The position numbers and the translations under genes are program-made. 47,540 nucleotides of DNA, from positions 1 to 47,540 of the forward strand of contig VGLJ01000037.1 of NCBI GenBank assembly GCA_016866775.1, written 5' to 3'. The notes under the pieces are model-generated. The model was not told the DNA's origin. It saw only the letters and a list, made by a program, of their open reading frames with translations, and did no database searches. Source of the DNA: Candidatus Rokuibacteriota bacterium. GTDB taxonomy: Bacteria; Methylomirabilota; Methylomirabilia; Rokubacteriales; CSP1-6. Of the stretch, positions 1 to 47,540 are shown in pieces. Within the stretch, counting starts at the first letter, position 1. The number at the start of each line of letters is the position of its first letter.

Positions 1-1
1 C

Positions 2-199
2 TACGACACGGATCGGCCGATCGCCGGGACGGACCGGCGGCCCTTCATGGGCTCGGCCGATCAGATCCGCGAGGACATCGAGACGTACGCGGCGCTCGGC
101 GTGAGCGAGCTGGTCTTCGACTTCCGCAGCGAGAGCCCCGACGAGAGCCTGGAGCGCATGGAGCGGTTCGCCAAGGGCCTCGGGCTCGGAGCGCGGTGA
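2..199 (+). CDS. LLM-class (F420/flavin) oxidoreductase, C-terminal part
   Basis: This is the last 65 codons of a gene that enters from the left edge. The reading contains the stretch FMGSADQIREDIETYAALGV, followed by a short helix and a GLGLGAR end. That is the usual C-terminus of luciferase-like monooxygenases, where the segment follows the TIM barrel and sets the search window for the oxidoreductase. The TGA stop overlaps the ATG of the next LLM gene (TGATG), so the two are translationally coupled and probably cotranscribed. The substrate cannot be told. The family assignment rests on this short segment and on the tandem paralogue downstream. Confidence 0.7.
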   Translation, partial: YDTDRPIAGTDRRPFMGSADQIREDIETYAALGVSELVFDFRSESPDESLERMERFAKGLGLGAR

Positions 200-1257
200 T
201 GGCCACGCGTGTGCCGCGCTTCGGCCTCAATCGCTTCGACTCCCGGTCCGTGCGGGCGTTCGCCGACGACGTGCGTCGCGTGGAGACGCTCGGCTGGGAT
301 GCCGCGTGGCAGCCGGACTCGCAGCTCCGCCGGCGGGACACGTACGTGATGCTCGCCGCGGCCGCGCTCAACACGGACCGGGTCACCCTCGGCACGCTGC
401 TCGCGAATCCGATGAACCGTCACCCCACGGTGACGGCGTCGTCGATCGCGACGATCGACGAGCTGGCACCCGGCCGCGTCGTCCTGGGCTGGGGCGTCGG
501 CGACACGGCGGTGCGCCTCGCGGGACTCAGGCCCGCACGCGTGAAGGAGCTCGAAGACAGCACACGGTTGATGCGCGCGCTGCTCGACGGCAAGGAGGTC
601 GAAGTCGGCGCCGTGCGACCCGCACGCCTCCCGCACCATCGTCCCGTGCCGATCTGGATCGCGGCGGGCGGCCCGCGCACGCTCAAGATGGCCGGAGGCG
701 TCGCCGACGGCGTCTTCATCCGCGTCGGCACGCACGCGGCGAACATCGCGACGTCGATCGAGCTCATCCGCGCGGGCGCGATCGAGGCGGGACGCGCGCC
801 CGACAGCGTGCGGCTCGGCGCGATCTTCCACACGGTGCTCGTCGACGACCCGCGGCGCGCGCTCACGATGGCGAAGTCGATGGCCGCCGGCTACTACGAG
901 TACTCGCCACGCCTCTTCGATCCGCCGGGGTTCACGTGGCCGGGCCCGGATCCGGAGCGGCTCAAGCACGATCACCAGGTGTGGCCCGACTTCCATCACG
1001 CGGTGGACCTCGAGCACAGCGGCCGCGTGGTCGACTTCCTGCCGACCGAGGTCGCCGACGGGTTCGCGCTGCGTGGCGGTCCGGCGGACATCGTCACGCA
1101 GCTCGTCGACGTGCTGAGCGCCGCGCCGGCGGCGTTCGACCACGTCGTGCTTCACCCGATCCCGAATCCGCCGACGCCCGACGATCCCGAGCGCGGCTAC
1201 ACCGCGCGCGTGGCGCGGGAGATCCTTCCCGCCGTGCGCCGCGCACTGGGCGGGTGA
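199..1257 (+). CDS. LLM-class flavin-dependent oxidoreductase
   Basis: A complete 352-residue luciferase-like monooxygenase/F420-dependent reductase. The start is the ATG that overlaps the upstream stop; an in-frame GTG one codon earlier is possible. The N-terminal half has the barrel core, including the GTLLANPMNRHP strand-loop and the signature TIDELAPGRVVLGWGVGD, with VPIWIAAGGPRTLKMAG and ADGVFIRVG in the second half as in methylenetetrahydromethanopterin-reductase-like proteins. These proteins use reduced flavin or F420 to reduce or oxygenate small organic substrates in the cytoplasm. The tandem arrangement with another LLM gene suggests a duplicated pair. The substrate is unknown. Confidence 0.85.
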   Translation: MATRVPRFGLNRFDSRSVRAFADDVRRVETLGWDAAWQPDSQLRRRDTYVMLAAAALNTDRVTLGTLLANPMNRHPTVTASSIATIDELAPGRVVLGWGVGDTAVRLAGLRPARVKELEDSTRLMRALLDGKEVEVGAVRPARLPHHRPVPIWIAAGGPRTLKMAGGVADGVFIRVGTHAANIATSIELIRAGAIEAGRAPDSVRLGAIFHTVLVDDPRRALTMAKSMAAGYYEYSPRLFDPPGFTWPGPDPERLKHDHQVWPDFHHAVDLEHSGRVVDFLPTEVADGFALRGGPADIVTQLVDVLSAAPAAFDHVVLHPIPNPPTPDDPERGYTARVAREILPAVRRALGG

Positions 1258-1267
1258 GGGCGCGTCG

Positions 1268-1540
1268 ATGCTCTTCATGGTGGTGGAGCGATTCAAGAAC
1301 CGCGACGCGAAGGCCGTCTACCGGCGCTTTCGCGACGAAGGGCGTGGCGCGCCCGAAGGACTCACGTACGTGGGGAGCTGGATCGAGGCGAACTTCGACC
1401 GCTGCTTCCAGCTCATGGAGTGCGACGACGCGAGGTTGCTCCAGAAGTGGGTGGCCTTCTGGAGCGACCTCATCGAGTTCGAGATCGTGCCCGTCGTCCC
1501 GTCGACCGAGACACGCGGGGCGATCGAGCCGCTGCTCTAA
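1268..1540 (+). CDS. DUF3303-family small protein
   Basis: A 90-residue protein beginning MLFMVVERFKNRDAKAVYRR, with a central TYVGSWIEANFDRCFQLMEC segment. This pattern (a start like a YCII/ferredoxin-like beta strand, then a G-S-W and a C-F-Q-L-M-E motif) is typical of DUF3303 proteins. The fold is expected to be a dimeric alpha-beta barrel; no function is established. It lies 10 bp after the LLM gene on the same strand and probably shares its transcript. Its TAA overlaps the stop region of the converging NHL gene by 4 bp. Confidence 0.8.
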   Translation: MLFMVVERFKNRDAKAVYRRFRDEGRGAPEGLTYVGSWIEANFDRCFQLMECDDARLLQKWVAFWSDLIEFEIVPVVPSTETRGAIEPLL

Positions 1541-2520
1541 CCCGCCCGCTTGAACTTCTGGAAGCTGTGCGTGCCCTTCGGCACGTGGCCGCGGCTTTCC
1601 GCGAACGTCCACGTCACCTCGCTCACGTACACGTCGCGGCGCGAATCGACCGCGAGCCCGTGCGGCGCCGCGAAGTTTCCCGCCGCGGCGGGATTGTCGC
1701 CGGGCTGACCGCCCCAGCGCGCGAGCACCTTGCCGTCCTTGTCGTACACGCTGACGCGTCCCGCCTTGATCGAGGGATTGTCGCCCGCGGGACCGTAGCG
1801 CAACGACTTCTGGCCCGGCTGCCACCACAGCTCCGACACGTACGCGCGGCCCTGCGCATCGAACACGACGTGCGTCGGACGCCGCGTGTCCGTCCACTCG
1901 CTCAGGTATTCGCCGTCGGGGCTGAAGACCTGGATGCGATCGTTCTCGCGGTCGCACACGAACACGCGTCCGTCGCTGTGCACGGCGATCCCGTGCGGCA
2001 GGAAGAACTCGCCCGGTCCCTGGCCCGGCGTGCCCCACGAGCGCTTCAGCGCTCCGCCCGGCGAGAACTGGTGCACGCGGCAGTTGCCGTACCCGTCCGA
2101 CACGTAGAGGTCGCCCTTCGGGCTGACGGCGATGTTCGTCGGGCGGTTGAACGGTCCGCCGGGACGCGAGACCGTGCGCGTGTCCTTGCCGTCGTAGCCA
2201 GTGTCCGACGGCGTGTTCATCGTGCCGAGCGTCAGGAGCAGCTTGCCGCTCGGCGAGAACTTGCGGATGGTGTGGTTGCCGTCGTCGGTGGCCCAGACGG
2301 AGTTGTCGGGTCCGATGGTGATGCCGTGCGTGCGCAGGGTGAAGTCGCCCTCGCCCCACGAGCCGAGGAACGTGCCCCGGTCGTCGTACATGAGGATCGG
2401 GTGGTCGCCGCGGCAGATCAGGAAGACGCGGTCCTCCAGATCGCACGCGACCCCGGCGACGTCACGGTGCTCGTACCCTTTCGGCAGCTGCTCCCAGCCT
2501 TCGACGAACTCATAACGCAT
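1537..2520 (-). CDS. NHL-repeat beta-propeller protein (peptidyl-hydroxyglycine lyase-like)
   Basis: A 327-residue protein made of repeated six-bladed propeller units. The repeat signature recurs as HGITIGPDNSVWATDDGNHT, FNRPTNIAVSPKGDLYVSDG, LPHGIAVHSDGRVFVCDREN and APHGLAVDSRRDVYVSEVTW. Such units match NHL repeats and, at the family level, peptidyl-alpha-hydroxyglycine alpha-amidating lyases. There is no clear signal peptide, so a cytoplasmic location is likely despite the similarity to secreted enzymes. It is transcribed alone, convergent with the DUF3303 gene and divergent from the methyltransferase. Ligand-binding residues are not assigned, and whether it is an enzyme is open. Confidence 0.8.
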   Translation of the reverse strand: MRYEFVEGWEQLPKGYEHRDVAGVACDLEDRVFLICRGDHPILMYDDRGTFLGSWGEGDFTLRTHGITIGPDNSVWATDDGNHTIRKFSPSGKLLLTLGTMNTPSDTGYDGKDTRTVSRPGGPFNRPTNIAVSPKGDLYVSDGYGNCRVHQFSPGGALKRSWGTPGQGPGEFFLPHGIAVHSDGRVFVCDRENDRIQVFSPDGEYLSEWTDTRRPTHVVFDAQGRAYVSELWWQPGQKSLRYGPAGDNPSIKAGRVSVYDKDGKVLARWGGQPGDNPAAAGNFAAPHGLAVDSRRDVYVSEVTWTFAESRGHVPKGTHSFQKFKRAG

Positions 2521-2556
2521 GGCGAACCTCCGGCGCGCATTCTACACTCACGAGCC

Positions 2557-3286
2557 ATGGCGGATCAGGACGCGGCGTTCGTCGGCTCGGTGCCCGAGAA
2601 CTACGACCGGTACCTCGGGTCGGTGCTTTTTCACGGGTTCGCGGAGGATCTCGCGGCGCGGCTCGTCGTGAAGCCCGGGATGCGCGTGCTCGAGACGGCG
2701 TGCGGCACCGGCATCGTGACGGAGCGTCTCGCACGGCGCCTCGCAGGGCGGGGGACGCTCGTCGCGACCGACCTCAACGAGCCGATGCTCGCGCACGCGC
2801 GGACGAAGCGGGCCATCGGGGAGGTCGAGTGGCGCCAGGCGGACGCCACGGCGCTGCCGTTCGGGGACGCCTCGTTCGACGCGGTCGTCAGCCATCAACG
2901 TGTGGGACACGCTGTCGACGAACGCCTTCGTGCGGATCACGCACGAGACGGCGGTGAGCTTCTTTCCCGAGAACCCTCCGGAGTTCTACCTCACCCCGTT
3001 CAGTCTCTCGGACACGGCGAGGGTGAGCGGCTGGCTGCGCGCCGCCGGCTTCGAGGACGTGGATCCCATCGCGGTCGCGCGGGCGGGCACGAGCCCGTCG
3101 GCGGCCGACGCGGCGCGCGGGCTCATCGACGGCAATCCGATCGCCGCGGCGATCGTCGAGCGTCGCGCCGACGCGCTCCCGGCGGTGAGGGCGGCGCTGG
3201 AGCGGAACCTCGCCGCGGAGCTCGGCGACGGGGCTGGCCTGCGCTCCACCCTGCGCGCCTTCGTCTTCGACGCCAGGAAGCCTTGA
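2557..3286 (+). pseudogene. Class I SAM-dependent methyltransferase, internal deletion and frameshift
   Basis: The first 113 codons give a ubiE-like methyltransferase: PENYDRYLGS at the start, the SAM loop VLETACGTGIVTERLA, the acidic LVATDLNEPML strand and QADATALPFGDASFDAVV. At about 2896 the reading stops making sense. A second frame then resumes with NVWDTLSTNAFVRITHE and runs to TGA at 3286, matching the family's C-terminal half (YLTPFSLSDTARVSGWLRAA). The expected piece between them (normally ending L-R-P-G-G-R) is missing, about 30 codons, and the frame shifts by one. Either the gene is dead or the assembly has lost about 95 bp. The stop overlaps the start of the cyclase gene. Confidence 0.75.
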
Positions 3287-6200
3287 TGCCGTGTCCGCAG
3301 TGCCGCCACGAGAATCCCGCCGGCGCCAGGTTCTGTCTCGAGTGCGGCGCGCCGCTCGCGCTGCGGTGCGGGTCGTGCGGCACCGACCTGCCCGCCGGCG
3401 CGAAGGTCTGCAGTCAGTGCGGCGCGGCCGTGGCGGCGCCGGGCGTGCGGCGCGAGCGCTTCACCTCGCCCGATGCGTATACGCCGAAGCACCTCGCGGA
3501 GCGGATCCTGATCTCGAAGGGCGCGCTCGAAGGCGAGCGCAAGCAGGTCACGGTCCTCTTCGCCGACCTCAAGGGCTCGATGGAGCTGCTCGCCGATCGC
3601 GATCCCGAGGAGGCGCGCAGGCTCCTGGATCCCGTCCTCGAGCACATGATGGAGGCGGTCCACCGGTACGAAGGGACCGTCAACCAGGTGATGGGCGACG
3701 GGATCATGGCGCTGTTCGGCGCGCCGATCGCCCACGAGGATCACGCGGTGCGCGCCTGCTATGCCGCGCTGAGGATGCAGGAATCGGTCAAGCGGTACGG
3801 CGACAGCGTGCGGCGGGCGGAAGGTGTTCCGATCCGCATCCGCGTCGGGCTCAATTCGGGTGAAGTCGTCGCGCGCGCGATCGGCTCGGATCTCCGCATG
3901 GACTACACGGCCGTCGGGCAGACGACGCACCTCGCCGCGCGCATGGAGCAGCTCGCCAACGCGGGCTCGACCCTCCTCACCGCCGACACGCTGGCGCTGG
4001 CCGAGGGCTACATCGACATTCGCGCGATCGGCCCGACACCGGTGAAGGGGCTGGCGGAGCCGATCGACGTCTACGAGATGCTCGGCGCCTCGACCGTGCG
4101 CTCGGGGTTCGCCGCGGCCGCGACGCGCGGGCTGACGAAGTTCGTCGGCCGCACGGCGGAGATCGAGCAGCTCGCCCAGGCGCTCGACCACGCGAAGGCC
4201 GGGCGCGGCCAGGCCATGGCGGTGCTCGGCGAGCCGGGCGTGGGCAAGTCGCGCCTGTACTACGAGTTCACGCACTCGCATCGCGTGCAGGACTGGCTCG
4301 TGAGGCCGCCGCGTACCTGCCGGTGATCGAGCTCCTCAAGAGCTACTTCCGCATCGAGGCGCGGGACGACGCGAGGATCATCCGCGAGAAGGTGACGGGC
4401 CGCCTCCTGTCGCTCGACCGCACGCTGGAGCCCTTCCTTCCGGCGCTCCTGTGGCTCCTCGACGCTCCCGCGGACAGCGCGCAGTGGGACCGCCTCGACC
4501 CGCGCGAGCGACGCCAGCAGACGCTCGACGGCGTGAAGCGGCTGCTCCTGCGCGAGAGCCAGGTGCAACCGGTGGTCGTCGTGTTCGAAGACCTCCACTG
4601 GATCGACGCGGAGACCCAGGCGCTCGTCGAAGCGCTGGTCGAGAGCCTGCCGGCGGCGCGCGCGCTGCTGCTCGTCAACTATCGCCCGGAGAATCAGCAC
4701 CCGTGGGGCTCGAAGACGTATTACCGCCAGCTCCGCATCGACCCGTTGCCCGCGGCCACCGCGCACGAGCTGCTCGACGCGCTGCTCGGTCACGATCCGA
4801 GCGTGCAGGCCCTGAAAGCGGTCCTCGTCCAGCGCACGGAGGGGACGCCGTTCTTCCTCGAGGGGAGTGTGCGAACGCTCGTCGAGACGAAGACGCTCGT
4901 CGGTGAGCGCGGCGCCTACCGGCTGCAGCGGCCGCTGAGCGCGATCCAGGTGCCGGCGACGGTGCAGGCGCTGCTCGCGGCCCGCATCGATCGGCTGTCG
5001 TCGGAGGAGAAAGCGGTGCTCCAGGCGGCGTCGGTGATCGGCACCGACGTGCCGTTCGGATTGCTCCACGCGATCGCCGACATTCCGGAGGGGCAGCTCC
5101 GGCGGCACCTCACGGAGCTGCAGTCGGCCGAGTTCGTGTACGAGACGAATCTCTTCCCCGAGCTCGAGCACACGTTCAAGCACGCGCTCACGCACGAGGT
5201 CGCCTACGGCACGCTCCTCGGCGAGCGGCGGCGCGCCGTGCACGCGCGCATCGTCGCCGCGATCGAGCGGCTGCACGCCGACCGCCTGAACGAGCGCGGC
5301 GAGCTCTGGGACCGGGCGGTCGCCTACCTCTACGACGCCGGGGCCAAGGCGTTCCGGCGCTCGACCAACGACGAGGCGATCGCGTACTTCACGCGGGGGC
5401 TCGAGCTCACCGCAAAGCTGGGCGCAGGGCCCGAGCAGGTCCGCCACGAGCTCAAGCTGCTGCTGGCCCTCGGGCCGGCGCTTCAGGCGACTCGAGGCTT
5501 CGGCGTGGCGGAAGTGGAGCGGACCTATTCCCGCGCACGGACGCTGAGTGAACATTTGGGCGAGCCGATCGAGCTGTTTCAAGCGCTCTGGGGACTCTGG
5601 CTGCACACGGCCGGACGCGGGCGTTTCACAGAGGCGCGGCGAGTGTCGGAAGAGCTGCTCGAGGTGGCGGAACGGCTCGGGGATCGCACCCTGCGGCTCG
5701 AGGCGCACCACTCGATGTCGCCCAGCACGCTCTATGCGGGCGATCCGGAGGCGACACGACGACCAGGGCCTCGCGCTCGCCACCGAGCTCGCGCATACCG
5801 GCTCGATCGCCAACGCGCTGCCGTTCGCCGGCGTCGTCTACCAGCTCCGCGGTGACGTCGAGGCGACGCGGGACCTCGCCGGATCGCTGAGCGCGCTCGC
5901 GGGCCGGCACGGCTTTCAGCAATGGCGAGCCTTCGCGTCGATTCTGGATGGCTGGGTGCATGTCCAGGACGGGGGCGATCGCCCCGTCGCGCGGTTCCGG
6001 GAGGCGATCGACGCGTACCGCGCGACGGGGAACGAGCTCTACGTCCCGCACACCATGTCGCTCCTGGCGACGGCGCAGCACCGCTCCGGCGACGTCACCG
6101 GGGCTCTCGAGACCGTCCTCACCACGCTCGAGAACACCGAGGCCACGGGGACGCGGCTCTGGGATCCGGAGCTGCATCGGCTCAAGGGCGAGCTGCTCCT

Positions 6201-6405
6201 CGCCCAGGATCCCGGTGCCGCGCCCGCCGCGGAGGCAGCGCTCCGTCACGCCATCGACGTCGCGCGCGGACAGCGCACGAAGTCCTGGGAGCTCCGGGCG
6301 GCGGCGAGCCTCGCGCAGCTGCTGGCGCGACAGGGCAGGCGGAGCGAAGCGCGAGAGACGCTCGCCGACGTCTACGGCTGGTTCACCGAGGGGTTCGACA
6401 CGGCA
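3286..6405 (+). pseudogene. Zinc-ribbon / class III cyclase / AAA ATPase / TPR regulator, broken
   Basis: The first segment (3286-4300) has two zinc ribbons (CPQC...CLEC and CGSC...CSQC), then a guanylate/adenylate cyclase domain with both metal aspartates (VLFADLKGS and MGDGIMALFG), then a Walker A (GEPGVGKSRL). After a frame change near 4300 the ATPase continues, with Walker B VVVFEDLHWID and a helical region to about 5753. A third frame from about 5757 carries TPR-like repeats (HTMSLLATAQHRSGD, RLKGELLLAQDP, ADVYGWFTEGFDTA). Pieces are missing at 4300 (about a dozen codons), at 5755 (tens of codons) and at the C-terminus, which runs into permease sequence near 6405. Intact homologues are about 1100 residues and act as cytoplasmic signalling ATPases. 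Confidence 0.75.
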
Positions 6406-6407
6406 GG

Positions 6408-6648
6408 CCGCGCGCCGAACTGCAGGCCGATCACGGTCACGACGGGAATCAGCGCGTTCGCGAACGCGTGCCGGTAGACCAGCGCGGCCGGCCACACGCC
6501 GCGCGCCCGCGCCGCCTTGATGTAGTCCTTGTCGAGCACCTCGAGCAGGCTCGAGCGGATGATCCGCGCGACGAGCCCGGAGAAGAACGTTCCGAGCGTG
6601 ATGGCGGGGAGGACGAGCTTCCACAGGCCGTTCCAGGAGTCCTCCCAC
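6408..6648 (-). pseudogene. DppB-type ABC permease, C-terminal fragment (inverted)
   Basis: On the minus strand this piece reads WNGLWKLVLPAITLGTFFSG, then ARIIRSSLLEVLDKDYIKAA and ARGVWPAALVYRHAFANALI, ending at VIGLQFGA. This is the EAA-loop region of a binding-protein-dependent dipeptide/nickel permease. It has no start of its own and is cut before the last two membrane segments, where it meets the tail of the cyclase gene. The matching N-terminal half lies next to it on the opposite strand (6649-7130). Joined head to tail, the two would make most of one permease, so this looks like a local inversion or an assembly fold-back. Confidence 0.7.
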
Positions 6649-7130
6649 CGCGTCGGGCAGACGATCGCCGTGCTCTTCACGGTGTCGGTGATCATCTTCG
6701 CCCTCATGCGCATGATCCCCGGCGACCCGGTGCTGATGATGCTGGGCGACGACTTCACGCAGGAGGCGTACCAGCGCCTGCGCGCCCAGCTCGGCTTCGA
6801 CCGCTCGGTCGTCCACCAGTACGTGATCTGGCTCGGGGCGATCCTGCGCGGCGACTTCGGCGACTCCTACCTGAATCACGAGCGCGTCTCGAAGCTGGTG
6901 TGGGACGCGTTCCTCCCCACGCTCTCGCTCGTGGTGGCGAGCCTGCTCGTCGGCGTGATCATCGCGTTCCCGTCCGGCATCGTCGCCGCCATGCGCAAGG
7001 ACAGCGCGTGGGACTGGGGCTCGATGGGCAGCTCGATCTTCCTCTACTCGATGCCGAGCTTCTGGAAGGGCATCGTGCTGATCTGGATCTTCAGCGTGCA
7101 CCTGCGCTGGTTCCCGGCGGTGGGCTACGT
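6649..7130 (+). pseudogene. DppB-type ABC permease, N-terminal fragment
   Basis: The reading starts within the first membrane helix (RVGQTIAVLFTVSVIIFALM), continues with the family signature RMIPGDPVLMMLGDD and the helices FLPTLSLVVASLLVGVIIAF and FLYSMPSFWKGIVLIWIFSV, and ends at RWFPAVGYV. About seven N-terminal residues and the whole C-terminal half are absent. The C-terminal half is found inverted directly upstream. After 7130 the frame runs on into unrelated sequence. The function, if it were whole, would be one half of the membrane channel of an oligopeptide importer with the solute-binding proteins downstream. Confidence 0.7.
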
Positions 7131-7227
7131 GCATCCGAGAGGACAAACCGGAACACGAGTGGGCCGGAGTATACCCGCCGAGGTGATACGATGCGCGGCC
7201 AAGACCGTCCACACGGAGGGTTGAGAC

Positions 7228-8754
7228 ATGTCACGACCGATCGTCGTGCCGCTGATCGCCATCGCGCTGATCCTTGCCGGCGTCGTGCCGGCCGCCGCCC
7301 AGCAGCCGGCGGGCCAGGTCACGGTCGCCTTCCACGTGACGATCGCGCCGACCTGGTTCGATCCGTCGACCGCGCCGCCTCAGATCACGCCGTTCGGCGT
7401 GCTCTACGCCATCCACGACGCGCTCGTCCGGCCGTATCCGGGGCAGAAGATGGGACCGAGCCTCGCGGAGTCGTGGAAGGAAAGCCCGGACGGCAAGACG
7501 TACGAGTTCAAGCTGCGCCGCAGCCTCAAATTCCACAACGGCGAGCCGGTCACCGCGGAAGACGTCAAGTTCAGCTTCGAGCGCTACAAGGGCGCGGGGG
7601 CCAGCGAGTTCCGCGCGCGAGTCCGCGACGTCGAAGTGGCGGACGCGCAGACGGTCCGCTTCCAGCTGAAGGAGCCGTGGCCGGATTTCCTGACGTTCTA
7701 CGGCACCACCGCCACGGCGGCCGGCATCGTGGTCCCGAAGAAGTACGTCACGCAGGTCGGTGACGAAGGCTTCCGCAAGCATCCGATCGGCGCCGGCCCC
7801 TTCAAGTTCGTCAGCCACAAGCCCGGCATCGAAGTCGTGCTCGAGGCCAACCCCGGCTACTGGCGGACCGCCCCGAGCATCAAGACGCTCGTGATCAAGA
7901 GCGTGCCCGACCAGGACACCCGGCTGGCCATGCTGAAGAAGGACGAGGCGGACATCGGCGTGGCGTTCGACGGCCCGCAGGGCGAGGAGGTCAAGAAGGA
8001 CCCGCGCCTGCAGCTCGTGTCGTCGAAGCACGCGTCGATCTTCTGGATCGAGTTCGCCGAGCAGTGGGATCCGAAATCTCCCTGGCACGACAAGCGCCTG
8101 CGCCTGGCCGTGAACCACGCGCTGAACCGCCAGCGCATCAACGAGGCGGCGTGCCTCGGCTTCTGTCCGCCGGCGGGTGTGATCGTGCCGCGCGTGATGG
8201 ACTTTGCGCTGCAGGCCGAGCCGCCGGCGTACGACCCGCAGAAGGCGAAGCAGCTCCTCACGGACGCCGGGTACCCGAACGGCCTCGACGCCGGCGAGTT
8301 CGTGCCGATCCCCGGCTTTTCGACGGTAGCGGAAGCGTCGGTGAACTACCTCGCCGCGGTCGGCATCCGCCTGAAGATCCGGCCCGTGGAGCGCGCGGCC
8401 TTCTACGCGCAGTGGCGCGAGAAGAAGATCCGCGGGGTCTTCCTGACGGCCGTCGGCAACTCCGGCAACGCGGCCAGCCGCGTGCAGGAGTTCATCCAGT
8501 CGAAGGGGACGTACGCGTACGGCGGCTACCCCGACATCGACGATCTCTTCCAGCAGCAGGCGCGCGAGCGCGACGTGAAGAAGCGCGAGGTACAGCTCCT
8601 GAAGATCCAGCAGCTCACGATCGACCGGGTGATGTTCGCGCCGGTGATGGACCTCCGCGCGCTCATGGGCGTCGGCAACCGGGTGGCGAAGCACACGATC
8701 ACCGACGTCTGGATGAGCCCGTTCCCGTCCTACGAGGACATGCGGCTGAAATAG
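7228..8754 (+). CDS. Family 5 extracellular solute-binding protein (peptide ABC transporter)
   Basis: A complete 508-residue SBP_bac_5 protein. Residues 1-25 form a Sec signal (PLIAIALILAGVVPAAAQ). The mature part has HVTIAPTWFDPSTAPPQITP, the SLAESWKESPDGKTYEFKLR and LKFHNGEPVTAEDVKFSFER motifs of the family, and HPIGAGPFKFVSHKPG. It is expected to bind a peptide or other small solute in the periplasm and hand it to a Dpp/Opp permease pair. The ATG follows a strong GGAGGG ribosome site. The closest relative in the window is the remnant at 16766-17228, which shares the WFDPSTAPPQITPFG stretch. The ligand is unknown. Confidence 0.88.
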   Translation: MSRPIVVPLIAIALILAGVVPAAAQQPAGQVTVAFHVTIAPTWFDPSTAPPQITPFGVLYAIHDALVRPYPGQKMGPSLAESWKESPDGKTYEFKLRRSLKFHNGEPVTAEDVKFSFERYKGAGASEFRARVRDVEVADAQTVRFQLKEPWPDFLTFYGTTATAAGIVVPKKYVTQVGDEGFRKHPIGAGPFKFVSHKPGIEVVLEANPGYWRTAPSIKTLVIKSVPDQDTRLAMLKKDEADIGVAFDGPQGEEVKKDPRLQLVSSKHASIFWIEFAEQWDPKSPWHDKRLRLAVNHALNRQRINEAACLGFCPPAGVIVPRVMDFALQAEPPAYDPQKAKQLLTDAGYPNGLDAGEFVPIPGFSTVAEASVNYLAAVGIRLKIRPVERAAFYAQWREKKIRGVFLTAVGNSGNAASRVQEFIQSKGTYAYGGYPDIDDLFQQQARERDVKKREVQLLKIQQLTIDRVMFAPVMDLRALMGVGNRVAKHTITDVWMSPFPSYEDMRLK

Positions 8755-8784
8755 CCGAACACTTTCTGAAGCAGTGAGGGTTCC

Positions 8785-10391
8785 ATGATCCTTTCGTCCC
8801 GCAGTCGCGTGGTCGTGGTCGTCGTCCTCGGCCTGCTCGCCGCCCTCGTCCTTCCGGCGCCCGACGGCCCCCGCGCGGCCGAGACGCCGCGCAAGGGGGG
8901 GTGCTGCTGGCGGTGATCGGCGCCGATCCGCCGAGCCTCGACTGTCACCAGGAGCAGACGTTCGCCTGCATCCAGCTCATGGCGCCGCTCTACAGCCTGC
9001 TGCTGCAGATCGACCCCTACAACTATCCGAAAGTCACCGGCGACCTCGCGACCGACTGGAAGATCTCGCCGGACGGCAAGACGTACACGTTCAAGATCCG
9101 GCAAGGCGTGAAGTTCCACGACGGCTCGCCGCTGACGGCCGCCGACATCAAGGCGTCCTACGACAAGATCGTGTTCCCGCCGGACGGCACGCGCAGCATC
9201 CGCAAGAGCCACTACACGGCCGTGGCGAGCATCGAGGCGCCGGACGCGACCACCGTCGTGTTCAAGCTGAAGTTCCCTTCGGCCTCGCTGCTCGACAACC
9301 TCGCGTCGCCGTGGAACGTGATCTATCCGAAGAAGCACCTCGACAAGGACCCGAACTACTTCATGAAGAACGTGGTCGGGAGCGGGCCGTTCAAGTTCAA
9401 GAACTACACCCGCGGGGCCACGTTCGAAGGCGAGCGGAACGGCGACTACTTCGTCAAGGACCGGCCGTACCTGAACGGGTACAAGTTCTTCATCAGCACG
9501 GAGACGTCGGTGCGCGCCGCGGCGATCCGCTCCGGGCGGGCGTACATCGAGTTCCGCGACCTGCCGCAGGCCGAGGTCGACGCGATGAAGAAGCAGCTCG
9601 GCGACAAGGTGGCGGTGCAGGAAACGCCGATGGTCGGGCAGTTCGGCATCGCGATGCAGAACACCCACAAGCCGTTCAACGACATCCGCGTGCGCAAGGC
9701 CCTCACGCTCGGCATCGATCGCTACACCGCCTCCAGGGTGCTCCTCCCGCTCAGCGGTCTGCGCGACGTCGGGGCGCTGATGCGTCCCGGCACCGAGTGG
9801 GCGCTGCCGCAGGCGGAGCTCGAGAAGTTCCCCGGGTTCGGACGCGACGCCGAGAAGAACCGCGCCGAGGCCAGGAAGCTGCTCGCCGAGGCCGGCTACC
9901 CGAACGGCTTCAAGACCGTGCTCACCAACCGCAACGTCCGGCTCCCGTACCAGGACTGGGCGGTCTACGTGATCCAGGAGTGGCGGAAGATCGGCGTGGA
10001 AGCCGAGAACCGGCCGGTCGAGACGGCCGCCTGGTACACGGCGCTGCGTGACACGGGCAACTTCGAGGTCGGTGTCCAGGCCACCGTCGAGTACGCCGAC
10101 GATCCCGACCAGTTCCTCAATCGCTACACGACCGGCGCCTCGTCGAACTACGGCCGCTTCTCCGATCCGGTGCTCGACGACCTCTTCGCGCGCCAGGCGC
10201 GCTCCATCGACCCCGCGGAGCGCAAGAAGCTCGTGCACGAGATGCAGCGGCGCGTGCTCGATCAGGCGTACTACGCGCCCGGGCTCTGGTGGACGCGCCG
10301 TGTGGTGCATCTGTCCAAGGTGAAGAACTACGTCGCGCCGCCGAGCCACTACACGAACCAGAAGCTGCAGGACGTCTGGCTCGATGAGTGA
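8785..10391 (+). pseudogene. Family 5 solute-binding protein with one-base frameshift
   Basis: The signal peptide (MILSSRSRVVVVVVLGLLAA) and the first mature residues ETPRKGG are in one frame; everything from VLLAVIGADPPSLDCHQEQT onward is in the next. The switch falls on a run of seven G at 8895-8901, where eight would restore one 535-residue protein. The body has LATDWKISPDGKTYTFKIR, VKFHDGSPLTAADIKASYDK and VVGSGPFKFKNY, all standard for SBP_bac_5. The ATG is preceded by GTGAGGG. It follows the previous binding-protein gene by 30 bp. A homopolymer sequencing error is as likely as a true frameshift, so the gene may be functional. Confidence 0.82.
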
Positions 10392-10394
10392 CCT

Positions 10395-10417
10395 GGGGGG
10401 TGCGCGACGCACCCCCC
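10395..10417 (+). terminator. GC-rich hairpin after the solute-binding gene (type-2 3' repeat, copy 1)
   Basis: A perfect 10-bp stem GGGGGGTGCG/CGCACCCCCC with loop CGA starts 4 bp after the stop codon. A second hairpin follows with arms GCGGAC/GTCCGC around the loop GTGAA (10434-10450). There is no T tract. The same two-hairpin layout follows the aldehyde oxidoreductase gene near 33264. It is likely a transcript 3'-end or termination structure. Confidence 0.6.
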
Positions 10418-10489
10418 AAACCCCCGCCTACGGGCGGACGTGAAGTCCGCGCTCCGGCTGCTGCTACCTGTATCTACAACGCTCGCACG

Positions 10490-10518
10490 TTGACAGGCCA
10501 GTCCGCCGTTGGTAGCTT
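10490..10518 (+). promoter_or_regulatory. Sigma70-like promoter for the truncated binding-protein gene
   Basis: A perfect -35 box TTGACA (10490-10495) is followed after 17 bp by a weak -10 box TAGCTT (10513-10518). The gene starts at 10583 with a GGGAGG ribosome site, giving a leader of about 55 nt. The spacing and the exact -35 support a real promoter; the -10 matches only three of six positions. Confidence 0.5.
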
Positions 10519-10582
10519 TCGCGGCTACATCGGCCGGCCCGATCGTCCCGCTCGAAGCGTGCCCTGTCGCGGGAGGTGTCAG

Positions 10583-11008
10583 ATGGCCACGAAGATGCGG
10601 CGCCGCCCTACGATCGCCACCGTTCTGACCATCGCTGCGCTCCTCGCCAGCCTCGGCCTGGCCGTCCCCGCGACGGCCCAGACGACGGAGACTCCGCGCC
10701 GGGGCGGCGTCCTTCTGATCGCCATCGGCGCTGACGCGCCCGGCCTCGATCCGCACCAGGAGCAGACGTTCGCCACCCTCCAGCCCAACGTCGCCGCTCT
10801 ACAGCACGCTCCTGCAGATCGATCCGTACAACTACCCCGAACGTCATCGGCGACGTCGCGACCGAATGGAAGATCTCGCCCGACGGGCTGACGTACACGT
10901 TCAAAGATCCGTCCGGGCATCCGCTTCCACGACGGCTCGCCGCTGACGTCCGCGGACGTCAAGGCGAGCTACGAACAAGATCGTCTTTCCGCCGGACGGC
11001 GTGCGCAG
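10583..11008 (+). pseudogene. Family 5 solute-binding protein, N-terminal fragment with several indels
   Basis: The ATG at 10583 opens a signal peptide (TIATVLTIAALLASLGLAVP) and a mature start RRGGVLLIAIGADAPGLDPH nearly identical in layout to the gene at 8785. From about 10795 the frame breaks at least four times within 200 bp, at points where one or two bases restore the family sequence (for example the TACCCC, TTCAAAG and GAACAAG runs). The corrected reading runs to FPPDGVRS. At about 11010 it joins directly to DppB permease sequence. About 400 codons of the binding protein are lost. Dense single-base indels and a sharp fusion suggest decay or poor assembly. Confidence 0.65.
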
Positions 11009-11011
11009 CAG

Positions 11012-11734
11012 CTCGACTTCGGCAACTCGCTGTGGACCGGGCAGCCGGTGATCCAGGAGATCATGATCCGCCTGCCCCTCTCCCTCGAGCTCGCGGTCTT
11101 CGCGACGATGGTCTCGGTGATCATCGCCATCCCGCTCGGCATGCTCGCCGCCGTCCGCCAGGACACCTGGGTCGACTACGCCGTCCGCGTGTTCAGCATC
11201 GGCGGCCTGGCCATCCCGGGCTTCTGGGTCGGCATCCTCACGATCCTGACGCTCGTCATCTTCTTCGGCTGGGGCCCGCCGCTCGAGTTCACCCCGCCGT
11301 GGGTCGATCCGTGGGCCAACCCCTCGATGATGATCTGGCCGATCGTCACCGTGGGCTACCGGTTCTCCGCGGTGACGACCCGCATGACGCGCTCGACGGT
11401 GCTCGAGGTCCTGCGCGAGGACTACATCCGTACCGCGTGGGCGAAAGGGCTGGCAGAGCGCGCCGTCGTCATCCGTCACGCCCTGAAGAACTCGATGCTG
11501 CCGGTCATCACGCTGATCGGCACCGAGTTCGCCTTCCTGATCGGCGGGCTCGTCGTCACCGAGACCGTGTTCACGCTGAACGGGATCGGGCGGTTCATGA
11601 TCGACGCCGTCTCGCACCGGGACTATCCCGTGGTGCAGGCGCTGATCTTCCTCACCGCGTCCAGCTTCGTGATCGTCAACCTGCTGGTCGACCTGACCTA
11701 CGCGTGGTTCGACCCGCGGATCCGGTACCGCTGA
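11012..11734 (+). pseudogene. DppB-type ABC permease lacking its N-terminus
   Basis: The open frame begins without a start codon at LDFGNSLWTGQPV and then gives 240 residues of an intact permease body: RLPLSLELAVFATMVSVIIA, the EAA-loop region REDYIRTAWAKGLAERAVVI with its following RHALKNSMLPV, and the C-terminal TYAWFDPRIRYR. About 90 N-terminal residues, including the first membrane helix and the MPGDP-type motif, are missing because the gene is fused to a binding-protein fragment. It is followed after 2 bp by the DppC partner, so the original order was SBP-DppB-DppC. As it stands it could not form a normal permease, though an internal GTG (11048) is available. Confidence 0.72.
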
Positions 11735-11736
11735 CG

Positions 11737-12640
11737 ATGGCCACGAACATCGAGCTGACCCACACCGAAGCGACCGCGGCGCTCGCGCCGAAGCTCACCC
11801 TCGTCGAGGTCGTCGGCAAGTTCGTCCGCACCAAGCCGCTCGGCGCGGCGGGCGGCTTCATCATCCTCGCGATGCTGGTCGTGGCCGGGTCGGCCGAGCT
11901 GCTCGCGCCGTACGACGCCTACCGCACGGACTACGGGCAGCAGTTCGCGCGCCCGAGCGGCGAGCACTGGTTCGGCACCGACGAGTTCGGGCGCGACCTG
12001 ATGCGCCGCATCATGTACGGCGCGCGCATCGCGCTGTTCGTCGGGTTCCACGGCCTCCTTCGCCGGCTGCACGATCGGCGGGCTGCTCGGCGTGATGAGC
12101 GCGTATCTCGGCGGGAAGGTGGACCTCTTCCTCGAGCGTCTCATGGATATTCTTCTCGCGTTCCCGCAGCTCATCCTGGCGCTCGCCATCGCGTCGATCC
12201 TGGGGCCCGCGGTCCAGAACGTGATCATCGCGATCTCCATCCCGATCATCCCGCGCGCGGCGCGGGTGGTGCGGGCGACCGCGCTCTCGGTGAAGGAGAA
12301 CGTCTACATCGAGGCGTGCAACGCGCTCGGGGCGTCGCGTCCGCCGGTCGTGCTGCGGCACATCGTGCCGAACGTGGTGGCGCCGTACATCATCCTGCTC
12401 ACCGCGCAGCTCGGCGGCGCGATCCTCGCCGAGGCGGCGCTCAGTTACCTCGGGCTCGGCGCGGCCGAGCCGACGCCGTCGTGGGGCCTCATGCTCTCCG
12501 GCTCGGCGCTGTCGTACTCCGAGAAGGCGCCGTGGATCCCGATCTTCCCGGGGATCGCGATCAGCCTCGGCGTGTTCGGCTTCAACCTGTTCGGCGACTC
12601 GCTGCGCGACACGCTGGACCCGAAGCTCCGCGGCCGCTAA
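11737..12640 (+). pseudogene. DppC-type ABC permease with one-base frameshift
   Basis: The ATG lies 2 bp after the DppB stop. The first 105 codons give a cytoplasmic tail, a first helix (AAGGFIILAMLVVAGSAELL) and HWFGTDEFGRDLMRRIMYGA. An extra C near 12048 (TTCCACG where TTCACG would read on) shifts the frame. The next frame carries GGKVDLFLERLMDILLAFPQ, the EAA motif EACNALGASRPPVVLRHIVP and the family end FGDSLRDTLDPKLRGR. Removing one base gives a 300-residue protein of normal DppC length. A sequencing error is plausible, in which case the gene is functional with its partner in an oligopeptide importer. Confidence 0.8.
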
Positions 12641-12646
12641 TCCTCG

Positions 12647-12713
12647 GAGGGGGGCTTCGCCGCTTCGCCCCCCTTCCGACGCTCCTCACGCGGCGGCGCA
12701 GCCGCCGCGCGGA
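12647..12713 (+). repeat. Type-1 modular 3' hairpin repeat, short copy
   Basis: Directly after the DppC stop lies GGAGGGGGGCTTCGCCGC with a matching GCCCCCC arm, the TTCCGACGCTCCTCAC spacer, and a second hairpin GCGGCGGC/GCCGCCGC with loop GCA. The order and the first spacer match the copies at 28325, 29160 (reverse), 35824 and 41949; the third module is missing here. Confidence 0.65.
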
Positions 12714-12714
12714 C

Positions 12715-13119
12715 CTACCCGAACCGGTAGCCGCGCGCGTCGGTCTTGCCTCCGTCGCGATAGCTCACGATCCGCTTCGGAGAGGCGTGCGTTCCGAGCA
12801 GCCGGAGCACTTCGTTTCCCACGACACGGAAGGTGTGTGGCGTGTCCGGAGGGATGGCGATCGTGTCCCCGCGGCGCAGGGTGACCTTCTCGGCCTCGCG
12901 TCCCTCGATCCACGCCTCGGCCACCCCGTCGAGGATGTGGAGGATCTCCATGTAGGGATGCGAGTGCATCGGCGCGGCGTACCCGGGCTCCGACGTCTGG
13001 ATACCGGTCCGGACCGGTGTCGAGCCCTCGTCGTCGCCGATGATCGGCTGATAGACCGCGTTCGGTCCGAACTTCACGATCTCGGTCTCGTCGAGGCGCT
13101 TCACGATCAACTCGGCCAT
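12715..13119 (-). CDS. Cupin-domain protein
   Basis: A 134-residue protein starting MAELIVKRLDETEIVKFGPN. The ATG is chosen because GGAGGG sits 7 bases upstream on the minus strand; a longer frame reading into the neighbouring promoter region looks spurious. The cupin motifs are present: PMHSHPYMEILHILDGVAEA (H-x-H and the first conserved box) and GDTIAIPPDTPHTFRVVGNE (second box with the last metal histidine). A single-domain beta barrel of this size usually binds a metal and is a small dioxygenase, isomerase or sensor. It is divergent from the Tat-exported binding protein, so they share a promoter region. The substrate is unknown. Confidence 0.85.
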   Translation of the reverse strand: MAELIVKRLDETEIVKFGPNAVYQPIIGDDEGSTPVRTGIQTSEPGYAAPMHSHPYMEILHILDGVAEAWIEGREAEKVTLRRGDTIAIPPDTPHTFRVVGNEVLRLLGTHASPKRIVSYRDGGKTDARGYRFG

Positions 13120-13192
13120 GGCGTCACCCTCCGACCGCGAGTATAGTGCGTCTACTTCCGCACCCGTGGCCCCTGTTAGGAGGACTCCCCTG

Positions 13193-14842
13193 ATGGCGTC
13201 CCGCATGTCCCGCAGGAAGTTCCTGGGCACCAGCGCAGCCGGTCTGACAATCGCGCTCAGCGGTGCGCGTGCGCACGCGCAGACGCCGGCCTATCCCGAC
13301 TGGATTCCGACGAGCACGAAGCCTCCGAAGCGAGGCGGCGTGATCGCGCGCGCCTCGGCGTGGGACCCTCCGGTGATCGATCCGCGCCACACGCAATCGG
13401 TCGGCCTCTACCAGTTCGCCGGGCTCGTCTACAACCGCCTGATCCGCTACGCCTTCTCCGACGAGGCGGGCAGCCCGACGGACATGACGCTGAAGGGCGA
13501 CCTCGCGGAGTCGTGGCAGGGCAGCGCCGACCATCGCGTGTGGACGTTCAAGATCCGCAAGGGCGTGAAGTGGCAGAACCTGCCGCCGCTCAACGGGCGC
13601 GAGCTGACGGCCGCCGACATCAAGTACTGCTACGAGGCCTATGCGAAGGAAGGCGTGCAGGCGTTCACGTTCCAGGAAATCGAGGGCATGGAGACGCCGG
13701 ACAAGCACACGCTCCGGGTCCACCTGAAGTCGCCCAACACGCTGTTCCCGCAGAACATGGCCGAGCCGGTGGCGGTCGTCTTCCCGCGCGAGGTGCTCGA
13801 AGAGGACGGCGATCTGAAGAAGCGCGCGATCGGGACCGGGCCGTTCATCCTCAAGGAGCACACGCGCAAGGTCCGCATCGTCCTGCAGCGCAACCCCGAT
13901 TACTACGACAGCGGCCGGCCGTACGCCGACCAGTACACGATCCTCTCGACGCCTGACGCGGCGACGCGGCTCGCCGCGTTCCGCACGGGCCAGAGCGACA
14001 TCCTGTGGGTCGCGAGCCCATCCGAGGCCGACGTCGTGAGGAAGACGAACCCGAACGCCGTGGTGCAGGCGTACCACAACACGCTGGCGCCCTTCGGCCT
14101 CGCGCTGGCGCAGGACCGCCCGCCGTTCAACGACGTGCGCGTGCGGCGCGCGATCTCGATGGCGATCGACCGGCCGAAGCAGGTGGCCACGGTGTACGAG
14201 AACCACGGCATGCTCGGCTGGGGCGTCCCGTGGATCTACGTCCAGGACAAGGCGCCGACGGCCAAGGACCTCGGGCCGTACTGGGAATACAAGCCGGCCG
14301 AGGCGAAGAAGCTGCTCGCCGAGGCGGGGCACGGCAAGGGCTTCGAGACCACGCTGTTCTATTACGAGTACTTCCCGCAGATGACCTCGCAGGTGCAGCT
14401 CGTCCAGCAGGACCTCAAGAGGAACCTCAACATCGACGTCAAGATCACGAAGCTCGACTACACGACGTATTACGGCCGCTACGTCGAGGGGAAGTGGGAC
14501 GGGCTGTCGTGGGGGTTCCAGTCGGGCCACGCCATCGGGCTCGACGAGCGGACCTACCATTACATGCACTCGAAGTCGACGAAGAACTTCTTCCGCGTGA
14601 ACGATCCGCAGATCGACGAGCTGGTCACGCGGCTGCGCCAGACGCCGGACCCCGCGGGGCAGCGCGCGATCGCCAAGCGCATCGTCGACCGCGAGTACGA
14701 CCAGGTGTTGCGGATGTGGATGCCGTACGACAACGGCTTCCTGATCACGCAGCCGCACGTCCGGAACGGCGCCTCCCGCGCTCTCCGGCGAACCGACGGC
14801 TACGGAGCACCGACGATCGCCAGGATCTGGCTCGACAAGTAG
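13193..14842 (+). CDS. Family 5 solute-binding protein with Tat signal
   Basis: A complete 549-residue SBP_bac_5 protein. The N-terminus has a twin-arginine signal (MSRRKFLGTSAAGLTIALSG) and an AHA-type cleavage site, so it is exported folded. The body shows LAESWQGSADHRVWTFKIRK, ELTAADIKYCYEAYAKEG, GTGPFILKEHTRKVRIVLQR and PPFNDVRVRRAISMAIDRP, all family features. The ATG at 13193 follows a TAGGAGGA ribosome site; a TATAGT -10-like box lies at 13142-13147. It heads the only intact transporter set in the window, with DppB (14872) and DppC (15819) downstream. No ATPase genes are present, so those must be supplied from elsewhere. Confidence 0.9.
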   Translation: MASRMSRRKFLGTSAAGLTIALSGARAHAQTPAYPDWIPTSTKPPKRGGVIARASAWDPPVIDPRHTQSVGLYQFAGLVYNRLIRYAFSDEAGSPTDMTLKGDLAESWQGSADHRVWTFKIRKGVKWQNLPPLNGRELTAADIKYCYEAYAKEGVQAFTFQEIEGMETPDKHTLRVHLKSPNTLFPQNMAEPVAVVFPREVLEEDGDLKKRAIGTGPFILKEHTRKVRIVLQRNPDYYDSGRPYADQYTILSTPDAATRLAAFRTGQSDILWVASPSEADVVRKTNPNAVVQAYHNTLAPFGLALAQDRPPFNDVRVRRAISMAIDRPKQVATVYENHGMLGWGVPWIYVQDKAPTAKDLGPYWEYKPAEAKKLLAEAGHGKGFETTLFYYEYFPQMTSQVQLVQQDLKRNLNIDVKITKLDYTTYYGRYVEGKWDGLSWGFQSGHAIGLDERTYHYMHSKSTKNFFRVNDPQIDELVTRLRQTPDPAGQRAIAKRIVDREYDQVLRMWMPYDNGFLITQPHVRNGASRALRRTDGYGAPTIARIWLDK

Positions 14843-14871
14843 CGGATATGTAGGGCAGGACGGGGATCGGC

Positions 14872-15822
14872 GTGTACAAATATGTGATCCGGCGCCTGTT
14901 GCTGGCGATCCCTGTCCTGCTCATGTCGTCGCTGATCGTCTTCGGGCTCATGCGCGTGATGCCGGGCGACGCGCTGATCGCGCTGATGGGCGAGTCCGGC
15001 AACATCAACGCGAAGGAGCTCGCGAAGCTCCGCGCGGACCTCGGGCTCGACCGGCCGTACCACGAGCAGTACCTCCTGTGGCTGTGGCAGATGGTGACGT
15101 TCAACCCCGGCCACTCGATCTTCACCAACGAGCCGATCCCGGTCGCGCTGAAGAAGGCGATCCCCGTGACGCTCGAGCTCGCCGCGATCGCGCTGGTCCT
15201 CGGCCTGCTGATCGCGGTCCCCATCGGCGTGCTCTCCGCGACCCGCCAGGACAAGCCCGAGGACTACGCCGGCCGCGTCGTAGCGGTGTCGGGGTTGTCG
15301 ATCCCCGATTTCTGGCTCGGGACGCTCGTGATCACGTTCGCCGCGATCTGGTTCCAGTGGATTCCGCCGATCGGCTACGCGAGCCTGTGGGACGACCCGC
15401 TGCGGAACCTGCAGCAGTTCCTGCTGCCCGCGGCCGTGCTCGGCTTCCGGCTGTCGTCGGCGACCATGCGGATGACACGGTCGACCGTCCTCGAAGTGCT
15501 CCGTGAGGACTACGTGCGCACCGCGTGGGCGAAGGGGCTCGCCGGCCGGATCGTCGTCTACAAGCACGCGCTCAAGAACGCGCTGATCCCCGTGGTGACG
15601 ATCGTGGGCGGTCAGCTCGGCGTGCTGCTCGCGGGCACCTTCGTCGTCGAGACCATCTTCGCGCTGCCGGGCATGGGGCGGCTCACGGTCGAGGCGATCC
15701 TCTACCGCGACTATCCGATCGTGCAGACGAACGTCATGCTCGTGGCGGCCACGCTGGTGACGCTCAACCTCATCGTCGACCTCACGTACGCGTGGCTCGA
15801 CCCGCGCATCCGGTATCGATGA
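14872..15822 (+). CDS. DppB-type ABC transporter permease
   Basis: A full-length 316-residue inner-membrane permease, started by GTG. It begins VIRRLLLAIPVLLMSSLIVF, followed by the family signature RVMPGDALIALMGE, a periplasmic loop, and five further helices. The EAA loop reads REDYVRTAWAKGLAGRIVVY with the following KHALKNALIPV, and the end is TYAWLDPRIRYR. It pairs with the DppC at 15819, whose ATG overlaps this stop by 4 bp (ATGA), a clear sign of coupled translation. Together with the Tat-exported binding protein upstream it would make the channel of a peptide, nickel or other small-solute importer. Confidence 0.92.
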   Translation: MYKYVIRRLLLAIPVLLMSSLIVFGLMRVMPGDALIALMGESGNINAKELAKLRADLGLDRPYHEQYLLWLWQMVTFNPGHSIFTNEPIPVALKKAIPVTLELAAIALVLGLLIAVPIGVLSATRQDKPEDYAGRVVAVSGLSIPDFWLGTLVITFAAIWFQWIPPIGYASLWDDPLRNLQQFLLPAAVLGFRLSSATMRMTRSTVLEVLREDYVRTAWAKGLAGRIVVYKHALKNALIPVVTIVGGQLGVLLAGTFVVETIFALPGMGRLTVEAILYRDYPIVQTNVMLVAATLVTLNLIVDLTYAWLDPRIRYR

Positions 15823-16766
15823 GCACGATCGCGGAGCGCCGCAGCGGCGCGGGCGGGCGCTTGAGCGCCCGGGCGCCCGCGCCTTCAGATGAAACGCCCG
15901 CGGTCGACAGCGGCGTCGAGATCAGCAGGGGGCGTGCGCTGTGGCGCACCATCCGGCGCAAGCCGCTCGGCGCGGCCTCGGCGACGCTCATCGCGGTGCT
16001 CGTGCTCACGGCGATCTTCGCGGACGTCCTCGCGCCCTACGATCCGCTCGACGCCGATCCCACGATCCGCCTCTCGCGACCGAGCGCGGCGCATCCGTTC
16101 GGCACCGACGACATCGGCCGGGACGTGCTGAGCCGTGTGATCTACGGCAGCCGCATCTCGCTGTGGGTCGGGCTGCTCGCGGTCGGGATCGGGACCGCGG
16201 CGGGCATGATCATCGGCCTCGCGTGCGGCTACTGGGAAGGCCGCCTCGACATCCTCCTCCAGCGCGTCATGGATGCGATCCAGGCCATTCCGGGCCTCGT
16301 GCTGGCGCTGGCGATCGTCGCCATCCTCAAGCCCAGCACGACCAACGCGATGCTCGCGATCGCGGTCGTCATCATTCCCGGCAACTCGCGGATCGTGCGC
16401 GGCGCCGTGCTCTCGGCGAAGCAGAACCGCTACGTCGAAGCGGCCGAGGCGATCGGCTGCCGCCAGCCGCGCATCCTGCTGAGCCACATCCTGCCGAACG
16501 TGACGGCGCCGATCCTCGTCATCGCCTCGATCTGGCTCGGCAACGCCATCCTCATCGAGGCCACGCTGAGCTTCCTCGGCGTCGGCACCCAGCCTCCGAC
16601 CCCGTCGTGGGGGCTCATGCTCAGCAGCACGGGGCGCGCGTTCATGGAACAGGCGCCGTGGCTCGCGATCTTCCCCGGCCTCGCGATCAGCCTGGCCGTG
16701 CTCGCGTTCAACCTCTTCGGCGACACGCTCCGCGACGCGTGGGACCCGAAGCTCCGGAAGAGCTGA
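15819..16766 (+). CDS. DppC-type ABC transporter permease carrying an in-frame palindromic element
   Basis: A 315-residue permease with the expected helices, the HPFGTDDIGRDVLSRVIYGS motif, the EAA motif EAAEAIGCRQPRILLSHILP and the end FGDTLRDAWDPKLRKS. The cytoplasmic N-terminal tail contains SGAGGRLSARAPAPSD at about residues 9-24, encoded by a 52-bp sequence that recurs exactly, inverted, inside the C45 peptidase gene at 19349-19400. The tail is variable in this family and outside the membrane, so the insert should be tolerated. The start overlaps the DppB stop; the stop overlaps the ATG of a binding-protein remnant. The operon order is SBP, DppB, DppC, SBP remnant. Confidence 0.9.
   Translation: MSTIAERRSGAGGRLSARAPAPSDETPAVDSGVEISRGRALWRTIRRKPLGAASATLIAVLVLTAIFADVLAPYDPLDADPTIRLSRPSAAHPFGTDDIGRDVLSRVIYGSRISLWVGLLAVGIGTAAGMIIGLACGYWEGRLDILLQRVMDAIQAIPGLVLALAIVAILKPSTTNAMLAIAVVIIPGNSRIVRGAVLSAKQNRYVEAAEAIGCRQPRILLSHILPNVTAPILVIASIWLGNAILIEATLSFLGVGTQPPTPSWGLMLSSTGRAFMEQAPWLAIFPGLAISLAVLAFNLFGDTLRDAWDPKLRKS
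15841..15892 (+). repeat. 52-bp palindromic element inside a permease gene (copy A)
   Basis: This stretch is identical over all 52 bases to the reverse complement of 19349-19400. It folds on itself: arms GGCGCGGGC plus GGGCGCT pair with AGCGCCC plus GCCCGCGCC around a TG loop, with a 4-base bulge in the right arm. It is read in frame as part of the DppC N-terminal tail. The same frame is used in copy B. Confidence 0.85.
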
Positions 16767-17228
16767 TGACTCGCGCGATCCTCCGCTTCTTCGCGATCCT
16801 CGTCGTCGTCCTCGCCGCTTCCGGGCCCGTCGCCGCGCAGGCGCCCGCGGGCGAAGCCGTCATGGCGTGGCACGTGACGATCGCGCCCACGTGGTTCGAC
16901 CCGTCGACGGCGCCGCCGCAGATCACGCCGTTCGGCCTGCTCTACGCGATCCACGACGCGCTCGTCCGGCCGCTCCCCGGCCACAAGATGGCGCCGAGCC
17001 TCGCGGAGTCGTGGACGGAGAGCGCGGACGGCCTCGTGTACGAGCGTCAAGAAGCGCGAGGCGCTCCTCTTCAGGATCCAGCAGCTCACGATCGACCGCG
17101 TGATGTACGCGCCGATCATGGATTTCCGCGCGCTGATGGGCGTGGGTCCCCGGGTGACCGAGCACACGATCACCTGGATCCACAACTCGCCGTTCCCGAG
17201 CTACGAGGACCTGCGCGTCAAGAACTAG
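16766..17228 (+). pseudogene. Family 5 solute-binding protein remnant (N- and C-terminus only)
   Basis: The ATG overlaps the DppC stop. The first 92 codons give a signal peptide (AILRFFAILVVVLAASGPVA) and a mature start WHVTIAPTWFDPSTAPPQIT closely related to the gene at 7228, ending at GLVYE. The sequence then jumps near 17042 to VKKREALLFRIQQLTIDRVM and ends PFPSYEDLRVKN, the C-terminus of the same family. About 370 middle codons are gone and the two parts are in different frames. In the intact paralogue both break points contain the short match GAGCG or similar, which fits deletion between microhomologies. It cannot make a working protein. Confidence 0.78.
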
Positions 17229-17246
17229 GCGCGCCGGCGCGCGGCC

Positions 17247-17834
17247 TCAGGCGCCGCCGCGCGGCAGCAGCGCAGCCACGCGGACCGTGACCGCGGGAAG
17301 TGCGAGCGGCGTCGCGGTCTCGGCGGGACGCAGCGTGCGCACCGAGCGGTAGCTCCAACCCCAGATCGCGGACGGATCCGCCTGCGGCTCGCGATAGACC
17401 TCGAGGACGCGGTCGGTGACGTTGACGATCCAGTAGTCCTGGACACCGCCCCGCGCATAGAGGCTGCCCTTGATCTGACGGTCGAATCCGAGGCTCGAGT
17501 CCGCGATCTCGATGACGAGCGGTGGCACGCTCGGGTGGGCGTTGAGATAGTCCTCGGGAGTGCCGGGGACAACCACCATGTCCGGTTCGGGGGTCGACTC
17601 GTCGTCGAGCGAGATGGGCTTCTCTTCCCGCAGCAGCCATCCCGGCGGCAGCACAGCGCGTAATGCGTCCCCGACGAGGCAGACCGCGGTCACGTGGTAG
17701 GTGCCTTGCGGCTCAGAGACGATGAGCTGCCCACCGATCAGCTCGACGCGATCCCGGTCGAAGAACCCGGTGTCGACCAGCTTCTCGTATTCGAAACGCG
17801 CCCAGCGGCGCATGGTCAGCGGCGTCTGTGTCAT
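17247..17834 (-). CDS. Uma2-family (DUF820) endonuclease
   Basis: A 195-residue protein with the PD-(D/E)XK-type core of Uma2/DUF820: FDRDRVELIGGQLIVSEPQG at the front, PISLDDESTPEPDMVVVPGT in the centre, then PPLVIEIADSSLGFDRQIKG and LYARGGVQDYWIVNVTDRVL. The E-L-I, P-D, E-I and K residues are the expected active-site set. The start at MTQTPLTMRRW is preferred; a longer reading adds a few residues without a better ribosome site. Proteins of this family are abundant in cyanobacteria and soil bacteria, and a role in mobile-element biology has been suggested but is not settled. It lies alone, convergent with the broken transporter genes. Confidence 0.85.
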   Translation of the reverse strand: MTQTPLTMRRWARFEYEKLVDTGFFDRDRVELIGGQLIVSEPQGTYHVTAVCLVGDALRAVLPPGWLLREEKPISLDDESTPEPDMVVVPGTPEDYLNAHPSVPPLVIEIADSSLGFDRQIKGSLYARGGVQDYWIVNVTDRVLEVYREPQADPSAIWGWSYRSVRTLRPAETATPLALPAVTVRVAALLPRGGA

Positions 17835-17910
17835 GCGCTCACCGTAGAGGGCGTTAGGCCACATCGTCAATGCCGCGAAACGGATACAGTCGCTGCGTGC
17901 CGAGACGGCA

Positions 17911-18669
17911 TCAGCCGCGGCCGACGAACGGCATCTTGGTCGCCATCACGGTGAGGAACAGCACGTTGGCGTCGAGCGGCATGTTCGCCATGTAGACGAC
18001 CGCGTCCGCCACGTGCTGGACGTCCATCAGCGGCTCGGGCCGCACCTCGCCGTGGGCCTGCGGCACGCCGTCCCTCATGCGCGCGGCGAGCGGCGTCTCC
18101 GCGTTGCCCACGTCGATCTGGCCGCAGGCGATGTTGTACTTGCGGCCGTCGAGCGAGGTCGACTTCGTCAGGCCGGTCATCGCGTGCTTGGTCGACGTGT
18201 ACGCGACGGAGTTCGGGCGCGGCGCATGGGCGGAGATCGAGCCGTTGTTGATGATCCGTCCGCCCTGCGGCGTCTGCGCCTTCATGATCCGGATCGCCTC
18301 CTGCGTGCAGAGGAACGATCCGGTGAGGTTCGTGTCCACGACCGCCTTCCACTTCTCGAAGGGGAGGTCCTCCATCGGGACGGCCGGGGCGCCGATGCCC
18401 GCGTTGTTGAACAGGAGATCGAGACGCCCGAACGTCTCCTTCGTCTGCGCGAAGAGGTTGCGGATCGACGCCGCATCGGCGACGTCGGTCGGAACGACCA
18501 GCGCCTTCTGGCCCGTGGCCTGCCCCTCGCGCGCGACCTCCTCCAGCAGCTCCTTGCGCCGCCCCGACAGCACGACCGACCAGCCGTGCTTCATCAGCGC
18601 CAGCGCCGAAGCCTTGCCGATGCCCGTCCCCGCGCCCGTGACCACCGCGATCTTGCCGGCTGCCGCCAT
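17911..18669 (-). CDS. Short-chain dehydrogenase/reductase
   Basis: A 252-residue classical SDR. The NAD(P)-binding motif is [12 protein letters not shown] near residue 11, with arginines SGRRKE after beta-2 suggesting NADP. The structural NNAG motif ([11 protein letters not shown]) and the catalytic region (NGSISAHAP, then YTSTKHA) are present, giving Ser-Tyr-Lys. It would be a cytoplasmic oxidoreductase acting on an alcohol or ketone. It has its own start 60 bp downstream of the C45 peptidase stop on the same strand, so it may belong to the amidase-C45-SDR transcript. The substrate is not predictable. Confidence 0.9.
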
Positions 18670-18729
18670 GTCGAGCCTCCTTGAAGATGGGGCCCCGCAA
18701 CAGAGGACCCCAACCCCCTCATTGCCTGC

Positions 18730-19695
18730 TCAGCCGGCGGCGACGGTCGCGGGACGGCCGGCGGGGAGATGGTACGTGGTGAAGTGACGATCGAGCGCCG
18801 GGAGCGGCGCGACCTCCATGACGCCGAGCGCCGGCTCCCTGACGATCATCGCGACGGTCGCGGTCATCGTCCCGTTGACGGCCGCGCGCGGAGGACGGCA
18901 CACCGACCACGGCGCGGCGAAGTCGTCGAACAGCGCGGTCTTCACGGCCTCGCGCGTGATCGAGCCGATCTGCGGCGCGAGCAGACTACGGACGCGAAGA
19001 TCGCGATAGAGCGTGCACGGCGTGTTCGCGATGCCCGTGTCCTTCAGCGTCGCCAGCGCGACCGGGCTGACCCAGTGGTTGGCGTGCACGAGCAGGCCGC
19101 GCTCGGGATGGACCTGAAAGGTCTCGTCGGGCGCGCACTCGAAATCGATCGCGATGCCGGCGGCGTTCAGGCCCGAGCGCGCGAGCCCTCCGGCCTCGGT
19201 GAAGGTGAGGAGATCAGGCCCGTCGTCGCGGCGGATCGAGAGGACGACCGCCGTCTCGGCGCACTCGACCTTCCAGTCCCAGTTCTGCGCGTGGATGAGG
19301 CGGCGCGACGGCGTGGCCTCGGGCAACGCGACCACGCCGGTGCATGCGTCATCTGAAGGCGCGGGCGCCCGGGCGCTCAAGCGCCCGCCCGCGCCGCTGC
19401 CCAATTTCAAGATCTCCGTCCGCGCGTTGAGCAGCACGATCGCCTCGAAGTCGAGGCCGGCGCCCTCGGCGATACCGCGCATCTCCTCGACGTACGCGGG
19501 CTCGAACGCCTCGATGCGCGGCAGGCAGTCCTGCACGAGACCGCGGATGGTGGGCCAGTCGCACGACATCTTCGCGAGCTGCGTCGCATAGTGCTCGACG
19601 CCGAGCGCGATCCGCGCGGAGGCCTGACGGCCGTATTGCCGCCCGCGCTCGCGCGGCGGCCCGGACATCTCGATCAGCGGAAAGGCCTCGATCAT
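18730..19695 (-). CDS. C45-family Ntn hydrolase with inserted palindromic peptide and an internal deletion
   Basis: A 321-residue open frame of the peptidase C45 (acyl-CoA:6-aminopenicillanate acyltransferase-like) family. The N-terminus has GPPRERGRQYGRQA and EEMRGIAEGAGLDFEAIVLL. The catalytic cysteine is Cys118 in DACTGVVALP, where family members cleave themselves to free an N-terminal Cys. Immediately before it is SGAGGRLSARAPAPSD, encoded by the 52-bp palindromic element. Later, GLNAAGIA runs straight into IDFECAPDETFQVHPERGLL. About 60 to 80 residues normally found there appear to be missing in frame. The start overlaps the amidase stop (ATGA). Activity is doubtful, mainly because of the deletion. 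Confidence 0.8.
   Translation of the reverse strand: MIEAFPLIEMSGPPRERGRQYGRQASARIALGVEHYATQLAKMSCDWPTIRGLVQDCLPRIEAFEPAYVEEMRGIAEGAGLDFEAIVLLNARTEILKLGSGAGGRLSARAPAPSDDACTGVVALPEATPSRRLIHAQNWDWKVECAETAVVLSIRRDDGPDLLTFTEAGGLARSGLNAAGIAIDFECAPDETFQVHPERGLLVHANHWVSPVALATLKDTGIANTPCTLYRDLRVRSLLAPQIGSITREAVKTALFDDFAAPWSVCRPPRAAVNGTMTATVAMIVREPALGVMEVAPLPALDRHFTTYHLPAGRPATVAAG
19349..19400 (-). repeat. 52-bp palindromic element inside a C45 peptidase gene (copy B)
   Basis: Exact inverted copy of 15841-15892, read on the minus strand in the same frame, giving the same peptide. It sits two to three codons upstream of the catalytic cysteine codon. The flanking sequences of the two copies share no further similarity. 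Confidence 0.85.
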
Positions 19696-21119
19696 GACCG
19701 GGCCATGATCGCATCCGGTGGGTGGCGCCGCCAGACCTGCGTCGCCTGCTCGAACGCGTGCGCGAGCTGCAGCACCCCCCAGTCGTCCTGGTGACGTCCG
19801 ACGATCTGGATGCCGACCGGCAGGCCGTCATCGGTGAATCCGCACGGGACCGAGATCGCGGGATGGCCGGTGACCGTGATGTCGGAGCACGCGCGCATCC
19901 AGTCGATGTACGTCGGCAGGCGGACGCCGTTGATCTCGGTGACGTAGGGCTGGGTCACGTCGAACGGCGGCACCTGGGTGACGGGAAGCACGAGGAACTC
20001 GTGACGTTCCATGAACACGCGGACGCGGTGGCAGAGCGCGGTGCGCTTCGCCTCCGCCGCGGCGACGTCGCCCGCGGTCAGCTTCAGGCCTTGCTCGATG
20101 TTCCAGATCACCGTGTCCTTGAGCTGGTCGCGGTGGGTCTCGAGCAGCGGGGCGTACTTCAGCATGAAGTTCCATGCGCGCCACGTCTGGAAGATCTCGC
20201 GCGCGTCGCTGAAGTCGGGCTGGCCGTCCTCGACGACGCAGCCGAGGTCGGCGAACGTCGTCCGCCGCGCCCCGATGACGGCGCTGATGCGGCGGTCGAT
20301 CGGCAATCCGCCGAGGGCGGGGCTCCACGCGATCCGGGCGCCGCGGAAGTCACGATCGAGCGGCGCGCGGAACCGTTCGCCAGACTCGGCGATCGAGAGC
20401 GGCGCGCGACGATCCGGGCCTGCCATCGCGCTCAGCAGCAGCGCGACGTCCTGGACCGTTCGCGCCATGGGACCGTGCGCGCCGAGCGAGAGCCACGCGG
20501 TCTCGCTGGGCCATACCGGAACGCGGCCGAGCGAGGGGCGGAAGCCGACGATGTTGCAGAAGCTCGCCGGATTGCGGAGCGAGCCGCCGAGGTCGCTGCC
20601 GTCGGCGATCGGCACCATCCCGCACGCGAGCGCCACGGCGGCCCCACCGCTCGAGCCGCCGCACGTCTTCGTCGGGTCGTAGGGATTCAGGGTCCGGCCG
20701 AAGACCGGGTTGAACGTCTGCGACCCCGCGCCGAACTCCGGCGTGTTGCTCTTGCCGAGCGTGATCGCGCCCGCCGTGCGCGTCCGCTCCACGACCAGCG
20801 CGTCCTCGTCGGGCACGTGGTCGCGATAGACCGGGGAGCCATACGTCGTCCGGATGCCGCGGGTGGGGAAGAGGTCCTTGTGCACGATCGGCAGGCCGAA
20901 CAGCGGACCCGGCGTCGCGGTGCCGCGCGCGAGCGCGGCATCCTTCTCGCGCGCGTCGTCGAGCGCGCGCTCCGCGGTCAACGTGACGATGGCGTTCACG
21001 TTCGGATTCACACGCTCGATCTGCTCGAGGTGTGCCCGCACGACGTCGGTGATGGACAGCTCGCGCGCGCGGATCCGGCGGGCCAGCTCGGTCGCGGTCA
21101 GGAAGCAGAGGTCGCTCAC
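19692..21119 (-). CDS. Amidase signature family hydrolase
   Basis: A 475-residue amidase. The start is a GTG at VSDLCFLTATELARRIRARE, where family members begin; the open frame extends further but that extra sequence is unlike the family. The Ser-cisSer-Lys triad is visible: the lysine in GLPIVHKDLFPTRG, the cis-serine in TCGGSSGGAAVALA and the nucleophile in DGSDLGGSLRNPASF. The C-terminal GHPAISVPCGFTDDGLPVGI is also standard. It should hydrolyse an amide in the cytoplasm. Its stop overlaps the start of the C45 hydrolase, and an SDR follows, giving a probable three-gene unit of amide hydrolysis plus a redox step. The natural substrate is unknown. Confidence 0.9.
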   Translation of the reverse strand: MSDLCFLTATELARRIRARELSITDVVRAHLEQIERVNPNVNAIVTLTAERALDDAREKDAALARGTATPGPLFGLPIVHKDLFPTRGIRTTYGSPVYRDHVPDEDALVVERTRTAGAITLGKSNTPEFGAGSQTFNPVFGRTLNPYDPTKTCGGSSGGAAVALACGMVPIADGSDLGGSLRNPASFCNIVGFRPSLGRVPVWPSETAWLSLGAHGPMARTVQDVALLLSAMAGPDRRAPLSIAESGERFRAPLDRDFRGARIAWSPALGGLPIDRRISAVIGARRTTFADLGCVVEDGQPDFSDAREIFQTWRAWNFMLKYAPLLETHRDQLKDTVIWNIEQGLKLTAGDVAAAEAKRTALCHRVRVFMERHEFLVLPVTQVPPFDVTQPYVTEINGVRLPTYIDWMRACSDITVTGHPAISVPCGFTDDGLPVGIQIVGRHQDDWGVLQLAHAFEQATQVWRRHPPDAIMARS

Positions 21120-21155
21120 GAGCCCCGATTGTAAATCCGTAATCCTTACGCCACC

Positions 21156-21290
21156 GTGCCCGAGCCGAGCGTCAGCGTCGGTGTGGGTGTCGGCGTCCCG
21201 GTGTATCGCCGCGGGTACTACGGGCCCCGCTCCCGTCATCACCATCACGGGCGGTACTCCCGGTACCCCTCTCACTATTACGGCTGGTAG
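21156..21290 (+). CDS. Small Tyr/His/Gly-rich ORF, probably the tail of a lost envelope protein
   Basis: From a possible GTG the frame reads 44 codons: a VSVGVGVGVPVYRR segment, then a tract rich in Tyr, Arg and His (YYGPRSRHHHHGRYSRYP) and a YYGW end. The frame is open back to 21135 with no better start and no ribosome site. This composition is like the C-terminus of short exported Gly/Tyr-rich proteins, such as the one at 34854. The missing signal peptide suggests a truncated gene left between the amidase and ATP-grasp genes. It overlaps the 3' end of the latter by 13 bp. It may not be expressed. Confidence 0.35.
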   Translation: MPEPSVSVGVGVGVPVYRRGYYGPRSRHHHHGRYSRYPSHYYGW

Positions 21291-22258
21291 GAGGCGCGCG
21301 CCACGATGGAGTCGACGAAGGCGGGGAAGGGATCGAAGCCGAGCACGCGCGGCGCGTCGGCGACGAAGTTCGACGTCGCGTTGACGTCGTAGAAGTAGGT
21401 GAGACCGTCGCGCGCGCCCACCAGGTACTCCACCCCGCCGACGTCGATGCCGGCTTCGCGCGTGAGCTTGATCGCCGTGTCCACGGCTTCGCGCGGGGCG
21501 TCGAACCGCGTGACGCTCAGCCCGGGCTTCGCGTCCACCGGGCAGGCCGCCAGCGTGTCACCGGGAGCCGGCGACGGCACCTGGCAGATATCCGCCGGGC
21601 ACAGATTGAAGCCGGCCGCGGCCTCGCGAACGATCCGGATCGCGTAGAGCGCTCGCCCGTCGAGGACCTCCACGCGGACGATCGCGCCGTCCTTCGCCTC
21701 GACGTATTCCTGGACCAGGGCGGTACCGTCCGGCCCGAAGCTCAGCGTGTCGAGGCCGGCGCGAAGCGCGTCAGGGGAGTCGAAGCGCACGATGCCCGCG
21801 CCCGAGCCCCCGACGTTCGGCTTCACGACCAGCGGGAACGCGATGCGGTCGAGCACCTTCAGGATCTGTTCCGGGTGGTTCACGTCGATCGCGCGCGGAT
21901 ACCGCACGCCCAGGCGCTCGAAGAGCCCGAGCTGCAGCGCCTTGGACCTCTCGAATCGATAGGCGCCGACGCCGTTGATCACGGGCACGCCGAGCGCTTC
22001 GTAATGCGCGAGGACGGCCTCCGCGTAGAACAGCACGCTCCCGTGGCCGCGCGTGTGCGACGAGGGGCTCGTGCGATTCACCAGGACCGCGTAGTGTGGG
22101 TCGCGGTCATGCGGGTCGAAGGCGTGGTTCGAGTGGTCGATCTTCTCGTAGGGCAACCGCCGTGTCTCGAGCTCGGCGATGAGCCGCCGCGACCACTCCG
22201 GATGTTCGTCCAGGACCCCGATCGGACTTTTCAGCACGTTTGGCCGTAGGTTAGACAT
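21278..22258 (-). CDS. ATP-grasp ligase (RimK/GshB-like)
   Basis: A 326-residue protein starting at ATG 22258 (a TTG one codon upstream is less likely). The ATP-grasp core is clear: FPLVVKPNVGGSGAGIVRFD (lysine and glycine-rich loop), TALVQEYVEAKDGAIVRVEV (adenine-clamp acidic residues) and a metal site with GVEYLVGARDGLTYFYDVNA. The N-terminal domain (GVPVINGVGAYRFERSKALQ) is like RimK and glutathione synthetase, which join an amino acid or amine to a carboxylate with ATP. It is divergent from the SelW-like selenoprotein gene across a 40-bp AT-rich region, so regulation may be shared. The substrate is unknown. Confidence 0.85.
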   Translation of the reverse strand: MSNLRPNVLKSPIGVLDEHPEWSRRLIAELETRRLPYEKIDHSNHAFDPHDRDPHYAVLVNRTSPSSHTRGHGSVLFYAEAVLAHYEALGVPVINGVGAYRFERSKALQLGLFERLGVRYPRAIDVNHPEQILKVLDRIAFPLVVKPNVGGSGAGIVRFDSPDALRAGLDTLSFGPDGTALVQEYVEAKDGAIVRVEVLDGRALYAIRIVREAAAGFNLCPADICQVPSPAPGDTLAACPVDAKPGLSVTRFDAPREAVDTAIKLTREAGIDVGGVEYLVGARDGLTYFYDVNATSNFVADAPRVLGFDPFPAFVDSIVARASYQP

Positions 22259-22280
22259 CAATCCATAATTCCGATATGAT
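22252..22280 (+). promoter_or_regulatory. Sigma70-like promoter for the SelW-like gene
   Basis: TAGACA (22252-22257, five of six matches to TTGACA) is followed after 17 bp by TATGAT (22275-22280, five of six matches to TATAAT). It lies in an AT-rich patch that stands out from the surroundings. The first ATG (22290) is 10 bp past the -10, so the transcript may be leaderless or nearly so. The -35 overlaps the start codon of the divergent ATP-grasp gene. Confidence 0.6.
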
Positions 22281-22298
22281 TATGGTAGAATGGCGCCC

Positions 22299-22529
22299 AT
22301 GAACATCGAGATCAAGCGCTGCTTCTTCTGACTGGACATCCGCGGCGAGGCCGGCGGCCTCAGCAAGGAGATCACGCGCGAGCTGGGCGTGGCGCCGAAG
22401 ATCCGCATGGGCGGCCCGGGTCAGCTCGACGTGCTCGTCGACGGGCGGGTCGTGTTCTCGAAAAAATCGGCGAAGCGGATGCCTCAGCCGGGCGAGGTCG
22501 TGCGCCTGGTCAGGACGCCAGTGCCGTAG
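22299..22529 (+). CDS. SelW/Rdx-like selenoprotein with in-frame UGA (Sec)
   Basis: A 76-residue protein that is missed unless TGA at 22329-22331 is read as selenocysteine. It begins MNIEIKRCFFU, giving the C-x-x-U redox motif (Cys8, Sec11) at the end of the first beta strand, as in SelW/SelT/SelH (Rdx) proteins. The rest fits the family: an amphipathic helix (GLSKEITRELGV), a G-G-P-G turn, then LDVLVDGRVVFSKKSAKRMP and PGEVVRLV, matching the F-x-V-x-x-D-G-x-x-x-x-S-K-K and P-E-x-x-E-x-V pattern. An in-frame ATG at 22290 would add three residues. A hairpin follows the UGA at SECIS distance. It is a thioredoxin-fold redox protein of the cytoplasm. Its stop overlaps the convergent dehydrogenase gene by about 20 bp. 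Confidence 0.85.
22332..22368 (+). promoter_or_regulatory. Candidate bacterial SECIS hairpin of the SelW-like gene
   Basis: A 6-bp stem GAGGCC (22347-22352) / GGCCTC (22356-22361) closes a GGC loop. The apical loop begins 21 nt after the UGA, and its first base is G. These features agree with the known rule for bacterial SECIS elements (a hairpin just 3' of UGA with a short loop starting with G, 16-37 nt away). The lower stem is weak. Confidence 0.6.
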
Positions 22530-23586
22530 CCTTCTCGCGGCTGATGCCGACGGCCTCGGCCGCCTGAAGGATCTCCTCCCACGTCGTCGCGTCGACCTCG
22601 ATGCCCGACCGTCCGCGCTCCTGCCGCGCGCGGCGCTCCGGGTCACCCGGGACGAGGACCGGCGCGGAAGGATCGGCCGGCGGCGAGCCCTTGAGGTAGT
22701 CGACGAAGCCGTCGATCTCGCGGCGCAGCCAGTCGACACCCGCGAGGCGCGCGGGGTCGAGAGCCACGGCGAACATGTTGTTGATGGTGCCGCCCTTGCG
22801 CACGTTGCCGGGCTGGATCGTCGGCCCGCCCGACAGCGCACCGGCGAGGAGCTCGGTCACCACCGCGAGCGCGTACCCCTTGTGACCGCCGAACGTCTGC
22901 AGCGCGCCGCTCGGCTCCCGGTACATCACGTTGGGGTCGCGCGTGGGCTTGCCGTTCTCGTCGATCAGGATCCCTTCGGGCACGAGGTGGCCTTCGTTCT
23001 TCGCGACGCGGACCTTGCCCATCGCGATCGCGCTCGTCGCCATGTCGAGCAGCAGCGGCGGCTGCCGATCCGTTCCCGGGATCGCGATGCAGACCGGATT
23101 CGTGACGAAGCGCGCGTCGGTGCCGCGGAACGGCGCGACGAGCGCGCGGTGGTCCGTGACGTTGACGAAGTGCAGCGACACGAGCCCGGCCGCGGACGCC
23201 ATCTCGCCGTACGCGCCGACCCGGCCGATGTGCGCGGCGTTCGCGAGCGTCACCGCCACCACTCCTGTCTGACGGCACCGCGCGATCGCGGCCTCCATCG
23301 CTTCGCCCGCGACGCACCGGCCGTAGCCGCGCCCGCCGTCGAACATCAGCACGGCGCCGTCGTCCTTCACGACCTTCGCGCGCGTGTTCGGAATGACGAG
23401 ACCGGCCTTGAGCTGGCGGATGTACGAGGGGACCATCCCGACCCCGTGGCTGTCGTGCCCGGCGAGGTTCGCCTGGACGAGATGGTCGGCGACGAGATCG
23501 GCCTCGGCGGCGGCGCTGCCGCCCGCCTGGAGGATGGCGCTGGTCAGTTTTCGGAGCTGGTCGGCGGTCCGGGGGGTCGCTTGCAT
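22510..23586 (-). CDS. Ldh-family malate/lactate/ureidoglycolate-type dehydrogenase
   Basis: A 358-residue NAD(P)-dependent dehydrogenase of the LDH2/MDH2 (YlbC/AllD) family, distinct from classical lactate dehydrogenases. The N-terminal helix set (ADLVADHLVQANLAGHDSHG) carries the family's catalytic histidine region, followed by VPSYIRQLKAGLVIP, TLANAAHIGRVGAYGEMASA, NPVCIAIPGTDRQPPLLLDM and FGGHKGYALAVVTELLAGAL. The ATG at MQATPRTADQLRK is chosen; a longer frame upstream would cross the promoter of the divergent thioredoxin-like gene. It would oxidise a 2-hydroxy acid in the cytoplasm. The exact substrate cannot be told. Confidence 0.9.
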   Translation of the reverse strand: MQATPRTADQLRKLTSAILQAGGSAAAEADLVADHLVQANLAGHDSHGVGMVPSYIRQLKAGLVIPNTRAKVVKDDGAVLMFDGGRGYGRCVAGEAMEAAIARCRQTGVVAVTLANAAHIGRVGAYGEMASAAGLVSLHFVNVTDHRALVAPFRGTDARFVTNPVCIAIPGTDRQPPLLLDMATSAIAMGKVRVAKNEGHLVPEGILIDENGKPTRDPNVMYREPSGALQTFGGHKGYALAVVTELLAGALSGGPTIQPGNVRKGGTINNMFAVALDPARLAGVDWLRREIDGFVDYLKGSPPADPSAPVLVPGDPERRARQERGRSGIEVDATTWEEILQAAEAVGISREKATALAS

Positions 23587-23647
23587 GCCCGCCACACTAC
23601 CATTACAACAGGGGGGTCGGCGTACACCCCACGGAGGAGAAGAGCCC

Positions 23648-24247
23648 ATGGCCCAAGCGAAGATCCCAATGGACGCATCCCGTTTCACCACCGGTATGAG
23701 CTGGAAGGACTATATGGCCCAGATGGGCGACACGCGCGCCCGGACCGAGGAGAACTACCAGAAGTCCCAGCTCACCGAGGACGAGCGGAAGTTCTTCGGC
23801 GGCGTGAAGAGCGTCAAGTACGCCATCATGACCGTGGAGAACTGGTGCGGCGACGTCCATCGCAACTCGCCGCTGGTCGCTCACGTGGTCGAGGCGATCC
23901 CGGGCGCCGAGCTCCGGTGCTTCCTCCGCGACAAGGAGGCCGACCTTCGCGACGCACTCCTCAACAACGGCTACCAGTCGATCCCGGTCGCGGTCTTCTT
24001 CGACAAGGACTGGAACGAGCTGGGCCGGTGGGTCGAGCGCGCGCACGCCGCGACGGCCAAGGCCGCGCTCATCCGCGCCCAGACCGTCGATCTCGCGCCG
24101 AAGGACGACAAGGCCAAGCAGGATGCCGCGATGAACGACATGCGCGCCAAGGTCGCCGAGGCGTACAACGCGCCGGGCGGGCCGATGTGGCGGGCGGCCG
24201 CGGCCGAGCTGCGCCTCGTCATGGAGAACGCCGAGAAGCGGAAGTAA
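23648..24247 (+). CDS. Thioredoxin-family protein with WCGDV active-site loop
   Basis: A 199-residue protein with a GGAGGAG ribosome site before the ATG. An N-terminal helical region (MSWKDYMAQMGDTRARTEEN, which recalls a YbbN-type extension) leads into a thioredoxin fold: VKYAIMTVENWCGDVHRNSP, then LNNGYQSIPVAVFFDKDWNE with the conserved cis-proline and ERAHAATAKAALI. The active site has a single cysteine (W-C-G-D-V) instead of C-x-x-C, as in bacterial thioredoxins of the WCxDC/WCGDV group used in monothiol chemistry. No signal peptide is seen, so it is cytoplasmic. It is divergent from the dehydrogenase gene. The partner is unknown. Confidence 0.85.
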   Translation: MAQAKIPMDASRFTTGMSWKDYMAQMGDTRARTEENYQKSQLTEDERKFFGGVKSVKYAIMTVENWCGDVHRNSPLVAHVVEAIPGAELRCFLRDKEADLRDALLNNGYQSIPVAVFFDKDWNELGRWVERAHAATAKAALIRAQTVDLAPKDDKAKQDAAMNDMRAKVAEAYNAPGGPMWRAAAAELRLVMENAEKRK

Positions 24248-24280
24248 CCCGCGTCGTCGTCGCCGTCGTCGCGGAGGCGA

Positions 24281-24286
24281 TATGAT
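24281..24286 (+). promoter_or_regulatory. -10 box of a near-leaderless histidine kinase transcript
   Basis: TATGAT lies 9 bp upstream of the ATG at 24296. There is no ribosome site between them. The same arrangement (-10 box 7 to 10 bp from the start codon) is seen at 22275, 37189 and 46124. Confidence 0.45.
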
Positions 24287-24295
24287 GCCTTCGCG

Positions 24296-26094
24296 ATGAC
24301 GGCGGAAACGGAGCCGCGTCCCCAGGCGGCGCTCGACCGGCGTTCTTCGCGCTGTTCCTCGTGCTCGGCGGGCTGCTCCGTCTGCCCGCGTGGATGGGCA
24401 ACCTCGGGCTCTTCACCGTCTACTGGCTCATCGCCGCGGCTGCCTTCTGGGCGACGCGACGCCTGCCGCGCGTGGCCCCGTACACGACACTCGCCATCGC
24501 GCTGGTCGACATGCCGATGGTCTTCTTCCTCATCCTCGCGGCGCTGTCACTCGAGAACTGGTACATCTGGTTCACCGCCGCGTTCGGCGCCGCGTTCGAG
24601 GTCCTCCTCCAGCACCTCGCGGACGTGAGCGTCGGCGGCATGATCTCCAGCGTGTTCGTCCTCGGGCTCAGCGCGGCGGCGTGCTCCCATGCCCGCACGC
24701 GGCTCGTCGCGCTCGTCGACCGCGTGGACCGCACCATCGCCGAGCAGCGCGAGGCCGAGCGCGCGCTCCGCCAGGCCGAGCGCATGGCCTCGCTCGGGAC
24801 GCTGGCCGCCGGCGTGGCGCACGAGGTGAATACGCCCCTCACGTACGTCGTGACGAACCTCGCGCTGATCGCCGAGCGGCTGCCCGCACTCTCGCAGGGC
24901 ACGGACGCCGGCATGCACGTCGCGGCTATCCGGGATCTGGCGGCGCGCGCCCGCGCGTCGTCGGACCAGGTCATGAAGCGGCTGGTCCCCGGGCTTCCGG
25001 ACGACATCCGGCACGACTTCAACAACGCGCAGACGCTGATCGTGTACGCGCGCGCCCGCATCGCGGAAGAAGCGGACGTCCTGACCGCCGGCGCGCGGAT
25101 GGCGCCGGCCGTCGACCGCCTGGTCGAGCAGGCGCGCGAGGGTGTCGAGCGCGTGCGCGCGATCGTGCGCGACCTGAAGATGTTCTCCCGCCCGGACGAG
25201 GAGGCGGCGGCCCCGCTCGACGTCTGGCGCGTGCTCGAGTCGGCGATCAACCTCACGTCCAGCGAGATCAATCACCGCGCGCGGCTCACGACCGAGCGCG
25301 GTCCCGTGCCCGCCGTGCTCGCGAGCGAGGCGCGCCTGGCGCAGGTGTTCGTCAACCTCCTGGTCAACGCCGCGCACGCGATTCCCGAGGGGGCGGTCGA
25401 GCGCAACGAGATCTGCGTGGCCACGCGGACGGACGACGGCGGCCGGGCGATCATCGAGGTCCGCGACACCGGCGTCGGCATCCCGCCGGAGCTCGTCGCG
25501 CGACTCTTCGATCCGTTCTTCACCACGAAGCCGGTCGGGCAGGGGACGGGGCTCGGGCTCTCGATCTGTCACGGCATCGTCGCCGCGCTCGGCGGCGAGC
25601 TCACGGTGGAAAGCGCGCCGGGGCGGGGCAGCTCGTTTCGCGTGGCTCTGCCCGGCAGCGCCGCGCCGCTCGAACCGGAGGTGCTGCCCGCCTCGGCCCC
25701 ACCCGCGCCGACGGCCGCACGCCGCGCGCGCATCCTCGTGATCGACGACGACCCGGGGAGCAGCGACGCCGTCCGCGAGTCGCTCGCGGCCGAGCACGAC
25801 GTCGTCGCGGTCGCCAACGCGCTCGCCGGGCTGCAGCTCCTGGACGGGCGCGAGCACTTCGACCTGATATTGTGCGATCTGATGATGCCGGCGATGACGG
25901 GGATGGACCTGCACGACGAGCTGAGCCGCCGCGAGTCCTCGCACGCCGCGCGGATGGGCTTTCTGACCGGCGGCGCCTTCACGGCGCGCGCGCAAGCATT
26001 CCTCGACGAGGTGCCGAACCCCCGGCTCGAAAAACCGTTCGACCCGCAGGGCCTGCGCCGGTTCGTGCGATCGGTCGTCGCAAACGGATCATAA
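24296..26094 (+). pseudogene. Membrane hybrid histidine kinase with receiver domain, one-base frameshift near the start
   Basis: The ATG at 24296 gives MTAETEPRPQAALDRR and then loses frame at 24339-24341. One extra G would join it to FFALFLVLGGLLRLPAWMGN, the first of about four membrane helices. A GTG at 24361 in the second frame could also serve, leaving 577 residues. After the membrane part come the H-box (LGTLAAGVAHEVNTPLTYVV), an inserted linker, the N-box (VFVNLLVNAAHAIPEGAV), G1 (DTGVGIPPEL), the F/G2 boxes (FFTTKPVGQGTGLGLSI) and a receiver domain (ILVIDDDPGSSD, the aspartate in DLILCDLMMPAMTG, LEKPF). It senses an unknown signal and phosphorylates itself and its own receiver. It is likely functional if the frameshift is an error. 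Confidence 0.85.
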
Positions 26095-26104
26095 GGAGAC
26101 CCCC

Positions 26105-27166
26105 GTGAGCACATTCAAGGTCGTCATCCAGAAGCCCGCGCCCGGCACCAACACCTACGACCTCGCCGACGGCGCCTACGCCATCGAGCGCGAGGCGCTC
26201 GACCCGATCGGCGCCGAGATCATCGAGGTCCCGGCGAAGACGGAGGAGGAGTTCATCGCCGCGGCACAGGACGCGGACGCGCTCATCGCGCGCAACCGCC
26301 GGATCACCGCCACGATCATCAAGAGCCTGCGCAAGTGCAAGGTGATCGGTCTCGGCAGCGTGGGCGCGGACACGGTCGACGTGGACGCGGCCACCGAGGC
26401 CGGCATCGTGGTCACCAACGTGCCCGACGTGTTCATCGACGAGGTCGCCGATCACACGATGGCGATGTTCCTCGCCGCGCACCGGCGCCTGCGCCTGATG
26501 CACCAGCTCACGGTGGACGGCCGGTGGCGGGAGGGGCGTCCGCACTTCAACGAGATCCCGCGGCTCTTCGGCCAGACGATCGGCCTGATCTCGTTCGGCA
26601 ACGTCGCCAAGGCCGTCGCGCGGCGCTGCCACGCGTTCGGCCTCCACGTGATCGCCTACGACCCGTACGTCGCGGAGCTCGAGATGACGGCGGCGGACGT
26701 GGAGCCGGTCACGAGCCTGCTCGACCTGCTGCGCCGGTCCGACTTCGTGTCGATGCACGGCCCGCTCAACAGCGAGACGCACCACATGATGAGCGTGCAG
26801 CAGTTCCAGGCGATGAAGCGCACGGCGATCTTCATCAACAACGGGCGCGGCCCGACGGTGGACGAAGCGGCGCTGGTCAAGGCCTTGCGGGAGGGCTGGA
26901 TCGCCGGCGCCGCGCTGGACGTCTTCGAGCAGGAGCCGGTCGATACGGGCAACGCGCTGCTCAAAATGGATAACGTGATCGTGACGCCGCACATCGCGTC
27001 GGCGACCGCGCGCATGGCGCCGGAGACGCGGCGGCGGCTCGGTCGCGAGATCGCGACCGTGCTGCAGGGCAAGTGGCCGCGCTCCGCCGTCAATCCGGGC
27101 GTGCTGCCGCGGACGAGCCTCATCCGCTGGCAGCCGTACCCGATGGGCCGCGGCCCGAATCGCTGA
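26105..27166 (+). CDS. D-2-hydroxyacid dehydrogenase (NAD-dependent, SerA/DdhA-like)
   Basis: A 353-residue protein starting at GTG behind an AAGGAG ribosome site, 10 bp after the histidine kinase. The nucleotide-binding motif is weakly conserved (LFGQTIGLISFGNVAKAVAR rather than G-x-G-x-x-G), followed by HVIAYDPYVAE with the NAD-selecting aspartate. The catalytic residues are all there: Arg in INNGRGPTVDE, Glu in FEQEPVD and His in TPHIASATAR. It would reduce a 2-keto acid or oxidise a D-2-hydroxy acid. The G-x-S-F-G instead of the usual G-x-G-R-I-G is notable but occurs in some members. No substrate can be named. Confidence 0.9.
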   Translation: MSTFKVVIQKPAPGTNTYDLADGAYAIEREALDPIGAEIIEVPAKTEEEFIAAAQDADALIARNRRITATIIKSLRKCKVIGLGSVGADTVDVDAATEAGIVVTNVPDVFIDEVADHTMAMFLAAHRRLRLMHQLTVDGRWREGRPHFNEIPRLFGQTIGLISFGNVAKAVARRCHAFGLHVIAYDPYVAELEMTAADVEPVTSLLDLLRRSDFVSMHGPLNSETHHMMSVQQFQAMKRTAIFINNGRGPTVDEAALVKALREGWIAGAALDVFEQEPVDTGNALLKMDNVIVTPHIASATARMAPETRRRLGREIATVLQGKWPRSAVNPGVLPRTSLIRWQPYPMGRGPNR

Positions 27167-27191
27167 GGCCCGCGACAGAAAAGGGGCGCCG

Positions 27192-28322
27192 ATGCGAGTC
27201 GCACCGAGCCGTCTGCTCATCGCGCTCGTGGCCCTCGCAGTCGCGGCGTCGCTCGCGGCGCCCCCGGTAGCCCGCGCGGCCAACGGTCCGAATGACGCGT
27301 ATCTCGCGGGAGACGCGGCAGCGATTCTGGAGCGCGAGTTCCGGGCGCGGACCACATCGTTGCGTGTCGAGCGCGGTGTGGTCTCGCTCGACGTCGCGGA
27401 TCTCGGCGGCGCGGATCGCGCGCGCGTCACCGAGGCGCTCGCGCGAATCCCCGGCGTGCTACGTGTCGAGTTGCGCGAGGGGGCGCCACCCTCGAAACCG
27501 GTCGCGGTCGGCACGCGCGCACAGGAGCGCGGCGAGAAGCAGGCGCAGGTCATCAAGGACCTGTCGATCGGCATCCTGCCGGGTGGCCATCTCTTCAAGC
27601 CGCTGGTCGCCGACCCGCGCTGGCCGCACTTCGGCGCCGCCTACCACTACTACCTCGGCGATCCGCAGCTCGAGAGCGTCGGCACGGTCAGCTTCGGTGA
27701 GACGTTCACGCTCTATCGCGAGCGGCTCGGGCGGGGATGGTGGGAGACCGGCCTCCAGGCCGGCGTCTTCGCGGTGTTCGACCTCGACGCCGCGTCAAAG
27801 GACCTCGTCAACGCCGACCATTTAGCGGCGGTCTTCTTCGGCTACCGCTACGACAAGCGCTCGGCGATCGCACGCCTCTTCCACCAGAGCAGCCATCTCG
27901 GCGACGAGTTCATCCTCCGCAACCGGGTCAAGGACCGGATCAACCTGAGCTACGAGGCGATCGACCTGCGGCTGTCGTACGAGTTCCTCGGCGACGTGCT
28001 CCGCGTGTACGGCGGCGGCGGATATCTCTTCCACCAGGAGCCCGAAGACCTCAAGCCCGGCTTCGCGCAGTGGGGCGTCGAGTTCCGGAGCCCGTGGCGC
28101 ATGCCGTCGTTCCGCCCGATCGCCGCGGTCGACGTGCAGAACCGCGAGGAGAACAACTGGCACGTCGACTTCTCGCTGCGCGCGGGCATCGAGTTCGAGG
28201 GCTGGCTGGCGTCGCGCAGCCTCCAGATCCTGCTGGGGTACTTCCGCGGCCACTCCCCGAACGGCCAGTTCTACCGCGAAAAGATCGACTCCCTGGGGAT
28301 CGGCGCGCACTTCAACGTTTGA
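27192..28322 (+). CDS. DUF1207-family exported protein
   Basis: A 376-residue protein with a Sec signal (SRLLIALVALAVAASLAAPP, then ARA). Residues 35-105 form a small domain (VERGVVSLDVADLGGADRAR and VTEALARIPGVLRVEL) like a BON or ferredoxin-like fold. From about residue 120 the DUF1207 pattern begins: GGHLFKPLVADPRWPHFGAA, SFGETFTLYRERLG, WWETGLQAGVFAVFDLDA and DHLAAVFFGYRYDKRSAIAR. Alternating hydrophobic segments and aromatic ends point to an outer-membrane beta barrel. A type-1 3' repeat follows the TGA within 3 bp. The function is not established. Confidence 0.8.
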   Translation: MRVAPSRLLIALVALAVAASLAAPPVARAANGPNDAYLAGDAAAILEREFRARTTSLRVERGVVSLDVADLGGADRARVTEALARIPGVLRVELREGAPPSKPVAVGTRAQERGEKQAQVIKDLSIGILPGGHLFKPLVADPRWPHFGAAYHYYLGDPQLESVGTVSFGETFTLYRERLGRGWWETGLQAGVFAVFDLDAASKDLVNADHLAAVFFGYRYDKRSAIARLFHQSSHLGDEFILRNRVKDRINLSYEAIDLRLSYEFLGDVLRVYGGGGYLFHQEPEDLKPGFAQWGVEFRSPWRMPSFRPIAAVDVQNREENNWHVDFSLRAGIEFEGWLASRSLQILLGYFRGHSPNGQFYREKIDSLGIGAHFNV

Positions 28323-28324
28323 CT

Positions 28325-28424
28325 CGGCGGGGGGCTTCGCCCCCCTTCCGACCGTCGTCGCACGCCTGCGGCGTGCTTCTCCGTGCCTCCCCCCAGGACG
28401 GATTGCGCCGGCAAAGCCGGCGCT
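28325..28424 (+). repeat. Type-1 modular 3' hairpin repeat
   Basis: Three hairpins in series directly after the DUF1207 stop: GGGGGGC/GCCCCCC with a TTC loop, GCACGCC/GGCGTGC, and GCGCCGGC/GCCGGCGC with an AAA loop. The linkers TTCCGACCGTCGTC and CCTCCCCCCAGGA are shared with the other copies. Confidence 0.75.
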
Positions 28425-28450
28425 CGACATTCAGAACACCTGCGCCGGAC

Positions 28451-29123
28451 ATGGAAGTGACGATGAGGGTCACCGCGATCTACGCTCGGGAGTCAACGGA
28501 CGAGGCGGGCACCCGCTTTCAGGCGGTCCGACCGCCAGCGCAGCGACGAACAGCGCAAGAGATGATTGCCCATATCGGCCGGATCAACGCCATCGGCCGC
28601 GCGATGGACGCCGATGCGTGGCGCTACCGCTTCGCCCAGTTGAAGGCGGACGGAGTCGTTGCAGCTGAGTCGGACGCCGATGAAATCCGCGACTTCATTC
28701 TCGATGGCGAGTACGACATGATCGCGGATGAGCAGTACGCGATGCTTCTGTCCCTCGGGCGTGCCGACGATCTCGTGTGAACCTTTCACTCGAAGCGTCT
28801 TTTCCTTTTGCGCGCCGCTGAAGACGACCCATTCGTCACTTCCGACCATCCGGTGATGCGCTAATCCGAAGACTCCCCCAATGTTCAGTGGTGGGTTCAC
28901 CCGCGTTGTCGTTCCAAGCAAGACCGTCCAAGGCACAGTCGTACGGAACGCGACAAAAGACATGATGCTGCGGGCCGAGCGGTTCCTGTTCTCATCTGAG
29001 AACAATGACAACGTCGCCGCGCTTCTCAGAAAGACACCGCGACCTAAGCGCATGCGTTTCTCAAGCCCATTCGATGCCGTCCACGAGCGCCGGCGCGCGC
29101 AGCGGGAAGGAGATACTTCATGA
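28451..29123 (+). pseudogene. Decayed DUF4238-family gene
   Basis: An open frame from ATG 28451 or 28463 to TGA 28780 carries FQAVRPPAQRRTAQEM and long acidic helices (AESDADEIRDFILDGEYDMI). The same frame continues past the TGA with LFLLRAAEDDPFVTSDHPVM, the T-S-D-x-P-V motif of DUF4238, and stops at 28864. A third piece in another frame (28881-29123) reads VRNATKDMMLRAERFLFSSE, the family's C-terminal helix. The gene thus has at least two stops and a frameshift, and the N-terminal third (usually H-Y-V-P-x-x-Y-L) is absent. Base composition is less GC-rich than in neighbours, as for a recently acquired gene. The start MRVTAIYARESTDE resembles a serine recombinase, but probably by chance. Confidence 0.5.
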
Positions 29124-29159
29124 TCGCTGCGCTTTAGCGTCGTAGATTGTCGGCGTCGA

Positions 29160-29257
29160 CCGCCGGCTTTGCCGGCGCAATCCTCGGGGGAGGCAGGGAG
29201 GAGCGCGCCGTCAGGCGTGCGACGACCGTCGGAAGGGGGGCGAAGCCCTCCTCCGGG
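29160..29257 (-). repeat. Type-1 modular 3' hairpin repeat, minus-strand copy
   Basis: Reverse-complement copy of the 28325 element, ending exactly at the stop codon of the amidohydrolase (minus strand). On the minus strand it reads in the same order as the other copies: G-rich hairpin first, then the CGCACGCCTGACGGCGCGC module, then GCCGGCAAAGCCGGC. Confidence 0.75.
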
Positions 29258-30397
29258 TTAGATCAGGCCGTAGAACTTCCCCGCGTTCTCGCACGTGATC
29301 TTCCGGACGTAGTCCTTCGGCAGGTGGCCGAACTGCTCCTCGATGTACTTCGACGACTCCGGCCAGACGCCGTCCGCGTGCGGGTAGTCCGAGCCCCACA
29401 TCAGCGTCTCGACGCCCATGTCGTCGACGACCTTCGCGCCGATCGGGTCCAGCTGGAACGTGGCCTTGCACTGGCGCCGCCAGTAGTCGCTCGGCTTCAT
29501 CGTGAGGCCGAGGTCGCGGAAGCGGTCCTCCCACTCGAAATCCATCCGGTCGAGCGCGTACGGAATCCATCCGCACCCGCTCTCGCCGAACGAGATGCGG
29601 AGATTCGGGTACCGCTCCAGCACGGCGGCACCGATCACGGCGGCGAGGATGTTGACGAGGTTCATCTGGAATCCGGAGACCACGGTGAAGAACGCCGCGC
29701 GGCGTGACGGGCCCGTCGCCGTGTCGAGCTGGCTCGGCGGCACCGCGGGGAAGGTGTGGAAGTGCAGGGGCAGGTTCACCTCGTGGATCGTCTTCCAGAG
29801 CGGCTCCCAGACGGGATGCCACATGGGCTCCATGTCCCACGAGCACGAGAGCTCGACGCCACGCAGGCCGAGCTTCGCGACGCGCTTGATCTCCTGCACG
29901 GCGCCATCGATGTCGCCGTAGGGGAGACACGCCAGCCCGATGAAGCGGTCATTGTCGTGCCGGCAGAAGTCCACGAGCCAGTCGTTGTAGATGCGGAACA
30001 TCTCGTTCGCCGCCACCGGATCGTTCAGCCGAGTCGCCGCGCCGAGGATGCCGAAGATCACCTCGGCGTCGACGCCGTCGAGCTCCATGTCCTTCTTGCG
30101 GAGCTCGGGATTCGTCGGATGACGCCGGCCCTTCGCGCCATCTTCGTAGAGGCCGGTCGCCGCCATCTTGTCGACGCGATAGTTCTGGCCGGGGACGAGC
30201 TTCTGACCGGCGGGGCCAACGCCATTCAACAGACCGAACGAGCCGCCGTTCTTGCACGTCCAGTACGGGCCGTCGGGCCCGTCGGTGACGTACGGCATCC
30301 GGTCCTTGAGTGCCGCCGACGCGTTCGAGACGAACATATCGGGCGGCAGCATGGGGAGATCGATATGACAGTCGGCGGAAATACGTGAGTACGCCAT
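29258..30397 (-). CDS. Amidohydrolase family 2 protein
   Basis: A 379-residue metal-dependent hydrolase of the ACMS-decarboxylase-like amidohydrolase group. The N-terminal metal pair appears as ISADCHIDLP (D-x-H rather than the usual H-x-H or E-x-H). The barrel continues with MELDGVDAEVIFGILG, YNDWLVDFCRHDNDRFIGLA, LPLHFHTFPAVPP (the histidine of the metal site), SFGESGCGWIPYALDRMDFE and GVETLMWGSDYPHADGVWPE, with the final catalytic aspartate. Such proteins remove CO2 or hydrolyse C-C or C-N bonds of small acids in the cytoplasm. It is 5 bp downstream of the ketopantoate-reductase-like gene and forms an operon with it. The substrate is unknown. Confidence 0.9.
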   Translation of the reverse strand: MAYSRISADCHIDLPMLPPDMFVSNASAALKDRMPYVTDGPDGPYWTCKNGGSFGLLNGVGPAGQKLVPGQNYRVDKMAATGLYEDGAKGRRHPTNPELRKKDMELDGVDAEVIFGILGAATRLNDPVAANEMFRIYNDWLVDFCRHDNDRFIGLACLPYGDIDGAVQEIKRVAKLGLRGVELSCSWDMEPMWHPVWEPLWKTIHEVNLPLHFHTFPAVPPSQLDTATGPSRRAAFFTVVSGFQMNLVNILAAVIGAAVLERYPNLRISFGESGCGWIPYALDRMDFEWEDRFRDLGLTMKPSDYWRRQCKATFQLDPIGAKVVDDMGVETLMWGSDYPHADGVWPESSKYIEEQFGHLPKDYVRKITCENAGKFYGLI

Positions 30398-30402
30398 CGC
30401 CG

Positions 30403-31455
30403 TTACACCCCCGCGCGCTTGAGGACGATGCCGATGTTTTCCGCGGCCTGCTTGCGCGCGCCGCTGTCGATCTCCCGCACCATCTCGACCACCGCGGTGT
30501 TGATCGGCGTCGGCACGCCCCTCGCCTTGCCCTGCGCGACGACGTGGCCGTTCATGTAGTCGATCTCCGTCGGCCGGCCCTTGGCAACGTCCTGCGCCAT
30601 CGATGCGCGCCAGTTGCGCCCGCCGGCGGACGCCGGCGTGAGCATCCGGTCGAGCTCGTCCCAGACCTCGCGCTTGTCGGATCCGGCCCACTTGTCGACC
30701 TCTGCGCCGTTGAACTTCGGAATCTTGAAGCCCTGCGCCAGGCCGACGCGCGCCGCTTCGGCGGCGATGTGAATGGTGATCGTCCGGCCGACCTCGCTGG
30801 ACATGATGTCGTTCGAGCCGAGCCCCGACATGCCTTGTACCGGGTTGCCCATCGAGTTCGCGCAGAGCTTCGACCACCGCTCGCCCCACAGGTTGTCGGT
30901 GGCGTATGCGCCATCGACGACTCTCAGCATCTCGGCGAGCTCCTCGGCGCGCTTGCTGATCTTGAGGTCGTGCTCGCCGGCGCGGAAGACGTCGTGCCCC
31001 TTGTTGCCGCCCTTCTCCATCCCGCGTTCGACCTTGCCCGGTGTCCACAGCGCGACGCCGATCTTCGACATCACGAGGCCGATCGAGCGCTGTGGGCCGG
31101 CGATCGACGCGACGATCGGATCGGGCCAGCAGTTCTCCGACGCGACGACGTAGCCTTCAGGGCGCAGGTGACGAATCGCGAGCGCCGTTGCCCACGCGGT
31201 GTCGTAGACCTTCATCGCCACGAACGCGATCTCGAAGTCGCGCGGCAGCCGCTGCGCGTCGTTCAGATGGACGGCCTTCGGGCGCGCCTCGAAGGGATCG
31301 TGGGGGCCGGTGACCGTGATGCCCTTCTGGTTGATCGTGTCCACGTTCTCCGCCCACGGATCGATGAGCGTGACGTCGTGGCCCGCCCGCGAGAGGAAGC
31401 TGCCGATGTAGCTGCCGATCGCACCCGCGCCGACGAACAGGACCTTTTTGCCCAT
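30403..31455 (-). CDS. Ketopantoate reductase-like (ApbA/PanE family) oxidoreductase
   Basis: A 350-residue protein with the Rossmann motif KVLFVGAGAIGSYIGSFLSR at the N-terminus, then HDVTLIDPWAENVDTINQKG. The middle has the ApbA substrate region (IAFVAMKVYDTAWATALAI, SENCWPD) and the C-terminal helical domain has KLCANSMGNPVQGMSGLGS, with the family's Lys and Asn, and GRPTEIDYMNGHVVAQGKAR, the standard E-x-x-x-x-x-G end. It uses NADPH to reduce a 2-keto acid. Family members outside pantothenate synthesis act on various keto acids, and the operon with an amidohydrolase points to such a catabolic or secondary role. It is divergent from the aldehyde ferredoxin oxidoreductase gene. Confidence 0.88.
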   Translation of the reverse strand: MGKKVLFVGAGAIGSYIGSFLSRAGHDVTLIDPWAENVDTINQKGITVTGPHDPFEARPKAVHLNDAQRLPRDFEIAFVAMKVYDTAWATALAIRHLRPEGYVVASENCWPDPIVASIAGPQRSIGLVMSKIGVALWTPGKVERGMEKGGNKGHDVFRAGEHDLKISKRAEELAEMLRVVDGAYATDNLWGERWSKLCANSMGNPVQGMSGLGSNDIMSSEVGRTITIHIAAEAARVGLAQGFKIPKFNGAEVDKWAGSDKREVWDELDRMLTPASAGGRNWRASMAQDVAKGRPTEIDYMNGHVVAQGKARGVPTPINTAVVEMVREIDSGARKQAAENIGIVLKRAGV

Positions 31456-31540
31456 GGGACCCCCGCTACGGAATGGTGGGCGCAATCATACGCGCTCCGC
31501 GGCCTTCGGTGTAGGATCTGGCGCTGGAGGACCATCAAGG

Positions 31541-33256
31541 ATGCGCACTTATCTGGACATCAAGCTCGACGACCGGACGATCACGAAGCGCGAGCTCGAG
31601 GGCGAGGCGGTCGTCAAGGCCGGCCGCTACTGGATCGCCAAGGAGCTGCTCGCGCTGGGCGCGGCGACGGTCGATCCGCTCTCGCCGCAGAACCCGCTGA
31701 TCTTCTCCGCCGGACCCTTCGCGGGGACGAGCTTCTCGAACGCCAACCGGACGAGCGTCGGCTGCAAGAGCCCGCTGACCGGCGGCATCAAGGAAGCGAA
31801 CGGCGGCGGCAGCTTCAGCTACGGGCTCGGCCAGCAGAAGATCGCCGGCTTCACCCTCCACGGCGCGTCGAAGTCCTGGGTCGTCCTCCACTTCACGAAG
31901 GAAGGCGGCATCGATTTCGACGACGCCGCGCCCTACCTCGGCAAGGGCAACTTCGAAGCGCAGGACATGCTGCACAAGAAGTACGGCAAGAAGGTCACGA
32001 TCGCGCTGTGCGGTCCGGTCGGTGAGTACCAGGGCCTCCTCGGCGGCGTGGCGTTCAGCGACAAGGACGGCCGGCCGGCCCGGCTCTCGGCCAGAGGCGG
32101 CGTCGGCGCGGTGATGGGCGCGAAGAAGGTGAAGGCGATCGTCGTCGACCTCGACAAGATCCCCAGCTTCCACGAGCCGAAGAAGGTCAACGCGGCGATC
32201 AAGGACTACTCGAAGATGCTGCTCGCCGACTCGATGGTGCAGAACTTCTACCAGAAGATCGGCACCATGGGCATGGCGGACCTCCAGAACACGCTCGGCG
32301 GGCTCCCCGTGAAGAACTTCAGCGCGGGCCAGCAGGCCGACGTGACGAAGGGCGAGAAGTTCAAGATGGGCGGCGAGTACATCGTCCCGCTCAACAACGG
32401 GCGCGGCGGCGAGATGACGCACGCGTGCATGCCGGGCTGCGTGATCCAGTGCAGCAACGTCTACGTGGACGCGGCCGGCAAGGAAGTCGTCTCGCCGGTC
32501 GAGTACGAGACGCTCGGCCTCCTCGGCACCAACTGCGGGCTCAGCGACCCCGACGACCTCGCGCAGATGAACATGATCGCGAACGATCTCGGCGTGGACA
32601 CGATCGAGCTCGGTGCGACCATCGGCGTGTTGATGGAGGCGGGCCTGGGCCAGTTCGGGGACGTCACGTTCATGACCGACGTGCTCGCCGAGATTCGCAA
32701 GGGCACCGAGAACGGCAAGCGCTGGGCGCAGGGCACCGCGCGCGTGGGCGAGCACTACAAGGTCAAGCGCGTGCCGGTCATCAAGAAGCAGGCGATCAGC
32801 GCGTACGACCCGCGGGTCATCGAGGCGACCGGCATCACGATGATGTCGACGGCCCAGGGCGCGGACCACACGGCCGGCAACCTCCCGCGGCTCAAGACGC
32901 GCGAGATGGACCTCGCGGCGATCAAGGAACAGAGCCTCGCGCACCAGGCGCGCGTGGCCGCGAACGACTCGCTGGGCCTCTGCATCTTCGGCATGAGCGT
33001 GACGAACCCGAACACGCAGTTTCTCACCGACGCGATCAACGCCGCGCACGGCACGCGCCTCACGCCCGCGTTCTTCGAGGCCCTCGGCCGCGAGGCGCTG
33101 AAGCTCGAGTGGGAGTTCAACAAGCGGGCGGGGTTCACCGCGAAGGACGACGAGCTGCCCGCGTTCTTCTACGAGGAGCCGCTGCCGCCGACGAACCACG
33201 TCGCGCGCTTCCACGGCGCGGACGTGCACGGGATGTACGAGACGCTGAAGGTCTAG
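31541..33256 (+). CDS. Aldehyde:ferredoxin oxidoreductase family tungsten enzyme
   Basis: A 571-residue protein of the AOR family. The N-terminal domain has QNPLIFSAGPFAGTSFSNAN, SVGCKSPLTGG, GGGSFSYGLGQQKIAGFTLH and GPVGEYQG, which form the tungstopterin pocket. The iron-sulphur cluster ligands appear as HACMPGCVIQCSNVY (C-x3-C-x3-C) with the distal cysteine in SLGLCIFGMS. In the classical archaeal AOR the spacing is C-x2-C-x3-C, so the first gap is one longer here. It would oxidise aldehydes to acids with ferredoxin as acceptor. No ferredoxin or pterin gene is nearby. It is divergent from the ketopantoate-reductase/amidohydrolase operon. The start follows GGAGG by some 10 bases. Confidence 0.9.
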   Translation: MRTYLDIKLDDRTITKRELEGEAVVKAGRYWIAKELLALGAATVDPLSPQNPLIFSAGPFAGTSFSNANRTSVGCKSPLTGGIKEANGGGSFSYGLGQQKIAGFTLHGASKSWVVLHFTKEGGIDFDDAAPYLGKGNFEAQDMLHKKYGKKVTIALCGPVGEYQGLLGGVAFSDKDGRPARLSARGGVGAVMGAKKVKAIVVDLDKIPSFHEPKKVNAAIKDYSKMLLADSMVQNFYQKIGTMGMADLQNTLGGLPVKNFSAGQQADVTKGEKFKMGGEYIVPLNNGRGGEMTHACMPGCVIQCSNVYVDAAGKEVVSPVEYETLGLLGTNCGLSDPDDLAQMNMIANDLGVDTIELGATIGVLMEAGLGQFGDVTFMTDVLAEIRKGTENGKRWAQGTARVGEHYKVKRVPVIKKQAISAYDPRVIEATGITMMSTAQGADHTAGNLPRLKTREMDLAAIKEQSLAHQARVAANDSLGLCIFGMSVTNPNTQFLTDAINAAHGTRLTPAFFEALGREALKLEWEFNKRAGFTAKDDELPAFFYEEPLPPTNHVARFHGADVHGMYETLKV

Positions 33257-33263
33257 ATCAATT

Positions 33264-33328
33264 ACTTGGGGGGCGCGAGACGCGCCCCCCAAGCCCCCCG
33301 CGCTCCGGGCCGGGAGTGAATCCCGGCC
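33264..33328 (+). terminator. Two-hairpin 3' element between converging genes (type-2 repeat, copy 2)
   Basis: GGGGGGCGCG/CGCGCCCCCC closes on an AGA loop soon after the oxidoreductase stop. A second hairpin, GGGCCGGGA/TCCCGGCCC with loop GTGAA, follows at 33307-33329. Both hairpins and the GTGAA loop repeat the layout at 10395-10450. It probably serves both the oxidoreductase and the convergent dioxygenase transcript. Confidence 0.6.
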
Positions 33329-33352
33329 CTCCGCGAGCGCCGTTACACCGGT

Positions 33353-34282
33353 CTAGACGCCGACGCCTTCCGGGACGATCCCGTCCCACAGCTCCGTGCG
33401 CGTGGCGAACGGCGGCTCGGCCGTCGGGCCGTCGCCCGCGAGCGTCGTGCGCCGCATGACCCGCGCATGCTTCGCCGCGTCCCACGGACGGCCGCGGTGC
33501 AGCACGCAGCGGTTGTCCCACATCACCAGGTCCCACTGCGTCCAGCGGTGCTGCAGCACGAGCTCGGAGCGCGTCGTGTGCGCGAGCAGATCGTCGAGCA
33601 AACGGCGCGACTCGTCGTACGGCAGGCCCTCGATGTACCAGGCGTGTGAGCCGATGTAGAACGACGTCCGGCCGTTGGCCGGGTTCACGCGCACCAGTGC
33701 CTGGCGGACGGGCGGCAGCGCGCGCTCGTGCTCGGGATCGAAGAGTCCCTTCGCGATCGTGCTCCGCGAGTAGAGGATGCTGTGCACCGTGACGCGCCCG
33801 TCGATGTTCCGGCGTGTCCCCTCCGGCAGCGTGGCGTACGCGTGGCGCATGCTCACGAACTCGGTTTCGCCGCCGACCGGCGGGACCTCGCGGCCGGAGA
33901 GCAGCGACGCCTTCGCGGGGACCGGCTTGAACGAGCTGTCGGTGTGCCAGAGCTGGTTGCCCGACTGATAGAGCATCCGCCGATCCGACCAGCCCATGAG
34001 CTTCTCGTCGTGGTCCGGGTCGACGTTGGAGAGGTCGACCAGATTCGGATGGAGCCGCCGCTCCTGGCCGATCGAGTTGATCGTGGCTTCGAGCGGCCCG
34101 AAGCGCTCGCTGAAGCGCATCTGCTCCTCGTCGGTGAGCCGCTGGCCGTGGAAGACGAGCACCGAGTGCTCCTCGAACGCGTCGGCGATCCTGCGGAACG
34201 TCGCGTCGTCGACGGGACGGCTCAGGTCGACGCCCTCGACGCGCGCGCCGAGGTGAGGGAGCAGGGGAGTGATCGTCACCAT
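33353..34282 (-). CDS. TauD/TfdA-family 2-oxoglutarate-dependent dioxygenase
   Basis: A 309-residue protein with the whole TauD fold. It opens PLLPHLGARVEGVDLSRPVD and HSVLVFHGQRLTDEEQMRFS. The iron site is H-x-D in NQLWHTDSSFKPVPA plus the distal histidine in NRCVLHRGRPWD, and the 2-oxoglutarate arginine follows in ARVMRRTTLAG. It would use oxygen and 2-oxoglutarate to hydroxylate a sulphonate, ether or carboxylate substrate and so release sulphite, alcohol or similar. It is divergent, with a 39-bp gap, from the MaoC hydratase gene, so they may be co-regulated. The substrate is unknown. Confidence 0.92.
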   Translation of the reverse strand: MVTITPLLPHLGARVEGVDLSRPVDDATFRRIADAFEEHSVLVFHGQRLTDEEQMRFSERFGPLEATINSIGQERRLHPNLVDLSNVDPDHDEKLMGWSDRRMLYQSGNQLWHTDSSFKPVPAKASLLSGREVPPVGGETEFVSMRHAYATLPEGTRRNIDGRVTVHSILYSRSTIAKGLFDPEHERALPPVRQALVRVNPANGRTSFYIGSHAWYIEGLPYDESRRLLDDLLAHTTRSELVLQHRWTQWDLVMWDNRCVLHRGRPWDAAKHARVMRRTTLAGDGPTAEPPFATRTELWDGIVPEGVGV

Positions 34283-34321
34283 TGCCGAAGGATAGCGCGT
34301 CTGCGGTACCATCGGGGGGCG

Positions 34322-34786
34322 ATGACTACCCTCACCGTCGAACAGCCGAAGGACCTCAAGCAGCACATCGGCAAGGAGCTGGGCCCCTCGGAGTGGCTCA
34401 CCGTGGATCAGGCGATGATCGACCGCTTCGCGGACGCGACGGGCGATCATCAATGGATCCACGTGGACGTCGAGCGCGCGAAGCGTGAGATGCCGGGCGG
34501 CAAGACGATCGCCCACGGCTATCTCACGCTCTCCCTCGTACCGCGGATGGCGGCGAGCCTCGTCACGGTCACGAAGCGGAGCCGGGGCATCAACTACGGC
34601 TCGAACAAGGTCCGGTTCACGAGCCCGGTGCCCGCGGGGGCCCGGATTCGGCTCAAGCAACGGATCACCGCGGTCGATGAGATTCCGGGCAACGGGGTTC
34701 GGGTGACTACGGAAGTGTCCGTGGAGGTGGAGGGGCAGGAGAAGCCGGCCTTGATCGCCGAGATCATGGGCCTCCGGTATGCCTAG
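34322..34786 (+). CDS. MaoC-family (R)-specific enoyl-CoA hydratase
   Basis: A 154-residue single hot-dog domain. The hydratase-2 motif is present at residues 37-50 as FADATGDHQWIHVD, giving the catalytic Asp and His, followed by GGKTIAHGYLTLSLVPRMAA and the C-terminal strands RFTSPVPAGARIRLKQRI. The family hydrates trans-2-enoyl-CoA to (R)-3-hydroxyacyl-CoA, as in beta-oxidation or polyhydroxyalkanoate supply. The ATG lies close behind a run of G that may act as ribosome site. It is divergent from the TauD gene and precedes two envelope-protein genes that have their own ribosome sites. Confidence 0.93.
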   Translation: MTTLTVEQPKDLKQHIGKELGPSEWLTVDQAMIDRFADATGDHQWIHVDVERAKREMPGGKTIAHGYLTLSLVPRMAASLVTVTKRSRGINYGSNKVRFTSPVPAGARIRLKQRITAVDEIPGNGVRVTTEVSVEVEGQEKPALIAEIMGLRYA

Positions 34787-34853
34787 TTGTAAATTAAACA
34801 GGTGGTCGGGCCGTCCAACCCCTAAGTCACTCATCAGGAGAGGGACGGAAACG

Positions 34854-35261
34854 ATGAAGAAGATCGCCGTGGTCGGCCTCATCGTGGTCGCCGCCAGCCT
34901 GGTCCTGGTCCCCGACAGCGAGGCGAATGGCCGCCGTCACCACCACCGCCATCGCCACGCGTTCCACTCGCGGGTGGTCATCGGCTTCGGGCCGGCGTTC
35001 TACCCGTATCCGTATTACTACCCGGCGCCGTATTACTACCCGGCGCCGTACGTCGTGTACTCGCCGCCCCCGACGGTGATCTACTCGCCGCCGCCCGTGG
35101 TCGTGCAGGAGCCCCCGGTGTACGTGCAGCAGCCGACGCCGCCGCCCGCGGCGAGCCAGAACGTCGACGCGTACTGGTACTTCTGTCAGAGCGCCAACGC
35201 GTACTACCCGAGCGTCTCGAGCTGTCCCGAGGCGTGGGTGAAGGTGCCGCCCCGGCCATGA
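34854..35261 (+). CDS. Small exported Pro/Tyr/His-rich protein
   Basis: A 135-residue protein with a Sec signal (MKKIAVVGLIVVAASLVLVP) behind a CAGGAGAGG ribosome site. The mature part starts with a His/Arg tract (GRRHHHRHRHAFHSR), then Pro/Tyr repeats (YPYPYYYPAPYYYPAPYVVY, SPPPTVIYSPPPVVVQEPP) and ends with a conserved-looking tail WYFCQSANAYYPSVSSCPEA. The two cysteines in the tail could form a disulphide. Proteins like this occur widely in Gram-negative bacteria as periplasmic or surface proteins, with no known role; the His tract could bind metal. The ATGA overlap with the lipoprotein gene shows they are coupled. Confidence 0.8.
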   Translation: MKKIAVVGLIVVAASLVLVPDSEANGRRHHHRHRHAFHSRVVIGFGPAFYPYPYYYPAPYYYPAPYVVYSPPPTVIYSPPPVVVQEPPVYVQQPTPPPAASQNVDAYWYFCQSANAYYPSVSSCPEAWVKVPPRP

Positions 35262-35821
35262 AAACCAAAGTCCTCGCACTCTCGCTCGTCGTGGTGCTCC
35301 TGTTCACCGCGTGCGCGACGGTCCCGACCGGACCGAGCGTGATGGTCCTCCCGGGTCAGGGCAAGCCGTTCGATCAGTTCCAGAGCGACGACTACACCTG
35401 CCGCAGCTTCGCGTCCCAGCAGACGGGCGCGACGCCGTCCGACGTGTCGACGCGGAACACGGTCGGCGGCGCGGCCATCGGCACGCTGCTCGGCGCCGCC
35501 GCGGGTGCGGCGATCGGTGCCGCGGCCGGTCGTCCGGCGACGGGCGCGGCGGTCGGCGCCGGCGTCGGTGCGCTCGGTGGTACCGCAGTCGGCGCGAGCT
35601 CCGCCCAGGCGGCCGCCACGTCGCTGCAGAGCCGGTACGACGCCGCGTACATGCAGTGCATGTACGCAAAGGGCCACCAGATTCCCGTCCGGCGCGGATC
35701 GCATCCGTCGTACACGTCGCAGTCCGCGGTGGCGCCGCCGCCGCCGCCTCCGCCGCCGGCCGCGCTGCCCCCGAACATTCCGCCGCCGCCGGCGGGGATG
35801 CCTCCGCCGCCGCCGCGCTGA
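35258..35821 (+). CDS. Glycine-zipper lipoprotein
   Basis: A 187-residue lipoprotein: signal VLALSLVVVLLFTACATVPT with lipobox F-T-A-C, so Cys18 is the lipid-anchored residue. The centre has alternating Gly/Ala zippers (GGAAIGTLLGAAAGAAIGAA and VGAGVGALGGTAVGASS), which are common in outer-membrane lipoproteins that insert or oligomerise in membranes. A short conserved box YDAAYMQCMYAKGHQIPV follows, and the end is proline-rich. The start overlaps the upstream gene's stop (ATGA), so the two envelope proteins probably work together. A type-1 3' repeat begins 3 bp after the stop. Confidence 0.85.
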   Translation: MKTKVLALSLVVVLLFTACATVPTGPSVMVLPGQGKPFDQFQSDDYTCRSFASQQTGATPSDVSTRNTVGGAAIGTLLGAAAGAAIGAAAGRPATGAAVGAGVGALGGTAVGASSAQAAATSLQSRYDAAYMQCMYAKGHQIPVRRGSHPSYTSQSAVAPPPPPPPPAALPPNIPPPPAGMPPPPPR

Positions 35822-35823
35822 CC

Positions 35824-35928
35824 CGGAGGGGGGCTTTGCCCCCCTTCCGGCGGTCGTCGCACGCCTGACGGCGCGCTCCTCCCTGCCTCCCCCCAGGATT
35901 CGATCGCGCGGGCGAAGCCCGCGCGCGG
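35824..35928 (+). repeat. Type-1 modular 3' hairpin repeat
   Basis: Directly after the lipoprotein gene: GGGGGGC/GCCCCCC hairpin with a TTT loop, the TTCCGGCGGTCGTCGCACG linker, GCACGCCTGACGGCGCGC, CCTGCCTCCCCCCAGGATT, and a final GCGCGGGC/GCCCGCGC hairpin with GAA loop. The order and linkers match the copies at 28325, 29160 (reverse) and 41949. Confidence 0.75.
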
Positions 35929-36030
35929 ATCTCCTGTTCGAGCGCGCGCGTCCTATGTCCTGTGATTGAGGGAGACAGCGGCGGCGACTACACTGCCGAA
36001 GAGATGCCGTCCGCGAAGAAGCCCTATTAG

Positions 36031-36732
36031 ATGAGCGAGACCTTCAGGACCATCCTGTGTATTGCGGCGCATCCCGACGATATCGAGTTCACCGTGGCCG
36101 GGAGCGTCGCCCGGTGGACGAAAGAGGGGCGGAGGGTCGTCTTTTGTCTCGTGACCACCGGTGGGGCCGGGACCAATGAGTACCCGCCCGACGGCACCGG
36201 GCTCGTTCCCCGGCGAGAGCAGGAGCTGCACGAGGCGGCGCGGATCCTCGGCGTCAACGACGTCGCGCTGCTCGGGTATCAGGACGGCGTCGTCGAGCCG
36301 ACACTCGGGCTGCGCCGCGACCTCACGCGCGTCATCCGGCGCGAGCGCCCCGACGTGGTCGTCTGCTCCGATCCGCCGGTGCGCTACTACGGCAACGAAT
36401 ACCTCAACCATCCGGATCATCGCGCGGTCGCAAGCGCAGCCCTCGACGCGGTCTTCCCGTCGTCCGAGACCCGCGGAATCTCCACCGAGCTGCTGACCGA
36501 GGGGCTCGAGCCCCACAAGGTGAAGGAAGTCCTCATCAACGGCGCGGTGCCGCCCGACGCGTGGGTCGACATCACCGACACGTTCGAGGCGAAGTGTGCC
36601 GCGCTCAGGGCGCACGTCTCCCAGGTGGGTAAGGGCGAGTGGGTCGAGCCTCTTCTGCGAGAATGGGCGACGCGCGACGGCAAGGCGGTCGGCGTCACCT
36701 TCGCCGAAAGCTATCGCCGGATGGTTCTCTAA
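36031..36732 (+). CDS. PIG-L (LmbE)-family deacetylase
   Basis: A 233-residue zinc-dependent N-acetyl-sugar deacetylase. The metal and catalytic site is ILCIAAHPDDIEFTVAG near residue 10 (A-H-P-D-D), with the second motif LNHPDHRAVASAAL (H-P-D-H) near residue 127. Family members include the deacetylases of mycothiol, bacillithiol and GPI-anchor synthesis. The OsmC-like selenoprotein gene follows 10 bp later with a strong ribosome site overlapping this stop, so the two form a pair. A thiol-redox theme is possible but is an inference. A nine-codon ORF (36004-36030) lies just upstream and ends where this one starts. Confidence 0.9.
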   Translation: MSETFRTILCIAAHPDDIEFTVAGSVARWTKEGRRVVFCLVTTGGAGTNEYPPDGTGLVPRREQELHEAARILGVNDVALLGYQDGVVEPTLGLRRDLTRVIRRERPDVVVCSDPPVRYYGNEYLNHPDHRAVASAALDAVFPSSETRGISTELLTEGLEPHKVKEVLINGAVPPDAWVDITDTFEAKCAALRAHVSQVGKGEWVEPLLREWATRDGKAVGVTFAESYRRMVL

Positions 36733-36742
36733 GGAGGACGCC

Positions 36743-37165
36743 ATGAGCGACGACAAGGTCGAAACCGTCCGGTCGTCCAGCAGCGGCACGATCGGACGCG
36801 CCAACAACAGCGCGCGCAACGCGCGCGTGTCGTTCGATTCCTCGTCACGCCCGCAAGCCGACGCGCTGACGAACAGCGAGGCCTTCCTCGCGGCCGTGTC
36901 GTCGTGCGGCGTCACGCTGATCGAGATGCATGCCCAGGAGACGGGCGTGAAGCTCGCGGGCATGGCGGTGACGATCGAAGGCACCCGGACCGCCGCGCAG
37001 CCGAATCGCTTCGCGCGCGTCCGGATGTCGTTCGAGCTGAACGGCATCGGCCAGCGCGAGGCGGAAGCGCTGGTGGAGACGTATCGCGGACGGTGACCGC
37101 TCTACCGCACGGTCGCGGACGCGACCGAAGTGACGGTGACCGTGAGCGCGAAGCCGGAAGCTTAA
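36743..37165 (+). CDS. OsmC-like selenoprotein with in-frame UGA (Sec)
   Basis: The 140-residue product needs TGA at 37094-37096 to be read as selenocysteine. Without it the frame stops at residue 117. With it, the reading continues UPLYRTVADATEVTVTVSAK and ends at TAA 37165. The body is OsmC/Ohr-like: ALTNSEAFLAAVSSCGVTLI with the first redox cysteine (Cys55), then FARVRMSFELNGIGQREAEA and a helix to the second redox site, normally a conserved Cys-Pro, here Sec118-Pro. OsmC-like proteins with Sec are an established prokaryotic selenoprotein family. It would reduce organic hydroperoxides in the cytoplasm. The ATG follows AAGGAGG. A strong hairpin at SECIS distance follows the UGA. Confidence 0.87.
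37097..37127 (+). promoter_or_regulatory. Candidate bacterial SECIS hairpin of the OsmC-like gene
   Basis: A perfect 7-bp stem CGGTCGC (37110-37116) / GCGACCG (37121-37127) closes a GGAC loop. The loop begins 20 nt after the UGA and starts with G. Spacing and loop match the candidate SECIS of the SelW-like gene (21 nt, GGC). Confidence 0.68.
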
Positions 37166-37194
37166 TTGACTTAACCGTTAAGCCGGTCGATTAT
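37166..37194 (+). promoter_or_regulatory. Promoter with overlapping palindromic operator upstream of marR-like gene
   Basis: The -35 box TTGACT (37166-37171) and -10 box GATTAT (37189-37194) are 17 bp apart. Between and across them lies a perfect inverted repeat CTTAAC-C-GTTAAG (37170-37182), the size and position expected of a MarR-family operator. The ATG is 7 bp past the -10, so the transcript is probably leaderless. Confidence 0.55.
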
Positions 37195-37201
37195 TGGGTC
37201 C

Positions 37202-37699
37202 ATGTTGACCGCGCGCCGCCGGACCGCGCGTCCCCGACGGGCTTCCGGCCTGTCGGCGGACGCGCAGCGGCTCCTCGACCTGCTGAACGCCCTCGGGAGC
37301 ACCACGTTCCGCCAGATGGTCTGGCAGCGGCTCTCGGAGCTCGACCTCACGTTCGCCCAGTCGCAGGTCCTCTTCCACGTCAACGATCACCCGGGCTGCC
37401 CCATGGGCGACGTCGCGAAGGCGTTCGGCGTCACGCTGCCCGCGGTCACGCACATCGTCGATCGGCTCGAGCAGAAAGGGCTGATGGCGCGCGGAGCGGT
37501 CCCCGGCGATCGCCGCGTGACCGCGCTCGAGCTGACCGCGAACGGTCGCGCGCTCGCGCAGGAGCTGCACGCCACGCGGACGCGGGCGATGGAAGCCATC
37601 CTCACGCGGGTCTCACCGGCGGAGCGGCGCCGGATCGTCGACGGCGTCGAGTCCCTCGTCGACGCCGCCCTGCGCGCCTCCGAGGAGTCCCGTCCATGA
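37202..37699 (+). CDS. MarR-family transcriptional regulator
   Basis: A 165-residue winged-helix regulator. The DNA-binding region reads [40 protein letters not shown] and [15 protein letters not shown], which is the typical MarR helix-turn-helix and wing with the conserved D-R-R. The N-terminal helices ([20 protein letters not shown]) would form the dimer interface. The stop overlaps the start of the efflux adaptor gene, and an inverted repeat sits in its own promoter, so the likely role is repression of itself and the RND pump, released by a small effector. The effector is unknown. Confidence 0.92.
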
Positions 37700-38886
37700 T
37701 CCGCTGGCAACAAGGCGTGGCGCTGATCGCGCTCGCGGTGTCGGCGAGCGCCTGCTCCGACAGCGCCACCGCGCAGAAGAAGTCGCCGGCGCCGCCCGCC
37801 GTTCCCGTGATGGTCGCCGACGTCGTGCAGCGCACCGTCCCGCTCCAGGTGAACGCCGTTGGCACCGTGCAGGCGTCGACGACGGTGTCCGTGAAGTCGC
37901 AGGTCGCCGGCGAGGTCCGCGAGGCGCACTTCACCGAGGGCCGCGACGTCAAGCGTGGCGAGCTGCTCTTCACGATCGACCCGCGCCCGTTCGAGACCGC
38001 GCTCCGCCAGGCGGAAGCCGCGCTCGGGCAGCGGCAGGCCGAAGTGTCGCAGGCGCGCGCCAATCTCGCGCGCGACGTCGCGAACCAGGAGTGGATGCAG
38101 GCGCAGGAGCGGCGCTATCGCGAGCTGCTCGACAAGGAGCTGATCGCGCGCGAGCAGTACGAGCAGATCCGCACCAACGCCACGGCGATGGAGGCGAGCG
38201 TGCGGGCGCTGCGCGCCGCCGAGGAGAACGCGCGCGCCGCCGCCACCGCCGCGCAGGCGGCCGTCGACAACGCGAAGCTGCAGCTCTCGTACACGCGTAT
38301 CGTGGCACCGATCGACGGACGGACCGGCAACCTCCTCGTCCAGCGCGGCAACGTCGTGAAGGCGAACGACGAGAACCCGATGGTCGTGATCGCGCAGGTC
38401 AGCCCGATCTTCGTCTCGTTCGCGCTGGCCGAGCAGTTCCTGGCGGACGTGAAGCGCTACCAGGCCGCGGGCTCGCTGAAGGTCGAGGCGCGCGTGCCGA
38501 ACCAGCCGCCGTCCGCAGGCACGCTGACCTTCATCAACAACACCGTCGACACCACCACGGGCACGATCCAGCTCAAGGCCGAGTTCGCCAACGCGGCGAA
38601 CGCGCTCTGGCCGGGTCAGTTCACCGAGGTGACGCTGACGCTCGCCACCGAGACCGCCATCGTCGTGCCGTCACAGGCGATCCAGCCCGGGCAGAAGGGG
38701 CCGTACGTCTTCGTGGTCACCGGGGACTCGAAGGTCGAAGCGCGACCGGTCCAGCCGGGCCGCCGCCTCGAGCGGGAGACCATCGTGAGCACCGGCCTGA
38801 AGCCCGGCGAGCGCGTCGTCACCGACGGCCATCTGCGGCTGGTGCCCGGCGCCAAGGTCGACGTCAAGACAGCCAAGACGTCGTGA
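37696..38886 (+). CDS. RND efflux periplasmic adaptor (membrane fusion) protein
   Basis: A 396-residue adaptor with a lipobox ([12 protein letters not shown]) at residues 10-21, so it is anchored to the membrane from the periplasmic side. The domains run: first beta-barrel and lipoyl half ([40 protein letters not shown]), a long alpha hairpin (about residues 105-195), the second lipoyl half ([20 protein letters not shown]) and the barrel plus membrane-proximal domain ([20 protein letters not shown]). It would join the inner-membrane pump to an outer-membrane channel, which is not encoded here. Its stop overlaps the GTG of the RND pump, and the marR-like gene overlaps its start. Confidence 0.94.
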
Positions 38887-41800
38887 AGCCCGAGCTGTTC
38901 ATCCGTCGTCCCGTCCTGACGACGCTGCTCATGGCGGCGGTCGTCATCTTCGGTCTCATGGCCTACGGCCGGCTGCCGGTGAACGACCTGCCGAACGTCG
39001 ACTATCCGACCATCCAGGTCATCGCCAACGTCCCCGGCGCGAGCCCCGAGACGATGGCGTCAGCCGTCGCCACGCCGCTCGAGCGCCAGTTCAGCACCAT
39101 CGCCGGCATCGACACGATGACCTCGACGAGCGCGCTCGGCGTGACGCAGATCATGATCACGTTCGCGTTCGCCCGGAACATCGACGCGGCCGGTCAGGAC
39201 GTGCAGGCGGCGATCGCGAAGACCGCGCCGCTGCTGCCGCCCGGGATGCCGACGCCGCCCATCTACCAGAAGGTGAATCCGGCCGATCAGCCGATCCTCT
39301 TCATGGCGCTGTCGTCACCGACGCTGCCGCTCTACACGGTCGACGAGTACGCGCAGACGTTCCTCGCGCAGCGCATCTCGACCGTCAGCGGCGTGGCGCA
39401 GGTGACGGTGTTCGGCTCGCAGAAGTACGCGGTGCGCGTCCAGGTGGATCCGCGCGCGCTGGTGACGCGCGGCATCGGCATCGACGAGGTCGAGCAGGCG
39501 ATCACCCGCGCGAACGTCAACAAGCCGACGGGCACGCTGTCCGGTCCCCACCAGGCCGTGAACGTCCAGGCGACCGGCCAGCTGATGGACGCCGACGCCT
39601 ACCGGCCGCTCGTGGTCGCGTACCGCAACGGCTCGCCGGTCCGGCTCGCCGAGCTCGGCCGCGTGGTCGACGGCGTTCAGAACGACAAGGTCGCGGGCTG
39701 GTTCAACGACGAGCGGGCGGTCGTCCTCGCCGTGCAGCGGCAGCCCGGCACGAACACCATCCAGATCGTCGACTCGATCAAGGAATTGCTCCCGAGCCTG
39801 CGGCAGCAGCTCCCCGCCGCCGTCAACCTGAACGTGGTGTTCGACCGCTCCGTGGCGATTCGCGAGTCGGTGCACGACGTGCAGGTGACACTCGGCCTGA
39901 CCATCGCGCTCGTCGTGATGGTGATCTTCCTGTTCCTCCGGAACGTCTCCGCCACGATCATCCCGAGCCTCGCGGTGCCGCTCTCCATCGTCGGCACCTT
40001 CGGCCTGATGTTCACCTTCGGCTATTCCGTCAACATCATCACGCTGATGGCGTTGACACTCTGCGTGGGCTTCGTGGTCGACGACGCCGTCGTCGTGCTG
40101 GAGAACATCGTCCGGCACATGGAGAACGGCGAGGACCGCATGACCGCCGCGCTGAGGGGCGCGCGCGAGATCGGGTTCACGATCCTGTCGATGACGCTCT
40201 CCCTCGCCGCCGTCTTCATTCCCGTCCTGTTCATGGGCGGGCTCGTCGGGCGGCTGCTGAGGGAGTTCGCCGTCACCATCATGGTGGCGGTGCTGGTCTC
40301 CGGCGTCGTGTCGCTGACGCTGACGCCGATGCTCTGCAGCCGGTTCCTGCGGCCGCCCCACGGCGGGCACAACCGGCTCTACCAGTGGTCCGAGCGCGTC
40401 TTCGACGGCATGCTGCGCGTGTACGACCGGACGCTGCAGTGGTCGCTCCGCCACCACCGGTTCACGATCGCGATCCTCGTGTTGACGTTCATCGGCACGG
40501 TCCTGTGCTTCCGGGTGATCAGGACGGGCTTCATCCCGACCGAGGACAACGGGACGATGTTCGCGTTCACCGAGGCCTCGCAGGACATCTCGTTCGAGGC
40601 CATGGCCGAGCGGCAGCAGGTCGCCGCCAGGATCGTGCGCGAGCATCCGCACGTGCAGCAGCTCGTGTCGTTCATCGGCGCCTCGGGCTCGAGCACGGTG
40701 CTCAACAACGGGCGCATGTTCGCGCTGCTCAAGCCGCGCGCCGAGCGTCCGCACGCGGAGCAGATCATCCAGGATCTGCGCCCGAAGCTCGGGACGGTGA
40801 CGGGGATGCGCGTCTATCCGCAGATCCTCCCGACGATCCGCATCGGCCAGCTCACGAAGGCCGTGTACCAGTACACGCTGCAGAGCCCGGACACCCACGA
40901 GCTCTATCACTGGGCGCCGCTCCTCTTCGAGAGGCTGCGCGGATTGCCCGGCCTGCAGGACGTGAACAGCGACCTTCAGCTCTCGAGCCCGCAGATCACC
41001 GTCGACATCGACCGTGACAAGGCCTCCGCGCACGGGGTCTCCGTCGATCAGATCGAGAGCGCCCTCGGCGCCGCCTACGGCTCGAAGCAGGTCTCGACGA
41101 TCTTCACGCCGGCCAACCAGTACTGGGTCATCCTCGAGGTCGATCCGCGGTTCCAGCGCGACCCGAGCGCGCTCGAGCAGCTGTACATCCGCTCGAGCCG
41201 CGGCGTGCTCGTGCCGCTCAACTCGGTGGCGCGCCTCACGCCGGGGCTCGGACCGCTGACCGTGAACCACCTCGGCCAGCTCCCCGCGGTGACGCTCTCG
41301 TTCAACACGCGTCCGGGCGTGTCCCTCTCGGAGGCGGTCGCGCAGGTCGAGGGCGTGCAGCGTGAGCTCCGCGTGCCCGCGACGGTGTCGACGACGTTCC
41401 AGGGCACGGCCCAGGCCTTCCAGGACTCGCTGCGCGGGCAGGGGATCCTGCTGCTCGTGACGATCCTGGTGATCTACCTGATCCTCGGCGTGCTCTACGA
41501 GAGCTTCATCCACCCGCTCACGATTCTCTCGGGTCTGCCGTCGGCGGGGCTCGGCGCGCTGGCGACGCTGCTCCTCTTCAAGCTCGAGCTGAACGTCTAC
41601 GGCTTCGTCGGCCTGATCATGCTCGTGGGCATCGTGAAGAAGAACGCGATCATGATGATCGACTTCGCGATCGACGCCGAGCGCGCGGGCGCGACGCCGC
41701 GCGACGCGATCTACCAGGGCTGCCTGCTGCGGTTCCGGCCGATCATGATGACGACGATGGCGGCGCTGTTCGGCACGCTCCCGATCGCGCTCGGCATCGG

Positions 41801-41993
41801 CGCGGGCGCGGACGCGCGCCGCACGCTCGGGCTCGCGGTCGTCGGCGGCCTGGTGGTCTCGCAGCTCCTGACGCTCTACATCACGCCGGTGCTCTACCTC
41901 TACATGGAGGGCGCCCAGAAGTGGATGGCGAGCCGGCGGATCTATCCCCGGAGGGGGGCTCTGTCCCCCTTCCGGCGCTCCTCACCGGCCTGA
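38883..41993 (+). CDS. RND-family multidrug efflux permease (AcrB/MdtB-like)
   Basis: A 1036-residue inner-membrane pump beginning at GTG with [20 protein letters not shown]. The two repeat halves each have six membrane helices and a large periplasmic loop. The proton-relay pair is in the fourth helix ([18 protein letters not shown], with D-D) and a lysine is present in the tenth ([20 protein letters not shown]). Porter motifs include [13 protein letters not shown]-like [13 protein letters not shown] and [13 protein letters not shown]. The normal C-terminus would be near [10 protein letters not shown]. Here the frame runs on through a type-1 repeat, adding about 20 residues (ending FRRSSPA). 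It exports drugs or other toxic compounds by proton antiport. Confidence 0.95.
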
Positions 41994-42052
41994 CGGCCGG
42001 TTCGTCGCTGCCTCCCCCCTGGGAGGATTGCGCGGGCAAAGCCCGCGCGCGA
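41949..42052 (+). repeat. Type-1 modular 3' hairpin repeat overlapping the RND gene end
   Basis: The G-rich hairpin GGGGGGCTCTGTCCCCC starts inside the RND frame, and the stop codon lies within the second module (CCGGCCTGACGGCCGG). The last module, GCGCGGGC/GCCCGCGC with an AAA loop, ends 8 bp before the stop of the convergent DUF2214 gene. It shares linkers with the other copies. Confidence 0.72.
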
Positions 42053-42059
42053 AATGTCG

Positions 42060-42506
42060 CTAGAATCCGCGCGCCATGAAGCTCGCCACGAAGACGATGA
42101 TGATCGCGATGGCCATCTCGACGTGGTTGATCACGTAGAGCGTGCGGGCGGTTGACGTGTCCGGCCGCCGGCCGCGGCCGAGGGCCCCACGCCACCGCAT
42201 GAACGTCAGCATCGGACGGAGCTCCAGCAAGACGACGATGACGAACAGGCTCATCTTCGTCCAGAAGAGCGCCGAACCCAGGTAGAACGCGCTACCCTTC
42301 TCCAGGCCGGCGAACGCGCGGAGCAGCCCGGTGAGGAGCCACAGCGCCGCGGCGATCCCCCACGCGGTATCCGCCGCGAGCACACGGCGGATTCCCGCGT
42401 CGTCCAGCGGGCTCTTCAGCGCGCGGCCGCGGAGCACGACGGCCGGCAGACCGACGGCGAGCGCGAGGAGATGGAGGCTCGAGACGATGGCCGAAAGCGC
42501 GGGCAC
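42060..42506 (-). CDS. DUF2214-type four-helix membrane protein
   Basis: A 148-residue protein with about four membrane helices: SAIVSSLHLLALAVGLPAVV, TAWGIAAALWLLTGLLRAFA, ALFWTKMSLFVIVVLLELRP and VEMAIAIIIVFVASFMARGF. The conserved charged patch (PMLTFMRWRGALGRGR) sits between helices three and four. Family members are found in many proteobacteria, with no known function. The start is ATG; the stop sits right beside the type-1 repeat of the converging RND gene. It is divergent from the YfbR-like gene by 18 bp, so the two share a control region. Confidence 0.75.
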   Translation of the reverse strand: MPALSAIVSSLHLLALAVGLPAVVLRGRALKSPLDDAGIRRVLAADTAWGIAAALWLLTGLLRAFAGLEKGSAFYLGSALFWTKMSLFVIVVLLELRPMLTFMRWRGALGRGRRPDTSTARTLYVINHVEMAIAIIIVFVASFMARGF

Positions 42507-42524
42507 GGTAAGGGGATTCTACCG

Positions 42525-43103
42525 ATGAGTCATCTGTTCGCGTACCTCTCGCGCATGAAGTTCATCCGGCGCTGGGGCCTGATGCACAACACGTATCCGG
42601 AGAACATCCAGGAGCACAGCCTGCGGGTGGCCATGATCGCCCACCTGCTCGCCGTGATCCGGAACCGGCAGTTCGGCGGCCAGGTGAGTCCGGACCGCGC
42701 GGCGCTGCTCGCGCTCTATCACGACGCGGGCGAGGTGCTGACGGGCGACATGCCGGCGCCGGTGAAGTACTTCAATCCCGAGATTCGCGCCGCGTACCAC
42801 GGCATCGAGACGGCGGCGCACGAGAAGCTGCTCGCGATGGTGCCGCCGGCGCTGCAGGCCGACTATCGCCCGCTGCTCTTCCCGGCGGACGCCGACCGGG
42901 CGCACTGGCAGCTCGTCAAGGCCGCCGACAAGGTGTGCGCCTACGTGAAGTGCCTCGAGGAGGTCGCCGCCGGCAACAACGAGTTCGCGAAAGCTTCGAG
43001 CGCGCTCCGCGCCGCCGTCGACGCGCTCGACCTGCCCGAAGTCCGCTACTTCATGGAAACGTTCGCGCCGAGCTTCCGCCTGACGCTCGACGAATTGGGG
43101 TGA
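42525..43103 (+). CDS. yfbR: YfbR-like 5'-nucleotidase (HD domain)
   Basis: A 192-residue HD-domain phosphohydrolase. It starts [20 protein letters not shown] as in YfbR, with the metal residues in [20 protein letters not shown] (first histidine), [20 protein letters not shown] (H-D and the next acidic residues) and [16 protein letters not shown] (last aspartate). The E. coli enzyme dephosphorylates deoxynucleoside 5'-monophosphates with a preference for the pyrimidine and purine deoxy forms. A cytoplasmic nucleotide-pool or salvage role is expected. It precedes the dehydratase gene by 5 bp and may be cotranscribed, although the functions are unrelated. Confidence 0.9.
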
Positions 43104-43108
43104 GATCC

Positions 43109-45100
43109 ATGCCTCCTCAGATCGACGCCGCCGACATCCTCGAATCCAGTCCCGCCGCGTGGCAGATCACCACGGCGGGCGAAGGCCCGCGCGGGAGCCT
43201 GCCGCTCACCGCCGAGATGCTGCTCGAGCGTCCGAGCGGCGACGTCTTCGGCCTCACGCAGAACGCCGGCATGGGCTGGGACCCGCGCGAACTCGGCCGC
43301 CCGCAGTACCTCATCCTCGGCACGCAGGGCGGCGTGCGCGCACCGGACGGCCGGCCGATCGCGCTCGGCTATCACACCGGCCACTGGGAGATCGGTCTCC
43401 TCATCGAAGCCGCGGCGCGCGAGCTGGCGTCGCTCGAATGCCTGCCGTTCGCCGCCTTCTGCTCCGACCCGTGCGACGGCCGCACGCAGGGCACGGTCGG
43501 GATGATGGACAGCCTCGCGTACCGCAACGACGCCGCGCTCGTGTTCCGCCGCCTCATCCGCTCGCTGCCGACGCGCCAGGGCGTGCTCGGCGTCGCGACC
43601 TGTGACAAGGGGCTGCCCGCGATGATGCTGGCGCTCGCGGCGATGCGCGATCTTCCGACCGTGCTCGTCCCCGGCGGCGTGACGCTGCCGCCGCGCGACG
43701 GCGAGGACGCCGGCAAGATCCAGTCGATCGGCGCGCGCTTCGCGCACGGCGAGATGACGCTCGAGCAGGCGGCGGACCTCGGCTGCCGCGCGTGCGGCTC
43801 GCCGGGCGGCGGCTGCCAGTTCCTCGGCACCGCGGCGACGTCGCAGGTCGTCGGCGAGGCGCTCGGGCTCGCGCTGCCGCACGCCGCGCTCGCGCCGTCG
43901 GGCCAGCCGGTGTGGAGCGACATGGCGCGGCGCTCGGCGCGCGCGCTCGTATCGCTGCGGGCACGGGGCACCGCGACGCGCGACATCGTCACCGACGCGG
44001 CCGTCCGCAACGCGATGATCGTCCACGCGGCGTTCGGTGGCTCGACGAACCTGGTGCTGCACCTGCCGGCAATCGCTCATGCCGCGGGACTGAAGCGGCC
44101 GTCGGTCGACGACTGGATGGCGGTCAACCGCCGCGTGCCGCGTCTGGTGGACGTGCTGCCGAATGGCCCTGTCGGCCACCCGACCGTGCGCGTCTTCCTC
44201 GCGGGCGGCGTGCCCGAGGTCATGCTCCACCTGCGTCGCCTCGGCTTGCTCGACGAGCAGTGCCTCACGGTCTCCGGACGGTCGCTCGGCCAGGCGCTCG
44301 ACTGGTGGGAGAGCTCCGATCGCCGGCGCGCGATGCGCGAGCACCTGCGGCGCGCCGACGGCATCGATCCGGACGACGTGATCATGGACCCCGATCGCGC
44401 GCGCGCCCGCGGCCTCACCAGCACGGTGACGTTCCCGCGCGGGAACCTCGCGCCGGAAGGCTCGGTGATCAAGAGCACCGCGATCGATCCGTCGGTCGTG
44501 GATGCCGACGGGGTCTATCGCAAGACCGGGCCGGCACGCGTCTTCACGCGCGAGCGCGACGCGATCGCCGCGATCAAGAGCCGCGGCGACGACCGGCTCA
44601 AGCCCGGCGACGTGCTCGTCCTCATCTGCCGCGGCCCCCTCGGCGCGGGGATGGAGGAGATCTACCAGATCACCGCGGCGCTCAAGCACCTGTCGTTCGG
44701 CAAGCACATCGCGGTGCTGACCGACGCGCGCTTCTCCGGTGTCTCGACCGGCGCGTGCATCGGCCACATCGGGCCGGAGGCGCTGGCGGGCGGGCCCATC
44801 GGCAAGGTACGAGACGGCGACCTCATCCGCATCGTCGTCGATCGCGTGCGGCTCGAGGGAAGCATCGATCTCGTCGGCGAAGGCGGACGCGCGGTCGGTC
44901 CCGAAGAAGGCGACCGCCTGCTCGCCGCGCGCGCGCCCCGACCCGATCTGGCGCCCGACGCGGACCTCTCACCGGACACGCGGCTGTGGGCGGCGCTGCA
45001 GCAGGTTGGCGGCGGGACGTGGGGTGGGTGTGTCTACGACGCGGACGCGATCGCGGCCGCGCTCACGGCGACTCGACCCGGGTCATCGCCGGCGCGCTGA
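43109..45100 (+). CDS. IlvD/Edd-family dehydratase, YjhG/YagF (D-xylonate dehydratase) type
   Basis: A 663-residue protein close in length to the 655-residue YjhG and YagF of E. coli. Family landmarks: [93 protein letters not shown] and [20 protein letters not shown]. The cysteines in SDPCDG, ATCDKG and ACGSPGGGC would hold a Fe-S cluster, and the Lys and Ser are in the last motif. It would dehydrate a sugar acid such as D-xylonate to 2-keto-3-deoxy acid in the Weimberg or Dahms pathway. No other sugar-acid gene is beside it, so the real substrate is open. Its end overlaps the broken transglycosylase gene. Confidence 0.93.
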
Positions 45101-45832
45101 CCACGACCCTCTCGACGGGCTCGGGAGCCGCAGGCGCCGGGGCGGGGAGCGGTGCGGGCTCCGCGCGAAGGGCCGCAGCGTCGAGGTTGACGAGAACGAC
45201 GTCGGTTTCCCTTCGCACTTGATCGCCGGTGAGCCGCGCGAAGCGCACGCGCGGCGCTGCCGGCGGCGGTGACGACGGTTCAGCCAGCGCGACCGCGGGC
45301 GTCGCGACACGCCCGACGCGTCCGAGCACGCGGGCGACGAACGCGCGCGTCTCGGGATACGGCGGGACGCCACGGTGGTGGATCACCGCCTGCGCGCCGG
45401 CGTTGTACGCCGCGAGCGCGAGCGTGACGTCGTTGTCGAACCGATGCATGAGGTCGCGCAGGTGACGGGCGCCGCCATCCACGTTCTGCTCGGGATCGAA
45501 GGCGTCGCGGACTCCGAGGAGCGCGGCCGTCGACGGCATGAGCTGCCGGAGGCGACCGCGGATACGAGCGATTCGGGCAAGCCGTAACGCGCCGCGGCCG
45601 CCTTCACGTGGGCCGCGATCGAGCGCGCGCTGGGAAGGCGCGGGGCTCGTGGCGGCGGCAGCACGCGCGGCGATGGGGTCGCGGCGGGGTCGTTCAGCGC
45701 GGGAGCGGTCGAGGGTGTGACGCTGGGCGAGACTGCAGGCGGCTCGACCGATCGGGCGGGGGCGCGTGACGATCCGTAGATGAGAGCGCCGGTAGCGAGC
45801 GCGACACCGAGCGCCACGATACTCGATCGCAT
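45063..45832 (-). pseudogene. Lytic transglycosylase (SLT family) missing its catalytic segment
   Basis: The first frame (from ATG 45832) gives a signal or membrane anchor (SSIVALGVALATGALIYGSS), a Pro/Ala/Ser-rich linker and the start of an SLT domain (AAAARYGLPESLVSAV). At about 45550 the reading jumps to another frame that carries LMPSTAALLGVRDAFDPEQN, VDGGARHLRDLMHRFDNDVT and LALAAYNAGAQAV, the rest of the domain. The piece between, which normally holds the catalytic Glu (the E-S-x-F-N-P-x-A-x-S-x-x-G-A-x-G segment), is gone, about 20 codons. The tail is proline-rich. As it stands it cannot cut peptidoglycan. It would have been periplasmic. Confidence 0.75.
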
Positions 45833-45971
45833 CTCGCGACCGCCCGGAGCAACGTGGGTGCCACACTGGCTGGCCTTGCGTTGTCGCGGACTTGCGCGCC
45901 GGCAGCGACACCCACGGCGACACCGGCAAAGTCCCGCATCGACTCGCGTTTGAGAGAGTGCCGCCGCTCCT

Positions 45972-46022
45972 CTAGAGCAGCCGAGCTGCCGCGAGCGTGA
46001 TCGCCGACGTGTGGGAGGCCAT
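45972..46022 (-). CDS. Sixteen-codon ORF with strong ribosome site in a 305-bp gap
   Basis: On the minus strand an AGGAGG 7 bases ahead of an ATG opens MASHTSAITLAAARLL and a TAG. The strength of the ribosome site stands out in the gap 45832-46137, which otherwise holds only the promoter of the next gene. The reading could be the start of a lost gene or a leader peptide for the transglycosylase. Nothing confirms expression. Confidence 0.2.
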   Translation of the reverse strand: MASHTSAITLAAARLL

Positions 46023-46123
46023 CGGTGTGTCCTCCTGGGGTACGGGCTCGTTGACTCGTCTCCAGCGCAAACGACGTGCCGCACGTCCCCATGTCTTCGT
46101 GTGGCGCTGGGTGTGCGCTGCGC

Positions 46124-46129
46124 TATAAT
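46124..46129 (+). promoter_or_regulatory. -10 box of a leaderless transcript
   Basis: A perfect TATAAT ends 7 bp before the GTG start codon at 46137. No ribosome site fits between, which points to a leaderless mRNA. No good -35 is visible. Confidence 0.55.
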
Positions 46130-46136
46130 CCGCGCC

Positions 46137-46715
46137 GTGACGTTGCCCGCGAGCGTTGCCCGCGTCCTTGCCGTGGTCGTCGGCGCCATCCTCCTGACCA
46201 CGAGCGCCGCCGTCGCTTCCTCCGATTCGCAGGCCCAGTCCGGGAGTACCGCCTCGCTGCTGCGCGACCTCGGGTTCACCCTCGCGACCGAGATCCCGGA
46301 CAAGAACTCGGTCACCTTCACGAACCACGGGCTGATCGTCCCGACGCCGTGGGGCGACTTCGAGGCCACGATCGTCTCGACGCCGGTCGACCGGATGCTC
46401 CGGGTGCCGCTGAGTCCGAATACCGAGCCGGGGCAGCTGCGCCTGCAGCCGTACTTCACCGCGGGCGCGCGCAAGAACGTCGACAGCGACACGGTCCTCG
46501 AGCAGGCGCGGCCCGCGGCGTTCGGCGACGCGGGTCGGACCAACTTCAAAGCCGGCGCCGGCGTGCTCCTGAGGCTCGACGACAACATCGAGTTGTTCGG
46601 GGAGTACCAGTTCATGCGCCTGCACCGCGACGTGGAGAGCCGCGGCACGCTCGGGCCGCTCGGCACATCGGTCGACACGAGCGGCTTCTCGCTGGGGATC
46701 TCCGTCCGCTACTGA
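46137..46715 (+). CDS. Predicted outer-membrane beta-barrel protein
   Basis: A 192-residue protein from GTG, chosen because TATAAT lies 7 bp ahead. The N-terminal signal is SVARVLAVVVGAILLTTSAA with a likely AVA or SSA cleavage. The mature part is rich in short beta strands: LRLQPYFTAGARKNVDSDTV, FKAGAGVLLRLDDNIELFGE and YQFMRLHRDVESRG, ending GFSLGISVRY, with the terminal aromatic residue that marks outer-membrane barrels. The size fits an OmpW/OmpX-like eight-stranded barrel, but no specific family is recognised. A short inverted repeat AGGGCG/CGCCCT lies just after the stop. It stands alone between two broken genes. Confidence 0.7.
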   Translation: MTLPASVARVLAVVVGAILLTTSAAVASSDSQAQSGSTASLLRDLGFTLATEIPDKNSVTFTNHGLIVPTPWGDFEATIVSTPVDRMLRVPLSPNTEPGQLRLQPYFTAGARKNVDSDTVLEQARPAAFGDAGRTNFKAGAGVLLRLDDNIELFGEYQFMRLHRDVESRGTLGPLGTSVDTSGFSLGISVRY

Positions 46716-46750
46716 GGTAGGGCGTCCCGCCCTGGTGTAATTCCGTGTCT

Positions 46751-46767
46751 GCTGTCAGGCTGACAGC
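46751..46767. promoter_or_regulatory. 17-bp perfect palindrome in a 190-bp gap
   Basis: GCTGTCAG-G-CTGACAGC is a perfect 8-bp inverted repeat about a single central base. It lies 137 bp upstream of the murB-like ATG, in an otherwise featureless gap. It could be an operator or a terminator stem (no T tract). Confidence 0.35.
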
Positions 46768-46864
46768 CGTCAGGGTCTCGACGTCATCCCGACTGACGCG
46801 GAAGTCCTTTCAAGCCAGCCTTTTCAGCAAGATAGAAGGCATCGTGGGCGTGGCGCGCCTCTTG

Positions 46865-46897
46865 CCCCTGTGTCAGCGCGGAACGGCCCGACAGGGG
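46865..46897 (+). promoter_or_regulatory. Stem that would cover the murB-like ribosome site
   Basis: CCCCTGT (46865-46871) can pair with ACAGGGG (46891-46897), and the right arm contains the AGGGGG ribosome site placed 7 to 8 bases before the ATG at 46905. If formed, it would hide the start. The 19-nt loop is unstructured in this reading. Confidence 0.3.
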
Positions 46898-46904
46898 GAA
46901 CGTC

Positions 46905-47400
46905 ATGCTTGGAGAGGTACGTGGCACGGTTCGGTTCAAGGAGCCTCTCAGCTTCTACACGGCTCTGAGAACGGGGGGCAACGCCGACATCTTCGTCGTG
47001 CCCCAGGACCTCGACGACGTGCGCCACACGCTGGCGTTCGCGTATCGCCAGCAGCTCCCCCTCATGGTCCTCGGCGGCGGCACCAAGATGCTCGTCAAGG
47101 ACGGCGGAATCCGCGCCGTGGTCGTGAAGCTGGAGGGCCGCCTCGCACGCGCTGACTTCCACGGCGAAGAGGCGATGGTGGGCGGGGGCATGGGCCTGGC
47201 GACGCTCGTGCGGCACGCGGCCGCGCAGGAGCTCGGGGGCATCGAGCCACTCGTGGGGATCCCCGCGACGGTCGGCGGCGCGGTCATGACCAACGCCGGC
47301 ACGGCGGACGGCTGGATCGGCGACTATCTCTCCGCGTCCTACTTCCCGTACCCGGACGGCTCCTTCGGCGAGTACAAACCCCCGAGCACCCCGATGGCCG
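46905..47400 (+). pseudogene. murB: MurB (UDP-N-acetylmuramate dehydrogenase) N-terminal fragment
   Basis: The ATG follows an AGGGGG site. The reading has the FAD-domain motifs of MurB: YTALRTGGNADIFVVPQDLD, LPLMVLGGGTKMLVKDGGIR and then GIPATVGGAVMTNAGTADGW (the G-I-P-x-T-V-G-G-A-x-x-x-N-A-G signature). After about residue 160 the MurB sequence ends and the frame passes into sequence antisense to a transposase, stopping at 47444. The C-terminal substrate domain (about 130 residues) is absent. Intact MurB makes UDP-MurNAc for peptidoglycan. The fragment would be inactive. MurB is normally essential, so another copy is expected in the genome. Confidence 0.8.
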
Positions 47401-47412
47401 AGCGCGGGCTCG

Positions 47413-47539
47413 AGATGTGGGCCTCGACGCGATCGGCGCGCTGATGCCACACCGGACGGATGCCGAGCTCGCTCTTCTGAATCCGGAAGGCGGCCTCGGC
47501 GTCGGTGAGTTGGATGTACGTGCGCCAGAGGTCGTCGGC
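47413..47539 (-). mobile_element. IS1634-type transposase, C-terminal fragment
   Basis: On the minus strand the last 127 bases read [20 protein letters not shown], then [19 protein letters not shown]. The W-x-x-Y-x-x-L-x-x-A-E-x-A-F-R and R-P-V-x-H motifs are typical of DDE transposases of the IS4/IS1634 group. The reading then breaks off at about 47413, where the MurB-like frame begins. The gene continues past the right edge of the window. Neither terminal inverted repeats nor a target duplication can be seen. Confidence 0.7.
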
Positions 47540-47540
47540 G

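Follow-up and report, generated by a model that had tools for sequence, protein, structure and literature searches.

An in-frame TGA at positions 22329-22331 of the window (the whole 47,540-nucleotide stretch of DNA analyzed here) raises the question of whether it ends a reading frame after 10 codons or is decoded as selenocysteine (Sec) within a small gene. Translated with TGA as U, the forward-strand frame at 22299-22529, closed by a TAG stop at 22527-22529, gives a 76-residue Rdx/SelW-like protein in which the TGA is codon 11 and completes a C8-x-x-U11 active-site motif (C8-F-F-U11; 22320-22331, forward strand). We estimate a probability of roughly 96% that this is a functional selenoprotein gene of the thioredoxin-fold Rdx (SelW/SelT/SelH) family, whose UGA at 22329-22331 is decoded as Sec by SelB and a hairpin. 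An earlier note on this DNA had given the TGA, the 76-residue read-through, the C-x-x-U at residues 8-11 and a D-G-x-x-x-x-S-K-K motif, and its coordinates and motifs agree with our translation, which contains D48-G-R-V-V-F-S-K-K. Two details are corrected here: 65 codons follow the TGA rather than 66, and the C-terminal end reads M-P-Q-P-G-E-V-V, where a final P-x-x-E-V-V had been described. Inspection by eye of the window for other CxxU or UxxC candidates gave none that was convincing.

The exact start of the protein admits a second reading. An alternative in-frame ATG three codons upstream (M-A-P-M...; 22290-22292, forward strand) would open the same selenoprotein with three additional residues and almost no leader, as it lies about 10 nt past a −10-like box, and no clear Shine-Dalgarno sequence is visible before 22299. 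Against this, the relatives align from the residue equivalent to 22299 and start there, some of them with a preceding GGAGG-like sequence, and we consider the upstream start unlikely, if well short of negligible. The sigma70-like promoter to which this box belongs, reported at 22252-22280 by the earlier note, is present on the forward strand as a TAGACA-N17-TATGAT pair with 10/12 matches to consensus; by itself it is no evidence of function, and promoter-like sites numbered 2 against 0.1 expected in shuffles.

Two features that might seem to favor a gene at 22299-22529 are common by chance in this DNA. A frame that stays open past the TGA had been taken as improbable by chance. Spurious long ORFs are in fact common in such GC-rich DNA: GC3 of the neighboring genes is 0.925, and 48 ORFs of at least 60 aa, mostly spurious, overlap the surrounding 9 kb and crowd both strands, and open-frame length was dropped as evidence. 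Likewise, some SECIS-like hairpin follows 432 of the 1111 TGAs in the window (39%), and such a hairpin was dropped as stand-alone evidence. Since an open frame and a generic hairpin are both this frequent, the case must rest on homology and conservation.

Homology to the Rdx family is found at the levels of profile, alignment and predicted fold. The Pfam Rdx profile (PF10262), a scan that had been suggested for the read-through translation, scores the window protein at 26.8 bits against a gathering cut-off of 22.6, and Rdx was the sole Pfam family match in 15/15 scanned members of the branch to which the gene belongs (see below). A sequence profile of the branch compared with the PDB matches the SelW-related chains 2ljk, 2fa8, 3dex and 2oka, and in 2fa8 the residue opposite the UGA column is the second Cys of CTQC. 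The AlphaFold model, built with 15 sequences, has a mean pLDDT of 87.5, with a strand at residues 3-8, a helix at 12-29 and the CxxU placed between these two elements; in structural comparison it matches SelW-related proteins best (Z 11.8-12.4), with lower scores for mouse SelW (7.8) and thioredoxins (6-6.8). By this model comparison the fold is the same as that of the Cys-form Rdx structures 2fa8 (Atu0228), 3dex, 2p0g and 2oka (Z ~12), which carry Cys for Sec at 17-29% identity, and the CxxU of the window protein is aligned with the CxxC of 2fa8. Both marks of Rdx membership, the CxxU motif after the first strand in the translation and the thioredoxin-like Rdx fold in the model, are present. 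The gene is thus identified computationally as a SelW/Rdx-like selenoprotein gene, as the earlier note had proposed, by an Rdx profile match, a fold that superposes on solved SelW-like structures, and a conserved UGA and hairpin.

Conservation of the UGA codon could be followed in 20 relatives of the same branch, comprising 16 found first at 40-60% identity and four more (L051, L052, L085 and L086) from Acidobacteriota or from genomes drawn from the window's phylum. All 20 carry TGA at the Sec codon, each time followed by conserved protein, and none of them has Cys there. A Cys opposite the UGA, looked for as support for Sec, was found only among distant CxxC Rdx proteins (YCTQC); as the branch itself is without a Cys form, the Cys/Sec pairing rests on these distant relatives. 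Between close relatives the computed dN/dS after the UGA is ~0.1-0.33, and purifying selection acts on these codons.

The hairpin that follows the UGA, GAGGC-CGGCG-GCCTC at 22347-22361 (forward strand), was judged by the published constraints on bacterial SECIS elements and by its conservation across the branch. It fits the published model, which requires an N-G-[G/U] loop (PMC13188914), with a 5-bp stem and a CGGCG loop beginning 20 nt downstream of the UGA. Folding of the 45 nt that follow the UGA gives −18.3 kcal/mol, and of the 5-bp hairpin alone −6.5. Stem and N-G-[G/U] loop recur at a fixed place in 20/21 branch genes, a count over related and hence not independent sequences, and in L085 the stem at that place is broken. 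When synonymous codons are drawn at random, the hairpin survives in 5.4 ± 2.0 of the 21 genes, with a maximum of 13 in 2000 trials; stem positions pair in 98% of cases versus 38-54% for slid partners, again over related sequences, and the outer pair is exchanged from G-C to C-G in three sequences. For the window gene alone, 34% of synonymous versions retain the hairpin, which is not significant, and only the family test is telling. This exact type of hairpin occurs at 2 of the 1111 window TGAs, the other one (23103) being without protein-like context. The hairpin noted earlier at SECIS distance is therefore present and conserved at a fixed place, but is weak evidence alone. The conserved UGA, the fixed hairpin and the Rdx match are the part of the evidence that chance does not supply, and thus it is conservation that decides the case.

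The genome also encodes the means to insert Sec. Computational searches of this assembly (5.13 Mb, 97.5% complete) found all of selA, selB, selC (tRNA-Sec) and selD, as had been proposed as a check. tRNA-Sec (70 bits; called SeC by ARAGORN) lies in one cluster on contig 43 with selB and a SelA-like ORF, the latter assigned from its sequence and its place beside selB. The selD gene is found on contig 31:24695-25639 (L054) and carries a UGA of its own, reading SCAGUASK; it is probably a selenoprotein gene too. The gene occurs in 17 genomes of the phylum, and in 16 of these SelB scores above cut-off. Rdx homologs align across the UGA and the genome has both SelB and tRNA-Sec, the points on which the earlier note had staked its reading.

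Retention of UGA as a sense codon in the relatives could also be explained if it were read as Trp or Cys, through an altered genetic code or simple near-cognate read-through, with Sec playing no part. A changed code is disfavored by several branch genes that end in UGA as well; UGA is thus not simply reassigned, and its place together with the hairpin separates the two uses. Neighboring genes, moreover, read normally in table 11, the conservation of the SECIS-like hairpin speaks against read-through of a non-Sec kind, and distant family members have Cys at this position; together these points leave this explanation very improbable. A pseudogene, in which an ordinary stop killed an Rdx gene after 10 codons, has almost no probability left and is refuted in practice by the shared UGA and the conserved protein after it in 20 relatives, by the purifying selection on that protein and by the Sec machinery of the genome. 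Codon 11 is very probably read as selenocysteine, and we strongly infer Sec insertion at U11.

Decoding would proceed by the binding of SelB with Sec-tRNA-Sec to the hairpin at 22347-22361, so that the UGA at 22329-22331 is translated as selenocysteine and a C8-x-x-U11 active site results between the first strand and the first helix. If the chemistry is like that of SelW, the U11 selenolate would attack an oxidized thiol or a peroxide, Cys8 would resolve the adduct via a selenenylsulfide, and a cellular thiol would then reduce the selenenylsulfide again. The product most likely acts as a small redox protein with thiol/selenol chemistry, with its role, substrate and reductant suggested by the family.

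Within the Rdx selenoproteins, the window gene falls into a well-supported branch that is separate from the classic YCxxUNY clade. A maximum-likelihood tree with 49 rows divides the 21 branch genes from 28 classic/CxxC rows with 100/99 support; the protein is short and the alignment columns few, which makes details inside the tree unsure. Bacterial SelW-like proteins (PF10262; Zhang et al. 2005, PMC1088965; termed SELENOW-like in PMC13188914) share with the branch an Rdx domain of about 75 residues, a CxxU that follows the first strand and precedes the first helix, and a SECIS shortly after the UGA. Unlike them, the branch carries K/R-R-C-x-x-U, mostly followed by x-D, in place of the classic Y-C-x-x-U-N-Y-x-P-x-A, and no Cys member was seen. 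The same genome also holds a classic Rdx selenoprotein gene (CAEU-N-Y) on contig 136:3314-3526 (L001, L020). The branch is represented in the window's own family, in a second family of the same order and in Acidobacteriota; at the cut-off applied, 395 Gemmatimonadota genomes and ~290 genomes from phyla other than that of the window yielded classic types alone, and no viral copies of the branch gene were found. The window protein scores 23.6 bits with TIGR02174 (SelT/SelW/SelH) against a cut-off of 34.2, and 37.8 bits with NF041051 against a cut-off of 88; the other branch members tested also fall below the NCBI SelW cut-offs, and such genes may therefore go unannotated. The window gene is a new representative of an established family, and it adds a recognizable branch to the SelW-like selenoproteins.

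Some members of this branch have two in-frame TGAs and UxxU instead of CxxU (L032:1522-1533, L034:1135-1146, L036:1519-1530 and L037:1522-1533). The first three are in one genus and L037, a long branch, is in another family, so that the UxxU genes stand at two places on the tree and the change either arose twice or was lost between. Its occurrence in four separate assemblies makes sequencing error unlikely. In these genes the distance to the hairpin loop is 29 nt counted from the first UGA and 20 nt counted from the second. Either value falls within the published range of 16-37, and one hairpin could thus serve both UGAs. A small hairpin, GGCGA-N3-TCGCC, is also seen in L032, L034 and L036, where it takes up the 13 nt that immediately follow the second TGA, with differing loops; it may be associated with the first UGA or have arisen by chance. 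UxxU forms of SELENOW have been described from amphioxus and the alga Ostreococcus lucimarinus (PMC7539508), while bacterial SelW-like proteins are given as CxxU only in reviews from 2022 and 2026 (PMC9312934, PMC13188914), the latter describing them with one Sec. The change in L032, L034, L036 and L037, though not in the window gene, is the same as in these eukaryotes, with both active-site residues being Sec; the eukaryotic SECIS is in the 3′-UTR, whereas the hairpin of the UxxU relatives is in the coding region. It is likely that this is a distinct, apparently Sec-only bacterial Rdx branch, in some members of which one hairpin would decode two UGAs 9 nt apart to give UxxU and a possible diselenide. 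Such members bear on whether one bacterial SECIS serves two nearby UGAs, and offer a natural comparison of CxxU with UxxU in near relatives for the contribution of the second Sec.

The surroundings of the gene give no help on its function because they vary between genera: flanking ORFs differ, and no conserved operon was found across genera. After the gene lies what we take to be an SsuA/NMT1-like substrate-binding ORF in L028 and L030; in L024 the ORF after it presumably encodes a luciferase-like monooxygenase, and in L032 the gene is preceded by an ORF that we take to be ketopantoate-reductase-like. In the window, a RimK-like ATP-grasp ORF (21278-22261, reverse strand, its exact start approximate; PF08443, 38 bits) diverges from the selenoprotein gene. 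An ORF of the Ldh_2 family (malate/L-lactate dehydrogenase; 22510-23691, reverse strand; PF02615, 362 bits) converges on it, with its 3′ end (22510) inside the selenoprotein gene and an overlap of 20 bases; a terminator-like site on the reverse strand (22486-22471) also falls within the selenoprotein gene. A Thioredoxin_9 ORF (PF14595, 90.9 bits) is located at 23384-24247, ~0.9 kb downstream.
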